DNA of 64,000 nt from positions 1,422,637 through 1,486,636 of the forward strand of contig NZ_AP027059.1 in assembly GCF_030295325.1 (NCBI RefSeq), in the 5' to 3' direction. Position 1 is the first letter of the stretch. Each line of letters starts with the position of its first letter. This DNA is from Haliovirga abyssi (GTDB lineage: Bacteria > Fusobacteriota > Fusobacteriia > Fusobacteriales > Haliovirgaceae). The notes beneath the pieces were generated by a model. That model did no database searches. It was not told the DNA's origin and saw only the letters and a list, made by a program, of their open reading frames with translations. The position numbers and the translations under genes are program-made. Positions 1-64,000 of the stretch are shown piece by piece.

Positions 1-1103
1 TATTTTTTTATCATACCTATTGTTCTATTTAATAAATTTCCTAAGTCATTAGCTAAATCTGCATTTATTCTTTGTACCATTGCTCTTGTAGAGTAATCTC
101 CATCCATTCCAAAATGAACTTCTCTCATTAGAAAATATCTAAAAGCATCTAATCCATATTTTTCTACTTCACTCTTAGGATTAACTACATTTCCTTTTGA
201 TTTTGACATTTTTTCTCCTGCTGCTGTCCACCATCCATGTGCAAATATTTTACTAGGTAATTTTTCTCCTGCTGCCATTAACATAATTGGCCATATTATA
301 GCATGAAATCTCAATATATCTTTTCCTAACAGATGTACAACTTCTCCATTATTCCAAAACTTATCAAACATTTCAGGGTTGTTTTCATATCCTACTGCTG
401 TTAAATAGTTTGTCAAAGCATCAAACCATACATATACTACATGCTCTTTATCTATTTCTAAAGGTATCCCCCATTTAAATGTGTTCCTCGAAATTGATAA
501 ATCTTTTAATCCTTGTTTTATAAATGAAGTTACTTCATTTTTTCTATATGAAGGTTGAATAAAATTAGGGTTATCTTCTATATATTTTAATAATTTATCT
601 GCATATTTTGACATTTTAAAAAAATAAGATTCCTCTTTTACAACTCTTAATTTTTTTCCACAATCTGGACAACTGTCTCCTTCTCCCATTTGTGATTCAG
701 GAACAAAATTTTCACACGAAACGCAATAATGTCCTTCATATTCTCCTTTATAAATATCCCCATTTTCATATACTTTTTTTATAATTTTTTCTACAGATTT
801 TATATGTCTATCTTCTGTTGTTCTTATAAAATCATTGTTATTTATATTTAATAAATTCCACATTTTTTGAAATTTAGGCGTTATTGAATCTACAAATTCT
901 TGAGGACTCATTCCTTTTAATTTTGCAGCTTCTTCTATTTTTTGTCCATGTTCATCTGTTCCTGTTAGAAAAAAAACATCATATCCTGCTGTTTTTTTAT
1001 ATCTAGCTAACACATCAGCTGCAATTGTAGTATATGCTGAGCCTACATGCGGTTCTCCATTTACATAATATATTGGCGTTGTTACATAAAAATTTTTACC
1101 CAT
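1..1103 (-). CDS. metG: Methionyl-tRNA synthetase, 3' end outside window
   Basis: Charges tRNA-Met with methionine in the cytoplasm. I translated the minus strand from ATG at 1101-1103 and it stays open to base 1, so about 367 N-terminal residues are present and the C-terminus is missing. The class I signature is HVGSAY near residue 19, and KMSKS falls near residue 300. A four-cysteine zinc site (CVSC ... CPDCG) lies in the connective region, as in zinc-binding MetG enzymes. An AGGAGG Shine-Dalgarno at 1115-1120 supports the start. It lies 37 bp behind the chemoreceptor gene and is probably transcribed with it. Confidence 0.96.
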   Translation of the reverse strand, partial: MGKNFYVTTPIYYVNGEPHVGSAYTTIAADVLARYKKTAGYDVFFLTGTDEHGQKIEEAAKLKGMSPQEFVDSITPKFQKMWNLLNINNNDFIRTTEDRHIKSVEKIIKKVYENGDIYKGEYEGHYCVSCENFVPESQMGEGDSCPDCGKKLRVVKEESYFFKMSKYADKLLKYIEDNPNFIQPSYRKNEVTSFIKQGLKDLSISRNTFKWGIPLEIDKEHVVYVWFDALTNYLTAVGYENNPEMFDKFWNNGEVVHLLGKDILRFHAIIWPIMLMAAGEKLPSKIFAHGWWTAAGEKMSKSKGNVVNPKSEVEKYGLDAFRYFLMREVHFGMDGDYSTRAMVQRINADLANDLGNLLNRTIGMIKK

Positions 1104-1140
1104 TTTTATTATTTCCTCCTATTTTTTATTGTTCCTAAAT

Positions 1141-2913
1141 TCAAATTTCTTTTAATTGATTTTTATCATTTTCCTCTATTTTAAAATTGCTTATGTTTTT
1201 AGACAGATTTAAAGTTAAATCTATCAGAATATTTATTTCAGCTAAAGAATAATCCAATAAATCTCTAACACCTTTTGAAATGTCACTATTATTTATAGAT
1301 AACTCTTCTATTCCAGTAGAATTATCTGTGATTTCTTTTACTACTTTTGTTATTCCCTCAGAAGAATTAGTTTGATCTTTTGTTAATTCTGTTATTTTTC
1401 TTATCTCTGTATCATTTTTATCAATTATATTTATAATAGATAATATTACTGTTTTTACACTTTCTGTTATCTCTAATCCTTTCCTCACACTTATTTCTAT
1501 ATCATCATTTGCCTCTTTTACAGTACTTACCTCTGTTTGGATATCATTTACAAGTTTTTCAATTTTTTCTGTTTCATCACTTGTTTTTTCTGCTAATTTT
1601 TTTATTTCATCTGCAACAATGGCAAACCCTTTTCCTGCCTCACCTGCTCTTGCAGCTTCTATTGATGCATTTAATGCAAGCAAATTAGTTTGATCTGACA
1701 ATGAATTTATAGCTGTTATAATATCTCCAATTCCTAAAGATATACTTATTAAATCTTTTATCTTTTTTTCTGCTCTTTCAACACTACTGCTTATATCTAA
1801 CATCCCAACTGCCATTTCTTTTATTTTACTTTCACCTATTTTCGCTGTATCTATTGTCTCTTTTGATAATTTCAAACTATCTTCCACATTATTTTGAACT
1901 TTTTTCCCAGTTTCTGCTATTTCTTCTAGCTCTGCTAAAGTCTCTTCTATTCCTGCCGTTTGATTTCTCACATTATCAAGAACTACCTCTATATTTTCTT
2001 CTAAATCTTCCATTCCTTTTTCAATTATCTTTTCATTTAAATTATTATTTCTTTTATTATACCTATTTCCTTTTGAGACATTATCTAATACAAAAGTTAT
2101 TTTTTCTGTCTTTTCACTAACTTCAAATATTAATTGTTTTATACTATATATTATATCGTTTAAATTACCAACAAAACTATTAAAATATGTTGCTAATTCG
2201 CCTATTTCATCTTTTCTTTTTACAAAAATTCTTTTCGTTAAGTCTCCTTTCCCTTCAGCTATTTTTTTTAATCTATCTGCAACTATTTTTAAATTTTTTA
2301 ATAAGTATATTATAATAATATAAATTCCAATAAATAGAACAATTATTATAAATAATAATATATACAAACGCAATTTCAAACTATTAATTTTTTTATAAAA
2401 TGATTTTGTATTTTCATTTAATTGAGTTTGTATAATCTCATCTAATTCTTTCATGCTTTTTAATGCTGGACCATCACTTATCTTCACTGTTGAATCTATT
2501 TCTTTTACAGTTTTATTCTCTTCTTTTAATTTTATTGCTAATTTTAAATTTCTATTATATTCTTCAAAAGTATTATTAATTATTTTCAAATCATACTTTT
2601 CTTTTTCTCCTAAATCATTAAATTTTAAATACTCTTTATAATTTTCTCTAAATGAATTCATCTGTTTTTCAAAAGATTTTATTTGCTTTTCTTGACCTCT
2701 AATTATATAATTTTTAAATTGATGTATTGCACCACCATATCCAAAATTATCTCTTATTTTTGAAATTAATACAGATCTTCTCATTATATTATTATCAATT
2801 ATACGCCACTGCTGTTGTAAATTATTTATTTCTATAAATATAAATAATCCCTTAACTACTAAAATAGCACCAATAATGCTCATAAAAATATTTAACTTAG
2901 TCTTTATTCTCAT
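1141..2913 (-). CDS. Methyl-accepting chemotaxis protein
   Basis: Transmembrane chemoreceptor that would signal to CheA/CheW. It has 590 residues: a membrane helix at about 10-30, an extracytoplasmic helical sensor region of roughly 150 residues, a second membrane helix near 183-205, a HAMP segment ([16 protein letters not shown] onward), and a long coiled-coil signalling domain. The conserved hairpin [19 protein letters not shown] is intact. There is no C-terminal CheR-binding pentapeptide. The ligand cannot be told from sequence. It starts 13 bp after the Rpn-like gene and ends 37 bp before metG. A chemoreceptor implies a motile relative, since non-motile Fusobacterium usually lacks these. 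Confidence 0.93.
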
Positions 2914-2926
2914 TATATATTCCCCC

Positions 2927-3769
2927 TTATTTTTTCAACTTTTCAATCTCCTCTTCACTTAATCCCGTCTTTTCCATTATAGTTTTCAAATCTAAAACAT
3001 CTAATAAACTTTTTGCTATCTCTATATTTCTCTTTTTTATCCCTTTTTCAATCCCTTTTTCAATCCCCTTTTTTTCAGCTTTTTTTAGAGCTGCATCTTC
3101 ATCTCTTAACCATTTTAATCTAGCTTCATAACTTTCACGCTCATCTTTATTTAATGACATCTCTTCTAATATCTCTACCGCTTTTTTTATTGTAGATACC
3201 TCTTCTAGCTCTTTTGGAAGTTTATTTTCTTCATATTTTTCTGCTCTTTTTAAAAAGTTTACCCATCTATCTAACATTGTACTGAATTTTTCATTATATT
3301 TCTCTAGTTCTATAAAATGTATCTCTAAATGATCTATAAACTCATCTTTACTTTCCATATTTATTATTTTATAAATATTATGATAATTTTCCTCATCTAA
3401 ACATCTAAAATTTAATATATTTATGCTTATTGTCTTCTTTAAATTATCATAATTTATCCCTGTGGATAGTTGACCTGAATATAATCTTGCCCAATAATAC
3501 AATGCTCTCTTGTCAAAGTATTCCTGATCAATTATTTGCATTTCTATATTATACCAACGCCCTCTTTGATCTACCGCTTTTATATCCAATATTGATAATT
3601 TATCATTTCTAAAATTCTTATCATTATAAGGGTTTTTAAGTTCTAACTCTGTTACTCTATCATCTTCTGATACTACTGAATTTATAAAATCTAATAACAA
3701 ATCCTTATTATCTTCCGAACCAAATAATTTTTTAAATACAAAATCTACTCTCGGATTTATTCTACACAT
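2927..3769 (-). CDS. Rpn-family PD-(D/E)XK nuclease / putative transposase
   Basis: Belongs to the Rpn/YhgA-like family, whose studied members are DNA endonucleases that promote recombination. Visible marks are the N-terminal [15 protein letters not shown], a nuclease core with [19 protein letters not shown] (the D...ExQ catalytic pattern), and the typical C-terminal charged repeat (EKGIEKGI-type) before a short helical tail. The open frame begins with GTG at 3778, but AGAGGTG lies directly over it, so ATG at 3767-3769 (MCRINPR) is the better start. These genes are often mobile. This one sits between pdxA and the chemoreceptor, next to a MITE-like repeat. Confidence 0.85.
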
Positions 3770-3806
3770 AACCATCACCTCTACTTTATAAGTATTTTAT
3801 CTTAAA

Positions 3807-3880
3807 TAACATTTAAAAAATAAACTTCTCATATTTCATTATAAAAACTCTTGAATATCTATATATTTCAAAACAAAAAT
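3807..3880. repeat. MITE-like repeat family A, partial copy
   Basis: AACATTTAAAAAATAAAC followed by TTATAAAAACTCTTGAAT and a TTTCAAAACAAAA block. It aligns by eye over about 74 bp with 50388-50460 and in part with 59797-59870. The right terminal arm (CGTTCCT) is missing or degraded here. It lies in the 118-bp gap between pdxA and the Rpn-like gene. Confidence 0.7.
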
Positions 3881-3887
3881 ATTGTTT

Positions 3888-4931
3888 CTAATCCATCCCT
3901 AAAGAATTTTCTATTATTATATTTGCTACACCCACAGCTTTTTTCAAAGAACCATAATCAGCTAAATTTTTCCCAGCTATATCATATGCTGTCCCATGAT
4001 CCACAGAAGTTCTAATTATCGGTAATCCTACAGTTATATTTACTCCAAGTCCAAAAGATTCCATTTTCATTGGAATTAATCCTTGATCATGATACATTAC
4101 AACCGCTATATTAAATTCATCTTTTAACATTCTAACAAAAAGTGTATCTGGAACAATAGGTCCTTCCACTTCTATTCCAAGTTTCTTTGCTTCTTCAACT
4201 GCTGGTAAGATTTCTTTTATCTCTTCATCACCAAATAATCCCCCTTCTCCATTATGAGGATTTAATCCTGATACAGCTATTTTAGTTTTTATTCCTAACA
4301 GTTTTTTTGCTTTATTGGCAAGTTTTATCTTCTTTAATATATTTTCTTTTTTTACCTTTTTTATAGCATCATTTAAAGATAAATGAGTTGTATTTAAGAC
4401 AACTGTTATTTTATCACCTTTTAAAATCATTGCATAATTTTTTGTATTTGTATTATCTGCTAAAAAAGATGTATGCCCACTATAATGATAACCTGCTAAA
4501 TTTATAGCTTCTTTACTAATTGGTGCTGTTACCATTGCATCAAAAGTTTTATCTTTTGTTAATTCAAGAGCTTTTTCAATATATAGCATACTCATCTTTC
4601 CAGATTGTTTTGTAGGAATTCCTATTTCTAATTCCTTAGCTTTAGCAATATTTTCATCTATAGTTTTATGCTCAACATTAATAATTGGAATTATATTTTT
4701 AGAAATAATATTTTTTATCTCTTCTCTATTTTTATAATTTCCCAAAATATCTTCTACTTTTAAATCTAAATTATACTTTCCTATGTAATATTTTAGTATT
4801 TCTTTATCTCCAACAACTACTGGTATAAAATTATTTCCACTTTTTGAAAAAAAATCTTTATAAAATTTCAATATAATTTCTGGTCCAATACCTGCTGGAT
4901 CTCCCATTGTAATTAATATTTTGTTTTTCAT
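3888..4931 (-). CDS. pdxA: 4-hydroxythreonine-4-phosphate dehydrogenase family
   Basis: NAD-dependent oxidation of 4-phosphohydroxy-L-threonine in pyridoxal phosphate synthesis. Its 347 residues match the family length. Motifs seen: TMGDPAGIGPEI at the N-terminus, GHTSFLAD, SGLNPHNGEGGLFGDEE, MYHDQGLIPMK and VDHGTAYDIAGK; these include the metal-binding histidines. No other vitamin B6 gene is nearby. The related PdxA2/DenD branch acts on other phosphorylated hydroxy acids, so the exact substrate is open. It is followed by a repeat and the Rpn-like gene. Confidence 0.9.
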   Translation of the reverse strand: MKNKILITMGDPAGIGPEIILKFYKDFFSKSGNNFIPVVVGDKEILKYYIGKYNLDLKVEDILGNYKNREEIKNIISKNIIPIINVEHKTIDENIAKAKELEIGIPTKQSGKMSMLYIEKALELTKDKTFDAMVTAPISKEAINLAGYHYSGHTSFLADNTNTKNYAMILKGDKITVVLNTTHLSLNDAIKKVKKENILKKIKLANKAKKLLGIKTKIAVSGLNPHNGEGGLFGDEEIKEILPAVEEAKKLGIEVEGPIVPDTLFVRMLKDEFNIAVVMYHDQGLIPMKMESFGLGVNITVGLPIIRTSVDHGTAYDIAGKNLADYGSLKKAVGVANIIIENSLGMD

Positions 4932-5010
4932 AACTACTCTCCAATTTATATTTATTTTCCTGAATTATAACACATTTTTTAAAATATATTAAGTGTTTTT
5001 TATAATATAA

Positions 5011-5123
5011 AAAATAAGCTACGCTTCATAATGTAAAGTATAAATGTTTTTCAAAATTTTTGGTTTCTGAAAAATTTTGCTTTGAAAAATTGCATATTTC
5101 AAAAAAACGGCGTAGCTTATTTT
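5011..5123. repeat. Hairpin repeat family B, full copy
   Basis: Perfect 14-bp inverted arms AAAATAAGCTACGC (5011-5024) and GCGTAGCTTATTTT (5110-5123) enclose a second hairpin, CAAAATTTTT / AAAAATTTTG. The sequence after the right arm (CTGAATAAATTTATA...TTCCTAT, to about 5150) recurs near 25345-25375 and 43210-43240. It lies between the end of uvrB and the start of pdxA on the minus strand and may also terminate transcription. Confidence 0.75.
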
Positions 5124-5180
5124 CTGAATAAATTTATAATTTCCTATTATATCAATGAACGTTAAAAAAATCTTTTGTTC

Positions 5181-7166
5181 TTATATTTCCAATAATATCT
5201 CTTTTATTTTTTTCATTTCATCTCTAGCTTGTATAGCTTTTTCAAAATTTAACTCTTCTGCATATTTTTTCATATCTTTTCCTAATTTTTTTATTTCTGC
5301 TTCCATTTGAGTTTTATTTCTATATATTTTTTTTACTTCTAATATTTTTTTATCTCCAATTATAGTTTCATAATCATAATTTAAAGCATCTTTTGGTAAT
5401 TCTTTTATTATTTGTTTTGGATCTATATTGTTATCTATATTATATTTTTTTTGTTTTTTCTTACGCCTATTTATCTCATATAGTGCTTCTTTCATTGATT
5501 TTGTTTCTTTATCTGCATACAAGATCACTCTTCCATTTATATTTCTAGATGCTCTCCCCATTGTTTGAATTAATGATCTCCTTGATCTTAAAAATCCCTC
5601 TTTATCAGCTTCTAATATTGCTACTAATGAAACTTCTGGAATATCAAGCCCCTCTCTTAATAGATTTATTCCAACCAAAACATCAAATTCACCCATTCTA
5701 AGACCTCTTATTATATCTACTCTTTCTAATGTGTCTATTCCAGAATGCATATATTTCACTTTTATCCCAAATTCCAAATAGTATTCTGTTAATTCTTCTG
5801 CCATTTTTTTTGTTAATGTTGTTACTAATACTCTTTCCTTTCTTTTAGCTATTTTATATATTTCACTCATCAAATCATCAACTTGGTTTGTAGTTGGTCT
5901 AATCTCAATTTCAGGCTCTACAATTCCTGTCGGTCTAATTAGTTGCTCTGCAATATTAGCTTTAGAATTTTCTATCTCAAAATCTCCAGGAGTAGCAGAT
6001 ACAAATACCAACTGTTTTGCTTTTTTTAAAAATTCCTTAAATTGCAAAGGCCTATTATCATATGCAGATGGCAACCTAAATCCATTTTCTACTAAAACTG
6101 TTTTTCTTGCTCTATCCCCATTATACATTCCTCTTATTTGTGGAGCTCCAACATGAGATTCATCTATAAACACAATAAAATCTTTTGAAAAATAATCTAA
6201 TAAAGTATATGGAGTTTCTCCAGCTTTTCTTTCAGCTAAATATCTCGAATAATTTTCTATCCCTTTACAATAACCAATTTCCCTTATCATCTCTAAATCA
6301 TATTGTGTCCTCTGCCTTATTCTTTGTGCTTCTAATAATTTTCCATTTTTTTCAAAAAATTCAACTTGAGTTATCATCTCTTCTCTTATTTGATTTAATA
6401 TTTTTTCTATCTTTTTTTCTTCTGTAACATAATGAGTTGCTGGCATTATCATTATTCTTTCTAAATTTTTTTTTATTTTTTTCCCTGTTAATGGATCTAT
6501 TTCAGAAATCTCTTCTAATTCATCTCCAAAAAATTCTAATTTATAAGCTGTATCCATATATACTGGGTATATATCTACTGTATCCCCTTTTACTCGAAAC
6601 TTTCCTCTTGAAAACTCTATATCATTTCTCTCATATCTAATACTAATTAATTTTTTTAATATCTCTTTTCTAGGTGGTGCATAGCCTTTTTCTAATGGCA
6701 AACTCATTTTCCTATATACTTCTGGAGCTCCTAACCCATAAATTGCAGAGACAGATGCAACAATTATAACATCATTTCTATTTAATAACGCTGCTGTAGC
6801 AGCATGTCTTAATTTGTCAATTTCATCATTTATAGATGAATCCTTTTCAATATATGTATCTGTACTTGCAATATATGCTTCAGGTTGATAATAATCATAA
6901 TATGACACAAAATATTCTACTGCATTTTCTGGAAAAAATGCTTTATATTCTGAATATAATTGTGCAGCTAAAGTTTTATTAGGAGCCATAATAAGCGCAG
7001 GTCTATTAGTCTTAGCTATTACATTAGCTATTGTAAAAGTTTTTCCAGAACCAGTTACCCCTAATAGAGTTTGATATTTATTATTATTATCTAAACTATC
7101 AATTAATTTTGCAATAGCAGTTGGTTGATCTCCTGTAGGACTAAATTTAGAAACTAATTTAAACAT
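5181..7166 (-). CDS. uvrB: UvrABC excinuclease subunit B
   Basis: Damage-verifying helicase of nucleotide excision repair; it takes the lesion from UvrA and recruits UvrC. At 661 residues it is full length. Seen: Walker A in [17 protein letters not shown] (about residue 35-50), the beta-hairpin segment [11 protein letters not shown] that grips damaged DNA, DESH box ([11 protein letters not shown]), helicase motifs [15 protein letters not shown] and QTMGRASRN, and a C-terminal UVR motif ([16 protein letters not shown]) for UvrC contact. No uvrA or uvrC is in the window. Confidence 0.98.
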
Positions 7167-7545
7167 ATTTAATCTCCTTTCAATAAAAAGTAAGATACAC
7201 TTTCTACTATTTTCATCTTTTTCTATTATATCCAGATATCATTATTAATTTTAATAAATCTTTCCAGTTTCAAGAATTTTTTTCCTCTCTCCTATCTTTA
7301 CCCTCTTTTATTCTTTTATTCTTTTATTCTTTTATTCTTTTTATAATTCCCGTGCATTTGTGTAAAATAATAAATTTTCTTGGTGAAATTCCCGTTAAGC
7401 AGCTGTCATTGTTTGAGCGTAGCGAGTTTGACAGTTGTAGGGAATGAGCCTTAGAAAATTATTATTTGGAACATTAGCACTTGATTTTTTGTTACTTTTT
7501 CATCAAGGAAAAAGTAAAGATTCTCTAATTTCAAAAATAGAAAAC
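7167..7545. other. Non-coding stretch with hairpins and simple repeat
   Basis: This stretch between wzz and uvrB holds no convincing gene. It has an 8-bp tandem repeat at 7304-7342, an inverted repeat AGCTGTCA/TGACAGTT at 7401-7436 around GAGCGTAGCGAG, and a perfect 9-bp hairpin TTACTTTTT/AAAAAGTAA at 7492-7517. From memory, such GAGCGTAGCGAG and TTACTTTTTC...AAAAAGTAA blocks occur as dispersed non-coding elements in many low-GC genomes. A 71-codon plus-strand frame across it (7444-7659) has no ribosome site or family likeness. Confidence 0.55.
7304..7342. repeat. 8-bp tandem repeat (TTCTTTTA)n
   Basis: Almost five consecutive TTCTTTTA units upstream of uvrB. Simple repeats of this kind change length by slippage. 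It lies about 140 bp before the uvrB start, so it could move promoter spacing, but no promoter was identified there. Confidence 0.8.
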
Positions 7546-7569
7546 AAGCCGAAACAAATGTCTCGGCTT
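7546..7569 (-). terminator. Probable rho-independent terminator after wzz
   Basis: On the minus strand, AAGCCGA ... TCGGCTT forms a 7-bp stem followed by GTTTTCTATTTTT. It lies about 100 bp after the wzz stop codon. Confidence 0.6.
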
Positions 7570-7666
7570 ATGAATGTTCAAAAAATATTATTCTTTTGTT
7601 CTTTTGTTCATAAAAAACTCTTAAGCCCAGTAAATAAACAAATTGATATCCTATTTTAAAACCATT

Positions 7667-8857
7667 CTAATCTTCTTTTATTTTATTCCAATCTACTCCT
7701 TTAATAAATTCTTTAAAAAATGCTAAGAAAATCCCTAAAAATATTCCCAACACAAATCCAATTATTACATTTAATTTTTTATTAGGCTTAATTGGAACTT
7801 TTGGTGTTATTGCTGGATCCAATATATTAATAACACTATTTTCTTTAACTTCATCTATTTTTGCTGTTTCATTTTGAGCTAATAACATTTTATAAATACT
7901 AACTGTTGTTTCCACTTCTCTTTGTAACCTTGACATTTTTATTTTTATATCTGGCACATCTTTTAAAGCAATCATCTCTATTGGAAGTTTTTTATTCCCT
8001 TTTTCCAAAGCTGTAATTTGTCCTTGATATACAGATATCTCTTTTTTTAATTTTTTAACTTCTATATTTTCATTTCCTGTAAATTGTTTTAACACTTCTA
8101 ATTTTCCGCTTAATTCAAATACATTTGTTTTTAATTTTGTTAATATTTCTGTTAAAGCTTGTGCTTCATCCATAATTGAAACTGTATTATATTTTTTTTC
8201 TATATTTTTTAATTTTTCTTCTTGTGTCTTTAATTTTTTTTCTACTAATTTTAATTGCTTTCCTATAAACTCTCTATTTCTTTTTGCTTTTGTAAGATTT
8301 TTTTCTTTAATATATCTTTCTAATTCCGTATAATAATAATTAGATATTTCTGCACTTTTTTCCGCATCATCTAATTCTACATCTACTGTATAAGTTCCAC
8401 TTTTATCATCTTGAGCTACTGTAACTATATTTTTAAGCCATTCTGCAATATCTGTAATTGTTGGTTTATCTTTCTCTTCAAGCTTTGATAGATCTATTTC
8501 GTTTTTTTCTATATAATAATCATATAATTTTAAATTTTTAACTATATCCTCTCTAAAAGTACGACTTTCCATTATTGTTATGAAATTAATTCCTGATTTT
8601 CCACCAGAACTACCCAACATACTGGCAAAAGGTATTGAGCTAGCTAATGCACTAAGACCGTTACTACCATCTCCTTGTTCTGCCATAAATACCATTTCTG
8701 ATTTATAAATTTTTGGCATTCTTATAGAAACCACCGCTGCAATAATTGTTATTAATATTGTGATCCCTATAATTAATTTTTTATTTTTCCATATAACCTT
8801 TATTAAGTCCAATAGATCAATTTCATCTTCTTCTACATATTGTCTGTTTTCTTCCAC
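7667..8857 (-). CDS. Wzz/GumC-type polysaccharide chain-length protein
   Basis: Inner-membrane polysaccharide co-polymerase that would set the length of an exported surface polysaccharide. It has 396 residues: a short cytoplasmic start with DEIDLLDLIKVIWKNKK, a first membrane helix near 33-50, a large helical extracytoplasmic region with coiled coil around 190-330, the proline-rich P-[KV]-x-P-x-x-P-N-K-K motif, and a second membrane helix before the end. No tyrosine kinase domain is fused. It is last in a run of minus-strand genes; no other polysaccharide genes are next to it. Confidence 0.9.
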   Translation of the reverse strand: MEENRQYVEEDEIDLLDLIKVIWKNKKLIIGITILITIIAAVVSIRMPKIYKSEMVFMAEQGDGSNGLSALASSIPFASMLGSSGGKSGINFITIMESRTFREDIVKNLKLYDYYIEKNEIDLSKLEEKDKPTITDIAEWLKNIVTVAQDDKSGTYTVDVELDDAEKSAEISNYYYTELERYIKEKNLTKAKRNREFIGKQLKLVEKKLKTQEEKLKNIEKKYNTVSIMDEAQALTEILTKLKTNVFELSGKLEVLKQFTGNENIEVKKLKKEISVYQGQITALEKGNKKLPIEMIALKDVPDIKIKMSRLQREVETTVSIYKMLLAQNETAKIDEVKENSVINILDPAITPKVPIKPNKKLNVIIGFVLGIFLGIFLAFFKEFIKGVDWNKIKED

Positions 8858-8900
8858 TTCTAAGCCTCCATTATTTTAAATTTAATATTTTGTTTATTTC

Positions 8901-9800
8901 CTAAATATTCTTCAACATATCTATTTCTAATCCTTCAATTGCTAAATCACTATTTTCAAAACTGTTTTTAGCAACTTCTAGTTTTTTTTCTATATCTTCT
9001 TCACTATCTTCTGGATCATGATGAGTTAAAAATAGTTTTTTTACACCTGCCTTTTTTGCATTTTCTGCTGCCATTTCTGGAGTACTATGCCCCCATCCTT
9101 GTTTTTTTAAATAAGTTTTATAATCATATGCTGCATCATGAACCAACACATCTGCATCCTTTGCAAATTGAATTAATTTTGCATCTCCACCAATGTAACT
9201 TTCTACATCTGTTGCAAAAACAAAACTTTTACCCAAATATTCAATTCTATATATATACACTCCATTTTTAGGATGATTATACCCTTTTAATATTTTTACT
9301 ACAACATCATTTTCTGAAGATACAAAATCAGCATGATATTTATTATATACTTTTAATTTTTGACTATCTTTTTTTAAAATCAATACATCTGTATGATTTA
9401 TATCTGTACAGTTTTTCAAAGAACCCATTTCGTCATAACTTACTGGAAAATATGAATATGCCATAGAACTAGAAATCACCTCTTCTATACCATCTTTTAA
9501 AACCTTTGGACCATACAAATTTATTTTATAATTACCAAAATATGCTGGCAAAAATGAAGGAAATCCTTCTGTGTGATCTTTATGAGTATGTGTAAATAGT
9601 ATATTTATATCAGAATGTTTTTTTTCAGCTGCTATTTTTTTCCCTAAACCTATTATCCCTGTTCCTGCATCTAATATTATTATCCCAAAATCTGTTTCAA
9701 CCTCTATACATGTAGTATTCCCACCATATTTTACCCCTTTGTTTCCTGACAATACATAACTTCCTCTTACCCCCCAAAACTTAATATTAAAAACTGCCAT
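8901..9800 (-). CDS. MBL-fold metal-dependent hydrolase
   Basis: Metallo-beta-lactamase-fold protein starting AVFNIKFWGVRGS, a common opening of the PhnP/RNase Z-like subgroup. The metal motif HTHKDH is at about residue 73-78, with later ligands in FATDVES, VHDAAYD, GHSTPEMA and LTHHDPE. Substrates in this group are phosphodiesters or nucleotides; the one here is not predictable. The longest frame starts with GTG at 9812, but AGGTGG lies just upstream of ATG 9798-9800, which is the better start. The preceding GAF-HD-GYP gene ends at 9814, so the two are tightly linked, and a signalling or nucleotide role is possible. Confidence 0.88.
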   Translation of the reverse strand: MAVFNIKFWGVRGSYVLSGNKGVKYGGNTTCIEVETDFGIIILDAGTGIIGLGKKIAAEKKHSDINILFTHTHKDHTEGFPSFLPAYFGNYKINLYGPKVLKDGIEEVISSSMAYSYFPVSYDEMGSLKNCTDINHTDVLILKKDSQKLKVYNKYHADFVSSENDVVVKILKGYNHPKNGVYIYRIEYLGKSFVFATDVESYIGGDAKLIQFAKDADVLVHDAAYDYKTYLKKQGWGHSTPEMAAENAKKAGVKKLFLTHHDPEDSEEDIEKKLEVAKNSFENSDLAIEGLEIDMLKNI

Positions 9801-9813
9801 ACAGTTCACCACC

Positions 9814-11337
9814 TTATATTATCACTATTTTGTTCAATTCTTTTTTATATAATTCATAAATTTTTTCTTTTACAAATATCTCAAATATATACTTGTCCAA
9901 ATGGTTATCTTTCACTTCAAACTCCAATATTTTTAGAGCTTTTTCCACAGCCATTGGTGGTTTATAAGGTCTATCTCTTGCAGTTAAAGCTTCAAAAATA
10001 TCTAAAATTGCAAGTAACTTTGCCTCAAAAGGGATCTCATCTCCCACTAATCCATGCGGATAACCACTTCCATCAATTTTTTCATGATGCCCAGAAGCAA
10101 TTTCAGGAATTCTTTTTAATAATTTAGTCCATTTTATTCCTTCAAGAATATCATATGTAAATGTAACATGTAAATTCATTTCTCTTCTTTCTTCATCTGT
10201 TAAATTCCCTTTTTTTATCATAAGATTTTCTATCTCAAATTCATCTAATAAATTCCTATTTGTGCCATCTACATCAATAAATTCAACCATTGAAATTTTG
10301 CTAATCATATTTTCCTCATCAACAGTTACAAAACCCTTCTTATTTATATCGGAAATTATCTCATAATATTTATCTATTTTTAATAAAAGTTCTGTTTCAT
10401 AATCAGATAGCCTGTGTAATACTTTTCGCAACTCTAAGTTCTTTTTGAAATATTGAAATCTATATTTTATAGTTTCCATTCTATCATCTGTTAATCTGTT
10501 TCTTTTTAAAAGTATATTTTCTTTTATTCCTACTTTTCCAATATCATGTAATAATGCAGCATAATAAAGTTGTCTTATCTCATCTTTATTAAAAGTTTTA
10601 TCTTTGTATGGTCCATAATCTATTCTGTCTATAGCTTTTGCTAATTCTATAGCATATCCTGCCAACCTACGCGAATGTCCTGATGTAGTAGTATCTCTTG
10701 CATCTAAAGTACTTACCATTGCTTCTATAAATGATTGAAATAGTTCTTCTATCTCATTATATAATCTTGTTCTTTCTAATAATATTGCTGCCTGTGACGC
10801 TAAAGATGTTATTATTTCCTCTTCATCTCTTGTATAAGAAATAATATTTTTTTCAATTGTATCAGGCTCTCCTAATACAGTTCCCTCTTCCTTTTTTTTA
10901 TTTAATAATTGTAAAACTCCAACTACATCTCCACTATAATCTTTCATAGGAATAACCAACATATTTATAGTTTTATAATTTATACTTTTATCAAATGAAT
11001 TATTATATGTTATTTTTAATAATGAATCTATATTATTTACATTTTTAATATTTAACGTTTCTCCTGTTAATCCAACATATCCAGATATACTTTTTTTATT
11101 TAATGGCAATGTAAACTCTTTAAATGGAAATTCTCTAGAAAAATTTTTTGTGATTTTAAATTTTAATTTTTCTTCTTTGTCTATAATTTCTTTTATATAT
11201 AAACTTCCACCATCACTATTTGTTATTTTAATGCTCTCTTCAAGTATTAATTGTAACAACTTATTGGTATCTTTTTCTGCTGACAAAGCAATTCCTATTT
11301 TATTTAATTCTTTCATCAAATCATTTTTCGTTGCCAT
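9814..11337 (-). CDS. GAF-HD-GYP protein, predicted cyclic-di-GMP phosphodiesterase
   Basis: Soluble 507-residue protein with an N-terminal GAF sensor domain (about 20-195) and a C-terminal HD-GYP domain. Catalytic marks are HSRRLAGYAIELAKAI, LLHDIGKVGIKENIL and GHHEKIDGSGYPHGL. Studied HD-GYP proteins hydrolyse cyclic-di-GMP to GMP. About 90 residues, mostly predicted helical, separate HDIGKVGIK from the second LTDEERREMNLH segment, longer than in typical HD-GYP proteins. It lies between the GH57 and MBL-fold genes in one run with a second HD-GYP gene. Confidence 0.93.
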   Translation of the reverse strand: MATKNDLMKELNKIGIALSAEKDTNKLLQLILEESIKITNSDGGSLYIKEIIDKEEKLKFKITKNFSREFPFKEFTLPLNKKSISGYVGLTGETLNIKNVNNIDSLLKITYNNSFDKSINYKTINMLVIPMKDYSGDVVGVLQLLNKKKEEGTVLGEPDTIEKNIISYTRDEEEIITSLASQAAILLERTRLYNEIEELFQSFIEAMVSTLDARDTTTSGHSRRLAGYAIELAKAIDRIDYGPYKDKTFNKDEIRQLYYAALLHDIGKVGIKENILLKRNRLTDDRMETIKYRFQYFKKNLELRKVLHRLSDYETELLLKIDKYYEIISDINKKGFVTVDEENMISKISMVEFIDVDGTNRNLLDEFEIENLMIKKGNLTDEERREMNLHVTFTYDILEGIKWTKLLKRIPEIASGHHEKIDGSGYPHGLVGDEIPFEAKLLAILDIFEALTARDRPYKPPMAVEKALKILEFEVKDNHLDKYIFEIFVKEKIYELYKKELNKIVII

Positions 11338-11365
11338 ATCATTTCCCCCTTATACTTTTTATGCC

Positions 11366-13834
11366 CTAATTAATTACATCAAAAGTCTTTTCAGAAAATT
11401 TTAAATTTTTTATCAACTCTATAAATTTATTTTTATTTATATCTGACAACTTATCATAATTCTCCAATCCAAATTTATAAACTTTTTCTTGAGAATGGTT
11501 AGTTGATATATCTATTTTTAATAATTTTGATATGTTAAACAGTTTTAATATATCTTCAATTATCTCAATTTTTTCAAATTGCAACTCATCTATGAGAATA
11601 TTTAATTTTTCTTTCAATCTATCCTTCATTTTATCGTTAACTATCTTATAATTTAATTTTTTAGAAGACATAATAGCTGATACTAATTCACTCTCGCTAG
11701 ATTGTGAATTCAGATTTTCTAAAAATTCTTCTAGTAAATTTGTTATCTTATTTTTAAATGTATATTCTGCTGCTATTCTATATTCTTCAGGTATTGATAA
11801 TTCAGCATCTAGCAAAGCAGATATTACTTGAGAACTTTCAGTATAAATTTTTTCGTATGTATTTTTATAATCTTCAAAAAATTTACCTGTAACTTTTTTT
11901 AATATTTTTCTTTTTGTTTCTAATAAAAGCTCATTAAATGTATAATATTCACTATTAATATACATATCTAACGCTCTCATAGATTCAACTATTGAAAACT
12001 TTTTTTCTATTTTTTTTAATATCTCTCTTTTTATTTCAAAATATTCTGTATTTGAAAAAATGTTTTTAACAGAACATCTAAAATCCATATTCCCGAATTT
12101 TAAAACTCCATACATCACATATCTAAATTCATTAGTTATAAGATTTTTTATTTTTACTTTTCCTATATTTAATATAAGATTTCCATCTTCTATTTTACTA
12201 AAATCATCTCTTTCTATCTCATATGTGAATATCTCACTTTTTTTACTATATTTATAAAAAGATGAACTTATCGCATAATGAGCTACCATTTTATCAAAAT
12301 CAACTATTCTGCTTTTTACCATATTAAAATATATATCTTTCCCAGTTCCAAATTCTTTTATATTACTTTTGGCTTCTTCTAAATAATTCGTAAATATTTT
12401 TTCTATATCTTGATTTGTATAATCTTGTGCAAGTTGAATTGCTTTTGATGCATAACTCAAAATTTGAATTGTCTCTAATCCTGATATTTCATCAAAAAAC
12501 CATCCACAACTTGTAAACATTAACAATAAATTTCTCTGTATTTCTAATAATTTCAATAAAAACTCTTGTTCTTCTGTATCTACTTCTTTTTTTAAATTTC
12601 TCTTAAAATAATCATTTACATTTTTAAGGCTTCTGTTTAAAACAACATCAACATATTCATTCCTAGCTTTCCATATATCTTTAAAATATGGAGTAGCTTC
12701 TTTTCCATATATTTCTTTTAAAATGTCCCTCAATTTATTCAACCCATCTCTTAATGGCTTTCTCCATTTTTGATTCCAACCATAATTCCCACCCGAATTA
12801 CAACCACAATCATCTTTCCACCTATCAACTCCATGTGCACAGCTCCAAGAAGTTCCTTCTCCCTTGCCTTCGTTTAATTCTACTTCATCAACTACACCAA
12901 ATTTCTCTAAATAATACCCATAATTTATAACTTCAAAATTATTTTTTGGAGCTAAATCAAATAAAAGATGCGCCAATGTTAAATCAGCAAATTTTTTATG
13001 ATGTCCATAAGTTTCTCCATCAGTAGCTATATTCACTATTTGAGAATGTTCTGCCTTTTCATTTAAAGCTAGTTTTAATCTTGAGATATATTTAGATGAA
13101 TCCTTAACTGTATCTTCAAATCCTATACTACTAGATATAGGTCCATCATAAAAAAATATATCAATATATTTATTCGGATAAGTTTTTGAATAACATCTAT
13201 AAGGTTTTGTAGAATCTATTTTGCCACCCAAAACATCTTTCCACTCTTTTTTTTCCATTTCCCTTGTATTTTTTGCTTGATAAGGAGACAATATTGTAAA
13301 TTTTATATCATTCTCTATTAAAGCATCCACTGTTTTATAGTCAATTGCTGTTTCTGCCAACCACATACCTTCAGGCTTTCTCTTAAACCTTGATTCAAAA
13401 TCTTTTATTCCCCATAAAATTTGAGTGTTTTTATCTTCTTTATCTGCTAACGGCATTATAATATGATTATAAACTTGTGCTAAAGCATTTCCATGTCCCG
13501 AATATTCCTTTAAACTTTCTTTATCAGCTTCTAAAATTCTATTATAAGTTTCAAAATCATTTTTCTCTAGCCAACTTAATAATGTAGGCCCAAAATTAAA
13601 ACTCATTTTCGAATAATTATTCACAACTTTTATTATCTCTCCTTTAGAATTGAATATTTTAGAAAATGCATTAGGCCTATAACACTCTTCATTTATCCTT
13701 TCATTCCAATCATGAAATGGATGAGCACTTTTTTGTATTTCTATTGCTTCTAACCAAGGATTTTCTCTAGGCGGTTGATAAAAATGTCCATGAATAACCA
13801 AATAAGATTTTTTTATATCTTTTTTATTTTTCAT
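11366..13834 (-). CDS. Glycoside hydrolase family 57 protein with DUF3536 region
   Basis: 822-residue cytoplasmic protein acting on alpha-glucans or a related glycan. GH57 marks: VIHGHFYQPPRENPW at the start, a domain to about residue 330 containing GMWLAETAID (expected nucleophile region) and IATDGETYGHHK (expected acid region). The remainder matches the DUF3536 arrangement, rich in charged helices. The precise activity (amylase, branching enzyme, 4-alpha-glucanotransferase) cannot be decided. It overlaps the upstream HD-GYP gene by 4 bp and is followed 28 bp later by a GAF-HD-GYP gene, so it is probably co-translated with signalling proteins. Confidence 0.9.
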   Translation of the reverse strand: MKNKKDIKKSYLVIHGHFYQPPRENPWLEAIEIQKSAHPFHDWNERINEECYRPNAFSKIFNSKGEIIKVVNNYSKMSFNFGPTLLSWLEKNDFETYNRILEADKESLKEYSGHGNALAQVYNHIIMPLADKEDKNTQILWGIKDFESRFKRKPEGMWLAETAIDYKTVDALIENDIKFTILSPYQAKNTREMEKKEWKDVLGGKIDSTKPYRCYSKTYPNKYIDIFFYDGPISSSIGFEDTVKDSSKYISRLKLALNEKAEHSQIVNIATDGETYGHHKKFADLTLAHLLFDLAPKNNFEVINYGYYLEKFGVVDEVELNEGKGEGTSWSCAHGVDRWKDDCGCNSGGNYGWNQKWRKPLRDGLNKLRDILKEIYGKEATPYFKDIWKARNEYVDVVLNRSLKNVNDYFKRNLKKEVDTEEQEFLLKLLEIQRNLLLMFTSCGWFFDEISGLETIQILSYASKAIQLAQDYTNQDIEKIFTNYLEEAKSNIKEFGTGKDIYFNMVKSRIVDFDKMVAHYAISSSFYKYSKKSEIFTYEIERDDFSKIEDGNLILNIGKVKIKNLITNEFRYVMYGVLKFGNMDFRCSVKNIFSNTEYFEIKREILKKIEKKFSIVESMRALDMYINSEYYTFNELLLETKRKILKKVTGKFFEDYKNTYEKIYTESSQVISALLDAELSIPEEYRIAAEYTFKNKITNLLEEFLENLNSQSSESELVSAIMSSKKLNYKIVNDKMKDRLKEKLNILIDELQFEKIEIIEDILKLFNISKLLKIDISTNHSQEKVYKFGLENYDKLSDINKNKFIELIKNLKFSEKTFDVIN

Positions 13835-15243
13835 AATTCTCTATCCTCCATTAATTTTAAAAAAACATCAACCAATTTTTCTTCAAATTGTATATTTTTA
13901 TTCTTTTTTAGTTCTTGTACAGCAAATTCATGACTTAATCCTTTTCTATAAGGCCTATCTGATGTTATTGCATCATAAGTATCTGCTACAGATATTATAC
14001 GAGAAGTTAATGGTATTTCCTTTTTTTTCAATCCTAAAGGATAACCTGTCCCATTCCATTTTTCATGATGATGCCTTATTATTTCTGCAATATTTTTCAT
14101 ATTATTAATTTGAGATACTATTTCATACCCATTTTCAGGGTGTTTTTTTATTTGTTCAAACTCATAGTCAGTTAATTTTCCAGTCTTATTCAAAATATAT
14201 TCTGGCAATCCTATTTTCCCCACATCATGCAAAACAGCTGCCATATCCAATTCTTTTAATTTGGCTGGTGAAAATCCCAATTCTTTTGCAATCATATATG
14301 AATACTCTGCAACTCTTTGCGAATGCCCTTTTGTGTAAGTATCTTTAGCTTCTATTGCCTTTACCAATGATTTTACAATTTCAAAATTCATATTCTTACT
14401 TTCTTCAAGTAAGTATGCATTTTCAATAATAATTCCTGCATGACTTAGAATATCTATTATTATTTGTTCCTCTTTTTCAGACAGTTCTAATTCTGAATGT
14501 TTCACTAATAATAAATATCCTCTTAAATTATTTTTTATAATTATCGGGAAACTATACCATGATTTACTATCTAAAAAGTTAGGTATAAAAGCTATAGAAT
14601 TTTCTAATATATCAATTAACATACTGCTTTTACTATATTTTAATAGTTTTTTCAAAAAACTTATTCTTTCACTTTTTCCATCTTTCAAATAATAATGTTT
14701 TTCTTTTTCATTACGCTTTAAAACAAATAATGAAAAGCCTGAAACTAAATTTTCTAATAAATATAATAATTTTTCTATTACTTCTTCAAATGCCAATTCC
14801 AGCCTTAATATTTTTGTCATTTCATACAAAACCTGATAGTCTGTTAATTCATTTTCTATTTCTATATTTCTTTTTTCTAACTCTTTATACCCAAATCTAT
14901 CATAAACTCTTTCATCTAATTCACTAATTATATCAACTATATTGTAATCTTTTATCTTTCCGTTATATACACAAGATGCTCCAAGTTTATAATATTTTCT
15001 AGCAAATCTTATTACATTAACTTCAGAAAAAATTGCAAATTTAAAATTTAACTCTAAATCTAACAACTCTTTTAAAATATTTTTATTCCAATTCTCTTCA
15101 TCAATAAGAAGATAAAATTTTTCATTTTTCTCTATTTTTTTTAAATCAAACTCATTTTCCCCAAATATTTTTACATCATAAAAGAATTCAATATCCTCTA
15201 TAAATATATTTTTATCATTAGATAATATAATTATTTTACTCAT
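13831..15243 (-). CDS. HD-GYP domain protein with degenerate receiver and GAF-like regions
   Basis: 470-residue predicted cyclic-di-GMP phosphodiesterase. Residues 1-110 look like a response-regulator fold (KIIILSND..., GASCVYNGKIKDY) but the usual phospho-acceptor aspartate pattern is not obvious. A GAF-like segment follows (LRLELAFEEVIEKLLYLLENL), then a canonical HD-GYP domain: HSQRVAEYSYMIAKELG, AAVLHDVGKIGLPEYIL, RHHHEKWNGTGYPLGL, ADTYDAITSDRPYR. The stop overlaps the GH57 start by 4 bp (ATGA), a sign of translational coupling. It is the second HD-GYP protein in this operon. Confidence 0.93.
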   Translation of the reverse strand: MSKIIILSNDKNIFIEDIEFFYDVKIFGENEFDLKKIEKNEKFYLLIDEENWNKNILKELLDLELNFKFAIFSEVNVIRFARKYYKLGASCVYNGKIKDYNIVDIISELDERVYDRFGYKELEKRNIEIENELTDYQVLYEMTKILRLELAFEEVIEKLLYLLENLVSGFSLFVLKRNEKEKHYYLKDGKSERISFLKKLLKYSKSSMLIDILENSIAFIPNFLDSKSWYSFPIIIKNNLRGYLLLVKHSELELSEKEEQIIIDILSHAGIIIENAYLLEESKNMNFEIVKSLVKAIEAKDTYTKGHSQRVAEYSYMIAKELGFSPAKLKELDMAAVLHDVGKIGLPEYILNKTGKLTDYEFEQIKKHPENGYEIVSQINNMKNIAEIIRHHHEKWNGTGYPLGLKKKEIPLTSRIISVADTYDAITSDRPYRKGLSHEFAVQELKKNKNIQFEEKLVDVFLKLMEDREL

Positions 15244-15261
15244 ATAACGATTACTCCCCCA

Positions 15262-15984
15262 CTAATAATATGATTCTACTTCACTACTATATTTCCCATT
15301 TTCACTATATACGTTTAAAGGTGTTTCTATTGCTATATTTTTTTTTCGATTTTTTATTGCTTCTAACATAAATAATTCAGCGTTTTTATCTACTTTAGTA
15401 TGAATGAATCTTAATCTTTTTATATGAAAATTATGTTTTGTAATAACGTTTACTAATTCTTGAAATCTTTTACTCCTATAAATAATATTAAAACTTCCAC
15501 CATCTTTCAATACTTTATTTGAAGATTCAATTAAAGAATTTAAATCTAATTTCAGTTCATGCCTAGAGATTGCTTTTATTAAATTATTACTTACTTTTCC
15601 ATTTTTAACTTTCATATATGGCGGATTTGTAACAATCATATCAAACTTTTTTTCAACTTCATAATCTTTTATATCTATATTTTCAATTTTTATTTTATCT
15701 TCTAATTTATTTATCAATACACTTCTTTTTGACATACTTGCAATATTCTCTTGCAGTTCTACTCCTGTTATAGTATTAATATTTTCATTATTTACTAATA
15801 GCAATGGAATTATCCCAGTTCCAGTCCCTATATCTAATAAATTTATTTTTCTTTTATTATCAATTTTAACAAAATTAGAAATTAATACCGCATCCAAAGA
15901 AAATCTAAATCCATTCTTTTTTTGAATGATTTTCATATTAAATTTTGTTAACTCTTCTAGTGTTTCATCTTCATAAATTTTCAT
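15262..15984 (-). CDS. TrmN6-like tRNA1(Val) A37 N6-methyltransferase
   Basis: SAM-dependent methyltransferase of the YfiC/TrmN6 type, expected to methylate an adenine in tRNA or another nucleic acid. 240 residues; SAM-binding loop LLDIGTGTGIIPLLL near residue 50, acidic VELQENIASMSKR, and the amino-methylase motif NPPYMK near residue 120. The N-terminus (KKNGFRFSLDAVLISNF) is also typical of this family. It starts 6 bp after ricT. The tRNA target is known for the family and not shown here. Confidence 0.88.
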   Translation of the reverse strand: MKIYEDETLEELTKFNMKIIQKKNGFRFSLDAVLISNFVKIDNKRKINLLDIGTGTGIIPLLLVNNENINTITGVELQENIASMSKRSVLINKLEDKIKIENIDIKDYEVEKKFDMIVTNPPYMKVKNGKVSNNLIKAISRHELKLDLNSLIESSNKVLKDGGSFNIIYRSKRFQELVNVITKHNFHIKRLRFIHTKVDKNAELFMLEAIKNRKKNIAIETPLNVYSENGKYSSEVESYY

Positions 15985-15990
15985 TATAAT

Positions 15991-16872
15991 TTATTCCTTT
16001 TCTAAGCTAGCTGTTTTGCTCCCATGTTCACCTAAATTATGACTCTCTTTCATTTGCTTTGCTTCCTCTTTATCAAAAGCAATCTCATCTATGTTAAATT
16101 TATTTACTCCTTTATCTTTTACGTCTACATATATATACCCATTTAACGGATTTAAATTTATAGTTTTTCCTCTTCCAGAAGGAGTCTCTACTCTTTGCCC
16201 TACTGCTGGATAATCTGCTAATATTTCTTTATATTGCTCATATTCATATTTCATACAACATAATAATCTTCCACAAACTCCTGAAATTTTAGATGGATTT
16301 ATTACAAGTCCTTGTTCTCTTCCCATCTTTATTGATACTGAATCAAATTTATCTATAAATTTTCTACAACATAACTCATGCCCACAAATTCCAAATCCAC
16401 CTAAAATCCTAGCTTCATCCCTAACTCCTATTTGTCTTAATTCTATTCTCAATCTAAAAGAAGAAGCTAAATCTTTTACTAAATTTCTAAAATCTATTCT
16501 TCCTTCAGCAGTAAAATAAAAAATAAGTTTATTTTTATCAAATGTATATTCTGCTGTTATTAATTTCATAGGCAAATTATGTTCAAATATTTTCTTTTTA
16601 CATATTTCATATGCTTTCTTTGCGTCTTCTCTAAGCTTATCATACTTATCTGTATCATTTTTATTTGCTTTTCTTATTACTGGCTTTAAGGGCGATACTA
16701 AAGCTTTTTCATCCATCACTCTAACTTCTGCATAGACTGTCCCTATCTCTTGCCCTCTTACTGTATCTACAATTACTTTTTCACCTTTTTTATATTGTTC
16801 ATCCCCTATAACTTCAAAATTATACCTTTTTTTTGTAACTTCAAACATTACTCCAAGCACATTATGTTCCAT
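15991..16872 (-). CDS. ricT: RicT/PSP1-family protein (YaaT-like)
   Basis: 293-residue PSP1-domain protein. In Bacillus subtilis RicT works with RicA and RicF to help RNase Y process RNA. The cysteine-rich signature is intact: GGFGICGHELCCRKF and KISGVCGRLLCCMKYE, which in RicT contribute to Fe-S cluster binding. The C-terminus is short and charged. It begins 1 bp after hisB ends and is followed 6 bp later by the tRNA methyltransferase gene. No ricA, ricF or rny is visible here. Confidence 0.92.
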   Translation of the reverse strand: MEHNVLGVMFEVTKKRYNFEVIGDEQYKKGEKVIVDTVRGQEIGTVYAEVRVMDEKALVSPLKPVIRKANKNDTDKYDKLREDAKKAYEICKKKIFEHNLPMKLITAEYTFDKNKLIFYFTAEGRIDFRNLVKDLASSFRLRIELRQIGVRDEARILGGFGICGHELCCRKFIDKFDSVSIKMGREQGLVINPSKISGVCGRLLCCMKYEYEQYKEILADYPAVGQRVETPSGRGKTINLNPLNGYIYVDVKDKGVNKFNIDEIAFDKEEAKQMKESHNLGEHGSKTASLEKE

Positions 16873-17469
16873 CTATTGTATTACTCCCTTCGTCGATTGT
16901 ATTTTGTCATTTATTATATTAACTGCTTCCTGTAACGCCTTTGCAAATCCTTTAAAAAAGCTTTCTATAATATGATGTGTATTTGTTCCTCTAATTAAAT
17001 CCATATGTACATTTATTCCACCATTATAAGCAAGTGAATAGAAAAATTCCTCAACAAGCTCTGTGTCAAATTCTCCAACTTTATCTTTGGTAAATTCACA
17101 ATTAAAACTTAAAAAACCTCTTCCGCTTAAATCTAATGATACTCTAGTTAAAGCTTCCATCATTGGGAGATGAAAAGTCCCATATCTTTTTATTCCAATT
17201 TTATCTCCTAATGCTTCTTTTATTGCAACACCTAATGATATACCAACATCTTCAACTGTATGATGAAAATCAATATAAGTATCTCCTTCAGCTTTACATA
17301 TCAAATCAAAACTTCCATGTTTTGCAAAAAGTTCTAACATATGATCTAAAAATCCAACTCCTGTTTTTACATCATATTTCCCATCGCCATCTAAATTTAT
17401 TTTTACATATATTTTTGTTTCAGTTGTATTTCTTGTAACCTCTCCTATACGTTTAATTCTTACCACCAC
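16873..17469 (-). CDS. hisB: Imidazoleglycerol-phosphate dehydratase
   Basis: Sixth step of histidine synthesis, as a stand-alone dehydratase without the phosphatase fusion seen in enterobacteria. 198 residues; metal-binding DFHHTVEDVGISLG and THHIIESFFKGFAKAL are both intact. There is no ATG near the start. The GTG at 17467-17469 directly abuts the radC stop (TAG at 17470-17472), so translation is probably coupled to radC. No other his gene is in the window, an unusual location for hisB. Confidence 0.95.
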   Translation of the reverse strand: MVVRIKRIGEVTRNTTETKIYVKINLDGDGKYDVKTGVGFLDHMLELFAKHGSFDLICKAEGDTYIDFHHTVEDVGISLGVAIKEALGDKIGIKRYGTFHLPMMEALTRVSLDLSGRGFLSFNCEFTKDKVGEFDTELVEEFFYSLAYNGGINVHMDLIRGTNTHHIIESFFKGFAKALQEAVNIINDKIQSTKGVIQ

Positions 17470-18159
17470 CTATATTAAATTATTCTCCAAAAAACTATAA
17501 TAATTATTAGTAGTCAATATAATATGATCTAATAATTCCACTTCAATTTCTTCCAATATATTTTTTGTTTTTTTTGTAAACTTTATATCATTTTTTGAAG
17601 GAGTTTCATCTCCACTTGGATGATTATGAGCAAAAATTACCTTTTTAGCATTTGAAAATATTATTTTTTTTATAAGTTCCCTTGGATAAATATAATTTCT
17701 ATCCAAAGTTCCTTCAAATAAAATTTCATCTTTTATAATTCCATTTTTTGAATCTAAAAAAATAATAATAAAAAGTTCTTTACTATTATTTGATAACTTT
17801 GCTTTCAAATATTCTATTAACTCTAATGTGTTCTCTATTTTATTTTTTTTATTTAATTTCTCTTTTAAATTTATTTTTAAAATTTCATTAATAATGTTAA
17901 TTAATATTGCGCTATTTTCACCAATACCATTTATCTCCATCAATTCTTCTTTGGTTAATGAAAATATATTTGTGAAATTTCCATACTCGTTTAATAACTC
18001 TTTTGCAATTATTTTACAATCTTTTCTTGGAATAGCATAAGTTAATAACAACTCTAGTATCTCATATTTATGTAATCCATTAGCACCTGAATTTAAATAT
18101 TTTTCTTTTAATCTTTTTCTATGTCCATTTAACAACTCTTTTTTCATAATAAACCCCAT
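17470..18159 (-). CDS. radC: RadC/JAB-domain DNA repair-like protein
   Basis: 229-residue RadC family protein: N-terminal helix-hairpin-helix region (INGIGENSAILINI) and C-terminal JAMM metalloprotease-like domain with HNHPSGDETPSKND. The biochemical function of RadC is still unclear, and links to repair or competence vary between species. The first ATG is at 18157-18159; an internal ATG (MKKELL) four codons later is also possible. It leads the operon with hisB, ricT and trmN-like. Confidence 0.93.
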   Translation of the reverse strand: MGFIMKKELLNGHRKRLKEKYLNSGANGLHKYEILELLLTYAIPRKDCKIIAKELLNEYGNFTNIFSLTKEELMEINGIGENSAILINIINEILKINLKEKLNKKNKIENTLELIEYLKAKLSNNSKELFIIIFLDSKNGIIKDEILFEGTLDRNYIYPRELIKKIIFSNAKKVIFAHNHPSGDETPSKNDIKFTKKTKNILEEIEVELLDHIILTTNNYYSFLENNLI

Positions 18160-18269
18160 TTTCCCAAATTAGATTATATCTTTTATTTATATTTTTGTCA
18201 AACCATTATTCTTACAATACATATATCTTAAAACAACTTTTAATTTTTTTACACTAAAATATAAAAAAT

Positions 18270-19550
18270 TTACTTATAAATCTTTTCAAACTCATCAAAA
18301 TAATTAGGAAAAGTTTTAGATACACATTTTGGATCATTTATTTTTGTATTAGGTATTAATAATCCAGCTAGTGAAAAACTCATTGCCATTCTATGATCGT
18401 CATATGTATCAATTAAAATTCCTTCATTATATTTTTTAACTGGTTCTATTATTAAGCCATCTTCTAATTCTGTTACTTTTGCTCCAAGTTTAGTTAATTC
18501 ATTATACACTGCTTTTATTCTATCGGTTTCTTTTATTCTCATATTATACACATTTTTTATTTCTGTTTTCCCTTCTGCAAAAAGTGCAACTACAGCAAGA
18601 GTTTGTGCCACATCTGACATATGATGCATATCCACAGTTACTCCTTTTAGTTTTCCATTCCCTCTTACAATTACAAAATTTTCCCCATACTCAACTTCTG
18701 CTCCCATCTTTTCTAATACTTCTAATAATTTTATATCTCCCTGCATTGCATCTTTTTTTACATTATTTACTTTTATTTCACTATTAGTTATTGCAGCCAT
18801 TCCAAAAAAATATGAAGCCGACGAGCAATCTCCTTCTACACTGTATTCTCTTCCTTGATATTTTTTGCCAGATTTAATCTCAAATTTTTTAAAATTATAA
18901 TTTTTTATTTCCATTCCAAAATCCTTCATCATAGTTAAAGTTATATTCACATAAGGGATAGATACCAAATTCCCATCAATATTTATAGTTATATCATTTT
19001 CCCCATATGGAGTAGATAATAATAAAGATGTTAAATATTGACTACTTTTATTCCCTTTTATTGTAACTTCTGTCCCATTTAATCTGTTTGCATTTATAAT
19101 AATTGGCGGATATCCATTATTTTCCATATAATTTACATCTACATCTAATTGAGTCAATGCTTCCACTAAATCTTTTATTGGTCTTTGTTTCATTCTCTCT
19201 ATTCCAGTTAATATTACCTTTCCTTTTCCTGTTGATATATATGTTGGTAAAAATCTCATTGCTGTTCCTGCATTTCCTACGAAAAGTTCACATTCTCCAA
19301 AATTTCTATTTTGATTTCCCTCAATTGTTACAACTTTATTTTCTTCATCTATATCAATTTTATTTCCTAATTGTTGCAATGCTTTCATCATATATCTAGT
19401 ATCATCGCTAAACAACATATTTTTTAAAATTGTTTTTCCTGTTGCTAATGCTGACAAAATTAAAGCTCTATTTGCTACTGATTTAGAACCTGGTATTTCA
19501 ACTTCTGCTTTAAAATTTTTATGTGGTTTCACTTCATAAATTTTATTCAT
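18270..19550 (-). CDS. aroA: 3-phosphoshikimate 1-carboxyvinyltransferase (EPSP synthase)
   Basis: Joins shikimate-3-phosphate and PEP in the shikimate pathway. 426 residues, full length. Seen: PGSKSVANRALILSALA (substrate lysine), GNAGTAMRFLP, SSQYLTSLLLS, DCSSASYFF, and the C-terminal RIKETDRI and DDHRMAMSFSLAGL motifs. It stands alone, with no other aro genes adjacent, preceded by a terminator hairpin at 19585-19613 and an AAGGAG ribosome site. Confidence 0.97.
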   Translation of the reverse strand: MNKIYEVKPHKNFKAEVEIPGSKSVANRALILSALATGKTILKNMLFSDDTRYMMKALQQLGNKIDIDEENKVVTIEGNQNRNFGECELFVGNAGTAMRFLPTYISTGKGKVILTGIERMKQRPIKDLVEALTQLDVDVNYMENNGYPPIIINANRLNGTEVTIKGNKSSQYLTSLLLSTPYGENDITINIDGNLVSIPYVNITLTMMKDFGMEIKNYNFKKFEIKSGKKYQGREYSVEGDCSSASYFFGMAAITNSEIKVNNVKKDAMQGDIKLLEVLEKMGAEVEYGENFVIVRGNGKLKGVTVDMHHMSDVAQTLAVVALFAEGKTEIKNVYNMRIKETDRIKAVYNELTKLGAKVTELEDGLIIEPVKKYNEGILIDTYDDHRMAMSFSLAGLLIPNTKINDPKCVSKTFPNYFDEFEKIYK

Positions 19551-19584
19551 ATTTATTATCTCCTTAAATTTTTATTATTTTAAA

Positions 19585-19613
19585 AAATGGCAGCCATTTC
19601 TAGACCGCCATTT
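19585..19613 (-). terminator. Rho-independent terminator of effector/immunity cluster
   Basis: Minus strand AAATGGCGG ... CTGCCATTT makes a 9-bp stem with one G-U pair, then a T run. It separates the membrane protein gene ending at 19616 from aroA. Confidence 0.75.
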
Positions 19614-19615
19614 AT

Positions 19616-19987
19616 TCATATTCTCTTTTCCAACCATATTACTACTGAACCATAAATCATAAGTTCTAGAAAACCTGGTAATGTATCAAACAAATTCCCC
19701 ATTGCATAACTTCTAAAAAAAGCTATTAAGATTGCAAAAAATAATATTATTTTTCCTGATATTCCATCTTTAAAAAGTTTTATCACTGTACTTTCTAATA
19801 CAAATATAAAAAAACTTACTATAAAAAATGATGGTATTGACAAAATTAAAACTGCAAGTATATATCTAATATAAAAAAAATCAATATTTTTATCTACTCC
19901 AACATATATTGTTACACAAAACCCTGGTATAAACCCTCTTAATATATACATTTTTAAATTTTCTTTAAATTTATTTTTTTTATACAT
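19616..19987 (-). CDS. Small membrane protein, tandem paralogue 1 (putative immunity protein)
   Basis: 123-residue hydrophobic protein of no family I recognise, with about four membrane segments. It is a tandem duplicate of the gene at 20036-20401: the C-terminal half is almost identical at the protein and DNA level, while the stretch after TM1 (about residues 18-40) differs strongly. It is preceded by a decayed copy of the end of the upstream effector gene (GGAGGGACAGAT, ATG, then a 6-codon frame MKELRK ending next to this ATG), so the duplicated unit included that end. Membrane location, the tandem copy and adjacency to a putative effector suggest an immunity role; this is inference. Confidence 0.75.
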   Translation of the reverse strand: MYKKNKFKENLKMYILRGFIPGFCVTIYVGVDKNIDFFYIRYILAVLILSIPSFFIVSFFIFVLESTVIKLFKDGISGKIILFFAILIAFFRSYAMGNLFDTLPGFLELMIYGSVVIWLEKRI

Positions 19988-20035
19988 TTTATTTTCTCAA
20001 CTCTTTCATATCTGTCCCTCCATTTATTTGTTTTT

Positions 20036-20401
20036 TTATATTCTCTTTTCCAGCCATATCACTACTGAGCCATAAATCATAAGTTCTAGAAAACCTGGTA
20101 ATGTATCAAACAAATTCCCCATTACATAACTTCTAAGAAAAGCTATTAAGATTGCAAAAAATAATATTATTTTTCCTGATATTCCATCTTTAAAAAGTTT
20201 TATCACTGTACTTTCTAATACAAATATAAAAAAACTTACTATAAAAAATAATGGTATTGACAAAATTAAAACTGCAGGTATATCTCCAATGAAAAAAGAA
20301 TTATCAAATACTCCTATAGATATTGTTCCATAAATGCTTGGTATAAGCCCTCTTAATATATACATTTTTAAATTTTCTTTAAATTTATTTTTTTTATACA
20401 T
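20036..20401 (-). CDS. Small membrane protein, tandem paralogue 2 (putative immunity protein)
   Basis: 121-residue paralogue of the gene at 19616-19987, with predicted membrane segments around residues 12-30, 40-65, 76-92 and 98-115. The ATG follows the stop of the upstream effector gene after one base (TAA A ATG), and its ribosome site (GAGTTGAG) lies inside the effector's last codons, so expression is coupled. The segment following TM1 reads SIYGTISIGVFDNSFFIGD here, against GFCVTIYVGVDKNIDFFYI in the sister. The family is not recognised. Confidence 0.78.
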   Translation of the reverse strand: MYKKNKFKENLKMYILRGLIPSIYGTISIGVFDNSFFIGDIPAVLILSIPLFFIVSFFIFVLESTVIKLFKDGISGKIILFFAILIAFLRSYVMGNLFDTLPGFLELMIYGSVVIWLEKRI

Positions 20402-20402
20402 T

Positions 20403-21428
20403 TTACTTACTCAACTCTTTAGAATCACTTATAATAGGATTTATATCTCTCGCTGTTGCTCCCCCTGCTAATATCATATATGACATTTTATATTTTCTTA
20501 CTGCATAAGTAAAATTTTTATTAAATTTTATTCTGTAACTTATGTTTTTTCCATATTTCAATGAATTGGTTACTTCTTTCAAATCAGTTCCTGCACCAAG
20601 TAACGCTCCCGATAAATCCACCCAATTGTACGCTTCTTTACCAATATTTTTACCTTTTTTTTCATAATAGTTTCCACCTCTACTTTTATCAAAACTTTTA
20701 CCAATTAATGCTCCAAGTTCTTCATAAATAGTTTTCAACGGATTAACTTTCCCTACTCCTTCTTCATATCCTATTGCTTTAAAATATATATCTGCTGATG
20801 TTGATATTACTAAGTTTGTTCCATGAGTTGCTAAATAATATAAATTAAATCTCGCTAAAAAACTCATATCTGTCTGAATAAAGCTTTTCGTTCCTATCCC
20901 TAAATATCTTAATGCCACATTTTTTCCTGCATTTAAAACTACTAAGCTTCCTGCTGCATTTAATCCTAAAGATATATTATTTAAAAACATATTTGTTTTT
21001 TCATCTTTCCCTTGTAATACTAAATATCCTCTTCCATATTTTGTTTCTACTGGCATTGATTTATATGCACTGTTCCTATTGTGTTGAGCTAACGATATTG
21101 AATAAGTCATTGTCCCATAATTTCCATCATAATTTATAACATGTACATTATTTATTTCTATTTCTCTCACTATATTATCTGCTTTTACTATCCTTAATAT
21201 CATTTTTCTCAAATGCTCTTTTTTTTCTGATGAAACTAAACTCCATTTTGCTAATTTTAAACTTTCGAAATCATCTTCCAATATTCTTCCTGATATAAAA
21301 AACATCTTTGCTTTATATTTCATAATTAAATTTGTTAAAGACTTTCCTTTTAAAACTATTGTGTCTTTTTCGCCTACTAGATGTAATTCTGTTTTAAATC
21401 CTTTTTCTTCATATCTATGCATTTTCAT
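20403..21428 (-). CDS. Putative secreted effector with shared N-terminal domain
   Basis: 341-residue protein without a signal peptide. Residues 1-125 form a beta-rich domain with LKLAKWSLV, ILRIVKADNIVREIEI and a YDGNYGTMTYSISL-like end. The same pattern (IKLAKWAGLV, IEIRIVKAGQVEREI) opens the 952-residue protein at 34024-36882. The rest is hydrophobic and glycine/alanine-rich (LGLNAAGSLVVLNAGKN, LATHGTNLVISTSADIYF, MILAGGATA), suggesting membrane action. It lies 42 bp after trpA and is coupled to two small membrane proteins. I infer an effector with immunity proteins. The catalytic function is unknown. Confidence 0.6.
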   Translation of the reverse strand: MKMHRYEEKGFKTELHLVGEKDTIVLKGKSLTNLIMKYKAKMFFISGRILEDDFESLKLAKWSLVSSEKKEHLRKMILRIVKADNIVREIEINNVHVINYDGNYGTMTYSISLAQHNRNSAYKSMPVETKYGRGYLVLQGKDEKTNMFLNNISLGLNAAGSLVVLNAGKNVALRYLGIGTKSFIQTDMSFLARFNLYYLATHGTNLVISTSADIYFKAIGYEEGVGKVNPLKTIYEELGALIGKSFDKSRGGNYYEKKGKNIGKEAYNWVDLSGALLGAGTDLKEVTNSLKYGKNISYRIKFNKNFTYAVRKYKMSYMILAGGATARDINPIISDSKELSK

Positions 21429-21470
21429 AAATTTTATATTCCTCCCTAAAACATTAAAAATTTTAATGTT

Positions 21471-22268
21471 TTATTTAGTCCCACTTTTTAATTCTCTCAC
21501 AAATTCCTCTATCTCTTCTAACATTTTCTCCTCATTATCTAAATTTTCTTCTATTTTCCTAACTATTGCACTTCCTACAATTGAAGCATCTGCAAATTTA
21601 GATATTCCTTTTACATGTTCTTTACTTGAAATCCCAAATCCAATTCCAATTGGAATCTCTGTTTTTTCTTTTACTTTTTTTATTAAATTTTCCAAATTTT
21701 CATTTACATTTTTTCTAGCACCTGTTATCCCTGCTACAGATACAAAATATATAAATCCATTAGCTCTTGATATAACTTTTTCTAATCTTTCTTCTGTCAT
21801 TGTTGGAGCTAAAAACATTATTAAATTAAAATCATATTCTTCAGCTATAATATAGAATTCATCTGATTCTTCAGGTGGTAAATCTGGTATAATTACCCCA
21901 TTAACTCCTACCTTCTTTGCATCTTTTATAAATTTTTCTATTCCATAACTGTAAATAGGATTATAATAACTCATAAATAAAAGTGGGTTTTCTATATCTT
22001 CTTCTCTTAATTCTCCAACTAATTTTAGAGCATCTTTTAATGAAAATTTGTTTTTCAATGCTCTTTCTGCAGCAGCTTGTATTACAGGCCCATCTGCCAT
22101 TGGATCAGAGAATGGTATTCCAATTTCAACAATATCCGCTCCACCTTTTATTAATGCTTTTATTATTTTTTTGGAACTGCCATAATTTGGATCTCCACCA
22201 GCTACATATGTTATAAGAGCTTTTTCATTATTTTTCCCTAATTTTTTAAATTTTTCTGAAATATTCAT
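21471..22268 (-). CDS. trpA: Tryptophan synthase alpha subunit
   Basis: Splits indole-3-glycerol phosphate to indole and glyceraldehyde-3-phosphate. 265 residues, normal length. Catalytic Glu is in VEIGIPFSDPMADGPVIQ and catalytic Asp in VIIPDLPPEES; phosphate loop near GFGISSKEHV. Its ATG overlaps the trpB stop by one base (TAATG). trpE, D, C and F are absent here, so the genes may serve indole salvage or the rest of the pathway may lie elsewhere. Confidence 0.97.
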   Translation of the reverse strand: MNISEKFKKLGKNNEKALITYVAGGDPNYGSSKKIIKALIKGGADIVEIGIPFSDPMADGPVIQAAAERALKNKFSLKDALKLVGELREEDIENPLLFMSYYNPIYSYGIEKFIKDAKKVGVNGVIIPDLPPEESDEFYIIAEEYDFNLIMFLAPTMTEERLEKVISRANGFIYFVSVAGITGARKNVNENLENLIKKVKEKTEIPIGIGFGISSKEHVKGISKFADASIVGSAIVRKIEENLDNEEKMLEEIEEFVRELKSGTK

Positions 22269-23449
22269 TATAATTCCACCCCCAAAACTTTTGCAACTGT
22301 ATTCATATCTTTGTCACCACGTCCTGATACATTTAATATTACTATATCATCTTCCTTTAATTTTCCTTTTAATTTCAATAAATATCCAAGAGCATGCGAA
22401 CTTTCCAAAGCTGGTATTATTCCCTCTTTTTCAGTTAAAAATTTAAACCCTTCTAACGCTTCATCATCAGTTACAGAGACATATGTCCCTCTTCCTATAC
22501 TATGAAAATAACTATGTTCTGGCCCTACTCCTGGATAATCTAGTCCAGCTGAAATAGAATGAGTATCTAATATCTGTCCATTTTCATCCTGTAATAAATA
22601 AGTCCTATTTCCATGTAGAATTCCAACTTTCCCACCTGTAATTGATGCTGCATGCATTCCAGAATTAAGACCAAATCCAGCTGCTTCTACTCCTATTAAT
22701 TTAACACTTTTATCTTCTACAAATGGATAAAATAGCCCCATCGCATTACTTCCACCACCAATACAAGCAATTAAATAATCAGGTAATCTTCCTTCTTTTT
22801 CCATAATTTGTCTTTTAGCTTCTTTTCCTATAACTGATTGGAAATCTCTTACCATAATTGGATATGGATGTGGTCCTGCTGCTGTTCCTATTATATAAAA
22901 AGTATTTTCTACATTTGTAACCCAATCTCTTATGGCTTCATTCATAGCATCTTTTAACGTTGCTGTTCCTGATTTTACTGGATTAACTTTTGCACCTAAA
23001 AGTTTCATTTTAAATACATTTAGAGATTGCCTTTTTATATCCTCTTCTCCCATGAATATTTCACATTCTAATCCAAAAAGTGCTGCAACTGTAGCTGTAG
23101 CTACTCCATGTTGTCCTGCTCCTGTTTCAGCTATAATTCTCTTTTTCCCCATTCTTTTAGCAAGTAAAATTTGTCCTATTGTATTATTTATTTTGTGAGC
23201 TCCAGTATGATTTAGGTCTTCTCTTTTTAAATATATTTTAGCTCCTAATTCCTTACTTACATTTGCAGCAAATGTAAGAGGAGTTTCTCTTCCAACATAT
23301 TCTTTTAAATAATAATTTAATTCGTCCAAAAAATCTTTATCATTCTTATATTTATTATAATTTTCTTCTAGTTCTTCTAATGCTGGCATAAGTGTTTCCG
23401 GAACGTACTGTCCACCAAAAATTCCAAAATGTCCTGTTTCTTTTTTCAT
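22268..23449 (-). CDS. trpB: Tryptophan synthase beta subunit
   Basis: PLP enzyme that condenses indole with serine. 393 residues, TrpB1 type. PLP lysine lies in [13 protein letters not shown]; also [19 protein letters not shown], the phosphate-binding [10 protein letters not shown] and [10 protein letters not shown]. Expression starts from a TTGACA-18-TAAAAT promoter (23577-23606). The initiation region is unusual: one ribosome site lies within the 3' arm of a small hairpin (see separate entry). Confidence 0.97.
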
Positions 23450-23450
23450 A

Positions 23451-23480
23451 TTACCTCGGCTAACACCGAGCCACCTCCTC
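23451..23480 (-). promoter_or_regulatory. trpB initiation hairpin and micro-frame
   Basis: Minus strand: GAGGAGGTGG, then CTCGG TGTTAG CCGAG, then GTAAT and the trpB ATG. The 3' arm of the hairpin supplies the GAGG closest to ATG. The upstream GGAGG is correctly placed for a GTG that would open a 6-codon frame (MLAEVI) whose TGA overlaps the trpB ATG. Either arrangement could couple or restrict trpB translation; this is inference. Confidence 0.5.
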
Positions 23481-23576
23481 TATTATTAAATTCTTTTAAT
23501 ATGTTTCAACTTTTTATAGGTGAAATTTTATCTGCTTCTTTTAAATTTACAATTAATAAAACTACTCTTCTCATAC

Positions 23577-23606
23577 ATTTTACTACAATTTCAAACTTTT
23601 TGTCAA
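23577..23606 (-). promoter_or_regulatory. Probable sigma70 promoter of trpBA
   Basis: TTGACA and TAAAAT separated by 18 bp on the minus strand, about 130 bp upstream of trpB. The rest of the 226-bp gap (23450-23675) shows no gene. Confidence 0.65.
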
Positions 23607-23675
23607 TAGAAAAAGGCTTTATGGCAAATCAAACATTTTTTTACATTTTCAGTTTCTTATTCTCCTTATTTAACT

Positions 23676-24605
23676 TTATAATAATTTTATAAATATAAAC
23701 GTTAAAAATCCTGAAATCAAAATAGAATATATCCATCCAGATACTATTTTTAATATTATTTTATAATTTATATTTCTCACGCTTTCTGTCATTCCTACCC
23801 CAATAACTCCTCCAACTATTGCTTGAGAGCTTGACACAGGGACTCCTATTACAGAATATAGATGTATTACTATTGCACTTGCTAGTACCGCAACTAACGC
23901 ACCATAATTATCTAAATATACTATATCTAATCCCACTGTTTTCATAACTCGCTTACTATATGTTACCAATCCAAATGATATTGATATTCCGCCTAATATT
24001 AACCATAAATTAATAGAAAAATTTGTACCTTTAGCAAATATTCCTACAACATTTGCAACATTATTAGCCCCTAGACTATAACTACCATATATTCCTATTA
24101 AAATTGCTAATATTTTTATAAATTTATTAAATACTAAAACATTTTTAATCTTATTTCTTATAAATTTTCTTGAAATTTTATATATAATATATCCTAGTCC
24201 CATTGCCCCAATTGGGCTCAAAAACCAAGATGTAAAAATTTTAAATAATGGTGCTACATTTATATTCCCTGAAATTAAAGCCGATACAACTATTCCACTT
24301 AAAATTGAATGAGTTGTTGAAACTGGTATTTTAAATATTGTCATTATCAAAACAGAAATACCTGCTGCAAAAGATATTGCTAATGCTATTTTTAAATCCT
24401 GTCCATTATATAAAGAATTGTATGTTTCTATCCCATTTTTACCACCTATAACCGCTCCCAATATAACAAATATGGTCCCTATTATCCCAGCTGTTTTAAA
24501 TTTTAATATCTTATTTGATATAATTGTTCCAAAAATATTTGATGCATCATTAGCTCCAAGATTCCATCCTACAAAACTAACTGCTATTATTATAAATATA
24601 ATCAT
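23676..24605 (-). CDS. PiT-family inorganic phosphate transporter
   Basis: 309-residue inner-membrane permease of the PiT (PF01384) family, low-affinity phosphate uptake. Both inverted-repeat signature motifs are present: GWNLGANDASNIFGT near the N-terminus and GANNVANVVGIFAKGT in the second half, with PVSTTHSI and PVSSSQAIVGG. It starts 6 bp after the DUF47 gene, the usual pairing in bacteria. Confidence 0.94.
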   Translation of the reverse strand: MIIFIIIAVSFVGWNLGANDASNIFGTIISNKILKFKTAGIIGTIFVILGAVIGGKNGIETYNSLYNGQDLKIALAISFAAGISVLIMTIFKIPVSTTHSILSGIVVSALISGNINVAPLFKIFTSWFLSPIGAMGLGYIIYKISRKFIRNKIKNVLVFNKFIKILAILIGIYGSYSLGANNVANVVGIFAKGTNFSINLWLILGGISISFGLVTYSKRVMKTVGLDIVYLDNYGALVAVLASAIVIHLYSVIGVPVSSSQAIVGGVIGVGMTESVRNINYKIILKIVSGWIYSILISGFLTFIFIKLL

Positions 24606-24611
24606 ATTAAT

Positions 24612-25256
24612 CTACACCCTTCTTATTGTAGATATTTTCTCTACTTCATCTCCTATATCTTCTATTAAATCTGAAATATCTGCTATTTTGTTAATAAAAT
24701 CCCTATAATAAATTTTACCATTTAAAGATATTTCACTATCTCTTAATTTTTTCAAACATTTTCTTTCCAGTTCATCAACTGATTGTTCATCTATCTCAAG
24801 TTCTCTTGCTTTTTTATATGCAATATCAAAATCTAAAAATAGGTTCGATACTGCATCTTTCAACCGTAAAACTTGATTTTCTGTTATGGTTAATATTTCT
24901 TTTATAATATTAATATCTATTTTATTTTCATCAATCTTTTTTACTAAAATATTATCAATAATTGTTTCTGACATATTTGCAATTTTATCTATCAATTCAA
25001 TTAATCTAATAAATTCTTCCATACTTTTTAATAGCATTTCACTTTTAATAATATTTTCTATTAATTTTCTCCTTAAAATGTCTGCTTCATATTCTAATTT
25101 ATGTATTTTTAAAAACTCATCTTCAACTTCCAAGATTAACCCCTGTTCCATATATTTTACAATTGAATATTCAAACTGCTTATATGTTTCTATTACTTTA
25201 TCCATATAACTTTCCAATTCTAATCTTAAATCTTCAATTCTAATTTTTTTACTCAC
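24612..25256 (-). CDS. DUF47 / PhoU-like partner of PiT transporter
   Basis: 214-residue all-helical protein of the DUF47 (PhoU-like) family. Typical segments: LESYMDKVIETYKQFEYSIVKYME, LEYEADILRRKLIENI and the C-terminal ADISDLIEDIGDEVEKIS. In other bacteria such proteins modulate the PiT permease. It lies directly upstream of the permease gene with a 6-bp gap. Confidence 0.9.
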   Translation of the reverse strand: MSKKIRIEDLRLELESYMDKVIETYKQFEYSIVKYMEQGLILEVEDEFLKIHKLEYEADILRRKLIENIIKSEMLLKSMEEFIRLIELIDKIANMSETIIDNILVKKIDENKIDINIIKEILTITENQVLRLKDAVSNLFLDFDIAYKKARELEIDEQSVDELERKCLKKLRDSEISLNGKIYYRDFINKIADISDLIEDIGDEVEKISTIRRV

Positions 25257-25278
25257 ATTTATCTCCTCTTTCCAAAAT

Positions 25279-25344
25279 AGAAAAGAAGCTATACTTTATC
25301 CTGTAAAATATAAACATTTTATAAAATAGTATAGTTTCTTTTCT
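25279..25344. repeat. Hairpin repeat family B, diverged copy
   Basis: 17-bp arms AGAAAAGAAGCTATACT (25279-25295) and AGTATAGTTTCTTTTCT (25328-25344) with one G-U pair, plus an inner GTAAAAT/ATTTTAT stem. The sequence that follows (CAAATTTATATTTTCCTATTAAAT) resembles the tails at 5124-5150 and 43217-43245. It lies between phoH and the DUF47 gene. Confidence 0.65.
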
Positions 25345-25430
25345 AAACAAATTTATATTTTCCTATTAAATAAATTAAAAAATCTTTTATCTACATATAT
25401 TCATATATATTCACTTATATTCGTTACTAA

Positions 25431-25474
25431 ATATCTCTGCGTAGCTTTGCGTTCTCTGTGACTCTGCGTTAAAT
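25431..25474. repeat. Dispersed-type intergenic repeat (CTCTGCG...CTCTGCG)
   Basis: CTCTGCGTAGCTTTGCG followed by TTCTCTGTGACTCTGCG contains internal direct repeats and is clearly richer in GC than its surroundings. From memory, related AACGCAGAG...CACAGAG blocks are scattered in many bacterial genomes. No function is known. It lies just downstream of the phoH stop on the minus strand. Confidence 0.5.
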
Positions 25475-25498
25475 ATCCTTGCTTTTTTCTGCTTTATT

Positions 25499-26818
25499 TT
25501 ATAATAATTTTGCTGCTATTTCCGCTAATTCTGATCGTTCTCCTTTTAATAAAGTAACATGCCCTGAAATTTCTTCCCCTTTTAATCTTTCTGCTAAATA
25601 TGTTAATCCATTACTATTTGCATCTAAATAAGGATTATCTATTTGATATGGATCTCCAGTAAATATAACTTTTGTATCTTCTCCTGCTCTTGTAATTACT
25701 GTTTTTATCTCATGTGGAGTTAAATTTTGTGCTTCATCTATTATAATAAAACCTGCTGGAATTGATCTACCTCTTATATATGTCAATGCTTCTATTTTTA
25801 AAAGTCCCATAGCTTCTAATGAATCAGCTAACTTTTCTGCTTCTTTTCCTTCTTTATTTGCTGATAAAAAAGCTAAATTATCATATATCGGTTGCATCCA
25901 AGGTTTTAGTTTCTCCTTTTCTCCACCAGGTAAATATCCTAAATCTTTTCCCATTGGCATAATTGGCCTTGCTATAAACAGTTTTTTATATAAGTGTCTT
26001 TCTACCACTTGTTCCAATCCTGTTGCTAGAGCTAATAAAGTTTTACCTGTTCCAGCTTTACCTATTAACGTAACCACTTTTATATCCATATCCATTAATA
26101 ATTCTATTGCATATTTTTGTTCTTTATTTCTTCCATCCACTCCCCAAATAGAAGCTTTTCCAAAAGTCATCTTTTTTAATCTATCTTTATTTTTTTTATA
26201 TACAGTTAATCCTTGTTTTTTATGACTTTTTTTCGAAATCACTGTAACTGTTTGATTTGGATAAAGATTAATCTCTCCTATCTCTTTCCTTTTCAAATAT
26301 CCATTATTATAAAATTCATTCACTTTTTCATCTTCAACTTCTATATCTAAATTACCTGTATAAAATTCTTCTATTCTAATTTTATTCGTTTCATAATCTT
26401 GAACTTCTAATCCTAAAGAATCAGCCTTAATTCTCATATTTATATCTTTCGTTACAAAAATAATCTCTTTTTCGCTATTCTCATTACTTATCTCATAGGC
26501 TACAGATAAAATTCTATTATCCATAACTTCATTTTGCAAAGCATCAGGTAAATTTTTAAAATTCCCTTTTGTTTCTACTTTAAAATATCCACCGTTATCT
26601 AATTTTATCCAATTTGATAATGTTCCTTTTTCCCTTAATTTATCTATATTTCTAGCAGTTCTCCTAGCCGCACTTCCTACTTCTGTTTGTTCTTTCTTTA
26701 GTTTATCAATTTCCTCAATTACATAAATTGGCAATATCACTTCATTGTCCTCAAAACTAAAAATTGCTTCTGGATCATGAATTAATACATTGGTATCAAG
26801 AATATATACTTTTATCAT
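25499..26818 (-). CDS. PIN-PhoH family ATPase/ribonuclease
   Basis: About 439 residues: N-terminal PIN domain (YILDTNVLIHDPEA, VIEEIDKLKK, FVTKDINMRIKADSLG) and C-terminal PhoH ATPase with Walker A LIGKAGTGKTLLALATG and Walker B FIIIDEAQNLTPHE, then TGDPYQIDNPYLD. Homologous PhoH2-type proteins unwind and cleave RNA. The frame opens at GTG 26827, but AGGGGTG lies over it and ATG at 26816-26818 (MIKVYILD) is the better start. Confidence 0.93.
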   Translation of the reverse strand: MIKVYILDTNVLIHDPEAIFSFEDNEVILPIYVIEEIDKLKKEQTEVGSAARRTARNIDKLREKGTLSNWIKLDNGGYFKVETKGNFKNLPDALQNEVMDNRILSVAYEISNENSEKEIIFVTKDINMRIKADSLGLEVQDYETNKIRIEEFYTGNLDIEVEDEKVNEFYNNGYLKRKEIGEINLYPNQTVTVISKKSHKKQGLTVYKKNKDRLKKMTFGKASIWGVDGRNKEQKYAIELLMDMDIKVVTLIGKAGTGKTLLALATGLEQVVERHLYKKLFIARPIMPMGKDLGYLPGGEKEKLKPWMQPIYDNLAFLSANKEGKEAEKLADSLEAMGLLKIEALTYIRGRSIPAGFIIIDEAQNLTPHEIKTVITRAGEDTKVIFTGDPYQIDNPYLDANSNGLTYLAERLKGEEISGHVTLLKGERSELAEIAAKLL

Positions 26819-26931
26819 CGTTGCCACCCCTTTCTTAATCTATAATCTGAACTTATAATAAAATTCAGTTATAAAATATTATACGAGATTTTTTTATTTT
26901 TCCTTTTAATAAAATTAATATTATATAAAAA

Positions 26932-26955
26932 AGGGTCGATATGGAATCGACCCCT
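26932..26955 (-). terminator. Rho-independent terminator of typA
   Basis: Stem GGGTCGAT / ATCGACCC with a 5-nt loop, then TTTTTTAT on the minus strand, about 30 bp after the typA stop. Confidence 0.85.
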
Positions 26956-26984
26956 ACAGTTAATATAAATTTATATTAATATAA

Positions 26985-28790
26985 TTAATTTTTTTTACTT
27001 CTTTTTCTTAATGATGCATTTAATATTTTTTTTCTCATTCTGATACTTTTAGGTGTTACTTCTAAAAGTTCATCATCAGCTATATATTCTAATCCTTGTT
27101 CTAAAGTAAATTGTCTTGGTGGTACTAATTTTACAGCTTCATCAGTTCCAGAAGACCTTGTATTAGTTAATTTTTTACCTTTACACGCATTTACCACTAA
27201 ATCATTTTCTCTACTATGTTCTCCTATGATCATTCCTTCATAAACTTCAGTTACAGCAGGTATAAATATAGTACCTCTATCTTGAAGGTTAAATAGTGAA
27301 TATGCTACTGAAACACCATTATCTATAGATATTAATACACCTCTTGTTCTTGATGGAATTTCACCTTTATAAAATTCATATTCATAAAAACTATGATTTA
27401 TTATTCCAGTTCCCTTTGTTTCTGTCATAAATTCATTTCTAAATCCAATTAGTCCTCTTGCTGGAACTTTAAATTCCAATCTTGTATATCCGTCATTACC
27501 TTGAATCATATTAATCATTTCACCTTTTCTGATTCCAAGTTTTTCTATTACAACTCCTACAAATTCATCTGGAACATCTATTAAAGCAAGTTCTAATGGT
27601 TCTGTTTTTTTACCATCTAATTCTCTAAAAATTACTTGTGGTTTAGAAACTTGTAGTTCATAACCTTCTCTACGCATATTTTCTATAAGAATAGACAATT
27701 GTAATTCTCCTCTACCTTTTACTATAAAAGCATCAGCAGATTCTGTCTTTTCTACTACTAAACTAACATTAGTTTGTAATTCTTTTTGTAATCTATCCCA
27801 TATATTTCTTGATGTAATCCATTTTCCTTCTTTTCCTGCAAATGGAGAATCATTTACCATAAATGTCATTGCAAGTGTTGGTTCATCAATATCTATAATT
27901 GGTAATGGTATTGGATTTTCTCTATCTGCAATAGTCTCTCCTACATCTACCATTTCAAGTCCTGCTACAGTTACAATATCTCCAGCAGAAGCTTCTTTTA
28001 TTTCTACTTTTTTCAAACCATTATATGTATATATTTTTGATATTCTATATAGTAATCTCTCTCCATCTCTTTTTAATAAAACTACTTCTTCCCCTAATTT
28101 TATTTTTCCGTTATGGATTTTTCCAGTTCCCATTTTTCCTATATAGTTATCATATTCAATTGTTGTTACTAACATTTGTAATGGAGCATTTTCATCTCCT
28201 TCAGGTTCATCAACATGTTTTACAATTGTTTCTAGTAATGGAATTAAATTATCATTATCATCTTCTAAATTATATTTTGATACCCCATTTTTTGCTGAAG
28301 CATAAATTATTGGAAAATCTAATTGAGCTTCATTTGCATTAAGCTCTACAAAAAGATCAAAAACCATATCAACCACATCTTCTGGTCTACTATTTGGTCT
28401 ATCAATTTTATTTATAACAACAATAGGTCTAAGTCCTAATTCCAATGATTTTTTCAATACATATTTAGTTTGAGGCATAGGTCCTTCAAACGCATCTACT
28501 AGTAGTAATACTGAATCAGCCATTTTTAAAATTCTTTGTACTTCTCCACCAAAATCAGCATGTCCTGGAGTATCCACAATATTTATTTTATATCCATCAT
28601 AATTTAATGATGCATTTTTAGAAAATATTGTTATTCCTCTTTCTTTTTCCAAGTCATTAGAATCCATAACTCTATCAGTAACGGTTTCATGACTATTAAA
28701 TACTCCTGATTGTCTCAGCATAGCATCTACAAGTGTTGTCTTTCCATGATCAACATGGGCAATGATTGCAATGTTTCTTATTTTTTTCAT
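26985..28790 (-). CDS. typA: Translational GTPase TypA/BipA
   Basis: Ribosome-binding GTPase involved in stress adaptation and 50S assembly. About 601 residues from [11 protein letters not shown]-motifs: [38 protein letters not shown]-terminal family-specific [20 protein letters not shown] and [16 protein letters not shown] are present. An in-frame ATG at 28808 overlaps its own GGAGGAG ribosome site, so the ATG at 28788-28790 is taken. It has its own promoter (28827-28855) and terminator. Confidence 0.97.
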
Positions 28791-28826
28791 TAAATATATC
28801 TCCTCCATAAAATTAAAATACTACCT

Positions 28827-28855
28827 ATTTTATACCTTTATTTTAATTTTGTCAA
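28827..28855 (-). promoter_or_regulatory. Probable sigma70 promoter of typA
   Basis: TTGACA-17 bp-TAAAAT on the minus strand, about 40 bp upstream of the start codon. Confidence 0.75.
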
Positions 28856-29020
28856 TGTAATTATAATTTTCGTAATATTTTTTATAAATAAACTATATTT
28901 AGTACCATAAAATTTAACTTATTTTATAATTTTTTATTCTTATCATAATCAGGTAGTAAAGATGCACATATCTTTGGAAAGAATGTCCATCCAACTATTA
29001 ATTATTTAGATACAAAATTA

Positions 29021-29587
29021 TTACTCGTGTTTCAACATCTCCCATTCTTCTTTCAATATTCCATAGCTGACTGAATCATAATACACACCGTTTACTATTC
29101 TAGCATTTCTATATTCAGCTTCTTTTTTCAACCCTAGTTTTTCTGCTAATCCCATCATTCGCACATTTCCAGACCATGTAGTTAGACCTATCCTTACCAA
29201 TTCATCTTTAGTCTCAAACACTTTATCTATCCATAATGCTAAAGCTTTATATCCAATTCCACAGCCCCAATAGTTTTCGTTGAAAATTACTATTCCTACT
29301 TCTAGCCAATTAGTTTCTTTTGACTTCCAATACCAATTTACAAGGCCTATTATTTCATTAGTTTCCATATCAGCTATTATTTCTCTGTTTCCCAATACGT
29401 TCTGTTCTCCTGATTCAAGTCTACTACGAAGAGTTTTGATGTTTTCCTCATGTTCTTTTTCATTCGCATGTTTGTAATATGGCCCATTGTATTTGTGATA
29501 AATTCTTGATGGATGTGTCCATACTTGGTAGTCTTCAATATCTCCCAACTGTAATTCTCTCAATTTTAGTTTAAATAGCCTCTTCAT
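29021..29587 (-). CDS. GNAT-family N-acetyltransferase (RimJ/RimL-like)
   Basis: 188-residue acetyltransferase. Typical elements are an N-terminal LKLRELQLGDIEDYQVW, EIIGLVNWYWKS, EVGIVIFNENYWGCGIGYKALALWIDKVFE (acetyl-CoA loop region) and LTTWSGNVRMMGLAEKLGLKKEAEYRNARI. The substrate is unknown; relatives act on ribosomal protein ends or antibiotics. It has its own ribosome site (GGAGGGGTG) and a slightly higher GC than its neighbours. It is the first gene of the accessory island that runs to about 37.5 kb. Confidence 0.9.
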   Translation of the reverse strand: MKRLFKLKLRELQLGDIEDYQVWTHPSRIYHKYNGPYYKHANEKEHEENIKTLRSRLESGEQNVLGNREIIADMETNEIIGLVNWYWKSKETNWLEVGIVIFNENYWGCGIGYKALALWIDKVFETKDELVRIGLTTWSGNVRMMGLAEKLGLKKEAEYRNARIVNGVYYDSVSYGILKEEWEMLKHE

Positions 29588-29690
29588 TTCACCCCTCCAA
29601 TATCATTTTTGACTATTTCCATTCATATTCAAATCCATCATATACTAATTTTCTTCATCGATGCTGCCCACAGGAATGGGTAAGTTTTTT

Positions 29691-30077
29691 CTAATTTAAA
29701 ATCTTTATTAGTTTTCGTACTTCATTAATATTGTTACAAATTTCTACATTAAAATTTTTTGACAATGCTCGCTTTTGATTAATAACTTCTTCTATTAGTT
29801 TATTATTTGGTTCAACAATAAAAAAAATATTTTTGCAAGTACTATCCTTTATCTTGGGAGAAAATTCATTTAATAACCATTCTGTATCATCAGGATTATT
29901 TTCAAATCCATCATTTGCATATGTTATCCAATTTTTTAAATTATTATTCTGAATTAGTTTTAATCCATATATTAACGGTTTCCTATAATTATCATATTCA
30001 CAGAATTTTTTCCATTTACAATAAACCGCCTTTTCTTTTTCCAATAAATCAACTTCACAATATTTAGAATTAAACAT
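29691..30077 (-). CDS. Small protein, possibly SpoIIAA/STAS-like
   Basis: 128 residues, no firm family. The alternation of predicted strands and helices, with WITYANDGFENNPDDTEWLLNEFSPKIKDSTCKNIFFIVE, is like SpoIIAA/STAS-like single-domain proteins (LLN...P.....K.I.F). It has a good ribosome site (GGAGGAGATAAGAAG). The 103 bp between it and the GNAT gene contains short frames without starts that look like gene debris. The function is unknown. Confidence 0.65.
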   Translation of the reverse strand: MFNSKYCEVDLLEKEKAVYCKWKKFCEYDNYRKPLIYGLKLIQNNNLKNWITYANDGFENNPDDTEWLLNEFSPKIKDSTCKNIFFIVEPNNKLIEEVINQKRALSKNFNVEICNNINEVRKLIKILN

Positions 30078-30151
30078 CTTCTTATCTCCTCCAATTATCT
30101 TTTAACTTTTAATAGCACTATAACTATAATTTATTCATAACTTTTTCCACT

Positions 30152-30360
30152 TTAAATCTTAGTTTCTATAAAATTCTTTACTTCGTTTAAATCTATACAA
30201 ATATTTTCTATGGATTCATTCGTTCTATTAATTTTATTTCTTTTTAACCAAATTGATTTTATACCACAATTTTTTGCTCCTAAAATATCACTTCCAATAG
30301 AATCCCCTATATGTATCACTTCATTTTTATATATATTAATCTTTATAATTTGATATATTT
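30152..30360 (-). pseudogene. C-terminal remnant of a HAD-family phosphatase
   Basis: Open frame without a start, directly behind the S66 peptidase stop. It reads KNEVIHIGDSIGSDILGAKN and CGIKSIWLKR, the motif IV region of YjjG/YfnB-like HAD hydrolases, and ends with FIETKI at TAA 30152-30154. The first roughly 150 residues including the nucleophile DxD are missing. The abrupt junction with the upstream gene indicates a deletion or insertion breakpoint near 30361. Confidence 0.8.
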
Positions 30361-30362
30361 TT

Positions 30363-31343
30363 TTATTTTACACTTATTTTAATTTCAACTTTATCAACTA
30401 AATTTATTTCTGAAAAACCTCCAATCGGAAAAGTAATTTGTGGTGTTGTATGTCCAAAATCTACATTTGATACTATTGGAATATTTCTTAATTCTTTTTT
30501 TGATTGAATTATCTTCAAAAATATTTCTTCTTTCATCTTTGATGTTATTTGAAATCTTCCAAATATTATACCTCTTACTTTTTCAAAATTTGGTTGTTGT
30601 ATTAACGATTGTAAATCTCTATCAAAATTTTCTGGAAAAGTTAATTTATCATCTTCAATTAATAATATTGTATTTTCCAAATTCGGCATATATTCAGTTC
30701 CTTGCAGTAAATTTAATGTAGATAAATTTCCTCCAATTATTTTTCCTTTTCCTATACCTTTATTTATAATTCTATATCCTTCATTCTTATAAAAAATTCG
30801 ATTTTCTTGATCTAAAAACCATAAATCATCACTCCATTCTAATGATTTTTCAACTATAAAATCTTCATTATTAAAAAAAATCTTTTTAAAATAATTTTTT
30901 GTATAATCTATACCTTTTTTCATCCCAAATGTTGAATAATATGGTCCTAAATAAGTTATCATACCCGTTTTTTTATATATCGCATTTAATAATACTGTTA
31001 TATCCGAATAACCACAAATTATTTTAGGATTATTTTTTATCAGTTCATAATCTATGAATTTTAACATTTGATTTGCATTGTATCCTCCAAGTGCTGTAAA
31101 AATACCTTTAATTTTTTTATTTAAAAATGCTTCATGTAAATCTTCTATTCTTTCTTCAATTGAGGATGAATCGAATTCATCTGATTTTTCGCAATTTTTT
31201 GAAAAGCTAACCTTTAATCCCATTTCTTCAAAACATTTATTTGCAATATCTCTAGTTTCTTCACTTATTAAACTCAAACTTTTTGAAGGAGCTATTATTC
31301 TTATTTCATCTCCTCTTTTTAATTTCTCTGGAAATATCATCAT
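30363..31343 (-). CDS. S66-family LD-carboxypeptidase / MccF-like protein
   Basis: 326-residue serine peptidase of family S66, which includes LdcA (murein tetrapeptide carboxypeptidase) and MccF (microcin C immunity). Nucleophile in ICGYSDITVLLNAI; the other triad residues expected in LLIEDDKLT and DFGHTTPQITFPIGG. The N-terminus RGDEIRIIAPSKS is standard. It does not have a signal peptide. Placement in a mobile-gene island and divergence from housekeeping LdcA favour the MccF-like side, but this is inference. Confidence 0.87.
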   Translation of the reverse strand: MMIFPEKLKRGDEIRIIAPSKSLSLISEETRDIANKCFEEMGLKVSFSKNCEKSDEFDSSSIEERIEDLHEAFLNKKIKGIFTALGGYNANQMLKFIDYELIKNNPKIICGYSDITVLLNAIYKKTGMITYLGPYYSTFGMKKGIDYTKNYFKKIFFNNEDFIVEKSLEWSDDLWFLDQENRIFYKNEGYRIINKGIGKGKIIGGNLSTLNLLQGTEYMPNLENTILLIEDDKLTFPENFDRDLQSLIQQPNFEKVRGIIFGRFQITSKMKEEIFLKIIQSKKELRNIPIVSNVDFGHTTPQITFPIGGFSEINLVDKVEIKISVK

Positions 31344-31403
31344 CTTTTTCCTTTCTCAATTAATTCTTTAGTGATTTTTCTACTTTTGCTATTAATAAGT
31401 ATC

Positions 31404-31490
31404 CTCCCTATTGTAATTAAAATTATTTCGTTATTTCTTATTTTTTGCAGTTTTTCATTATAAACCAATTTATAAAATATGAGTTCTTAT
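31404..31490. repeat. 87-bp direct repeat, copy 1
   Basis: Identical at 85 of 87 positions to 33110-33196 by direct comparison. It lies upstream of the S66 peptidase gene; copy 2 lies just upstream of the 2H phosphoesterase gene. Read on the minus strand it contains TATAAT-like boxes and ends in a GGGAGG ribosome site, so it looks like a mobile promoter/leader block. The rest of the 261-bp gap (31344-31604) has only an ACTTTTCT/AGAAAAGT inverted repeat at 31561-31585. Confidence 0.9.
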
Positions 31491-31604
31491 TTATGTTCTG
31501 ATTCTACCGAAAAAGTTCAGTTTTGCATTTATTATACATCTTAAATCCTTGATTCCATAGACTTTTCTATATTCTAAAGAAAAGTTTTTTAGTGCTATCT
31601 TTTT

Positions 31605-32222
31605 TTACTTTGTTTTAATACTTCTTATAATACCATATACAATCAACAGTAGTCCTACCAGTATATTCAATATTTGAATCACCTTTTCTGGAATCATTGT
31701 TTTCATAAATGATAATATTATTACACATAAACCAAGAAACAAAAAAGTGGCTAATCCTGAAGCAATTCCAAACACTATCAATTCCTTTTTACCCATAGAA
31801 TATTCTATCATTTTTGCAGTAAATATACTCGTCCAAAAAACAATAGTTAATGGATTTGAAATTGTTAATATAAAAGCTAAAATGAAACTTTGTTTTAATC
31901 CACTATTTATTATTTCAACTTGAATATTTTTTGGCATAAAACTAATCCCTTTCACAATCATTAGTAATCCAAATATAATTAAAATAACCGAACTAATAAA
32001 CCCAACTATTCTTTTGGTTTTTTCTTCCTCTAGAATTTTCCCCACTCCCATTATAGCTAAAATTATATAAATATAATCTACAATTGTTACAGCAATCACC
32101 GCAGATAAAGCAGTTGTTGCTCCATTTTGCAAAGATATCTTCGCAATAAAAACAAAAACAGGTCCGATTGCCATTTGTAGTAATAATCCTGTTGTTAATC
32201 CTTTAAAAAATATTTTCTGCAT
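31605..32222 (-). CDS. LysE/RhtB-family amino-acid exporter
   Basis: 205-residue integral membrane protein with six hydrophobic segments. The N-terminal GLLLQMAIGPVFVFIAKISLQNGATTAL and the internal LTISNPLTIVFWTSIFT correspond to the family's signature regions (GP...... and NP..). Members export lysine, arginine, threonine, homoserine lactone or cysteine derivatives; specificity cannot be read. It has an AAAGGAG ribosome site. It is located in the accessory island beyond an attC-like palindrome. Confidence 0.9.
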   Translation of the reverse strand: MQKIFFKGLTTGLLLQMAIGPVFVFIAKISLQNGATTALSAVIAVTIVDYIYIILAIMGVGKILEEEKTKRIVGFISSVILIIFGLLMIVKGISFMPKNIQVEIINSGLKQSFILAFILTISNPLTIVFWTSIFTAKMIEYSMGKKELIVFGIASGLATFLFLGLCVIILSFMKTMIPEKVIQILNILVGLLLIVYGIIRSIKTK

Positions 32223-32453
32223 ATTTTCTCCTTTCTTCTTCGATACTCCTTATAAAATAACTTTAGATACGAATATTTTTCTTATTTGTATTTATAGATA
32301 AGTTTATATTTTGATAAATCAATTTATATCATTGTTCTGCATAAGCATATGTAATCTTGATTTTGTTAAATTTCTATATTTTTTGAAGGAGCATATACTA
32401 AAAATAAATCAAAAATACTGTCCTTATATTTTTAATCACACGTGCAAGATAGT
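32223..32453. other. Gene-poor stretch with coding debris
   Basis: Between LysE and the attC-like site. No intact frame with a ribosome site. Short minus-strand frames such as LFLVYAPSKNIEI suggest remnants of a former gene but are too short to assign. Confidence 0.4.
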
Positions 32454-32544
32454 ACATAACATCCCGACGATATATGAAGTCTAACACGCAGTGTTAGATT
32501 TGTCGAAGATCGCAGCGAAGCGGAGCATATATTGTCTGTTATAT
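32454..32544 (-). other. attC-like imperfect palindrome (site 2)
   Basis: Minus strand, starting 17 bp after the 2H phosphoesterase stop: ATATAAC, arm GACAATATATG, central part with GCTCCGCTTCGCTGCG and a perfect hairpin TCTAACAC/GTGTTAGA, arm CATATATCGTC, then GTTATGT. The outer boxes AAC...GTT, paired inner arms, unequal spacers and a gene ending immediately before it are the layout of integron attC sites. No integrase gene is in the window. Assignment rests on layout only. Confidence 0.5.
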
Positions 32545-32561
32545 AAAGTTGTTAAATAATT

Positions 32562-33104
32562 TTACAATTGAAATGTTTTGTAGTTTATCCATTTCCCATC
32601 GTATTTTATATTTAAATTAATCTTATTAAGTTTAATATTTGGGGGTATTTTTTCTTTTAGTAAAGCTAACTCTTTTTCTATCTGGACATTATGATTCTTA
32701 CTTGAACTAATAGTTATATGTGCAGATAAGTTATCTATTGAAATTTTACCATTATAAGGAGGTGTTTCGATAAATTCAGTTGCAAACTTCTTTATGACAT
32801 CTAATATAGGTTCTTGTAGAGTAGGTTTGAAATACATTATTTCGTTAGACATAAAATATCCTATATCAGTAATTGAAATGTCTATTTTTGAAATTGTATT
32901 ACATAATTTTTCAAGACGACTTAAATTATTGTTAATATCACTTAAGTTACGAAAAAAAGGATATATGATTGAAATATGAGGAAGCATCCCAATAGCTCCA
33001 TCTTTGGTATATTTTTCTCTATATGGCTGAATATATGGTATTAACTCTTCTATAGTAAAATCAATAGCTGATGCTTCAACTTTACTAGGATCTAATTGTT
33101 GCAT
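32562..33104 (-). CDS. 2H phosphoesterase / LigT-like (2'-5' RNA ligase family)
   Basis: 180-residue protein with the two catalytic H-x-T/S motifs of the 2H phosphoesterase fold: PHISIIYPF near residue 43 and SAHITISSS near residue 128. Members cleave or form 2'-5' linkages or open cyclic phosphates; some act in defence signalling, others in RNA repair. Substrate unknown. Good GGGAGG ribosome site, supplied by the 87-bp repeat. The gene plus its downstream attC-like site forms a unit of about 947 bp like an integron cassette. Confidence 0.8.
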   Translation of the reverse strand: MQQLDPSKVEASAIDFTIEELIPYIQPYREKYTKDGAIGMLPHISIIYPFFRNLSDINNNLSRLEKLCNTISKIDISITDIGYFMSNEIMYFKPTLQEPILDVIKKFATEFIETPPYNGKISIDNLSAHITISSSKNHNVQIEKELALLKEKIPPNIKLNKINLNIKYDGKWINYKTFQL

Positions 33105-33109
33105 ATTCC

Positions 33110-33196
33110 CTCCCTATTATAATTAAAATTATTTCGTTATTTCTTATTTTTCGCAGTTTTTCATTATAAACCAATTTATAAAATATGAGTTCTTAT
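33110..33196. repeat. 87-bp direct repeat, copy 2
   Basis: Differs from 31404-31490 only at two positions (ATTGTAATT/ATTATAATT and TTTTTTGCAG/TTTTTCGCAG). On the minus strand it provides the leader and ribosome site of the 2H phosphoesterase gene. Confidence 0.9.
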
Positions 33197-33400
33197 AGAC
33201 TATAAACAATATTTATATGCTTTTAAGAAAATTAGACGCACTTTAATAAAACGTTTGTCATTTTATTTTTTTTGGCGTGGTAATCCCTAATATTCTTATA
33301 GCAACAAACATCCCATGTCTAACAGGATCTATGTCCTAAATTCCTTCGTTCTGTATGTCTATAAGTTAGGTGTTGATTAAAGCTCTTATTTAATTATTTT
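33197..33400. other. Decayed sequence between repeat and attC-like site
   Basis: No intact gene. On the minus strand a stretch reading DPVRHGMFVAIRILGITTP then stops; it has no start and looks like a fossil of a coding or mobile sequence. GTCTAAC and GTTAGGT boxes occur here (about 33316-33374), but the sequence between them does not pair like an attC. Confidence 0.45.
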
Positions 33401-33482
33401 ATATAACGGTTCAGTGCAAGACGCCGTCAGTGAGAGCCAGCGTAGCGTTTCTCGAAATGATGGCGTCTGCACGTTGTTATCA
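33401..33482 (-). other. attC-like imperfect palindrome (site 1)
   Basis: Minus strand, about 50 bp after the stop of the putative immunity gene: GATAAC, spacer, arm GTGCAGACGCCATCA, centre with CGCTACGCTGG, arm TGACGGCGTCTTGCAC, spacer, GTTATAT. The long arms pair except for one unpaired base, reminiscent of the extrahelical base that orients attC recombination. The region is much richer in GC than its surroundings. Same orientation as the site at 32454-32544. Confidence 0.55.
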
Positions 33483-33532
33483 GATGATAGCAGTCTGATT
33501 AGTTTTATCCCCCCAGAAAGGATTTTACTCTT

Positions 33533-34006
33533 TTAATCTAACTCTATCTCCATCAATCTTTCATCCTCGGATACTTCAAAGCCTAAAATACCTTCTTTTT
33601 CCAATTCTACCTTTTCTACTTCTGCTTTTGGGATTTTTAATGTTAAGTCATTTGGTCCATCTACACTTATTATTTCTAAGTTATGTTTTTTTTGAAATTC
33701 CCAACTACCAAATACTCTAAAATATCCATTTTCTGCTTCATTATGTATATAAAAATCTCTCCCCTTATACCATATAATTGTTCTTAAACTATATGCATTC
33801 TCTATTTCTTCCAATGGAACTATTTTGCTATATATTCCTATTTCTGGTAGTTTAGTTCTCTCATTATAAACTAATTCAAATCCATTTTCTACTAAGTCTT
33901 CCTCATCATGTGATATTAATTCTACTTTGGTTTTATCTCCTTTTATTCTTAAAACTCTATATTCTTTCCCTTTGTATATTGCTTTTCTTCCATTCTTTAT
34001 TTCCAT
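33533..34006 (-). CDS. Putative immunity protein of the downstream-domain toxin
   Basis: 157-residue acidic soluble protein with no family I can name. Start MEIKNGRKAIYKGKEYRVLRI suggests a small beta-rich fold; the C-terminus is strongly acidic (EVSEDERLMEIELD). It starts 17 bp after the 952-residue effector, with an AGAGGTG ribosome site. A small acidic gene directly after a polymorphic toxin is the usual place for its cognate immunity protein, hence the call. It is inferred from context only. Confidence 0.6.
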   Translation of the reverse strand: MEIKNGRKAIYKGKEYRVLRIKGDKTKVELISHDEEDLVENGFELVYNERTKLPEIGIYSKIVPLEEIENAYSLRTIIWYKGRDFYIHNEAENGYFRVFGSWEFQKKHNLEIISVDGPNDLTLKIPKAEVEKVELEKEGILGFEVSEDERLMEIELD

Positions 34007-34023
34007 TAACTATACACCTCTTT

Positions 34024-36882
34024 TTATTTTAATTTTTTCCATATTTCTTTTTTAGAATTAAATTCTCCTATCAATTCTTCACTGCCATCTTTTGATACTA
34101 TATATACTTCTCCTTCTGTTGGCATTAACCCTTCAGGTTTTCCTTTTATCCAACTTTCATATTCTGGTATACATCTGTCATTCTTTATAAATCCATGCCC
34201 TGTTTGCGGACTATCTATGTTATCCATTTTCTTTGTATTTATATCTATTTTCTTTGAATATGGTACTGTTAAATATTCTGGTTCTTCTACCTTATATCTT
34301 ATTGCTACACATTTATCTGCTTCTGTAAATAATGAACCTTCATAATCTAATCTTAACCCATCATATATCTCTTCTATAGTTTTTAAATCTTGTACATCTC
34401 CTGCTTTTGCTGTACAGCCTCTTATTGTTGTATAATTAAATATATCATCTAATTTCTCTATTGGCATAACTTTTTGCAACAACGTATCTTCTGTTGGCGA
34501 TGAGATACTATCTCTTACTTCTTTTATAAATTTTGCTTCACTTTCGCTTAACTCATCCCCTTGTTTTAATAATAATTTCTTAAAATATTTCATATCTTTT
34601 CCTAATTTCAATACCCTTTTCTTTATTATTTCCTCTGAACTTTTCAACCCTTTTACATACTTCCTTGTAAATCTTCCCTCTATCTTCAATACTTCATCTG
34701 CATTTTTTACTGCTCTTTCTTCTAAGCTTTTTCTCTCTAATTCACTTTCCTCTGTCTTGGCTATTACATTCCCTTCTCTTACTTCTGTTTTCTTTATTTC
34801 CCTTATGTCTTCTATCTCTTTATAGCTTGATTTTGGTACTGCCTTCACTTTTACTCTTATTCCTGTATTTGCTTCCACCAATTCTTTATTACTTAATATC
34901 TCGCTTAATTTATCTTGCATCTCTTCAAAAAACTCTTTTACTCTTCTATTTATCTGTACTTTTAATTTTTCTAATCTATTTATTATATCTTCTAATGTTT
35001 CTATTAACTCTTTAAATTTCCCTATTCCTGGTATCTTTTCTTTTATTTTCTTAAATCCATCTATACTACTATCAAATACCTTTTGTAAATTCTTTGTACT
35101 ACTTTTTCTTAATTTCTCCCAATCTAATTTCTCTAAAAATTTTATTGGGTCTCCCTTTCCCATTTTCCTTAGTAATTTTAACATTCCTTTTAGAGCTGCT
35201 TCTCCTGTTTCTTTTAATATTATTTTAAATATACCTTTTAATGCACTTCCTGCTACTGGAATCATTCCTACTGTGGTTAATATTAAACCTAGCCATGCTT
35301 GTTGATCATTTTCCTCACTCTCATCACATAAATGTAATATATTCGCTACTATATCCTCTATATCTCCTATTTGATCTATTACTGGTATCATTGTTAATAG
35401 CATTCTTGCTATTATTTGTCCTGTTGTTGGATTTTCTTCAAAATCTCCTAATAATACCCCTTTACTCCAATTTCCTGCTTCCTTTAATCCTTTTAAGGTT
35501 TTATTATATATTTCTTCATACCAACTATCCTCTTTTATAGACTCTTCTTTTGTTAATATCTCTTCTATACTCGCTCTTGGATTATAGTTTGGATTTACTT
35601 CTGGTTTTATTTCTGGTTTATACTTTCTTTCATCTTCTCCTAAATGTGCTTCTAATTCTCCCTCTGGAATCTTGCCTTCTATTAATATTTTTCCATTTTT
35701 ATCTAATTTTCCTTCTTGGAATAGTTCTCCATTTTTATCTAATATTTTATAATAAGCTGATTCTACTGCACTTCCGTCTTGATAAAGATAATTTATTCCT
35801 ATTATTTTTTCTTCTTCTTTTTTTAATTCTTCTTCCTTAAATTCTTCCCTTATTGGACCATAATTTTCTTCTTCATTCACTATTCTTCTATCATCTTCTT
35901 TTGCCTTCATACTTACAACTAAACTTCCTGAACTTCCTGATTTTTTTACTTTCTCTTCTCCTAAAATTCTACTTATTTTGAATTTTATATTTTCTTGCTC
36001 TACTACTTCTCTTAAATCTTTACTATATAAATACATTATAGATGATAATTCACTTTTTTTCAATTCTACTCGCTCTTTTGATAATATCTTTTCTGCTATA
36101 TAACTACCTACTGCTCCTATTAATCTTTTTAATTCCATTAATGGTTTTTTATAATTTAATAATATTTCATACCCTTCTTTTGATAAATATACATTTAATC
36201 TAAAACTTACTTTTTCTAAATTTTTACTTAACGCAGATATCCATAATTCCATTACCCAATAATTTATATGTAAATCTTTTTGTCTTCTCATTGCTTTTTT
36301 CTTTATATTATTATTTAATAATATATGGCTACTTTCTTTATATTCTGATAAATTATAGCTTTCTCCCAATTTTTTAAATACAAAATCTAACCCTTTATTT
36401 TCTTTATATGCTTTAAAAGTTATTTGTAATATCTTTTCACTTTTGGGAAATATCAGATTATTATAATATGGCATTTCCTCTACTTCTCTTAATGTTAAAT
36501 AAAAATAGTGTTCTACTCCTATATATTCTTCCTTATAGCTTAATGCACATCCTTCAAATTTTATTTCTCGCTCTACTTGACCTGCTTTTACTATTCTTAT
36601 CTCTATTTTCCTTATAGAAGATGTTGAGTTATTAAAATCATTTCTATTTACTAACCCTGCCCATTTGGCTAATTTTATCCCTTCTTTTGTTTCTTCATAA
36701 TCATTATTTGGATAATACCCTTTTATTTGGTATACTTTTGAACTATAATCTAAGTTCATACCTTTTATAAAGTTTGATGTTAAATGGATTTTTTCTCCAC
36801 TTCCATCTGTTGTTAATGGTTTTAATATTATTTCCGTTCTTACACTTTCTCCTAAACTATCGTAACTATATATTTCTAGCAT
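34024..36882 (-). CDS. Polymorphic-toxin-like effector with C-terminal toxin module
   Basis: 952 residues, no signal peptide. (1) About 1-140: beta-rich domain shared with the protein at 20403-21428 (IKLAKWAGLV, IEIRIVKAGQVEREI). (2) Middle: a transthyretin-like module (ESAYYKILDKNGELFQEGKLD then KNGKILIEGKIPEGELEAHLG) common in VgrG/PAAR-type effectors. (3) About 490-560: hydrophobic region LTMIPVIDQIGDIEDIVANI and GLILTTVGMIPVAGSALKG, like pre-toxin segments. (4) Coiled-coil linker. (5) Last roughly 150: RGCTAKAGDVQDL, GLRLDYEGSLF, PQTGHGF, EGEVYIVSKDG, possibly an ADP-ribosyltransferase-like toxin. Followed by a probable immunity gene. Delivery by a contractile or similar system is inferred. 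Confidence 0.75.
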   Translation of the reverse strand: MLEIYSYDSLGESVRTEIILKPLTTDGSGEKIHLTSNFIKGMNLDYSSKVYQIKGYYPNNDYEETKEGIKLAKWAGLVNRNDFNNSTSSIRKIEIRIVKAGQVEREIKFEGCALSYKEEYIGVEHYFYLTLREVEEMPYYNNLIFPKSEKILQITFKAYKENKGLDFVFKKLGESYNLSEYKESSHILLNNNIKKKAMRRQKDLHINYWVMELWISALSKNLEKVSFRLNVYLSKEGYEILLNYKKPLMELKRLIGAVGSYIAEKILSKERVELKKSELSSIMYLYSKDLREVVEQENIKFKISRILGEEKVKKSGSSGSLVVSMKAKEDDRRIVNEEENYGPIREEFKEEELKKEEEKIIGINYLYQDGSAVESAYYKILDKNGELFQEGKLDKNGKILIEGKIPEGELEAHLGEDERKYKPEIKPEVNPNYNPRASIEEILTKEESIKEDSWYEEIYNKTLKGLKEAGNWSKGVLLGDFEENPTTGQIIARMLLTMIPVIDQIGDIEDIVANILHLCDESEENDQQAWLGLILTTVGMIPVAGSALKGIFKIILKETGEAALKGMLKLLRKMGKGDPIKFLEKLDWEKLRKSSTKNLQKVFDSSIDGFKKIKEKIPGIGKFKELIETLEDIINRLEKLKVQINRRVKEFFEEMQDKLSEILSNKELVEANTGIRVKVKAVPKSSYKEIEDIREIKKTEVREGNVIAKTEESELERKSLEERAVKNADEVLKIEGRFTRKYVKGLKSSEEIIKKRVLKLGKDMKYFKKLLLKQGDELSESEAKFIKEVRDSISSPTEDTLLQKVMPIEKLDDIFNYTTIRGCTAKAGDVQDLKTIEEIYDGLRLDYEGSLFTEADKCVAIRYKVEEPEYLTVPYSKKIDINTKKMDNIDSPQTGHGFIKNDRCIPEYESWIKGKPEGLMPTEGEVYIVSKDGSEELIGEFNSKKEIWKKLK

Positions 36883-37365
36883 AACTCTTTCCTTTCTACT
36901 TTCTACTTTATTTTTTTCAAAAATAGGGACTAAGACTGATATTGTCTGATAACTCGTTTATACACGCATAACACACCTTCGCATATCCCTCCATATAGTT
37001 CGTATATACGCAAATTACTTCATATTATACAATTCAATGTCATCAAATAGCTATACCGCCTTTGCCAGCAATTTATTACTTACATGAGTATAAAATTCTT
37101 ATATCATAAACTATATACATTATAATTTCTTTTTAAATTTTAATCTTTTAATACTTTTTGAATACTACTCAAATATTCCTTGCACCATATTTCCCAACCC
37201 CATTTCATCCGTCAAATAAATGTTTTTTATTTATCTTTTTATACTCTTCTAATTTGAATAAAGTTACCACGCCATCTTTATTCAAATTAAATTTTACTAT
37301 ATCCATTATCTTTATGTTTACTGCTCCACTTAACCAATCTATCTATCCCCCTCCAAAAAAATCAA
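36883..37365. other. Long gene-poor stretch
   Basis: Upstream of the large effector. I see no supported gene. A 33-codon minus frame (37205-37306) lacks a ribosome site. Near 36945-37020 there are imperfect CGTATATACG-type palindromes but no clear attC or promoter pair. Confidence 0.5.
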
Positions 37366-37390
37366 AAACAGGTGGTGGGGCCACCTGTTT
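37366..37390 (-). terminator. Rho-independent terminator downstream of glmU
   Basis: Perfect 10-bp stem AAACAGGTGG / CCACCTGTTT with a CCCCA loop, followed on the minus strand by TTGATTTTTTT. It is about 190 bp past the glmU stop. A second perfect palindrome GAAAAATTC/GAATTTTTC lies at 37403-37424. Confidence 0.75.
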
Positions 37391-37483
37391 CGTGTGGGGA
37401 ATGAAAAATTCGGAGGAATTTTTCTTTATCAAAAATGTGCTTAATCTCTATTGTTGACTTATTATACTCCTCCATTTATATTC

Positions 37484-37572
37484 TGTCAAACCCCACTTTT
37501 GTCCTGAATAGATACTTTTCCGACCTGAACAGGCACTTTTATGACTCAAATAGATACTTTTATGTCCTAAAC
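37484..37572. repeat. 21-bp tandem repeat array next to a TGTCA end
   Basis: Units beginning at 37501, 37522 and 37543, with a partial one at 37564, each fit GWCCTGAATAGATACTTTTAT with a few changes and an exact 21-bp period. Just before them is TGTCAAACCCCACTTTT. Such an arrangement resembles the multiple transposase-binding sites at ends of IS21/Mu/Tn7-type elements, but no transposase gene is present. It abuts the glmU stop codon. Confidence 0.65.
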
Positions 37573-37580
37573 TAAAAAAT

Positions 37581-38945
37581 TTAACTTTTTTTAATTTTTT
37601 TTAAATATCCATCTTTAACTACTTGTCTAGCTCTAGCTATTGCCAATGAATCCTTTGACACATCTTCTGTAATCGTTGATCCTGCTGCTATCAAAACATT
37701 ATCTCCAATTACTACTGGAGCTACAAACTTAGTATTACTTCCTACAAAAACATCTTTTCCTATTATAGTTTTAAATTTATTTTTTCCATCATAATTACAA
37801 GTTATTGTACCTGCTCCAATATTTGTATCTTCTCCTATTTCCGAATCTCCTATGTATGTTAAATGTCCTGCTTTTACCCCTTTTTCTAATGTTGATTTTT
37901 TTATCTCTACAAAATTACCTATATGTACATTTTTTTTCAAATAAGCTTTTGGTCTTAAATGCGCAAAAGGTCCAATTGTAACGCCCTCTTCAACTACAGA
38001 CTCTTCTATTACAGATGATTCTATAACTACATTAGCTGATATTTCACTATTTACTATTCTACTATTCCCAATTATAGTTACATTTTCTCCAATTACTGTA
38101 TTGCCTTGAATTATTGCTCCAGGATATATAATTGAATCTTTACCTATTTTCACATCCATCTCTATATAAGTTGTACTTGGATCTATTAATGTAACTCCCG
38201 ATTCCATTAACTCCATATTTTTTCTGTCTTTCAATATGCTTTCTGCGGTTGAAAGATGTACTTTTGAATTAACTCCATAAACCTCTTTATTATCTGAAAT
38301 TTTATGAGTTTTTACATTCTCTCCATTTTCTTTTAAGATTTTAACTACATCTGTTAAATAATATTCACCTTTTTCATTGTTTTTTCCAACTTTATGAAGA
38401 GCTTTAAATAATTTTTTGGAATCAAAACAATAAACACCAGTATTAACCTCTTTTATTGCTTTTATCTCTTCTGTAGCTTCTTTTTCTTCTACAATCGCTT
38501 CTATATTTCCACTTGTATTTTTTACAATTCTTCCATAACCAAATGGATTTTCAAAATCTGTTGTTAAAACTGTTGCTGCCTCTTTATTATTTATATGCTC
38601 ATTTATAAGCATATCTATAGTTTTTGCAGTTATAAGTGGTGTATCTCCACATAAAACTACTACAATTCCATCATAATCTTTCAATTTTTCTTCTGCCTGC
38701 ATTACAGCATGTCCTGTTCCTAATCTCTCATTTTGCACTACATATTCAACTTCGCCTAATTCTTCCAAAACTTCATCTATCTTATGCCCTAATACTAAAA
38801 TATTTTTTTCAACTTTTGCTTTATCTAATTCTTTTATAACTTGTTTTACCATTGGAATCCCATTAACTTTGTGTAAAATTTTTGGTAAATTTGATTTCAT
38901 TCTTGTTCCTTGCCCTGCTGCTAAAATAATTGCTATTGCTTTCAC
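37581..38945 (-). CDS. glmU: Bifunctional UDP-GlcNAc pyrophosphorylase / GlcN-1-P acetyltransferase
   Basis: Last two steps to UDP-N-acetylglucosamine for murein and envelope glycans. 454 residues: N-terminal uridyltransferase ([40 protein letters not shown]) and C-terminal left-handed beta-helix acetyltransferase ([48 protein letters not shown]). The start codon is GTG at 38943-38945 behind GGGAGGAAG. It is last gene of sbcD-sbcC-glmU. Confidence 0.97.
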
Positions 38946-38958
38946 TTTATCTTCCTCC

Positions 38959-41754
38959 CTATAGTTCTATTATATTTTGTGCCATTTCTCTAAATGTATC
39001 ATCATGCGTCACAATTATAGCTTGTTCTAAATTTCCAACTATTTCTTTAAATGAATCTGCTAAAGCCAATCTTCTTTCTTCATCTAAATTAATAGTCGGC
39101 TCATCAAATATTGCAAAATTTGTATTTGATAAAAACTTGGCCATTGCACTTCTAACTGATATTGCCACTGCTATCTGTTCGCCACCAGATAACATATTAA
39201 AACTTTTTTCTATATTTGCACCTTTTAATACTAAACTATAATTATCATAAAATTTCACCTCTTCAGATCTTCCAGTTATTTTTCTGTAATTATCTGTTGA
39301 TAAAATTTCTATTTTTTCCATAAACTTTTTAGCTATTTTAGGCCCTAACTCATTTAATCCATCTCTAAATTCTTTTAATAAACTGTTTTTTAAATTTATT
39401 CTCTTTTCCTCTTTTTCTTTTTCTTTTATTTGCTTACTCTTTTCCTTTTCTATTATTATATTTTTTTCTATATGCTCTATCTCTTGTTTTACCTCAATTT
39501 TCTCTTCTACAATATTTTCTTTTTTTAATTTTAAGTTTTTTATTTCTAACAAAATATTTTCATATTCTTCTTTTATAAATTTCCCTTCTAACTCTGTTAT
39601 CGCTTCAACCGTTTTAGATTGTTTCTTTAATAAATCTTTTTTCTTTTGTTCCTCTTTTTTTATACTCTCTTCTATTCTATCTAATTCTTTTGATTTATTT
39701 ATATTTTCTTGATATATTCCATAATTCTTTTTTAATATCAACTTTTTTCCTTTCAACTCATCTATCTCTATAGTTAATTTTTCTAATTCATTAGGAATAT
39801 TTTTTAATTCTTCTATCTCTTTATCTAATTTTTCTATTTTAGTTTCAATAATTTCATTTTTTCCTTCTATGCTTTTTATTAAATTCTCACTTTCTTCTAT
39901 ATTTTTTTCATATTTTCTTTGTTCTTCTAATTTATTTTTTTTACTCTTTTCTATTTTATTATATTCATCTATTAAATTTTCTAATTTACTTTTTATTTTA
40001 GATAAACTCAAATCCAGTTTTTCTTTTTCTTCATTTGTAAATTCATATTCTCTGTTTTTTAATTTTTTTATTTCAATATTTTTATCTATATTTTCAATTT
40101 CTAATTTTAACTTATCTAATTTTAATTTATCACTTTTTATATTAGACAATTGTCCTTCTAGTCTATTTTTTTCTGTTTGTATTTTCTTTAATTCCTTTTC
40201 TACTTCTTTATAATTTTCCAATTTTTCATTAATATTATCTATTTTTTCTACATATTTTTCTTTTGTATCTTCAAAATATCTATTTGTATTTATAGAATTT
40301 AAATTTTTACATTTTTCCTCAAAATATGGACATTCTCCTTTTATTAAACTTTTCTCTGCATTTTTAAGTTCTTTAACTCTATAATTTAAAATTTCAATTT
40401 CTCTATTCAAACTATTTTTTTCTTCTATTTTTTTATTATAATCATCTATCTCTTTTTCTAAAATATCTTTTTTTTGTAAAAATTCTTCTTCTAATTTTAT
40501 ATTTTTTTCCGTATTACTCTTGTCTTTTATTTTTATTTTTTTTTCATTATTAAGATCATTTATAGAATTAAATATTTTTTTATAATTATTAATTTCTTCT
40601 TCTAATTTTTCTTCTGATTTTCTATACTCTTTTCCATTCTTTTTAATCTCATTTAATTCCTCTTCTAACTTTTCAACCTCTTCTTTGCTTTTTAAAATTT
40701 GATTTTTATCTTTTTTAGCTAATTCTATATATTTGTTAATTTCACTTTTATTAATAGATATTTGATTTTCTGATTTTAATTTTCCCTCTTTAATTTTTTT
40801 CAATTTTAAATCAAATTCTAATTTATCTTTATGTAGCTTTTCTAATTCAGATATTTTTTTCTCTACTTCTACATATTTCAAATAATCTTTTTCAGTTTCA
40901 ACAACTTTTTTTAAAGCATCTTTTGAATTTAAAAGTTCATCTTCTCTTTCTAAAATATAATTTTTAGTTGTTTCTAAATTTATTAATATGCCATTTTCTA
41001 ATTCTCTCTCTTTTTCTAATTTTCTTTTTATTTTCTCAAAATTTTCTTTTTTAATTTCAAAATCATTTAATTCTAAAATTAGTTTATCTAATTCTTTCTC
41101 AATATCTACTTTTTTAATCTTTCTTTCTTCCAAACTCTCTTTTAATAAATTTAAATCCTGCAAATTAGATTTTAATCCATTTATTTCTCCTATTAATAAA
41201 TTCAAACTATCATTATATTTATTAGCTAATGATTTTGAATATCTATCATATATTTCTCTATAAATTTGAGTATTAAATATTTTATTAAATAATTTTTTTC
41301 TATTTTCTCCTTTTTCAGTAAAAATATTCACCATTTTATTTTGATAAGCCATAATTACATTCTCAAAAATAGCACTTACATTATTTTCTATTCCAATAAT
41401 TTTTTTCAATTCAATATTTATATCATTTGTTCCTTTTGCTAATATTACATTTTTATTAAGTGCCCTTAATTCATTTACAGGAGATGTCCCAATTTTTTTC
41501 TTTACTCCATATTCATTCCCATCTACTCCTACAAATTCCACATATATTTCAGCTGATTTCTCTCCATACAATATAGAATCTTTATTAGGTCTTTCTTTTT
41601 GAGATACATTAAATAAAACCATCCCTATTGCTTCCAAAATTGATGATTTTCCTTTCCCATTTTTTCCTAATAATAGATTTATTCCATTAGTAAACTCTAT
41701 CTCAACATCTTTATGTACTCTATAATTTTTTAATTTAACTTTTTTTATTCTCAA
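38959..41754 (-). CDS. sbcC: Exonuclease SbcCD, ATPase subunit (Rad50-like)
   Basis: Forms with SbcD the complex that opens hairpins and blocked DNA ends. 931 residues: Walker [17 protein letters not shown] at the N-terminus, two very long coiled coils, and C-terminal signature [22 protein letters not shown] with Walker [15 protein letters not shown]. At the apex the zinc-hook site reads [11 protein letters not shown], i.e. CX6C, in place of the standard CxxC. The gene is 156 bp from sbcD, with a MITE-like repeat between them, rather than overlapping as often seen. Confidence 0.95.
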
Positions 41755-41782
41755 TTTAAAGACCCCTAATATAATTTATTTT

Positions 41783-41898
41783 AGGAATGGTTTAAAAATA
41801 ACATTCCTATTTTATTGTAAAATACTCGATAATTTTAGAAAACTACTTTTTTGTGGTCTAATCATAAAATATTAAAAACTTATTTTTTAAATGTTCTT
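41783..41898. repeat. MITE-like repeat family A, copy between sbcC and sbcD
   Basis: Begins AGGAATGGTTTAAAAATAAC and ends AAACTTATTTTTTAAATGTTC. It matches the reverse complement of the 50388-50487 copy at both ends and in the TTTTAAAATAC block. The left part also holds a perfect AGGAATG/CATTCCT hairpin. Insertion of such an element may explain why sbcC and sbcD are separated. Confidence 0.7.
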
Positions 41899-41910
41899 TA
41901 ATATCTATTT

Positions 41911-43104
41911 TTAACTTTGCACTATTTTTTCTAAAAACTGATCAAAAGTATCTATAAAGATATCCTCTTGTTTTTCCTCTTGTAAATTTTTTAATTTTTC
42001 CAAAACTTTTACCGTTTCTTCTGAATTTGCAGAAAAATCATTTTCCCATTCTATAATAATATCCTTCTCTATCTCCTCTATGTTTTTACTTATATCTCCA
42101 ATGCTTCCCTGTTTTTCAATTTTAGGGTATTTAGATTTCACAATAGCTTTTAATGCTCCTTTTTCTTCCAATGCTTTTTCACACCAGTTAATATCTATAA
42201 AAAAATATTTTTTAAAAGTCATCTCTACAATTACTATATCTTCCTCTTTTTCAATTTTTATATCTTCAATTTTTTTTATAAATTCCTCTTGAAATTGATT
42301 AATATTGTTACTTTCAACTTCAAATTTTATATCTATTTTTTTTCTAATAAAATCTTTAAATGTTATAAATTCTCTTTCCATAGTTTCAGTGTCAAAAATT
42401 ATAGCTCCTTTTTTTTCTCCATTTTCTGCCAAATCCCAATATTCTAATGAACCAGGTAGAAAAAAATATGGATTTTCTTTTGGATATTCTGCATATGAAT
42501 GAAGATGCCCACCAGCAATATATTTTACTTTTCCTTTAAAATTATTTAAAATATCCCCATTAATTGTTCCCGCTAAAAAGTCATTTTTTGCAATTCCAGT
42601 ATGTACTAATATTATATTTTCTTCTTTTTCATCTATAAAATCAGATAATTCTAATAAAACTTCATCTACAAATGCTCCTGGATATCCTACTCCCCAAAAA
42701 TAAATATTATTTATAATTACTGGCTCAAAAATATATTTTTCATTTTCAAAATAATAGGTTGGTCTTTTAAAATATCCCTTTTTTTCAAGATATATTATCC
42801 AAGATTCAACCTCCTTATTAAAATAAATATTATCATGATTTCCTTCAATAACAACACAATTAATATTATTTTCTTTTAAGTTTTTTAATATATTTTCAGT
42901 TTTTTCCAATACTTCTGGATATAATTCTTTTTTATCAAATATATCTCCAGCAATTAAAACAGTGTCGACTTTTTTTTCAATAGCAATTTCAATAGCTTTT
43001 CGAAATGCTTTAAAATAATCTTCATATCTTTTTTTAGCAAATAACCCTTGTCCACCAACAGGTTTTCGCCCTAAATGTATATCGGAAATATGCATTATTT
43101 TCAT
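41911..43104 (-). CDS. sbcD: Exonuclease SbcCD, nuclease subunit (Mre11-like)
   Basis: 397-residue calcineurin-like metallophosphoesterase subunit. Motifs: HISDIHLGRKP, LIAGDIFDKKEL, VIEGNHDNIYF, HTGIAKND and AGGHLHSYAEY, supplying the two-metal site. The C-terminus is a long charged region that would contact SbcC. It is transcribed from a strong-looking promoter at 43161-43189. Confidence 0.95.
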   Translation of the reverse strand: MKIMHISDIHLGRKPVGGQGLFAKKRYEDYFKAFRKAIEIAIEKKVDTVLIAGDIFDKKELYPEVLEKTENILKNLKENNINCVVIEGNHDNIYFNKEVESWIIYLEKKGYFKRPTYYFENEKYIFEPVIINNIYFWGVGYPGAFVDEVLLELSDFIDEKEENIILVHTGIAKNDFLAGTINGDILNNFKGKVKYIAGGHLHSYAEYPKENPYFFLPGSLEYWDLAENGEKKGAIIFDTETMEREFITFKDFIRKKIDIKFEVESNNINQFQEEFIKKIEDIKIEKEEDIVIVEMTFKKYFFIDINWCEKALEEKGALKAIVKSKYPKIEKQGSIGDISKNIEEIEKDIIIEWENDFSANSEETVKVLEKLKNLQEEKQEDIFIDTFDQFLEKIVQS

Positions 43105-43160
43105 AATTTTTCTCCTTTTTATGGGCCAATCATTCTATAAAATCTATATTTACAGAGCAA

Positions 43161-43189
43161 TTATACCATATTTAATTTCTCTTCTCAAT
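43161..43189 (-). promoter_or_regulatory. Probable sigma70 promoter of sbcD-sbcC-glmU
   Basis: TTGAGA-17 bp-TATAAT on the minus strand, about 60 bp upstream of sbcD. Confidence 0.75.
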
Positions 43190-43200
43190 ATTTTTTAAAT

Positions 43201-43245
43201 AACACAGCTTATTTTCTGAATAAATTTATACTTTTCTAACAAATT
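43201..43245. repeat. Hairpin repeat family B, tail-only copy
   Basis: CAGCTTATTTTCTGAATAAATTTATA followed by CTTTTCTAACAAATTAAAAAA matches the right arm and tail at 5114-5150; the left arm is absent. It lies between the sbcD promoter and the glycosyltransferase terminator. Confidence 0.6.
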
Positions 43246-43249
43246 AAAA

Positions 43250-43292
43250 AATAGGATAAGCAAGATTTTAAAAATATCTCATCTATCCTATT
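43250..43292 (-). terminator. Rho-independent terminator of glycosyltransferase gene
   Basis: AATAGGATA / TATCCTATT arms with an inner AGAT/ATCT stem, followed by TTTTTTAAT on the minus strand, starting 6 bp after the stop. Confidence 0.75.
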
Positions 43293-43297
43293 ATCAT

Positions 43298-44401
43298 TTA
43301 TTTTTTTAATATCTTTTTTTTATATTTTTGTTCTTTCCAATTAGTTTTTGGATTAATAATTGCAGCTGTCCCTAATGCTGTTATATAAAATGGAACAAAA
43401 AACACTATTGCTATTTTATCAACTATTCTTAATATTCTCCCATTTTCTATATCCAATTTTGAATATAATAAATAATCTCCTATTAATTTAAAAATAACAC
43501 TCTTATCTCCAGTAAACAAAGAGTAAATTGTATATATATTAAAAAAATATTGTACAAAAACTAAAAGTCCTGATGGAGTGAATATATTTAAACTTCCAAC
43601 TATCCATCTTTTATGTTGGTTAAATAGTTCTTTATAAGATTTCATTGGATTAGTTTCTACAATAGAATTTTTTGTAAACCCTGCCGCTAATTTATATCCT
43701 TTTCTTGCAAAACCTCTTATTAAAATTTCATCATCCAATATAGATTCCCCTAAATTTTCATATCCGCCTATTTTTATATACGCATTTTTTCTAAATGCTA
43801 AATTATTCCCTATTCCACTAGTATAATACCCAAACATTATTGGCACTTGGGCTATTTCCATTAAAAATCTATGTGCCACAGTTTGTAATCTATATAAAAA
43901 ATTAGGATTTTGCATATGAGTTATTTCTGTCTTTCCTATCACCATTCCTAAATCTTTCCCAGCAAAATACTTTGACATTCTTCTTACCCAATTTTTATTA
44001 ATTTTACAATCTGCATCTGTTATTAATATTAAATCTCCAGTAGCGTTTTTTATCCCTACATCCAATGCATTTTGTTTCCCATATAAATTTGATTCTTTTT
44101 TCTTTATAGTTATTATTTTCAAATTCTTAAATTCTTTTTCAAACTTTTTTGCTAATTCTAATGTCTTATCTTTAGAACGATCATTTATTAAAACCACTTC
44201 ATATAATTCTTTTGAATAATTTTGATTCAAACAACTTGTTAATATTGTTTCAATGTTATTTTCTTCATCTTTAGCTGGTATTATTATTGATATTTTTTCA
44301 CTATATACATTTTTAGATGCCATATTCCTAATATATCTTTTTTTATACACTCCTGATGAAATAAAAAAAACAACTATTAAAAAATATAAAAACATTATCA
44401 C
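43298..44401 (-). CDS. Membrane-bound family 2 glycosyltransferase
   Basis: About 367 residues. N-terminal membrane helix (FLYFLIVVFFISSGVYKK), GT2 catalytic domain with SIIIPAKDEENNIETIL, INDRSKDKT, ITDADCKINK (DxD-type), LDDEILIRGF and QHKRWIVGS (Q/RxxRW-type acceptor motif), then two C-terminal hydrophobic segments. The layout is that of processive or lipid-linked glycosyltransferases; the sugar is unknown. The open frame begins at ATG 44419, but that ATG is inside GGGGGAGG, so GTG at 44399-44401 fits the ribosome site better. Confidence 0.9.
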   Translation of the reverse strand: MIMFLYFLIVVFFISSGVYKKRYIRNMASKNVYSEKISIIIPAKDEENNIETILTSCLNQNYSKELYEVVLINDRSKDKTLELAKKFEKEFKNLKIITIKKKESNLYGKQNALDVGIKNATGDLILITDADCKINKNWVRRMSKYFAGKDLGMVIGKTEITHMQNPNFLYRLQTVAHRFLMEIAQVPIMFGYYTSGIGNNLAFRKNAYIKIGGYENLGESILDDEILIRGFARKGYKLAAGFTKNSIVETNPMKSYKELFNQHKRWIVGSLNIFTPSGLLVFVQYFFNIYTIYSLFTGDKSVIFKLIGDYLLYSKLDIENGRILRIVDKIAIVFFVPFYITALGTAAIINPKTNWKEQKYKKKILKK

Positions 44402-44516
44402 TGTTAATTCCTCCCCCATTTTTGTGAATTAAAAAAAACAAATTTATCTATTTTTTTTAATAATATGATTATAAATTAGTTTCATCTGCTATTCTACCAA
44501 AAATAATAAAAAATTT

Positions 44517-44549
44517 CTACAAAAAAAAAGGAAATATTATTTTTTGTAG
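44517..44549. promoter_or_regulatory. Inverted repeat in divergent promoter region
   Basis: CTACAAAAAA (44517-44526) and TTTTTTGTAG (44540-44549) form a 10-bp inverted repeat between the glycosyltransferase and sigma-factor genes, about 47 bp before the sigma start. It could be an operator or a terminator-like hairpin; the TATATT at its right edge may be a -10 box. Confidence 0.5.
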
Positions 44550-44595
44550 TATATATTAATTGTGAGCGTAAAAAAATCAAATTTGGAGGGATATT

Positions 44596-45393
44596 ATGAA
44601 CATTACAGAATATCTAAAAGATATTAGTTACAATGAGCTGCTTTCTAAAAGCGAAGAAAAAGAACTAGCTATTTTAATTGCTGAAGGAAATATAGAAGCC
44701 AGGGAAAAGCTTATTGTATCTAACTTAAGATTAGTAGTTAGTATTGCTAAAAAATACATTGGTACTGGAATGTCTATTCAAGATCTTATCCAAGAAGGAA
44801 ATATTGGATTAATAAAAGCTGTTTCTAAATTTGATCCTTATATGGGCAAAAGATTTAGCACTTATGCTACTTGGTGGATCAAACAATCTATTTTACGTGC
44901 TATTTCTACAAATAAAGGAGCTATGCGATATCCAGCTTATGTCCATGATTCTATTTCCAAAATAACTAAGTTTATTCGTTCTTATAAAGTTTCTTTCGAA
45001 TCTTATCCATCAGTTATCGTTATCGCAAAAAATCTTGAAATGCGAAACGAAGAAGTAGAAAGAATTTTAAATCTTATTAATGTATCTTATGTTTCTTTTG
45101 ATGAAACTTTTGCAGATAATATAGATTTCCATAATATCATTGCTGATGATGATTTATTAGAAGAACAAATTTTTGATGATTTTGAGAACCATCAATTAAT
45201 GAATCTATTAAATTATCTTAATCCAAAAGAAAAAATCGTATTAATTTATCGTTATGGATTATTTAATACTAATCCTCTTACTCTAGAGGATATTGGAGAA
45301 AAATTAAATTTAACAAGAGAAAGAATTAGACAAATTCAAAATGCTGCTCTTTCTAAATTAAAGAAAAAAGCTACTTTATATTTCTCAAATTAA
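44596..45393 (+). CDS. Sigma70-family RNA polymerase sigma factor (RpoD-like, short)
   Basis: 265 residues, the only clear plus-strand gene. It has region 1.2 (TEYLKDISYNELLSKSEEKELA), region 2 (LIVSNLRLVVSIAKKYIGTGMSIQDLIQEGNIGL, RFSTYATWWIKQSILRAI), region 3 (YPAYVHDSISKI) and region 4 (LEDIGEKLNLTRERIRQIQNAALSKLKK). There is no region 1.1 and no non-conserved insert, so it is more likely a group 2/3 alternative factor than the housekeeping one. GGAGGG ribosome site. It ends at a bidirectional terminator. Confidence 0.93.
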   Translation: MNITEYLKDISYNELLSKSEEKELAILIAEGNIEAREKLIVSNLRLVVSIAKKYIGTGMSIQDLIQEGNIGLIKAVSKFDPYMGKRFSTYATWWIKQSILRAISTNKGAMRYPAYVHDSISKITKFIRSYKVSFESYPSVIVIAKNLEMRNEEVERILNLINVSYVSFDETFADNIDFHNIIADDDLLEEQIFDDFENHQLMNLLNYLNPKEKIVLIYRYGLFNTNPLTLEDIGEKLNLTRERIRQIQNAALSKLKKKATLYFSN

Positions 45394-45465
45394 TTATTAA
45401 TTGTAATTAAATTTTATCTCCATAATTTATTCTACTTTATAAAAAGTCAAAAGTCAAATAAAAAA

Positions 45466-45508
45466 AATAAAAAGCAGATATAATTAAAAATTATATCTGC
45501 TTTTTATT
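45466..45508. terminator. Bidirectional rho-independent terminator
   Basis: Perfect 20-bp stem with a 3-nt loop, core AAAAAGCAGATATAATT, A/T-rich on both flanks. It sits between the convergent sigma-factor and lipoprotein genes. Confidence 0.95.
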
Positions 45509-45512
45509 TTTT

Positions 45513-46226
45513 TTATTTGAAACTCTCCATATCAATTTTATATTTACCATTTTCGTTTATTATTTTTAAATTGTAATCATTAGAAGTTTCATCTTTATCT
45601 TTTGTCCCATATTTCAAAGAAATCACTTCGATTTTAGTTATTTCTCCTGAAACGTTTAATATATCTTTTTTTTCTTTTCCATCTTTAAATATAGAAACTA
45701 TTGTTTTTATACCTCTATTTCTCCCTATTCCTATTGAAAAAGTATTTATATCACTAAAACTATACTCAATATCTTTATTTATTGTTTTTTCATGTTTAAT
45801 CCCTTGATTATCTGTCTCATTGTAAAAACATTCAATTCCTATATTTATTTCTCCCACATTTTCATTAAAAATTAAATTTTTATATTTTTCAGAATTTTCG
45901 TTAGGGTAAACTATTATTGGGTCATCTATTTTTTTTACAATCTTTTTTAGTTTTAATATTTTAATTTTAGCTATATCATTTTCTATCTCTACGCTTAATA
46001 TATTATAAAAATATAAATCTTCTATTTTTATTTTATTATATAATTCATCGCTATAATTAACACTATTTTCTCTAATATAATTCTCATCTGAAATATTTGT
46101 TATAAAATCTTTTATTAATTTTTCTTGTTGAGATTTTTTTACCGTTTCTTCACTAATAATAATTGTTTTGCTTGCACACCCTAATATACTTAACGCGAGT
46201 ATCATTGTTAATATTATTCTTTTCAC
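45513..46226 (-). CDS. Lipoprotein of unknown function
   Basis: 237 residues with a lipoprotein signal: ALSILGCASK places the lipidated cysteine near residue 17. The mature part is charged and mostly predicted beta, with no recognised domain. It follows the outer-membrane barrel gene after 11 bp, so the two are probably one unit and may act together at the outer membrane. Function not assigned. Confidence 0.85.
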   Translation of the reverse strand: MKRIILTMILALSILGCASKTIIISEETVKKSQQEKLIKDFITNISDENYIRENSVNYSDELYNKIKIEDLYFYNILSVEIENDIAKIKILKLKKIVKKIDDPIIVYPNENSEKYKNLIFNENVGEINIGIECFYNETDNQGIKHEKTINKDIEYSFSDINTFSIGIGRNRGIKTIVSIFKDGKEKKDILNVSGEITKIEVISLKYGTKDKDETSNDYNLKIINENGKYKIDMESFK

Positions 46227-46237
46227 TCTTTCCTCCC

Positions 46238-47512
46238 TTAAAAATTAAAAATTATGTTCATACTATAATCTCTATTTGGAACATATTCATTCTTATCATT
46301 ATCATAAAAATATGTTTGTTTTATATCAATTGCTACATTTGTAGGTCCTGGCACACCAAACATATACCCTGGAGCTATTATATGTGCTTTAACATAAGTG
46401 TCTTCATTTAAAAAATTATCTTTATGATTTTCTGCTCCCATATTTTGTTGTTCATATATTATTGTTGATTTCAATTTTTTTGTTGGAGTTACATCTAATT
46501 TTGCAAACAGATGTGGTTTTATATTTTCATCTTTATAATCTTCATAACTAAGAGTAAATTTAGCAGTTCCCATAAAATCAAAATCTACATTTCCAAAATA
46601 TCCCTTAACTTTCTCATTACTTTCTGTGCCTATTAGATAATTTAAATTATCAATAGCAGATATTTCATAAAACTTTCCAAAATATCCTGGAATTAAATTT
46701 CTATCAATATCTCTATATTCTAATCTATAATCTATTATTGCAACTTTTCCCATTACACCAATAAAATTCCCTGATCCATCATTTGATTTTTCTCCTAATT
46801 CTCCATTAACTTTTACTAAATCATAATAAGGAATAAAACTAGCATTTTGATCTTCTAATAAAGGTATTGCGAACTCATATGCAGTCCCGTCAACACTACC
46901 TTTTACACCACTAAACTCATCTCTATTATCTGTTACATATGTAACGCCTATTTCTGAATTGTTTATAACTGGTATTGCAGTTCCCATCACTTTTAAAGGT
47001 CTAACATATACTCTTCCTCCAACTGCGTGTGGCTGCTCTTCTGTTGGTATAGCCGAACCTAATATATCTTTTTTTAAAGGCATAAATCCCTCTATTCCTG
47101 CAGCTTTCTCAGGTAAATTAATACCTAAAACTAAACTTGTTTTTTCATTATTAGAATATCTATTTACTAAAGTCCCATGTCCTAAAATATAATTATTCAA
47201 TACTCCATATCTAAATTTAAAAATTTCTCCATTCCAGTAAATATATTTAAATCCAAAATCTATATCATGCATATCTTTTTTACCATCATTATTATAATCA
47301 GCCAATCCTCCTGATGTTAAATAAATACCTAATTTAAGACCTAACCCTAATCTTCCAAATTGCAATTCTGGTGAAAAATTCATTTTTAATACTGGAGTAG
47401 ATTCATCTCCCTGTTTTAAAACTCCCATCCCTACGCCAGCACTTCCATTTTCTTGAGAAAAAGAGACTGCTGTTAATACAAATAGCATAATTATTACTAG
47501 ATTCTTTTTCAT
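46238..47512 (-). CDS. Outer-membrane beta-barrel protein
   Basis: 424 residues: signal peptide MKKNLVIIMLFVLTAVSFSQ, alternating amphipathic strands throughout (for example RLEYRDIDRNLIPGY, AKFTLSYEDYKDE) and a C-terminal phenylalanine (NIIFNF) as expected for BAM-inserted barrels. A D-x-N-x-D-G loop (DYNNDGKKDMHD) near residue 75 resembles a calcium-binding site. No porin family is recognised. It is co-transcribed with the lipoprotein gene 11 bp downstream. Evidence of a diderm envelope. Confidence 0.85.
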   Translation of the reverse strand: MKKNLVIIMLFVLTAVSFSQENGSAGVGMGVLKQGDESTPVLKMNFSPELQFGRLGLGLKLGIYLTSGGLADYNNDGKKDMHDIDFGFKYIYWNGEIFKFRYGVLNNYILGHGTLVNRYSNNEKTSLVLGINLPEKAAGIEGFMPLKKDILGSAIPTEEQPHAVGGRVYVRPLKVMGTAIPVINNSEIGVTYVTDNRDEFSGVKGSVDGTAYEFAIPLLEDQNASFIPYYDLVKVNGELGEKSNDGSGNFIGVMGKVAIIDYRLEYRDIDRNLIPGYFGKFYEISAIDNLNYLIGTESNEKVKGYFGNVDFDFMGTAKFTLSYEDYKDENIKPHLFAKLDVTPTKKLKSTIIYEQQNMGAENHKDNFLNEDTYVKAHIIAPGYMFGVPGPTNVAIDIKQTYFYDNDKNEYVPNRDYSMNIIFNF

Positions 47513-47621
47513 ATAACCCTCCTTTTTTTATTTTTTCTGTTTTAATACAATAATATGATTTTTTTTACACAATCAACCATTTTTTATATTATACCCTATC
47601 TCCGATATTATGTCAATTTAA

Positions 47622-47660
47622 AAAAGGATAACTCCTGCACAACAGAGGAGTTATCCTTTT
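47622..47660 (-). terminator. Rho-independent terminator of glyA
   Basis: Perfect 15-bp stem AAAAGGATAACTCCT / AGGAGTTATCCTTTT with a 9-nt loop, about 35 bp after the glyA stop. Confidence 0.92.
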
Positions 47661-47695
47661 AATCATTTTATTATTTTTTTACTATCTAATATCTA

Positions 47696-48940
47696 TTATC
47701 TATACAACGGAAATCTTTCAGCTAATTTACGAACTTCATTTTTAACTTCTTTTATTATATCTTCATTATCTATATTATCTATTACTTTAACTATTAATTC
47801 AGCTATTTTTACCATTTCTGTCTCTTTCATCCCTCTTGTAGTCACTGATGGAGTCCCTATTCTTATTCCACTTGTAACAAATGGTTTTTCTTTATCAAAT
47901 GGTATTCCATTTTTATTTACTGTGATTTCTGCTTTAACTAATGCGTTTTCTACTGCTTTTCCAGTAAGTCCTTTTGGTGTCAAATCTACAAGCATCAAAT
48001 GATTGTCTGTTCCACCTGAAACAATTCTAAGCCCTGCTTTTGTTAATTCATCAGCTAAAACTTTAGCATTTTTCACTACTTGAGTTTGATATTCTTTAAA
48101 AGAATCTGATAAAGCTTCTTTAAATGCAACAGCTTTTGCAGCTATTATGTGCATTAAAGGTCCACCTTGTATTCCTGGAAATATTGCTTTATTTATTTTC
48201 TTTGCAATTTCTTCATCATTAGTCATAATCATACCACCTCTTGGACCTCTTAAAGTCTTATGAGTAGTTGTAGTTACAACATGTGCATATGGTACTGGAC
48301 TTGGATGAAGACCTGTAGCCACTAGACCTGCAATGTGTGCCATATCTACTACAAAATATGCTCCAACTTCATCTGCTATTTCTCTAAATTTTTTAAAATC
48401 AATTATTCTTGGATATGCACTTGCTCCTGCTATTATTAATTTAGGTTTATTCTCAATAGCTATCTTTCTTACCTCTTCATAATCTATTGTTTCTGTCCCA
48501 GCTGCTACTCCATAAGAAACAGAATTATAGATTTTACCAGAAAAACTTACTTTTGATCCGTGAGTTAAATGTCCTCCATGTGGAAGGCTCATCCCCATTA
48601 CTGTATCTCCTGGATTAATCAAAGCTATATATACAGCCATATTTGCTTGTGAACCTGAATGCGGTTGTACATTTACATATTCTACATCAAATAGTTCTTT
48701 TGCTCTTGAAATTGCTAATTTTTCTGCAATATCAACTATTTGACATCCTCCATAATATCTTTTGTCAGGATATCCTTCTGCATATTTATTTGTCAATACG
48801 CTTCCTGCAGCCTCCATAACAGCTTTTGACACAAAATTTTCAGAAGCAATTAACTCAATACCATACTCCTGTCTCTCCTCTTCTCTTTCAATTACATCTG
48901 CTATTTCTGGATCTTCTTTTCTCAAATACTCCAAATTCAT
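47696..48940 (-). CDS. glyA: Serine hydroxymethyltransferase
   Basis: PLP enzyme that interconverts serine and glycine and feeds one-carbon folate pools, which purine synthesis (purF/M/C nearby) also needs. 414 residues, full length. Seen: [44 protein letters not shown], and the PLP lysine in [15 protein letters not shown]. It starts 11 bp after the GH13-like gene. Confidence 0.97.
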
Positions 48941-48951
48941 TTTATCTCCTC

Positions 48952-50220
48952 CTATTTTTTAGAATATAAAACTCTTATCTCACCCGGACTAAGTTTATAT
49001 TTGTAAAAGTTATTTATATCATTTTGTTTATCTTCTGGTGAAATATCAATAATCTCATCACCATCTAAAATAGATTTTAAATCTTCAATTTTTATTTCAA
49101 TATGATTATCAAAATCTAAATTTATTATCAAAAGAACGTTTTCTATATCAGTAGATTTCTTTAAAACTACAAGTTTTTCCTTTTCAAAATCTAAAAAATA
49201 TAATTCAGTTTCCTGCTGAAAAATATTATAACTATTTTTTATTTCATTTATTCTTTTAATATAATCACTTATATTAAATCTTTTATCTTCACTCATAATT
49301 TGAGAACTCATAATAACATCTAATCTATCTTCTACTCCAAATTCATAACCAATTGGCAACATAACTCCTGAATTCATAAACGCTGACAAACCATACCAAG
49401 ATTTAGAACTACACATTTCTCCATATTCTTCTACAATTCTTTCTGTATTATAGCTCTCTGGAAAACTTATTAATCCAACTAAATTTTTCAAAGTATAATG
49501 CTGTTCTAAAAACCAAGTTTCATTAAAGTCCCACCATTTTAAACTTGTAAAAAGATAGTCAAATTCTCCTCGTGCCAGCTCAACCATTTTATTAAAATCA
49601 GACCCTAAATTATCTGCAATAAAAATTATATCATTTTTTATTTCTTTGCTAGATTTTATAATCTTGTTCCACAATTCAATTGGCACTTTGTATGCTGTTG
49701 AACATTTAAATCCATCTATATCAAAAGTTGATATATAATATTTAGCTAACTGTTCCCAATAAAGCCATAAATTTTCCTTTTCAGCTGAATTATAATTATC
49801 AATTTCAGCTAAATCTGCCCATTCAACAAAACCTAAATTATCATTTGCTGAAAAACTTTTTACTCTATCCCCATTGTATTTATACCATTCAGGATGATCA
49901 AGTAATAGTTCAGAATCAATAGATGTATGCGTTACAATCATTTCAAATATAACTTTTAATCCTCTTTTATGAGCTTCCTCCACAAAATTTTTCAGTTGCT
50001 CTTCAGGAGAACCATCAAAATAATCATCTATAAAATTATTATTAATTTTATAAAAATCTCTTGGTGCATATAAACTTCCCGAAAACCCTGTTTCATATAT
50101 GGGATTTAGATATACAGAGTTAAATCCCATATATTTTATTTCATCCAAATAATCTATCCAATCACTAATTTTTCCTGCTGCTTTTGGAAATAAATTATAC
50201 AAAATAAGATTTTTGTTCAT
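48952..50220 (-). CDS. GH13 alpha-amylase-fold protein, catalytic residues altered
   Basis: About 422 residues of the alpha-amylase TIM-barrel family: [34 protein letters not shown] (region I), [15 protein letters not shown] (region II), [10 protein letters not shown] (region III). Region II normally carries the nucleophile Asp, read here as Ser (TCA codon at about 49700), and the region III Glu is Asp. This suggests a non-hydrolytic or changed protein. ATG 50218-50220 is preferred, since AGAGG lies 8 bp upstream; the frame itself opens earlier at 50250. glyA follows. Confidence 0.82.
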
Positions 50221-50225
50221 TATCT

Positions 50226-50366
50226 TTACCTCTTCTCGTAGTATTTGCATGCTCTACAAGTATACCGTCCTATTATGAGGTCTATTTTTTTACAACGATA
50301 TACTTTATTTAATTTTTTACAACTATAACATCTTTTAAGAGTTGAAATTTTATATTTACAAGTCAT
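50226..50366 (-). CDS. Small cysteine-rich (zinc-ribbon-like) protein
   Basis: About 46 residues from MTCKYKISTLKRCYSCKK; the frame is open further upstream to 50414, but that part overlaps a MITE-like repeat. CYSCKK ... RCKK ... YTCRACKYYEKR gives two CxxC pairs plus two single cysteines, typical of a small zinc-binding protein. It ends 5 bp before the GH13-like start, so they may be coupled. The ribosome site is weak and start uncertain. Function unknown. Confidence 0.5.
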   Translation of the reverse strand: MTCKYKISTLKRCYSCKKLNKVYRCKKIDLIIGRYTCRACKYYEKR

Positions 50367-50387
50367 TTTATTTTCTCGCTTCATTTG

Positions 50388-50540
50388 GGAACGTTTAAAA
50401 AATAAGTTTCTCATTTTTTGTTATAAAAACGCTTGAATCGTTGCGTATTTTAAAACAAAAGGATAAGGTTGTTTTTAAAGCGTTCCTAAATCATTCCGTA
50501 TTTTAAAACAAAATCGGAAGGTTATTTTTAAGCCGTTCCT
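50388..50540. repeat. MITE-like repeat family A, longest copy
   Basis: GGAACGTTTAAAAAATAAG at the left and GTTATTTTTAAGCCGTTCCT at the right form terminal inverted repeats. Inside, the right half is duplicated: TTTTAAAACAAAA...CGTTCCT occurs at 50449-50487 and again at 50499-50540. It lies between purM and the small cysteine-rich gene and ends the pur operon region. Confidence 0.8.
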
Positions 50541-50572
50541 TAGTATAAATTTTTAATTTATTATATCATAAA

Positions 50573-51601
50573 TTATACCAATTTACAATTTCTTTTCCCA
50601 TTTACTATTCGTCCTATTTTATATACTTTTTCTCCATTTTCTTCTAATATAGAAATTGATTTTTCTGCATCATTTTCTTTTATAATCACAGCCATTCCAA
50701 TTCCCATATTAAAAGTTTTATACATCTCTTTTTCTTCTATATTCCCTAATTTTTGCATTAATTTAAAAATTGCAGGAACTTCATATGATTCTTTTTCTAT
50801 TTCTACATCTACATTTTCTGGCAATATTCTTGGAATATTTTCTATAAATCCTCCACCTGTAATATGCACTAATCCTTTTATTTTTACATCTTTTTTCAAA
50901 TTTAATAAAGATTTAACATATATTTTAGTTGGAGTTAATATCTCTTCTCCTAATGTTTTTCCAAGTTCATCTACATATCTATCTATTTTCCAATCTAATT
51001 TGTCAAAAAATAGTTTTCTCACAAGAGAATATCCATTACTATGTATTCCAGAAGAAGCTAATCCTAATACAATATCTCCATCTTCTATCTCTTTTCCATC
51101 AATAACTTCATCTTTTTCTACTACTCCAACGGAAAATCCCGCTATATCATATTCTTCAGAATTATAAAAACCAGGCATCTCTGCTGTTTCCCCACCTATT
51201 AATGCACATCCAGATTGTTTACATCCATCAGCAATTCCTTCTACTATTGCCGATTGTTTTTCAACTTCTAAATTTCCAGTTGCCAAATAATCTAAGAAAA
51301 ATAGTGGCTCTGCTCCCAAAACTACAATATCATTTACACACATAGCTACAGCATCTATTCCAATAGTGTCATGCTTATCCATCATAAATGCTACTTTTAA
51401 TTTTGTCCCAACGCCATCTGTCCCTGAAACTAATATTGGCTCTTTATATTGTCCTAATTTAAATAATCCACCAAATCCTCCTAAATCTCCAATTACTCCA
51501 TCTCTATATGTACTTTTCACACTTTTTTTTATTGCTTCTACAAATTTAGCACCAGCTTTTATATCTACTCCTGAATCTTTATACGTTAATTTATCAGACA
51601 T
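50573..51601 (-). CDS. purM: Phosphoribosylformylglycinamidine cyclo-ligase
   Basis: Makes aminoimidazole ribotide, step 5 of purine synthesis. About 342 residues from MSDKLTYKDSGVDIKAG. Conserved: GGLFKLGQYKEPILVSGTDGVGTK, GIDAVAMCVNDI, GGETAEMPGFY and HITGGGFIENIPR. GGAGG lies 6 bp before ATG 51599-51601. Third gene of purC-purF-purM; purN, purH and purD are not in the window. Confidence 0.97.
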   Translation of the reverse strand: MSDKLTYKDSGVDIKAGAKFVEAIKKSVKSTYRDGVIGDLGGFGGLFKLGQYKEPILVSGTDGVGTKLKVAFMMDKHDTIGIDAVAMCVNDIVVLGAEPLFFLDYLATGNLEVEKQSAIVEGIADGCKQSGCALIGGETAEMPGFYNSEEYDIAGFSVGVVEKDEVIDGKEIEDGDIVLGLASSGIHSNGYSLVRKLFFDKLDWKIDRYVDELGKTLGEEILTPTKIYVKSLLNLKKDVKIKGLVHITGGGFIENIPRILPENVDVEIEKESYEVPAIFKLMQKLGNIEEKEMYKTFNMGIGMAVIIKENDAEKSISILEENGEKVYKIGRIVNGKRNCKLV

Positions 51602-51644
51602 TTTAACCTCCAAATTATATAATTTTTAAATATTTTTTAATGAA

Positions 51645-53018
51645 TTACATATCAGGAAATTTTATTGGATATTTCCCTGTAAAACAAGCATCACAAAATT
51701 CATTTTTCTCTGTTCTTATTGCTTTATGCATACCTTTTACTGATAAATAACCTAAATAATCAGCTAATATATATTTTTTTGTTTCTTCTAAAGTATGTGT
51801 TGCTGCTATAAGCTCTTTTCTTGTTGGCATATCTATTCCATAATAACATGGAGCTACCACAGGGGGTGCTGCAATTAGCATATTTACTTCTTTTGCACCA
51901 GCTTTTTTAAGTAATTTAACAATTTTTCTACTTGTGGTTCCTCTTACAATAGAATCATCTATCACTATTACTTTTTTCCCTTTTATCACATCTGCAATTG
52001 GACTTAATTTTTTCTTAACTCCAAGCTCTCTATCTAATTGAGTTGGCTGTATAAATGTCCTACCTACATAATGATTTCTCATTATTCCTTTTTCAAATGG
52101 TATTCCTGATTCTTCTGCATAACCTATTGCAGCCGATATCCCAGAATCTGGTACAGGAATTACTATATCTGCCTCTATTTTATGTTCTCTTGCTAACTGT
52201 TTCCCTATCTCTTTTCTTATTAAATAAACATTTCTCCCAAATAGATTACTATCTGGCCTTCCAAAATATATTAATTCAAATATACATTTTGCAGTTTTTT
52301 CTTTAAAAAATACTTTTTCAGATCTAAGTCCATTAGAATCTACAACCACCATTTCTCCTGGCTCAACTTCTCTTATATATTCAGCATCAATTAAATCTAA
52401 TGCAGGTGTTTCAGATGCAAATACATAATCTCCATCAATTTTACCAATTACCAATGGTCTTATTCCTAATGGATCTCTTATAGCAATTAATTTATCATTT
52501 GTCATAAACAATATAGAATATGCCCCTTTTACTTGACCAAGAGCATCTACAATAGAATCTTCTATATTATCCTCTAATGATCTTGCTATTAAATGTAATA
52601 TTGCTTCTGTATCATTTGAAGTTTGAAATATAGACCCTTGTTCTTCAAGCTTTTGTTTTAATACTCCTGTATTTACTAAATTCCCATTATGTGCAATTGC
52701 TAAATCTCCTTTACTATGTCTGATTACTAAAGGTTGAGCACTTACCACTTCTGAATCTCCAGTTGTTGAATATCTAACATGACCTATTGCAATGTTTCCT
52801 TTTAATTTATCAAAAGTTTTTTCATCTTTAAATACAGATGAAACTAATCCCATATCTTTATGATAATTTATTCCATAACCATCAGTTGTTGCTATTCCTG
52901 CACTTTCTTGCCCTCTATGTTGAATAGCAAAAAGTCCATACATAGTTAATTTTGCATTTTCTTGTTTATTTGAATATATTCCAAACACTCCACACTCGTC
53001 ATGAATTTCATCAAACAT
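51645..53018 (-). CDS. purF: Amidophosphoribosyltransferase
   Basis: Committed step of purine synthesis: PRPP and glutamine to phosphoribosylamine. About 457 residues from MFDEIHDECGVFGIYS; the Cys in DECGVFG becomes the N-terminal nucleophile after propeptide removal. Glutaminase motifs IQHRGQESAGI and AHNGNLVN; PRPP loop VIVIDDSIVRGTTSRKI. Cysteines near the C-terminus (CDACFTGKYP) fit the Fe-S type enzyme. The ATG at 53016-53018 follows GGAGG by 5 bp. Confidence 0.97.
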   Translation of the reverse strand: MFDEIHDECGVFGIYSNKQENAKLTMYGLFAIQHRGQESAGIATTDGYGINYHKDMGLVSSVFKDEKTFDKLKGNIAIGHVRYSTTGDSEVVSAQPLVIRHSKGDLAIAHNGNLVNTGVLKQKLEEQGSIFQTSNDTEAILHLIARSLEDNIEDSIVDALGQVKGAYSILFMTNDKLIAIRDPLGIRPLVIGKIDGDYVFASETPALDLIDAEYIREVEPGEMVVVDSNGLRSEKVFFKEKTAKCIFELIYFGRPDSNLFGRNVYLIRKEIGKQLAREHKIEADIVIPVPDSGISAAIGYAEESGIPFEKGIMRNHYVGRTFIQPTQLDRELGVKKKLSPIADVIKGKKVIVIDDSIVRGTTSRKIVKLLKKAGAKEVNMLIAAPPVVAPCYYGIDMPTRKELIAATHTLEETKKYILADYLGYLSVKGMHKAIRTEKNEFCDACFTGKYPIKFPDM

Positions 53019-53070
53019 TTTTTCCTCCAATATAATTTTTTCTTAATTAAAAAATAACTTAAACATTTTA

Positions 53071-53096
53071 AGAAACTTATTTTTTTAAACATTCCT
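53071..53096. repeat. MITE-like repeat family A, terminal fragment
   Basis: AGAAACTTATTTTTTT followed by AAACATTCCT is the reverse complement of the left end at 50388-50412 with few changes. It lies between purC and purF; only this end is recognisable. Confidence 0.55.
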
Positions 53097-53109
53097 CAAT
53101 GGCAAAACC

Positions 53110-53814
53110 CTAACTAAGCCTTTTCAACATCTCTTTATAAGCACTTTCTACATTCCCTAAATTCCTTCTAAATCTATCTTTATCCAATTTTTCTTTTGTT
53201 TTTTTATCCCAAAATCTACATGTATCAGGTGAAATTTCATCAGCTAATATTATTTCTCCATCTGATGTTCTTCCAAATTCTAATTTAAAATCAACTAATA
53301 TAACATTTCTATCATCAAAATATTTTTTCAATATTTCATTTATTTTAAAAGCGTAATTTTTTATTTTTTCTATCTCTTCTTTTGTAGCTAATTTTAACGC
53401 TAGTGCATGATAATCATTTAATAATGGATCGCCTAAAGCATCTTCTTTATAAGAAAATTCAATAGTTGGAGAATCAAATACTACTCCCTCTTCTACTCCA
53501 TATCTCTTAGAAAAACTTCCAGCTGCAATATTTCTAATTATTACTTCTAATTTTACAATTTCTACTTTTTTTATAAGCATATTCCTATCATCTAATACTT
53601 CTACTAAATGTGTATGAACTCCATTTTCCTCAAGTAATTTAAATAAAATAGATGTAATTTTGTTATTTACTACACCCTTACCTACAATAGTTCCTTTTTT
53701 TTCTCCGTTAAACGCTGTAGCATCATCTTTAAATTCTTGAATAACCAAATCTTTTTCATCCGTACCATAAACTCTTTTGGCTTTTCCTTCATACAGTAAT
53801 TCTTTCTTTTCCAA
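53110..53814 (-). CDS. purC: Phosphoribosylaminoimidazole-succinocarboxamide synthase
   Basis: SAICAR synthetase, step 8 of purine synthesis. 234 residues: [57 protein letters not shown] and [14 protein letters not shown]. The start codon is TTG (53812-53814) placed 8 bp after AAGGAGG. It is preceded by a leader with a small reading frame and an intrinsic terminator, so expression is probably controlled by attenuation. Confidence 0.97.
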
Positions 53815-53872
53815 TTCTATAACCTCCTTATTTTTTGAATAAATCTATTCTTTCATAGCAAATAAATAAAAA

Positions 53873-53905
53873 AACCCATAAAGACACCTTGGTCCTTTAT
53901 AGGTT
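53873..53905 (-). terminator. Leader terminator (attenuator) upstream of purC
   Basis: Minus strand AACCTATAAAGGACC ... GGTGTCTTTATGGGTT hairpin followed by seven T. It lies between the purC promoter and the purC start, and the leader frame's stop codon touches the foot of its 5' arm. Confidence 0.75.
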
Positions 53906-53976
53906 TAGTTGTTTTCTATATTAATTATGTATATATTTGTTTTTATGTTTTTAATTTTCTGAAGCTTATTTTTCAT
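53905..53976 (-). CDS. purC leader peptide (23 codons)
   Basis: ATG at 53974-53976 behind GGAGGG, 23 codons rich in Lys, Asn and Ile, ending AAC AAC TAA at 53905-53907. It lies between the promoter and the attenuator. There is no run of a single regulatory amino acid. The stop codon overlaps the foot of the terminator hairpin, so a ribosome finishing here could block the hairpin. No homologue is known to me. Confidence 0.5.
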   Translation of the reverse strand: MKNKLQKIKNIKTNIYIINIENN

Positions 53977-54017
53977 TTTCCCTCCAAAATTGTCCTCGTT
54001 CACTAATAAGATATCTT

Positions 54018-54046
54018 ATTGTATAATATTTTTTGATTTTAGTCAA
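54018..54046 (-). promoter_or_regulatory. Probable sigma70 promoter of purCFM
   Basis: TTGACT-17 bp-TACAAT on the minus strand, about 200 bp upstream of purC, leaving a long transcribed leader. Confidence 0.65.
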
Positions 54047-54104
54047 TAAAAAAATTTAGTTTTATAGTGTCAAATTTTGTAGTTTAATTGATATATTAAA
54101 TAAA

Positions 54105-54141
54105 AAAGCCCCACCTCTTTAAATTAAAGAAATGAAGCTTT
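54105..54141 (-). terminator. Rho-independent terminator after RADAR-side gene debris
   Basis: 17-bp stem (several G-U pairs), AAAGCTTCATTTCTTTA / TAAAGAGGTGGGGCTTT, 3-nt loop, then TTTTATTT on the minus strand. It closes the transcription unit that includes rdrA, rdrB and the fragment at 54165-54371. Confidence 0.8.
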
Positions 54142-54164
54142 CTATTTTCTATTTAAGAATTAAA

Positions 54165-54371
54165 TTACTTCTTTATTTCTGTATTATCAGAAACTATTAC
54201 ATCATTTTTATCTGCTGTGACAGAAACAGCCTCTTGATTTACTTTCACTAATTTTTCATTTGTTTTATCATATACATAAATATCATACTCTCCAAATGGA
54301 ACAAATGAAAATACAGCTTCTATTTTTTCTCCATCTACAGATACACTAGAACTTATTGCATTAGCATATGG
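54165..54371 (-). pseudogene. C-terminal fragment of an unidentified protein
   Basis: Open frame of 68 codons with no start, bounded upstream by a stop at 54372-54374. It reads NAISSSVSVDGEKIEAVFSF then VPFGEYDIYVYDKTNEKL and ends SDNTEIKK. The beta-strand pattern and FGEYDIYVYD suggest a carboxypeptidase-regulatory or Ig-like surface domain. The 5' part has been lost, with the breakpoint near the end of the RADAR operon. Confidence 0.65.
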
Positions 54372-54395
54372 TTATATCGTCACGGTGTACCATTA

Positions 54396-54455
54396 TCATC
54401 TTCTGATAAATTCAAAAAATATAATAAGCTCTTCTTCTATAGTTTTATTCATCAT
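54396..54455 (-). pseudogene. Truncated third frame overlapping the rdrB stop
   Basis: ATGATG overlaps the rdrB TGA and opens MMNKTIEEELIIFFEFIRR before a stop. The ATGA overlap is typical of a co-translated next gene, and the frame stops just before the deletion junction at about 54372-54395. It may be the beginning of a lost RADAR accessory gene; this is inference. Confidence 0.35.
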
Positions 54456-57091
54456 TTTTCATTTCTTCTCAAAAAAGATTGTTCTAATCCCAACGCTCTA
54501 ATCTTATCCACCCATTCATAAACCATCATTGGTTTATTCACCCTTTCTCCATTTTCATCCAGTAATTTTTCCATTGCCAGAGTAATTAATGCATACTCAT
54601 TTTCCAAATAAGTCCCAAAAATACCTTGATCATCTGTATTAATTGATACTGATAATTGCGAACTCTTTTGATTTTCCTCTTCACTCACATTCAATCCAAT
54701 GTTATAAAATTTAGTTATTGGGTGTCCATCATATCTTTTAAAGTTTCCTATCACATAATTAGAACTTGGATTTGCTTCAATACAAATATTTTTATTTGCC
54801 AGTTCTTTTTGTATAGCATATTGAATTTCTGTTACGATTTTTCCCATTTTTTTATTTATTTTAATCTCTTCACTTTTTATTCCTCTTTCTTTTACGTTCT
54901 TATTAAAATGATATTTTCTATAAATTTCTACTATCTCTTCATTTTTTCTTATTTCAATCATTTCTTTTCTAGGATCAATAGAGCATTTTTCCCAAAAAGT
55001 TAAGCTCGATTTAAGTTTATAATCTTTATCTTTATAAATATTTGGATCATCTCCCCTTAATTTCCAAGCTCTATAATAATTTTCATAAGAATATTCTTTT
55101 TCATATATTTCAGAAACTAATCTATAATAATCAGAGCATAATTTTGATTTTAAATTTTCATCAATTTCAATATTTAACTCTCTTATTTTTGCCAGCATCC
55201 AAGCTATATTATCTAAATATATTTGTTTTGGCATAATTAGTGTATAATTTTTATCTTTATAATATTTATTTGCATCTACCCCCAATGCTAATGCGTGTCC
55301 AATCCTATCTCCTTGTTCATAGCCAAGAAATCTAATGGTTTCATCTATTGCTCTCAATCCATCAATTAAGCTCAAAAAATCTTCTCCTGCGTGATAAGTA
55401 ATCCCTAAATTAAATATTTCATCTTTCCCAAATTCTTCAAACTTATTTGTTATTTTATAATTCCTCAAATATCTAAAGCATTGAGCAAAGACTTCTGGTC
55501 TACATCCAATTTCAAAATTTGCAGCATCTATTCCATATATTCTATTTTTAGCTTCTCCACTACTTTTTCTCAAATTTATTATTGCATCTGCCTGTTTTTT
55601 TAGTAATCTTCTCAACTGATAATTCAAAGGTTTTACGTATAATACAATAGGAGTATTCTTTGCCATCTCCATTATCTCTTTATATTTTTCTTGTTTTTTT
55701 ATAAAGTGAATTACATAAAAATATTTCTTTTTATCTTTCACCTCTTTTTTTATACTTGTATTCTCAAAATTCAAATTTTTAAAATCTTTAACATCATAAA
55801 ACATTTCACTTTCTATATTTTCATCTAATTTTTCAATTGTTTTAGACAATTCAGCATTATTTTTTTCAGGTGCTATTCTGGCTTCTAAATAATTAATATG
55901 TTGGTCATAAAGAGATGAATTTATAGCCATACTTACAACAGCTTTCTCATAAATTCCTTTTCCTAAAAATATATTTTTTCTATTTTGATAATCTGAAAAA
56001 TTACCAAATCCCACTCTTCTATTTATTTGAATCAACTCATCTCTAAAACGTTCTTTTATCAATATGTAAGTATGAATTAATCTTTTGTATTTTATTATCT
56101 CTTTATCGCCTTCAAAAAATGTTTTAAAAATAGTATACAAGAAAAATCGTTCACCATATAACAATATATTTCCATTATATTTCATATTATCTTTATTATA
56201 ATTATTTAAGCTAATCTTTTTTGGAATAATATAGTCTGGTATTTCTCCATTTAATTTTTTTCCATTTGAATATTTCAACTTATTTATTTCATTTTGAAGA
56301 TCTCTAATGAAAAGTTTTATTTCTGAATTATTTTTTGATTTTAAAATATAATTCATTTTAAAATTTTCTACTTTTTCTATTTTTTCTTTTAAAATAAATT
56401 TTTTATATAAAAACAATCTGATTGCAGAAGCTTTTTTGACTAACGCTTTTAATTCTAAAGAAAAATTTTCAAATCCATAATTTACATCTGGAGATAATCT
56501 AGTCTCTTTTTCAATTTTTTTAAATTCTTTATCTCTGCCTTCGATATTATTCATCAAAGAGATCCAAGCTAATTGAAAATGAGGTGCTGATCCTTTTAAG
56601 TGAAAATGGTTTTCAGCACATCCTTTTTTCATTATTTCTTTTAGCATTGTATTATCAGTTGATATTATTGGTTTCCAAGCAAAAATTGTTCTATTATATG
56701 ATATGGTAAAATCTTTGTATGCAAAATATGCTGTTGTCAATAAATCTTCGCCCAATAAATATGACAATTCTCTCCATCTCAGTAATTCTTTGTATTTACA
56801 TAAAGGAACTCCTTTGTTTTCTATTAATATTCCTTTTGTAAAGTTTGCTAATACGTTAAAAATACTATCTTCTTTTACTCCTTCTAATTTTTTCCAGTTT
56901 GAATCTAGCAAGCTATATACATTTTCTATTTCATCTTTGTTATATTTTGTTGGATTTTCATATGAGTATGTGGCTATAAATAGATCTCTATCTACATTTT
57001 TTTCTTTTATGGAGTTGTAGTATTTATATAACATTTTTTCTGGATTTTGCTTTTTAAAGAGAATTTCTATTGTGGCTCTAATGTTATCCAT
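54452..57091 (-). CDS. rdrB: RADAR system deaminase component RdrB
   Basis: 879-residue adenosine-deaminase-fold protein of the RADAR anti-phage system. Zinc-site motifs: ENHFHLKGSAPHF (H162, H164), GITYHAGEDFLSL, DRIGHALALGVD, and SVSINTDDQGIFGT with the paired aspartates. The long inserts between motifs and the length far exceed housekeeping adenosine deaminase (about 340 residues). In studied RADAR systems RdrB makes a very large shell and deaminates adenine nucleotides or RNA adenosine to inosine on infection. The start overlaps the rdrA stop (TAATG), so both are co-translated. Confidence 0.88.
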   Translation of the reverse strand: MDNIRATIEILFKKQNPEKMLYKYYNSIKEKNVDRDLFIATYSYENPTKYNKDEIENVYSLLDSNWKKLEGVKEDSIFNVLANFTKGILIENKGVPLCKYKELLRWRELSYLLGEDLLTTAYFAYKDFTISYNRTIFAWKPIISTDNTMLKEIMKKGCAENHFHLKGSAPHFQLAWISLMNNIEGRDKEFKKIEKETRLSPDVNYGFENFSLELKALVKKASAIRLFLYKKFILKEKIEKVENFKMNYILKSKNNSEIKLFIRDLQNEINKLKYSNGKKLNGEIPDYIIPKKISLNNYNKDNMKYNGNILLYGERFFLYTIFKTFFEGDKEIIKYKRLIHTYILIKERFRDELIQINRRVGFGNFSDYQNRKNIFLGKGIYEKAVVSMAINSSLYDQHINYLEARIAPEKNNAELSKTIEKLDENIESEMFYDVKDFKNLNFENTSIKKEVKDKKKYFYVIHFIKKQEKYKEIMEMAKNTPIVLYVKPLNYQLRRLLKKQADAIINLRKSSGEAKNRIYGIDAANFEIGCRPEVFAQCFRYLRNYKITNKFEEFGKDEIFNLGITYHAGEDFLSLIDGLRAIDETIRFLGYEQGDRIGHALALGVDANKYYKDKNYTLIMPKQIYLDNIAWMLAKIRELNIEIDENLKSKLCSDYYRLVSEIYEKEYSYENYYRAWKLRGDDPNIYKDKDYKLKSSLTFWEKCSIDPRKEMIEIRKNEEIVEIYRKYHFNKNVKERGIKSEEIKINKKMGKIVTEIQYAIQKELANKNICIEANPSSNYVIGNFKRYDGHPITKFYNIGLNVSEEENQKSSQLSVSINTDDQGIFGTYLENEYALITLAMEKLLDENGERVNKPMMVYEWVDKIRALGLEQSFLRRNEK

Positions 57092-59634
57092 TATTCTATT
57101 CCTTTAGTTGAATTAATTTTTTCTTTTATTTTTTCCACAAAGTCTTTTATCCTAATTTTTCCTTTTTCAGTTTTCATTTCTTCTGCTTCTGTTTCTTTCC
57201 CTTCAATAAAATCAATTATTTCTTTTTTATAATCTTCACTTATTTTTTTATTATTTTCAATAATATTTTTTATATTTGAAAATGAATTTCTTATAGTATT
57301 TATATTAGTAATCCTATTAGTAATCTTTAAGCCATCTATTTCAGTTATAAGTTCTCCTATCAATTTATCTATATCAACTTCTACTTTAAATATATCATTA
57401 AATTTCCCTTCTAATTCTTTTTTTTCAATATCTATAATAAAATTATAAATATCACATATTTGAGCATCATCTTTCAATTCTAATTTTTCATCTGCACCTA
57501 AATTAAAATTAATTTCTAATTCTTTAAAATTTTTAAAGAATGTTTTGAAATGAACAAAATAACTTTTGTTTACAGCCTTATAATCTTCATTTAATATGCG
57601 TTCTAATATTTCAATATTCCCAATATAAAAATCACTATCCGAAGTAGGTTCTCTATTAAATAAAAATCCTAGAATATCAAATTGAATTTTTGTTGGTTTA
57701 CTATTATCTTTTTTATTATAGTAAACTTCTTTTTCTTTTCTATAAATATTATTTTTTATAAAATTAAATTCTGATGATTTTATATTAAATTTATTTAGTA
57801 ATTCTTCAGCATCTAGTTTCGAACCATTTTTTTTATATTCTTCACTAAAACTCTTAATTTTATCTACTTTCATATCTCTTCTATCTCTTTTTTCGTTCGA
57901 ATCCTGTTCCTTTCTCATAATTTTATATTCAATAGGATTATATAAATATCCACCTAATAATTTTTGATAATCACTATATGTTTTTTTAGCTGCCGCTTTT
58001 TCAACTTCTGCAACTTTTATAACTTTTGTAAATTTTGCCTCTTTTGCTTCTTTTACTGCTTTTGCATATAGCTCATACAACATAATTGAATAAATCATTT
58101 TTATTGCATAAATAAATTTTTTATCTTGTAATTCTATTTTATACCTATCTGCCTTATTCAAAACAAATAGCAAATCTCCCAAAGATACATTTGCCCCATT
58201 GTTATTTAGATTTACTATATTTTGATATTCTATTTCCTGTTCATAATCGCCTTTACCTCTTGCTCTTGCTCTTGCTCTATATTCATCATCTTTATCCAAC
58301 AATGAATAAATATCTTCAATTTTATTTATTATAAATTTATTTCTTTCTGTAACATCTCTTTTTACAAGTTCTTTTAAAGCATTTTGTTGTTGATAAGTCA
58401 AATATGTTTTTATCCAATTTTCAAATATATACTCTTTAAATTTAATAAAATTTTCACTATTTATAATTTCAATTCTTTCTTTTTTCCTTTTTTTCAAATC
58501 TCTCACATCTTCCATTTTGACTAATAAAACAATTAATTCTACTAACCCTCTTAAATTATCTGGAATTATATATTTACCATCAATAAATATCATATCAGTT
58601 TTTAAATATATTTGCTTTCTTACGAATTGATCTATTATACCCCCTTCAATTTTATTACCATTTTCATAATTCACTTCCACTTTTGAAGTCATTCTTATAT
58701 CTTCTAATTTCGGCAAATATAATCTTCTTTCCAATGGTATCAATTTTTCAAGATATTTTTCAGTCATATTTTTAATTTCATCATAGCTCATAGCTTTTTT
58801 ATCTAATAATGATTCAAATTCTTTTAAATAATTTCTCTCAACTATTTGTTCTAATTGCTCTATTTTAATTGCCATTAAAATCACAACTTTTGGAATAATT
58901 AAATATTTTCTAATTTGCTCGACCATCTCATAGGCATACTCTGTATTTAAATCAATATCATCTACTTCAATTACCAATATCCCATTTTTCTCTTTCTTTT
59001 CATCATTATTCATAAATTCCAAATATGATCCAATTAATTTTTCCACATCACTCTTTAAGCTTGTACTTTCTGCTATTTTTAATAAAGCATCTAAAGCTTC
59101 TTCTTCAAAAACATCTCTTTTGTCTTTTATAATTTTTATATTTTCATAAACCTTTTCAAAAGAACCAATTATTTCTCTTTTCAAATTTTCATTTTTCACT
59201 TCATTTTTTGTTTCAATATCATTTTTAAAAGTTTGAAACATCTTTGCAATTATTATTTCCAAAATATTACTATTACCTGATAATAAAGCCGGATCTATTA
59301 CTCCAACAGAGCAAAAATTATAAGAACTTAATTTTTTATCTTCAACTGACAAATTATAATCTTTATTATTTTTCAATTTATCATTATCTTTCAATACTCC
59401 CGCAAAAGAAAGCATTGCAGATGTTTTTCCAGTTCCTCTTTCTCCTGCAAATGCAATTATATTATTATAATTTTCATGCAACTCAATTCCTTTACTCTTT
59501 AATATCTCCGCTGTATTCTTAAAAGCTTTCAAATAAACTTCATTAAATACCGATTTTTCAAATTCATTAATCTTTTCTACTTTTGCTTTGTACTCTTCTC
59601 CCAAATTAATTTTAATTACTGATTCATCTGCCAT
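57091..59634 (-). CDS. rdrA: RADAR system ATPase component RdrA
   Basis: About 847-residue P-loop ATPase. Walker A is IIAFAGERGTGKTSAMLSFA near residue 65-80 and Walker B is GILVIEVDDIDLN near residue 225; the long C-terminal half is helical and charged. RdrA assembles into rings and works with RdrB in RADAR; the pairing here with an RdrB-like gene, TAATG-coupled, supports the call. The frame opens at ATG 59652, but GGGAGATG overlaps it, so ATG 59632-59634 (MADESVIKIN) is likelier. Confidence 0.86.
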   Translation of the reverse strand: MADESVIKINLGEEYKAKVEKINEFEKSVFNEVYLKAFKNTAEILKSKGIELHENYNNIIAFAGERGTGKTSAMLSFAGVLKDNDKLKNNKDYNLSVEDKKLSSYNFCSVGVIDPALLSGNSNILEIIIAKMFQTFKNDIETKNEVKNENLKREIIGSFEKVYENIKIIKDKRDVFEEEALDALLKIAESTSLKSDVEKLIGSYLEFMNNDEKKEKNGILVIEVDDIDLNTEYAYEMVEQIRKYLIIPKVVILMAIKIEQLEQIVERNYLKEFESLLDKKAMSYDEIKNMTEKYLEKLIPLERRLYLPKLEDIRMTSKVEVNYENGNKIEGGIIDQFVRKQIYLKTDMIFIDGKYIIPDNLRGLVELIVLLVKMEDVRDLKKRKKERIEIINSENFIKFKEYIFENWIKTYLTYQQQNALKELVKRDVTERNKFIINKIEDIYSLLDKDDEYRARARARGKGDYEQEIEYQNIVNLNNNGANVSLGDLLFVLNKADRYKIELQDKKFIYAIKMIYSIMLYELYAKAVKEAKEAKFTKVIKVAEVEKAAAKKTYSDYQKLLGGYLYNPIEYKIMRKEQDSNEKRDRRDMKVDKIKSFSEEYKKNGSKLDAEELLNKFNIKSSEFNFIKNNIYRKEKEVYYNKKDNSKPTKIQFDILGFLFNREPTSDSDFYIGNIEILERILNEDYKAVNKSYFVHFKTFFKNFKELEINFNLGADEKLELKDDAQICDIYNFIIDIEKKELEGKFNDIFKVEVDIDKLIGELITEIDGLKITNRITNINTIRNSFSNIKNIIENNKKISEDYKKEIIDFIEGKETEAEEMKTEKGKIRIKDFVEKIKEKINSTKGIE

Positions 59635-59672
59635 TATTTCTTCATCTCCCATTTTGATTATATCTATATTTA

Positions 59673-59701
59673 ATAATACTATACAAATTCACGTTTTTCA
59701 A
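59673..59701 (-). promoter_or_regulatory. Probable promoter of rdrA-rdrB
   Basis: TTGAAA-17 bp-TATTAT on the minus strand, about 40 bp upstream of the start. Confidence 0.65.
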
Positions 59702-59796
59702 TTTTTTTATTAAATTTTCACACAATTCAATTTCTACTATTTTTTAGGATTTTCAATTTTCTATTTCAATAATTAAATGTTTTTTTATGCCTCATA

Positions 59797-59870
59797 GAAC
59801 ATTTAAAAAATAAATTTTTCATAATTTGTTATAAAAGTACTTTAATCATTGTGCATTTTAAGCCGTTCCT
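59797..59870. repeat. MITE-like repeat family A, short copy upstream of RADAR
   Basis: GAACATTTAAAAAATAAATT at the left and TTTTAAGCCGTTCCT at the right, with TTGTTATAAAAG...TTTAATCATTGTGCATTTTA between them, colinear with the 50388 copy but internally shortened. The rest of the 59653-60009 gap holds the RADAR promoter and a terminator. Confidence 0.7.
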
Positions 59871-59877
59871 ACATAAA

Positions 59878-59903
59878 AAAAGACAGGTTTACACCTGTCT
59901 TTT
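59878..59903 (-). terminator. Rho-independent terminator of lipoprotein gene
   Basis: AAAAGACAGG / CCTGTCTTTT stem with 6-nt loop followed by more T on the minus strand. It separates the lipoprotein gene from the RADAR promoter. Confidence 0.88.
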
Positions 59904-60009
59904 CACTAATTATTATTATATCTTCTATTTTCTATAATTTTACTATAAACCCTTTTTAATATACTTTTTTAATACTCAACTAGGATTTTTTCAATAGCAT
60001 AAGAAGTTT

Positions 60010-61263
60010 TCACTTAATCAACTTATTATACTCACTTATATCTTTATTTAAGCTTTTTGAAATATTCCCAAGATCAACAATAATAGAATGAGTTCTCATT
60101 CCAGGCCCTATAGCAATTTCTGATTTCCCATTTACCTCTTTTTCAAATTCACTAATAATTTTTTTAGCTTCATTTTTCTTATTATTAATTTTTTTAATTA
60201 CCGCTTCAATTTTACTGATTTTCTTTTTTTGTTTACTATTCAGTTTTTTATTTTTATTCTTATTGATTTCTGAATTAATCTCATTTACATTAGTTTCTAT
60301 TGTTCCAATCATTTTATTTACTTTTGTTGAAATTTCTATTACATTTATTCTATTTATTTTATATTTATTCATAATATTAACAAGCTTAGATGCTTCATTG
60401 TTATAACTCGCCGAATAATTTTCTATTGTCTTTACTGTCTCTTTTAGATTATTATTTATTTTGTTAAATTCAGGCCATTCCTTACTGCTATTTTTTATCA
60501 CAGCTGTTTTTAATGAAATCTCTTTTATTTTCCCTTTCAACTTATTAATTTTCTCAATTTCTTTATACTCATTTTCTCTAATTTGAGTTATCTTTGTCAT
60601 TAATTCTTCAAGATTGTTATATGGAGATATATCTTTTTCATTTATATTCAGATAAATTTCATCAAGAATAGTTCTTGCTTTTTCAAATTGAGTCTTTTGT
60701 TTTGCAAGAGATTGATTAATTAAAACTGTATTATTCCCAATTTGTTTTAAAATATCATTTAAATTAAATACTTTTATTAATTTATTTTTATTAAAAATCT
60801 TAACTACATCATTCATTCCTGATTGAAATTCTTTTCCATTTTTTATAATTTTATTTTTAACTACATTATATTTATTTTTTACTTCTTGAAATTGTTTCCA
60901 CTCTTTCTCATCTGAACGAAATTCTTTTTTATTTTTAGAAAGTTTTTTGTACTCTATTATAATACTATCCATCTCTTTTTTAAGGCCATTAAATTCATCT
61001 AATTCTTTTCCTAATTTTTGCATTTTTTTACTTAATAAGACAGCTATCTTTTTGTTATTAACGTTTAATTCTTCTTTTAACCCTTCATACATACCATTAT
61101 AACTTAAAAATGCATCATTATAAGCTTTTGACGATTTATTTATTTGTTGTTCTGCATTATTAAAAACTTTAGTAACTTCATTTGTTTTATACGTCATTAC
61201 TATACACCCTGATAAAGATATGCTGATTAAACTTAACATTAAAAAAATTCTTACTAATTTCAT
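60010..61263 (-). CDS. Coiled-coil lipoprotein of unknown function
   Basis: About 417 residues from MKLVRIFLMLSLISISLSGC; the lipobox LSGC gives the lipidated Cys at about residue 20. The mature protein is almost entirely charged alpha-helix with coiled coil, repeated motifs such as KKEMDSIIIEYKKLSKNKKEF and KEW-x-(Q/E)F (KEWKQFQEVKN, KEWPEFNKINN), hinting at internal duplication. ATG 61261-61263 follows GGAGGG; the frame opens at TTG 61275. It has its own terminator, so it is probably not part of the RADAR operon. Confidence 0.8.
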   Translation of the reverse strand: MKLVRIFLMLSLISISLSGCIVMTYKTNEVTKVFNNAEQQINKSSKAYNDAFLSYNGMYEGLKEELNVNNKKIAVLLSKKMQKLGKELDEFNGLKKEMDSIIIEYKKLSKNKKEFRSDEKEWKQFQEVKNKYNVVKNKIIKNGKEFQSGMNDVVKIFNKNKLIKVFNLNDILKQIGNNTVLINQSLAKQKTQFEKARTILDEIYLNINEKDISPYNNLEELMTKITQIRENEYKEIEKINKLKGKIKEISLKTAVIKNSSKEWPEFNKINNNLKETVKTIENYSASYNNEASKLVNIMNKYKINRINVIEISTKVNKMIGTIETNVNEINSEINKNKNKKLNSKQKKKISKIEAVIKKINNKKNEAKKIISEFEKEVNGKSEIAIGPGMRTHSIIVDLGNISKSLNKDISEYNKLIK

Positions 61264-61431
61264 TTTTCCCTCCAATATTTTATTTTTATCTCTCTAATGA
61301 GACATGTGCGTTATTATAACATCTCAAATCAAAAAAATCAATCTTTTTTAATCGGTTGTGTACTAAAACGTTTCATATTATACTATATATCTCTTTTTTA
61401 TTAATATAATCTGCATTAAATTATTTCATCT

Positions 61432-61540
61432 TAAAAGCACCTCTCCGTCAGCTTCGCTGCCACCTCTCCTGAAAGGAGAGGCTTTTTTCTTCAGGCTCTC
61501 CCTTTGGGAGAGCTGTCACGCAGTGACTGAGAGGGCGAAT
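61432..61540. repeat. Palindromic repeat flanking DUF559 gene, left copy
   Basis: About 109 bp, nearly identical and in the same orientation as 61902-62008. Inverted arms CCTCTCCGTCA / TGACTGAGAGG bracket two internal hairpins (CCTCTCCTGAAAGGAGAGG; CTCTCCCTTTGGGAGAG). The end of the DUF559 reading frame lies inside this copy. Confidence 0.9.
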
Positions 61541-61892
61541 CTTTCACTTTTGACTTTATAATTTCATCAATACTTTCACATACTTCTTCAAATCTATTTT
61601 CAACTTCATAATTTGAAAATCTAACCACTTCTAAATTATAGCTATTTAAAACTTTTGTCCTTGCTTTATCATATTCAATTCCATCTTCTGTATAATGTTG
61701 ACTTCCATCAACTTCTATTACTAATTTCGCTTTATAACAATAAAAATCTACAATAAAATTATCAATAACTTTTTGTTTGTATATCTTAATTGGGTAATGT
61801 CTAAGAAAATCATACCATAAATGCTTTTCTTGTTGTGTCATCTCTTTTCTAAGTTTTTTTGCTATTGAAATTAGTTTCTTGTTATAATTCAT
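61491..61892 (-). CDS. DUF559 family endonuclease-like protein
   Basis: About 133 residues from MNYNKKLISIAKKLRKEMT. DUF559 belongs to the Vsr/PD-(D/E)XK-like nuclease group: EKHLWYDFLRHYPIKIYKQKVI, NFIVDFYCYKAKLVIEVDGSQHY (D...ExDG catalytic core) and VVRFSNYEV. The last residues (SPSQSLRDSSPKGRA) are encoded by the flanking repeat. AGGAGG sits 4 bp before ATG. DUF559 genes are often found between such CTCTCAGTCA repeats, which suggests a selfish or repeat-linked gene. Confidence 0.88.
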   Translation of the reverse strand: MNYNKKLISIAKKLRKEMTQQEKHLWYDFLRHYPIKIYKQKVIDNFIVDFYCYKAKLVIEVDGSQHYTEDGIEYDKARTKVLNSYNLEVVRFSNYEVENRFEEVCESIDEIIKSKVKDSPSQSLRDSSPKGRA

Positions 61893-61901
61893 TATACCTC
61901 C

Positions 61902-62008
61902 TAAAAGCACCTCTCAGTCAGCTTCGCTGCCACCTCTCCTGAAAGGAGAGGCTTTTTCTCAGGCTCTCCCTTTGGGAGAGCTGTCACGCAGTGACTGAGA
62001 GGGCGAAT
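61902..62008. repeat. Palindromic repeat flanking DUF559 gene, right copy
   Basis: Inverted arms CCTCTCAGTCA / TGACTGAGAGG and the same two internal hairpins as the left copy; small differences are a C/A change in the arm and two missing bases. The whole can fold into a long cruciform. Confidence 0.92.
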
Positions 62009-62106
62009 TTGCATTTTAAATCCCCCCAACTCATTATAACATATTTTTCACAATCACATAAATTAAAAATATAACATACCCTACTTCTAACATTTACACC
62101 AAAACA

Positions 62107-62147
62107 AAAAAGCTCCCCAGCAATTTAAAAATTGCCAAGAAGCTTTT
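62107..62147 (-). terminator. Rho-independent terminator of Fe-S/FAD oxidoreductase gene
   Basis: AAAAGCTTCTTGGCAATTT / AAATTGCTGGGGAGCTTTT stem (several G-U pairs), short T loop, then more T on the minus strand, 25 bp after the stop. Confidence 0.85.
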
Positions 62148-62171
62148 CTATTTATTCTTTTTTATCCTCTA

Positions 62172-64000
62172 CTATTTTTTCTTATTCTTCCCATTCATCA
62201 AATACTCATCAATAGCTTTTGCTGCTTCATGTCCATCAGCAATACCATGAATTACATCTGGTCCTTGTACAATATCTCCTCCTGCGAACAACCAATCTAC
62301 ACCTTCTACTTGTCTATTTTTTCCTATTTTTGTTATTTTTCCTCTTGTTATTCCTAGTTTTTCTTCTAATTCTTTATCCAAATATGAATAATCTGGTGAT
62401 TGTCCAATTGATACATAAACTTGTGTTCCTTCTACCATTTTTACATCACTTGTATCAAATTGTGGATTAAATCTATGTTGACCATCAAATATTGATAAAC
62501 ATTTAAATCCTTTTACACCTTTAATATTTCCTTTATCATCTAACATTACTTCTTGTGGCCCACATCCAAGTTGATATTTAATTCCTTCTTCCATACCTTC
62601 TTCATATTCTTCTCTATCTGCTGGAAGTTGCTCCTCATTTTCAAGAGCTATTAATTTAACATCACTTTTACCATATTTTATTTCTTGCAATCTAATTAAA
62701 CTTCTCGCTACATCAAATGCAACGTTTCCTCCACCTATAACTACTGCACTTTTATGTACATCAATATCTTTTATTACACCTCTAGCGAAATCTCTTACTT
62801 GTGGTAAGAAATCCATTGCTAAATGTACATCTTTATGGTCTGAATTAGGTATATTAAGACCTCTTGCTCCAAAAAATCCTGTTCCTAAAAATACAACATC
62901 ATATTTTGAATGTAACTCTTCAAGCTGAATATCTTTTCCAACTTGTGTATTTGTATGTATTTTTACCCCAATTTTTTCTATAAAGCTAATATCTTTATCT
63001 AATGAATAATCAGGCAATCTATATTGAGGTATTCCATATCTCATAACTCCACCTGCTAAAGGCATAGCTTCAAATATATCTACTTCATAGCCCATTGTCC
63101 TTAAGTAATATCCTGCTGAAATTCCTGCTGGTCCAGCCCCTACTATTGCTACTTTTCCTTCTCCACCTTTTGAAACATTTGCCAAAACAACTTTTTCATA
63201 ATCTTCTTCAGGCGTATTATCTACAATATACCTTTTTAGCCATCTTATAGATACTGCTTCTCCACGATTTCCCAATGCACAAGCTGTTTCACACTTGTGA
63301 GTACATATTCTTCCACATACTCCAGGTAATGGATTAGTTTTGTATAACCAGTCTACTCCTTCTTCCAGATCATCTTTCCATATAGAAAGAATATATTCTG
63401 GTATATTCATTGTAGCAGGACAAGTTTTTGTACAAATTCCACACTCTACACATCTTGAAGCCTCTGCTATTGCTGTCTCTTTTGAAAAACCTTTTACAAT
63501 TTCAATAAATGAATCTTTTCTTTCATCAGCTTCTAATCCTACCATATCATATCTTTTCAAATCCAAAAGTTCTGACACTTCATCTCTTACATAAGCATTT
63601 TCATATTTTATATCATGAATACCATTTTCTTTTGGTAAAAAATAGAAATCATCGACATCTTTTGATATATGAACATATTCTTTTGTCATTGTAAGAGAAT
63701 TTGTAGTACAAATATCTACACACAACCCACAAAATGTACATCGTCCATAATCTATAGCTGGTTTTTCTGGTTTAGAGCCATCTTCATCTGGCAATTCTTC
63801 TCTTTCTTGCATAACTATTGCATTTGTTGGACATATTTCAGAACAAGTCCCACACCCTATACATTTTTCCCAATCATTTGCATGAAATCCTCTATATCTA
63901 TCTGCTGCTTCTCTTGGATTTTCAAATATATCTTCCATGGGAATTGATATAGGTTTTTTTACTAAGTATTTCCATGCTTTTATTGGTGCAAAAAAATTCT
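62172..64000 (-). CDS. Fe-S/FAD oxidoreductase (GltD-like), 5' end outside window
   Basis: Two [4Fe-4S] ferredoxin motifs (CIGCGTCSEICP and CTFCGLCVDICT), then a GltD/NfnB-like flavoprotein: CVECGICTKTCPA, GVCGRICTHKCETAC, FAD loop VAIVGAGPAGISAGYYL, NAD(P) loop VVIGGGNVAFDVARSL, and FAGGDIVQGPDVIHG. Such proteins pass electrons between NAD(P)H and ferredoxin or dehydrogenase partners. An ATG at 63936-63938 has no ribosome site, and the same frame stays open to the window edge (FFAPIKAWKYLVKKPISIPM), so the gene probably starts beyond 64000. Confidence 0.9.
   Translation of the reverse strand, partial: NFFAPIKAWKYLVKKPISIPMEDIFENPREAADRYRGFHANDWEKCIGCGTCSEICPTNAIVMQEREELPDEDGSKPEKPAIDYGRCTFCGLCVDICTTNSLTMTKEYVHISKDVDDFYFLPKENGIHDIKYENAYVRDEVSELLDLKRYDMVGLEADERKDSFIEIVKGFSKETAIAEASRCVECGICTKTCPATMNIPEYILSIWKDDLEEGVDWLYKTNPLPGVCGRICTHKCETACALGNRGEAVSIRWLKRYIVDNTPEEDYEKVVLANVSKGGEGKVAIVGAGPAGISAGYYLRTMGYEVDIFEAMPLAGGVMRYGIPQYRLPDYSLDKDISFIEKIGVKIHTNTQVGKDIQLEELHSKYDVVFLGTGFFGARGLNIPNSDHKDVHLAMDFLPQVRDFARGVIKDIDVHKSAVVIGGGNVAFDVARSLIRLQEIKYGKSDVKLIALENEEQLPADREEYEEGMEEGIKYQLGCGPQEVMLDDKGNIKGVKGFKCLSIFDGQHRFNPQFDTSDVKMVEGTQVYVSIGQSPDYSYLDKELEEKLGITRGKITKIGKNRQVEGVDWLFAGGDIVQGPDVIHGIADGHEAAKAIDEYLMNGKNKKK

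Follow-up and report, generated by a model that had tools for sequence, protein, structure and literature searches.

In known RADAR systems, heptamers of RdrA dock onto a dodecamer of RdrB, and RdrB turns ATP and dATP into ITP and dITP after infection (PMC9994260). The authors of the cryo-EM structures hypothesized that the RdrA C-terminus acts as the phage sensor (PMC9994260), and three subtypes have been described, namely standalone rdrAB, Csx27-associated RADAR and SLATT-associated RADAR (PMC7699616). RADAR itself is already known, and the operon from Haliovirga abyssi that we report here is a divergent addition to it. We read this pair as a divergent, intact, standalone rdrAB operon, for which we take the known mechanism as the likeliest, and give this reading a probability of roughly 0.86. 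Throughout, the window refers to the whole 64,000-nucleotide stretch analyzed, which covers 1.42–1.49 Mb of a two-contig genome 2.7 Mb in size, and the identities of PDB entries for RdrA and RdrB structures follow PMC9994260.

Layout of the operon and its flanking DNA

A preliminary description of this DNA, made from the letters alone, had proposed a RADAR operon in a low-GC diderm. We found the ORF pair, the motifs, the TAATG junction and the 879-residue deaminase that it named all present as stated, and the host is a member of the Fusobacteriota. The rdrA and rdrB frames (Table 1) are both intact, with no internal stop or frameshift, and their lengths are beyond chance. The overlap between the two genes suggests translational coupling. 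For rdrA, our reading of the sequence makes the ATG at 59634 (847 aa) a more likely start than the ATG at 59652, since a GGGAG lies 11 nt upstream of it and the starts of relatives align there. The operon is single-copy in the host genome. The rest of the window holds housekeeping genes (uvrB, trp, pur, glyA and similar, judged from N-termini), and a reading of its predicted proteins revealed no second obvious defence gene beside rdrAB.

Table 1. Coordinates of features in the window and of TPR-protein genes at related loci (L numbers)
Feature	Position	Strand	Remarks
Terminator-like hairpin with T tail	54103-54143	minus	3 sites found vs 0.5 expected
Tail of truncated frame	54165-54371	minus	68 aa; gene debris
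19-codon ORF over rdrB stop (MMNKTIEEELIIFFEFIRR)	54396-54455	minus	no recognisable homology
rdrB-like adenosine-deaminase-fold gene	54452-57091	minus	879 aa
TAATG overlap, rdrA stop/rdrB start	57089-57093	minus	one base (A) common to both
rdrA-like AAA+ ATPase gene	57091-59652	minus	853 aa from ATG 59652
GGGAG, possible ribosome-binding site for rdrA ATG 59634	59646-59650	minus	sequence reading
Lipoprotein gene, upstream neighbour of rdrA	60010-61275		no defence match
TPR gene 5′ of rdrA, Lachnospiraceae	L030 6155-7591		
TPR gene 5′ of rdrA, Lachnospiraceae	L031 6147-7424		
TPR gene 5′ of rdrA, Lachnospiraceae	L033 710-2161		
TPR gene 5′ of rdrA, Lachnospiraceae	L040 5815-7128		
TPR gene 5′ of rdrA, Lachnospiraceae	L041 6082-7506		
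TPR gene 5′ of rdrA, Lachnospiraceae	L042 6214-7530		
TPR gene 5′ of rdrA, Lachnospiraceae	L044 2186-3463		

The flanks had been described as holding the operon's own promoter and terminator, a MITE-like element and gene debris, and these elements fared differently. We rejected the promoter-like site at 59701-59673 as evidence, as it was one of 48 such sites in the region where shuffled sequences led us to expect 47.6. The terminator-like hairpin does stand out from expectation, but it lies approximately 300 bp past rdrB, beyond the debris, which makes its description as the operon's own terminator less secure. The debris is real, consisting of the 19-codon ORF and the 68-residue tail downstream of rdrB; for the latter, no convincing relative was found among 98 genomes of Fusobacteriota. 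The repeats are also real and genome-wide (copies of ~100 bp at ~61430–62030, with five further genome sites at 88–98% identity), but they are 1.8 kb away from rdrA, with the lipoprotein gene in between. At 61430-62030, two of these ~100 bp copies flank a DUF559 endonuclease-like gene, and gene and repeats together look like a small mobile unit. On the other side, purC, purF and purM lie directly downstream of the operon, and just 5′ of purC (53880-53985) a short ORF resembling a leader precedes what may be a hairpin and T run, together a possible attenuator of the purine genes. Rfam searches detected no RNA anywhere in the window.

Family, fold and active site of the two proteins

Profile searches and structure prediction had been suggested as checks on the RADAR identity, with a closer match of the deaminase to another family as the outcome that would speak against it. 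Both proteins matched their own family in PADLOC (RdrA, E = 2.7e-16; RdrB, E = 7.7e-31) and in NCBIfam (RdrA, E = 5.1e-21; RdrB, E = 9.7e-59, residues 29–871). Their scores of 74.8 bits for RdrA and 199.7 bits for RdrB are below the NCBIfam equivalog cut-offs of 600 and 800, respectively, a cut-off of this kind being a naming threshold and not a biological feature. When compared with PDB sequences using phmmer, RdrA matched S. suis RdrA first (E = 1.1e-12) and RdrB matched E. coli RdrB first (E = 1.2e-29).

The predicted structures, modelled as single chains, pointed to the same families. The RdrB model (pLDDT 83.6, pTM 0.85) had E. coli RdrB (8fnv/8hr7) as its best PDB match, over the full length (E = 1e-26, TMt 0.72–0.76); the next matches were free-nucleoside or nucleotide deaminases, and among the non-RdrB matches ordinary ADA came first (E = 1e-5), with Cad1 reaching about 1e-3. 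The RdrA model (mean pLDDT 67.3), which was good to about residue 540 and of low confidence beyond, had S. suis RdrA (8fnu) as its top match (E = 2.9e-16); all 20 PDB matches at E < 0.001 were RdrA chains, and the next protein followed at E = 0.05. We also considered other families for the deaminase and rejected them: PADLOC CARF_ADA matched the deaminase part only (E = 6e-5), an ordinary ADA model matched at E = 1e-10 but was limited to the C-terminal 90 residues, and RdrB was far stronger than either. Pfam gave no match to a CARF domain in the deaminase. RdrB was thus the best match in both profile and fold searches, and the proposed identity is borne out by the sequences, the predicted folds and the active sites, as well as by the order and sizes of the genes.

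In E. coli RdrB (EcRdrB), zinc is bound by a His tetrad (H152, H154, H498 and H530) and the catalytic Glu is E501 (PMC9994260). The phmmer alignment placed H152/H154/H498/E501/H530 of EcRdrB opposite H162/H164/H567/E570/H599 of the window RdrB, where they form the motifs HFH (H162/H164), HAGE (H567, E570) and GH (H599), with TDD (D820/D821) completing the metal and catalytic set. The zinc His residues, the catalytic Glu and the Asp pair were invariant in 28 aligned RdrBs. The protein also carries features of the RdrB type, namely an N-terminal extension, an insertion that splits the core (164–567) and a third insertion (599–820). The spacing from H154 to H498 is 344 residues in EcRdrB and 403 in the window protein, while that from H530 to the Asp pair is 218 and 221 residues, respectively. 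Glutamates E595–E597, which belong to the 3-fold interface of EcRdrB, lie opposite EKE in a stretch that is weakly aligned.

In the window RdrA we identified Walker A (GERGTGKTS, K76), Walker B (ILVIEVDDIDLN, D231/D232) and the sensor-2 Arg (R368). At the sensor-1 position, E. coli RdrA has an Asp (D253), while the window and S. suis proteins both have a Lys (AIK in the window). Since S. suis RADAR protects E. coli (PMC9994260), a Lys is tolerated at this position, and the Asp is not family-defining.

Relatives, partner genes and distribution

An alignment-based scan of GTDB genomes identified 21 related loci, 19 of them distinct, from Bacteroidota, Lachnospiraceae/Clostridia and a single fusobacterium; rdrA and rdrB are adjacent in 18 of these 19. 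In a maximum-likelihood tree of RdrB, which had several long end branches and from which the S. suis and C. rodentium proteins were left out, the window grouped with Fusobacteriaceae UBA2433 (support 100/100) and then fell among 11 rows from Fusobacteriota and Bacteroidota (99/97). These 11 rows lie inside a well-supported clade of 21 rows (99/99), shared with Lachnospiraceae and distinct from the groups of E. coli/Aliivibrio and Pantoea/Rhizobium. Separately, we observed that a RADAR locus on a Rhizobium leguminosarum plasmid (L057 8106-10405) has adenylosuccinate-synthetase-like and DUF7002 genes ~0.9 kb past rdrB, and that a locus in E. coli NZ_CP148423.1 (L056 869-7080) has rdrA and rdrD with rdrB apparently split into three annotated pieces.

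Internal branches measuring 1.3 to 4 changes per column mark a long separation of the clade from the other groups. Together with an insertion between the metal-binding motifs that is ~60 residues longer than that of EcRdrB, this would be consistent with a RADAR-derived pair that keeps its assembly but whose substrate or trigger has changed, with RdrB acting on another adenine compound or on nucleic acid. We consider this unlikely, however, given that the full catalytic set is invariant and that the fold is nearest to RdrB and then to deaminases of free nucleosides or nucleotides.

Searching for a third operon gene, we checked both the upstream lipoprotein gene and the downstream stub in the window and found none: near the operon there was no SLATT ORF, with just the 19-codon stub downstream, and no csx27, the neighbours being the lipoprotein gene and purC. 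The operon fits the standalone rdrAB subtype. Among the relatives, rdrB of Aureibacter and Persicobacter is followed by a SLATT-like gene, whose Pfam matches do not reach the gathering cut-off; the two SLATT-like genes are 32% identical to each other. The 19-codon ORF lies at the rdrB stop, where this SLATT gene begins, and debris follows; it may be what is left of a third operon gene since lost, in which case the operon could be a decaying or silent copy that no longer works. Arguing against such decay, neither frame is broken and every catalytic residue is present, most relatives also lack a downstream accessory gene, standalone rdrAB is a recognized subtype (PMC7699616), and the stub is unlike SLATT and has no convincing likeness to the ORFs downstream of relatives' rdrB. 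We therefore judge decay to be more improbable still than a changed substrate.

At seven Lachnospiraceae loci (Table 1), a homologous protein of 425–483 aa, in which TPRs follow a short N-terminal domain, is encoded directly upstream of rdrA, at a distance ranging from an overlap to a 104 bp gap. The four members tested had no PADLOC match, and, within the open-access literature searched, this form is not among the three subtypes described (PMC7699616). The sensing side within the clade therefore takes several forms: a plain RdrA C-terminus in the window, a TPR-tailed RdrA in UBA2433, a SLATT partner in Persicobacteraceae and a co-operonic TPR protein at the seven Lachnospiraceae loci. We tentatively suggest, at somewhat less than even odds, that the window belongs to a separate lineage spanning Fusobacteriota, Bacteroidota and Lachnospiraceae, in which RdrB was kept and the sensing side was exchanged; if so, the form with the TPR partner would be a RADAR subtype outside the three described. 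Other genes were also seen beside rdrAB. Directly upstream of clade rdrA lie a gene for a metallo-beta-lactamase-fold protein in Blautia (L032 6034-7218) and one for a 710 aa protein that matched nothing in Pfam in another Lachnospiraceae locus (L037 5089-7221). In Cetobacterium somerae, a very different rdrAB sits on a 705 kb replicon (NZ_CP092520.1; L019 8759-14991 and L023), with a gene for a VanZ-family membrane protein, a possible accessory, 72 bp downstream. In goat-gut Clostridia, a clade RdrB (L034 4927-7656, the same as L035 and L036) has no RdrA-like ORF directly upstream and is possibly an orphan in a setting resembling a mobile element.

Several relatives have defence genes adjoining rdrAB, in support of a role of the clade in defence. 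The pair lies between HsdS plus PDC-S26 and HsdR in Pedobacter, and it follows HsdR in Persicobacter, an HNH restriction enzyme gene in Marinifilum and an AbiV HEPN gene in Tenacibaculum. Of 98 Fusobacteriota genomes, 4 had a substantial RdrB match. Among 396 sampled Bacteroidota genomes the number was 10 (a count that includes the search centre; four matches were full-length and clade-like), and among 399 sampled genomes of the Roseburia-like phylum it was 1, this one being the search centre itself; as the first-pass search was loose, all of these counts are lower bounds. Matches in 7 of the 11 matching Fusobacteriota genomes were short (E ~ 1e-4, frames of 334–376 aa), and we read these as housekeeping ADA and did not count them. 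That the window might encode such a housekeeping adenosine/AMP deaminase beside an unrelated ATPase, as Pfam A_deaminase on residues 761–853 and the adjacent purC, purF and purM could suggest, has next to no probability, being already contradicted by the full-length RdrB fold with its insertions, by a partner ATPase whose significant structural matches are all to RdrA, and by the pairing and defence neighbours conserved across phyla, in addition to the rarity of substantial RdrB matches in the phylum.

None of the 98 Fusobacteriota genomes passed the NCBIfam RdrB cut-off. Such cut-offs leave clade members, for example that of Aureibacter, annotated as hypothetical, and the distribution of RADAR is consequently undercounted by name. 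Single-protein scans of genome contigs and viral contigs gave no match, and neither did an alignment-based scan of viral contigs or tblastn of phage records; the empty viral-contig scan and phage-record search give no sign of phage carriage. From the patchy distribution, it is plausible that the rdrAB locus was acquired, as first proposed. Third-position GC (0.17 and 0.13 in the operon genes, compared with 0.09–0.20 in other genes) is uninformative on transfer.

Proposed mechanism and comparison with known systems

The analyses above show, for this pair, the family membership, the RdrB fold with its three insertions, the complete catalytic residues, the operon order and the clade. Returning to the reading of the pair as an intact standalone RADAR, we infer its assembly, substrate, phage trigger, expression and protective effect by analogy with the described systems. 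RdrA would assemble into a ring of AAA+ ATPase subunits, in which the variable C-terminal region would sense a phage cue, and this ring would dock over a hollow RdrB shell. RdrB would then deaminate ATP and dATP to ITP and dITP, which may poison the nucleotide pool such that infection is aborted. By this analogy, the operon most likely stops phage infection by converting ATP to ITP.

The best match of the ATPase, in both sequence and structure, is RdrA of S. suis SS993 (8FNU), which shares the sensor-1 Lys and the rdrA-rdrB pairing; the two proteins are roughly 20% identical where they align. The RADAR system of E. coli P0304799.3 (8FNV/8FNW) shares the RdrB fold, the three insertions, the zinc tetrad with its Glu and the operon order, with 17–18% identity over the RdrB fold. 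It differs in the sensor-1 residue, in its shorter insertion between the metal motifs and in its RdrA C-terminus, to which that of the window RdrA has no detectable similarity. Cad1/CARF-ADA of type III CRISPR systems, which converts ATP to ITP (PMC11645235), has a deaminase core in common with the window RdrB, but the latter has no CARF match and its fold match to Cad1 is weaker (E ~ 1e-3). SLATT-associated RADAR, found in Persicobacter and on the Aureibacter plasmid pAT1, agrees with the window in RdrB clade and gene order, and differs in having the downstream SLATT-like gene.

The closest relative that we found is the operon of Fusobacteriaceae UBA2433 (L024), with 57% identity in RdrB and 51% in the N-terminal part of RdrA. 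Its rdrA (191-3282) is interrupted past the ATPase core (191-1192 and 1192-3282), and a similar break was observed in Tenacibaculum, where rdrA (L028 7507-10008) is in two pieces (7507-8490 and 8494-10008). The UBA2433 RdrA ends in five TPRs, while the window RdrA has a different tail. With similar RdrB proteins and RdrA N-terminal parts but unlike tails, the two operons form a natural pair for swapping sensor domains, and exchanging their tails would be a straightforward test of the sensor idea.
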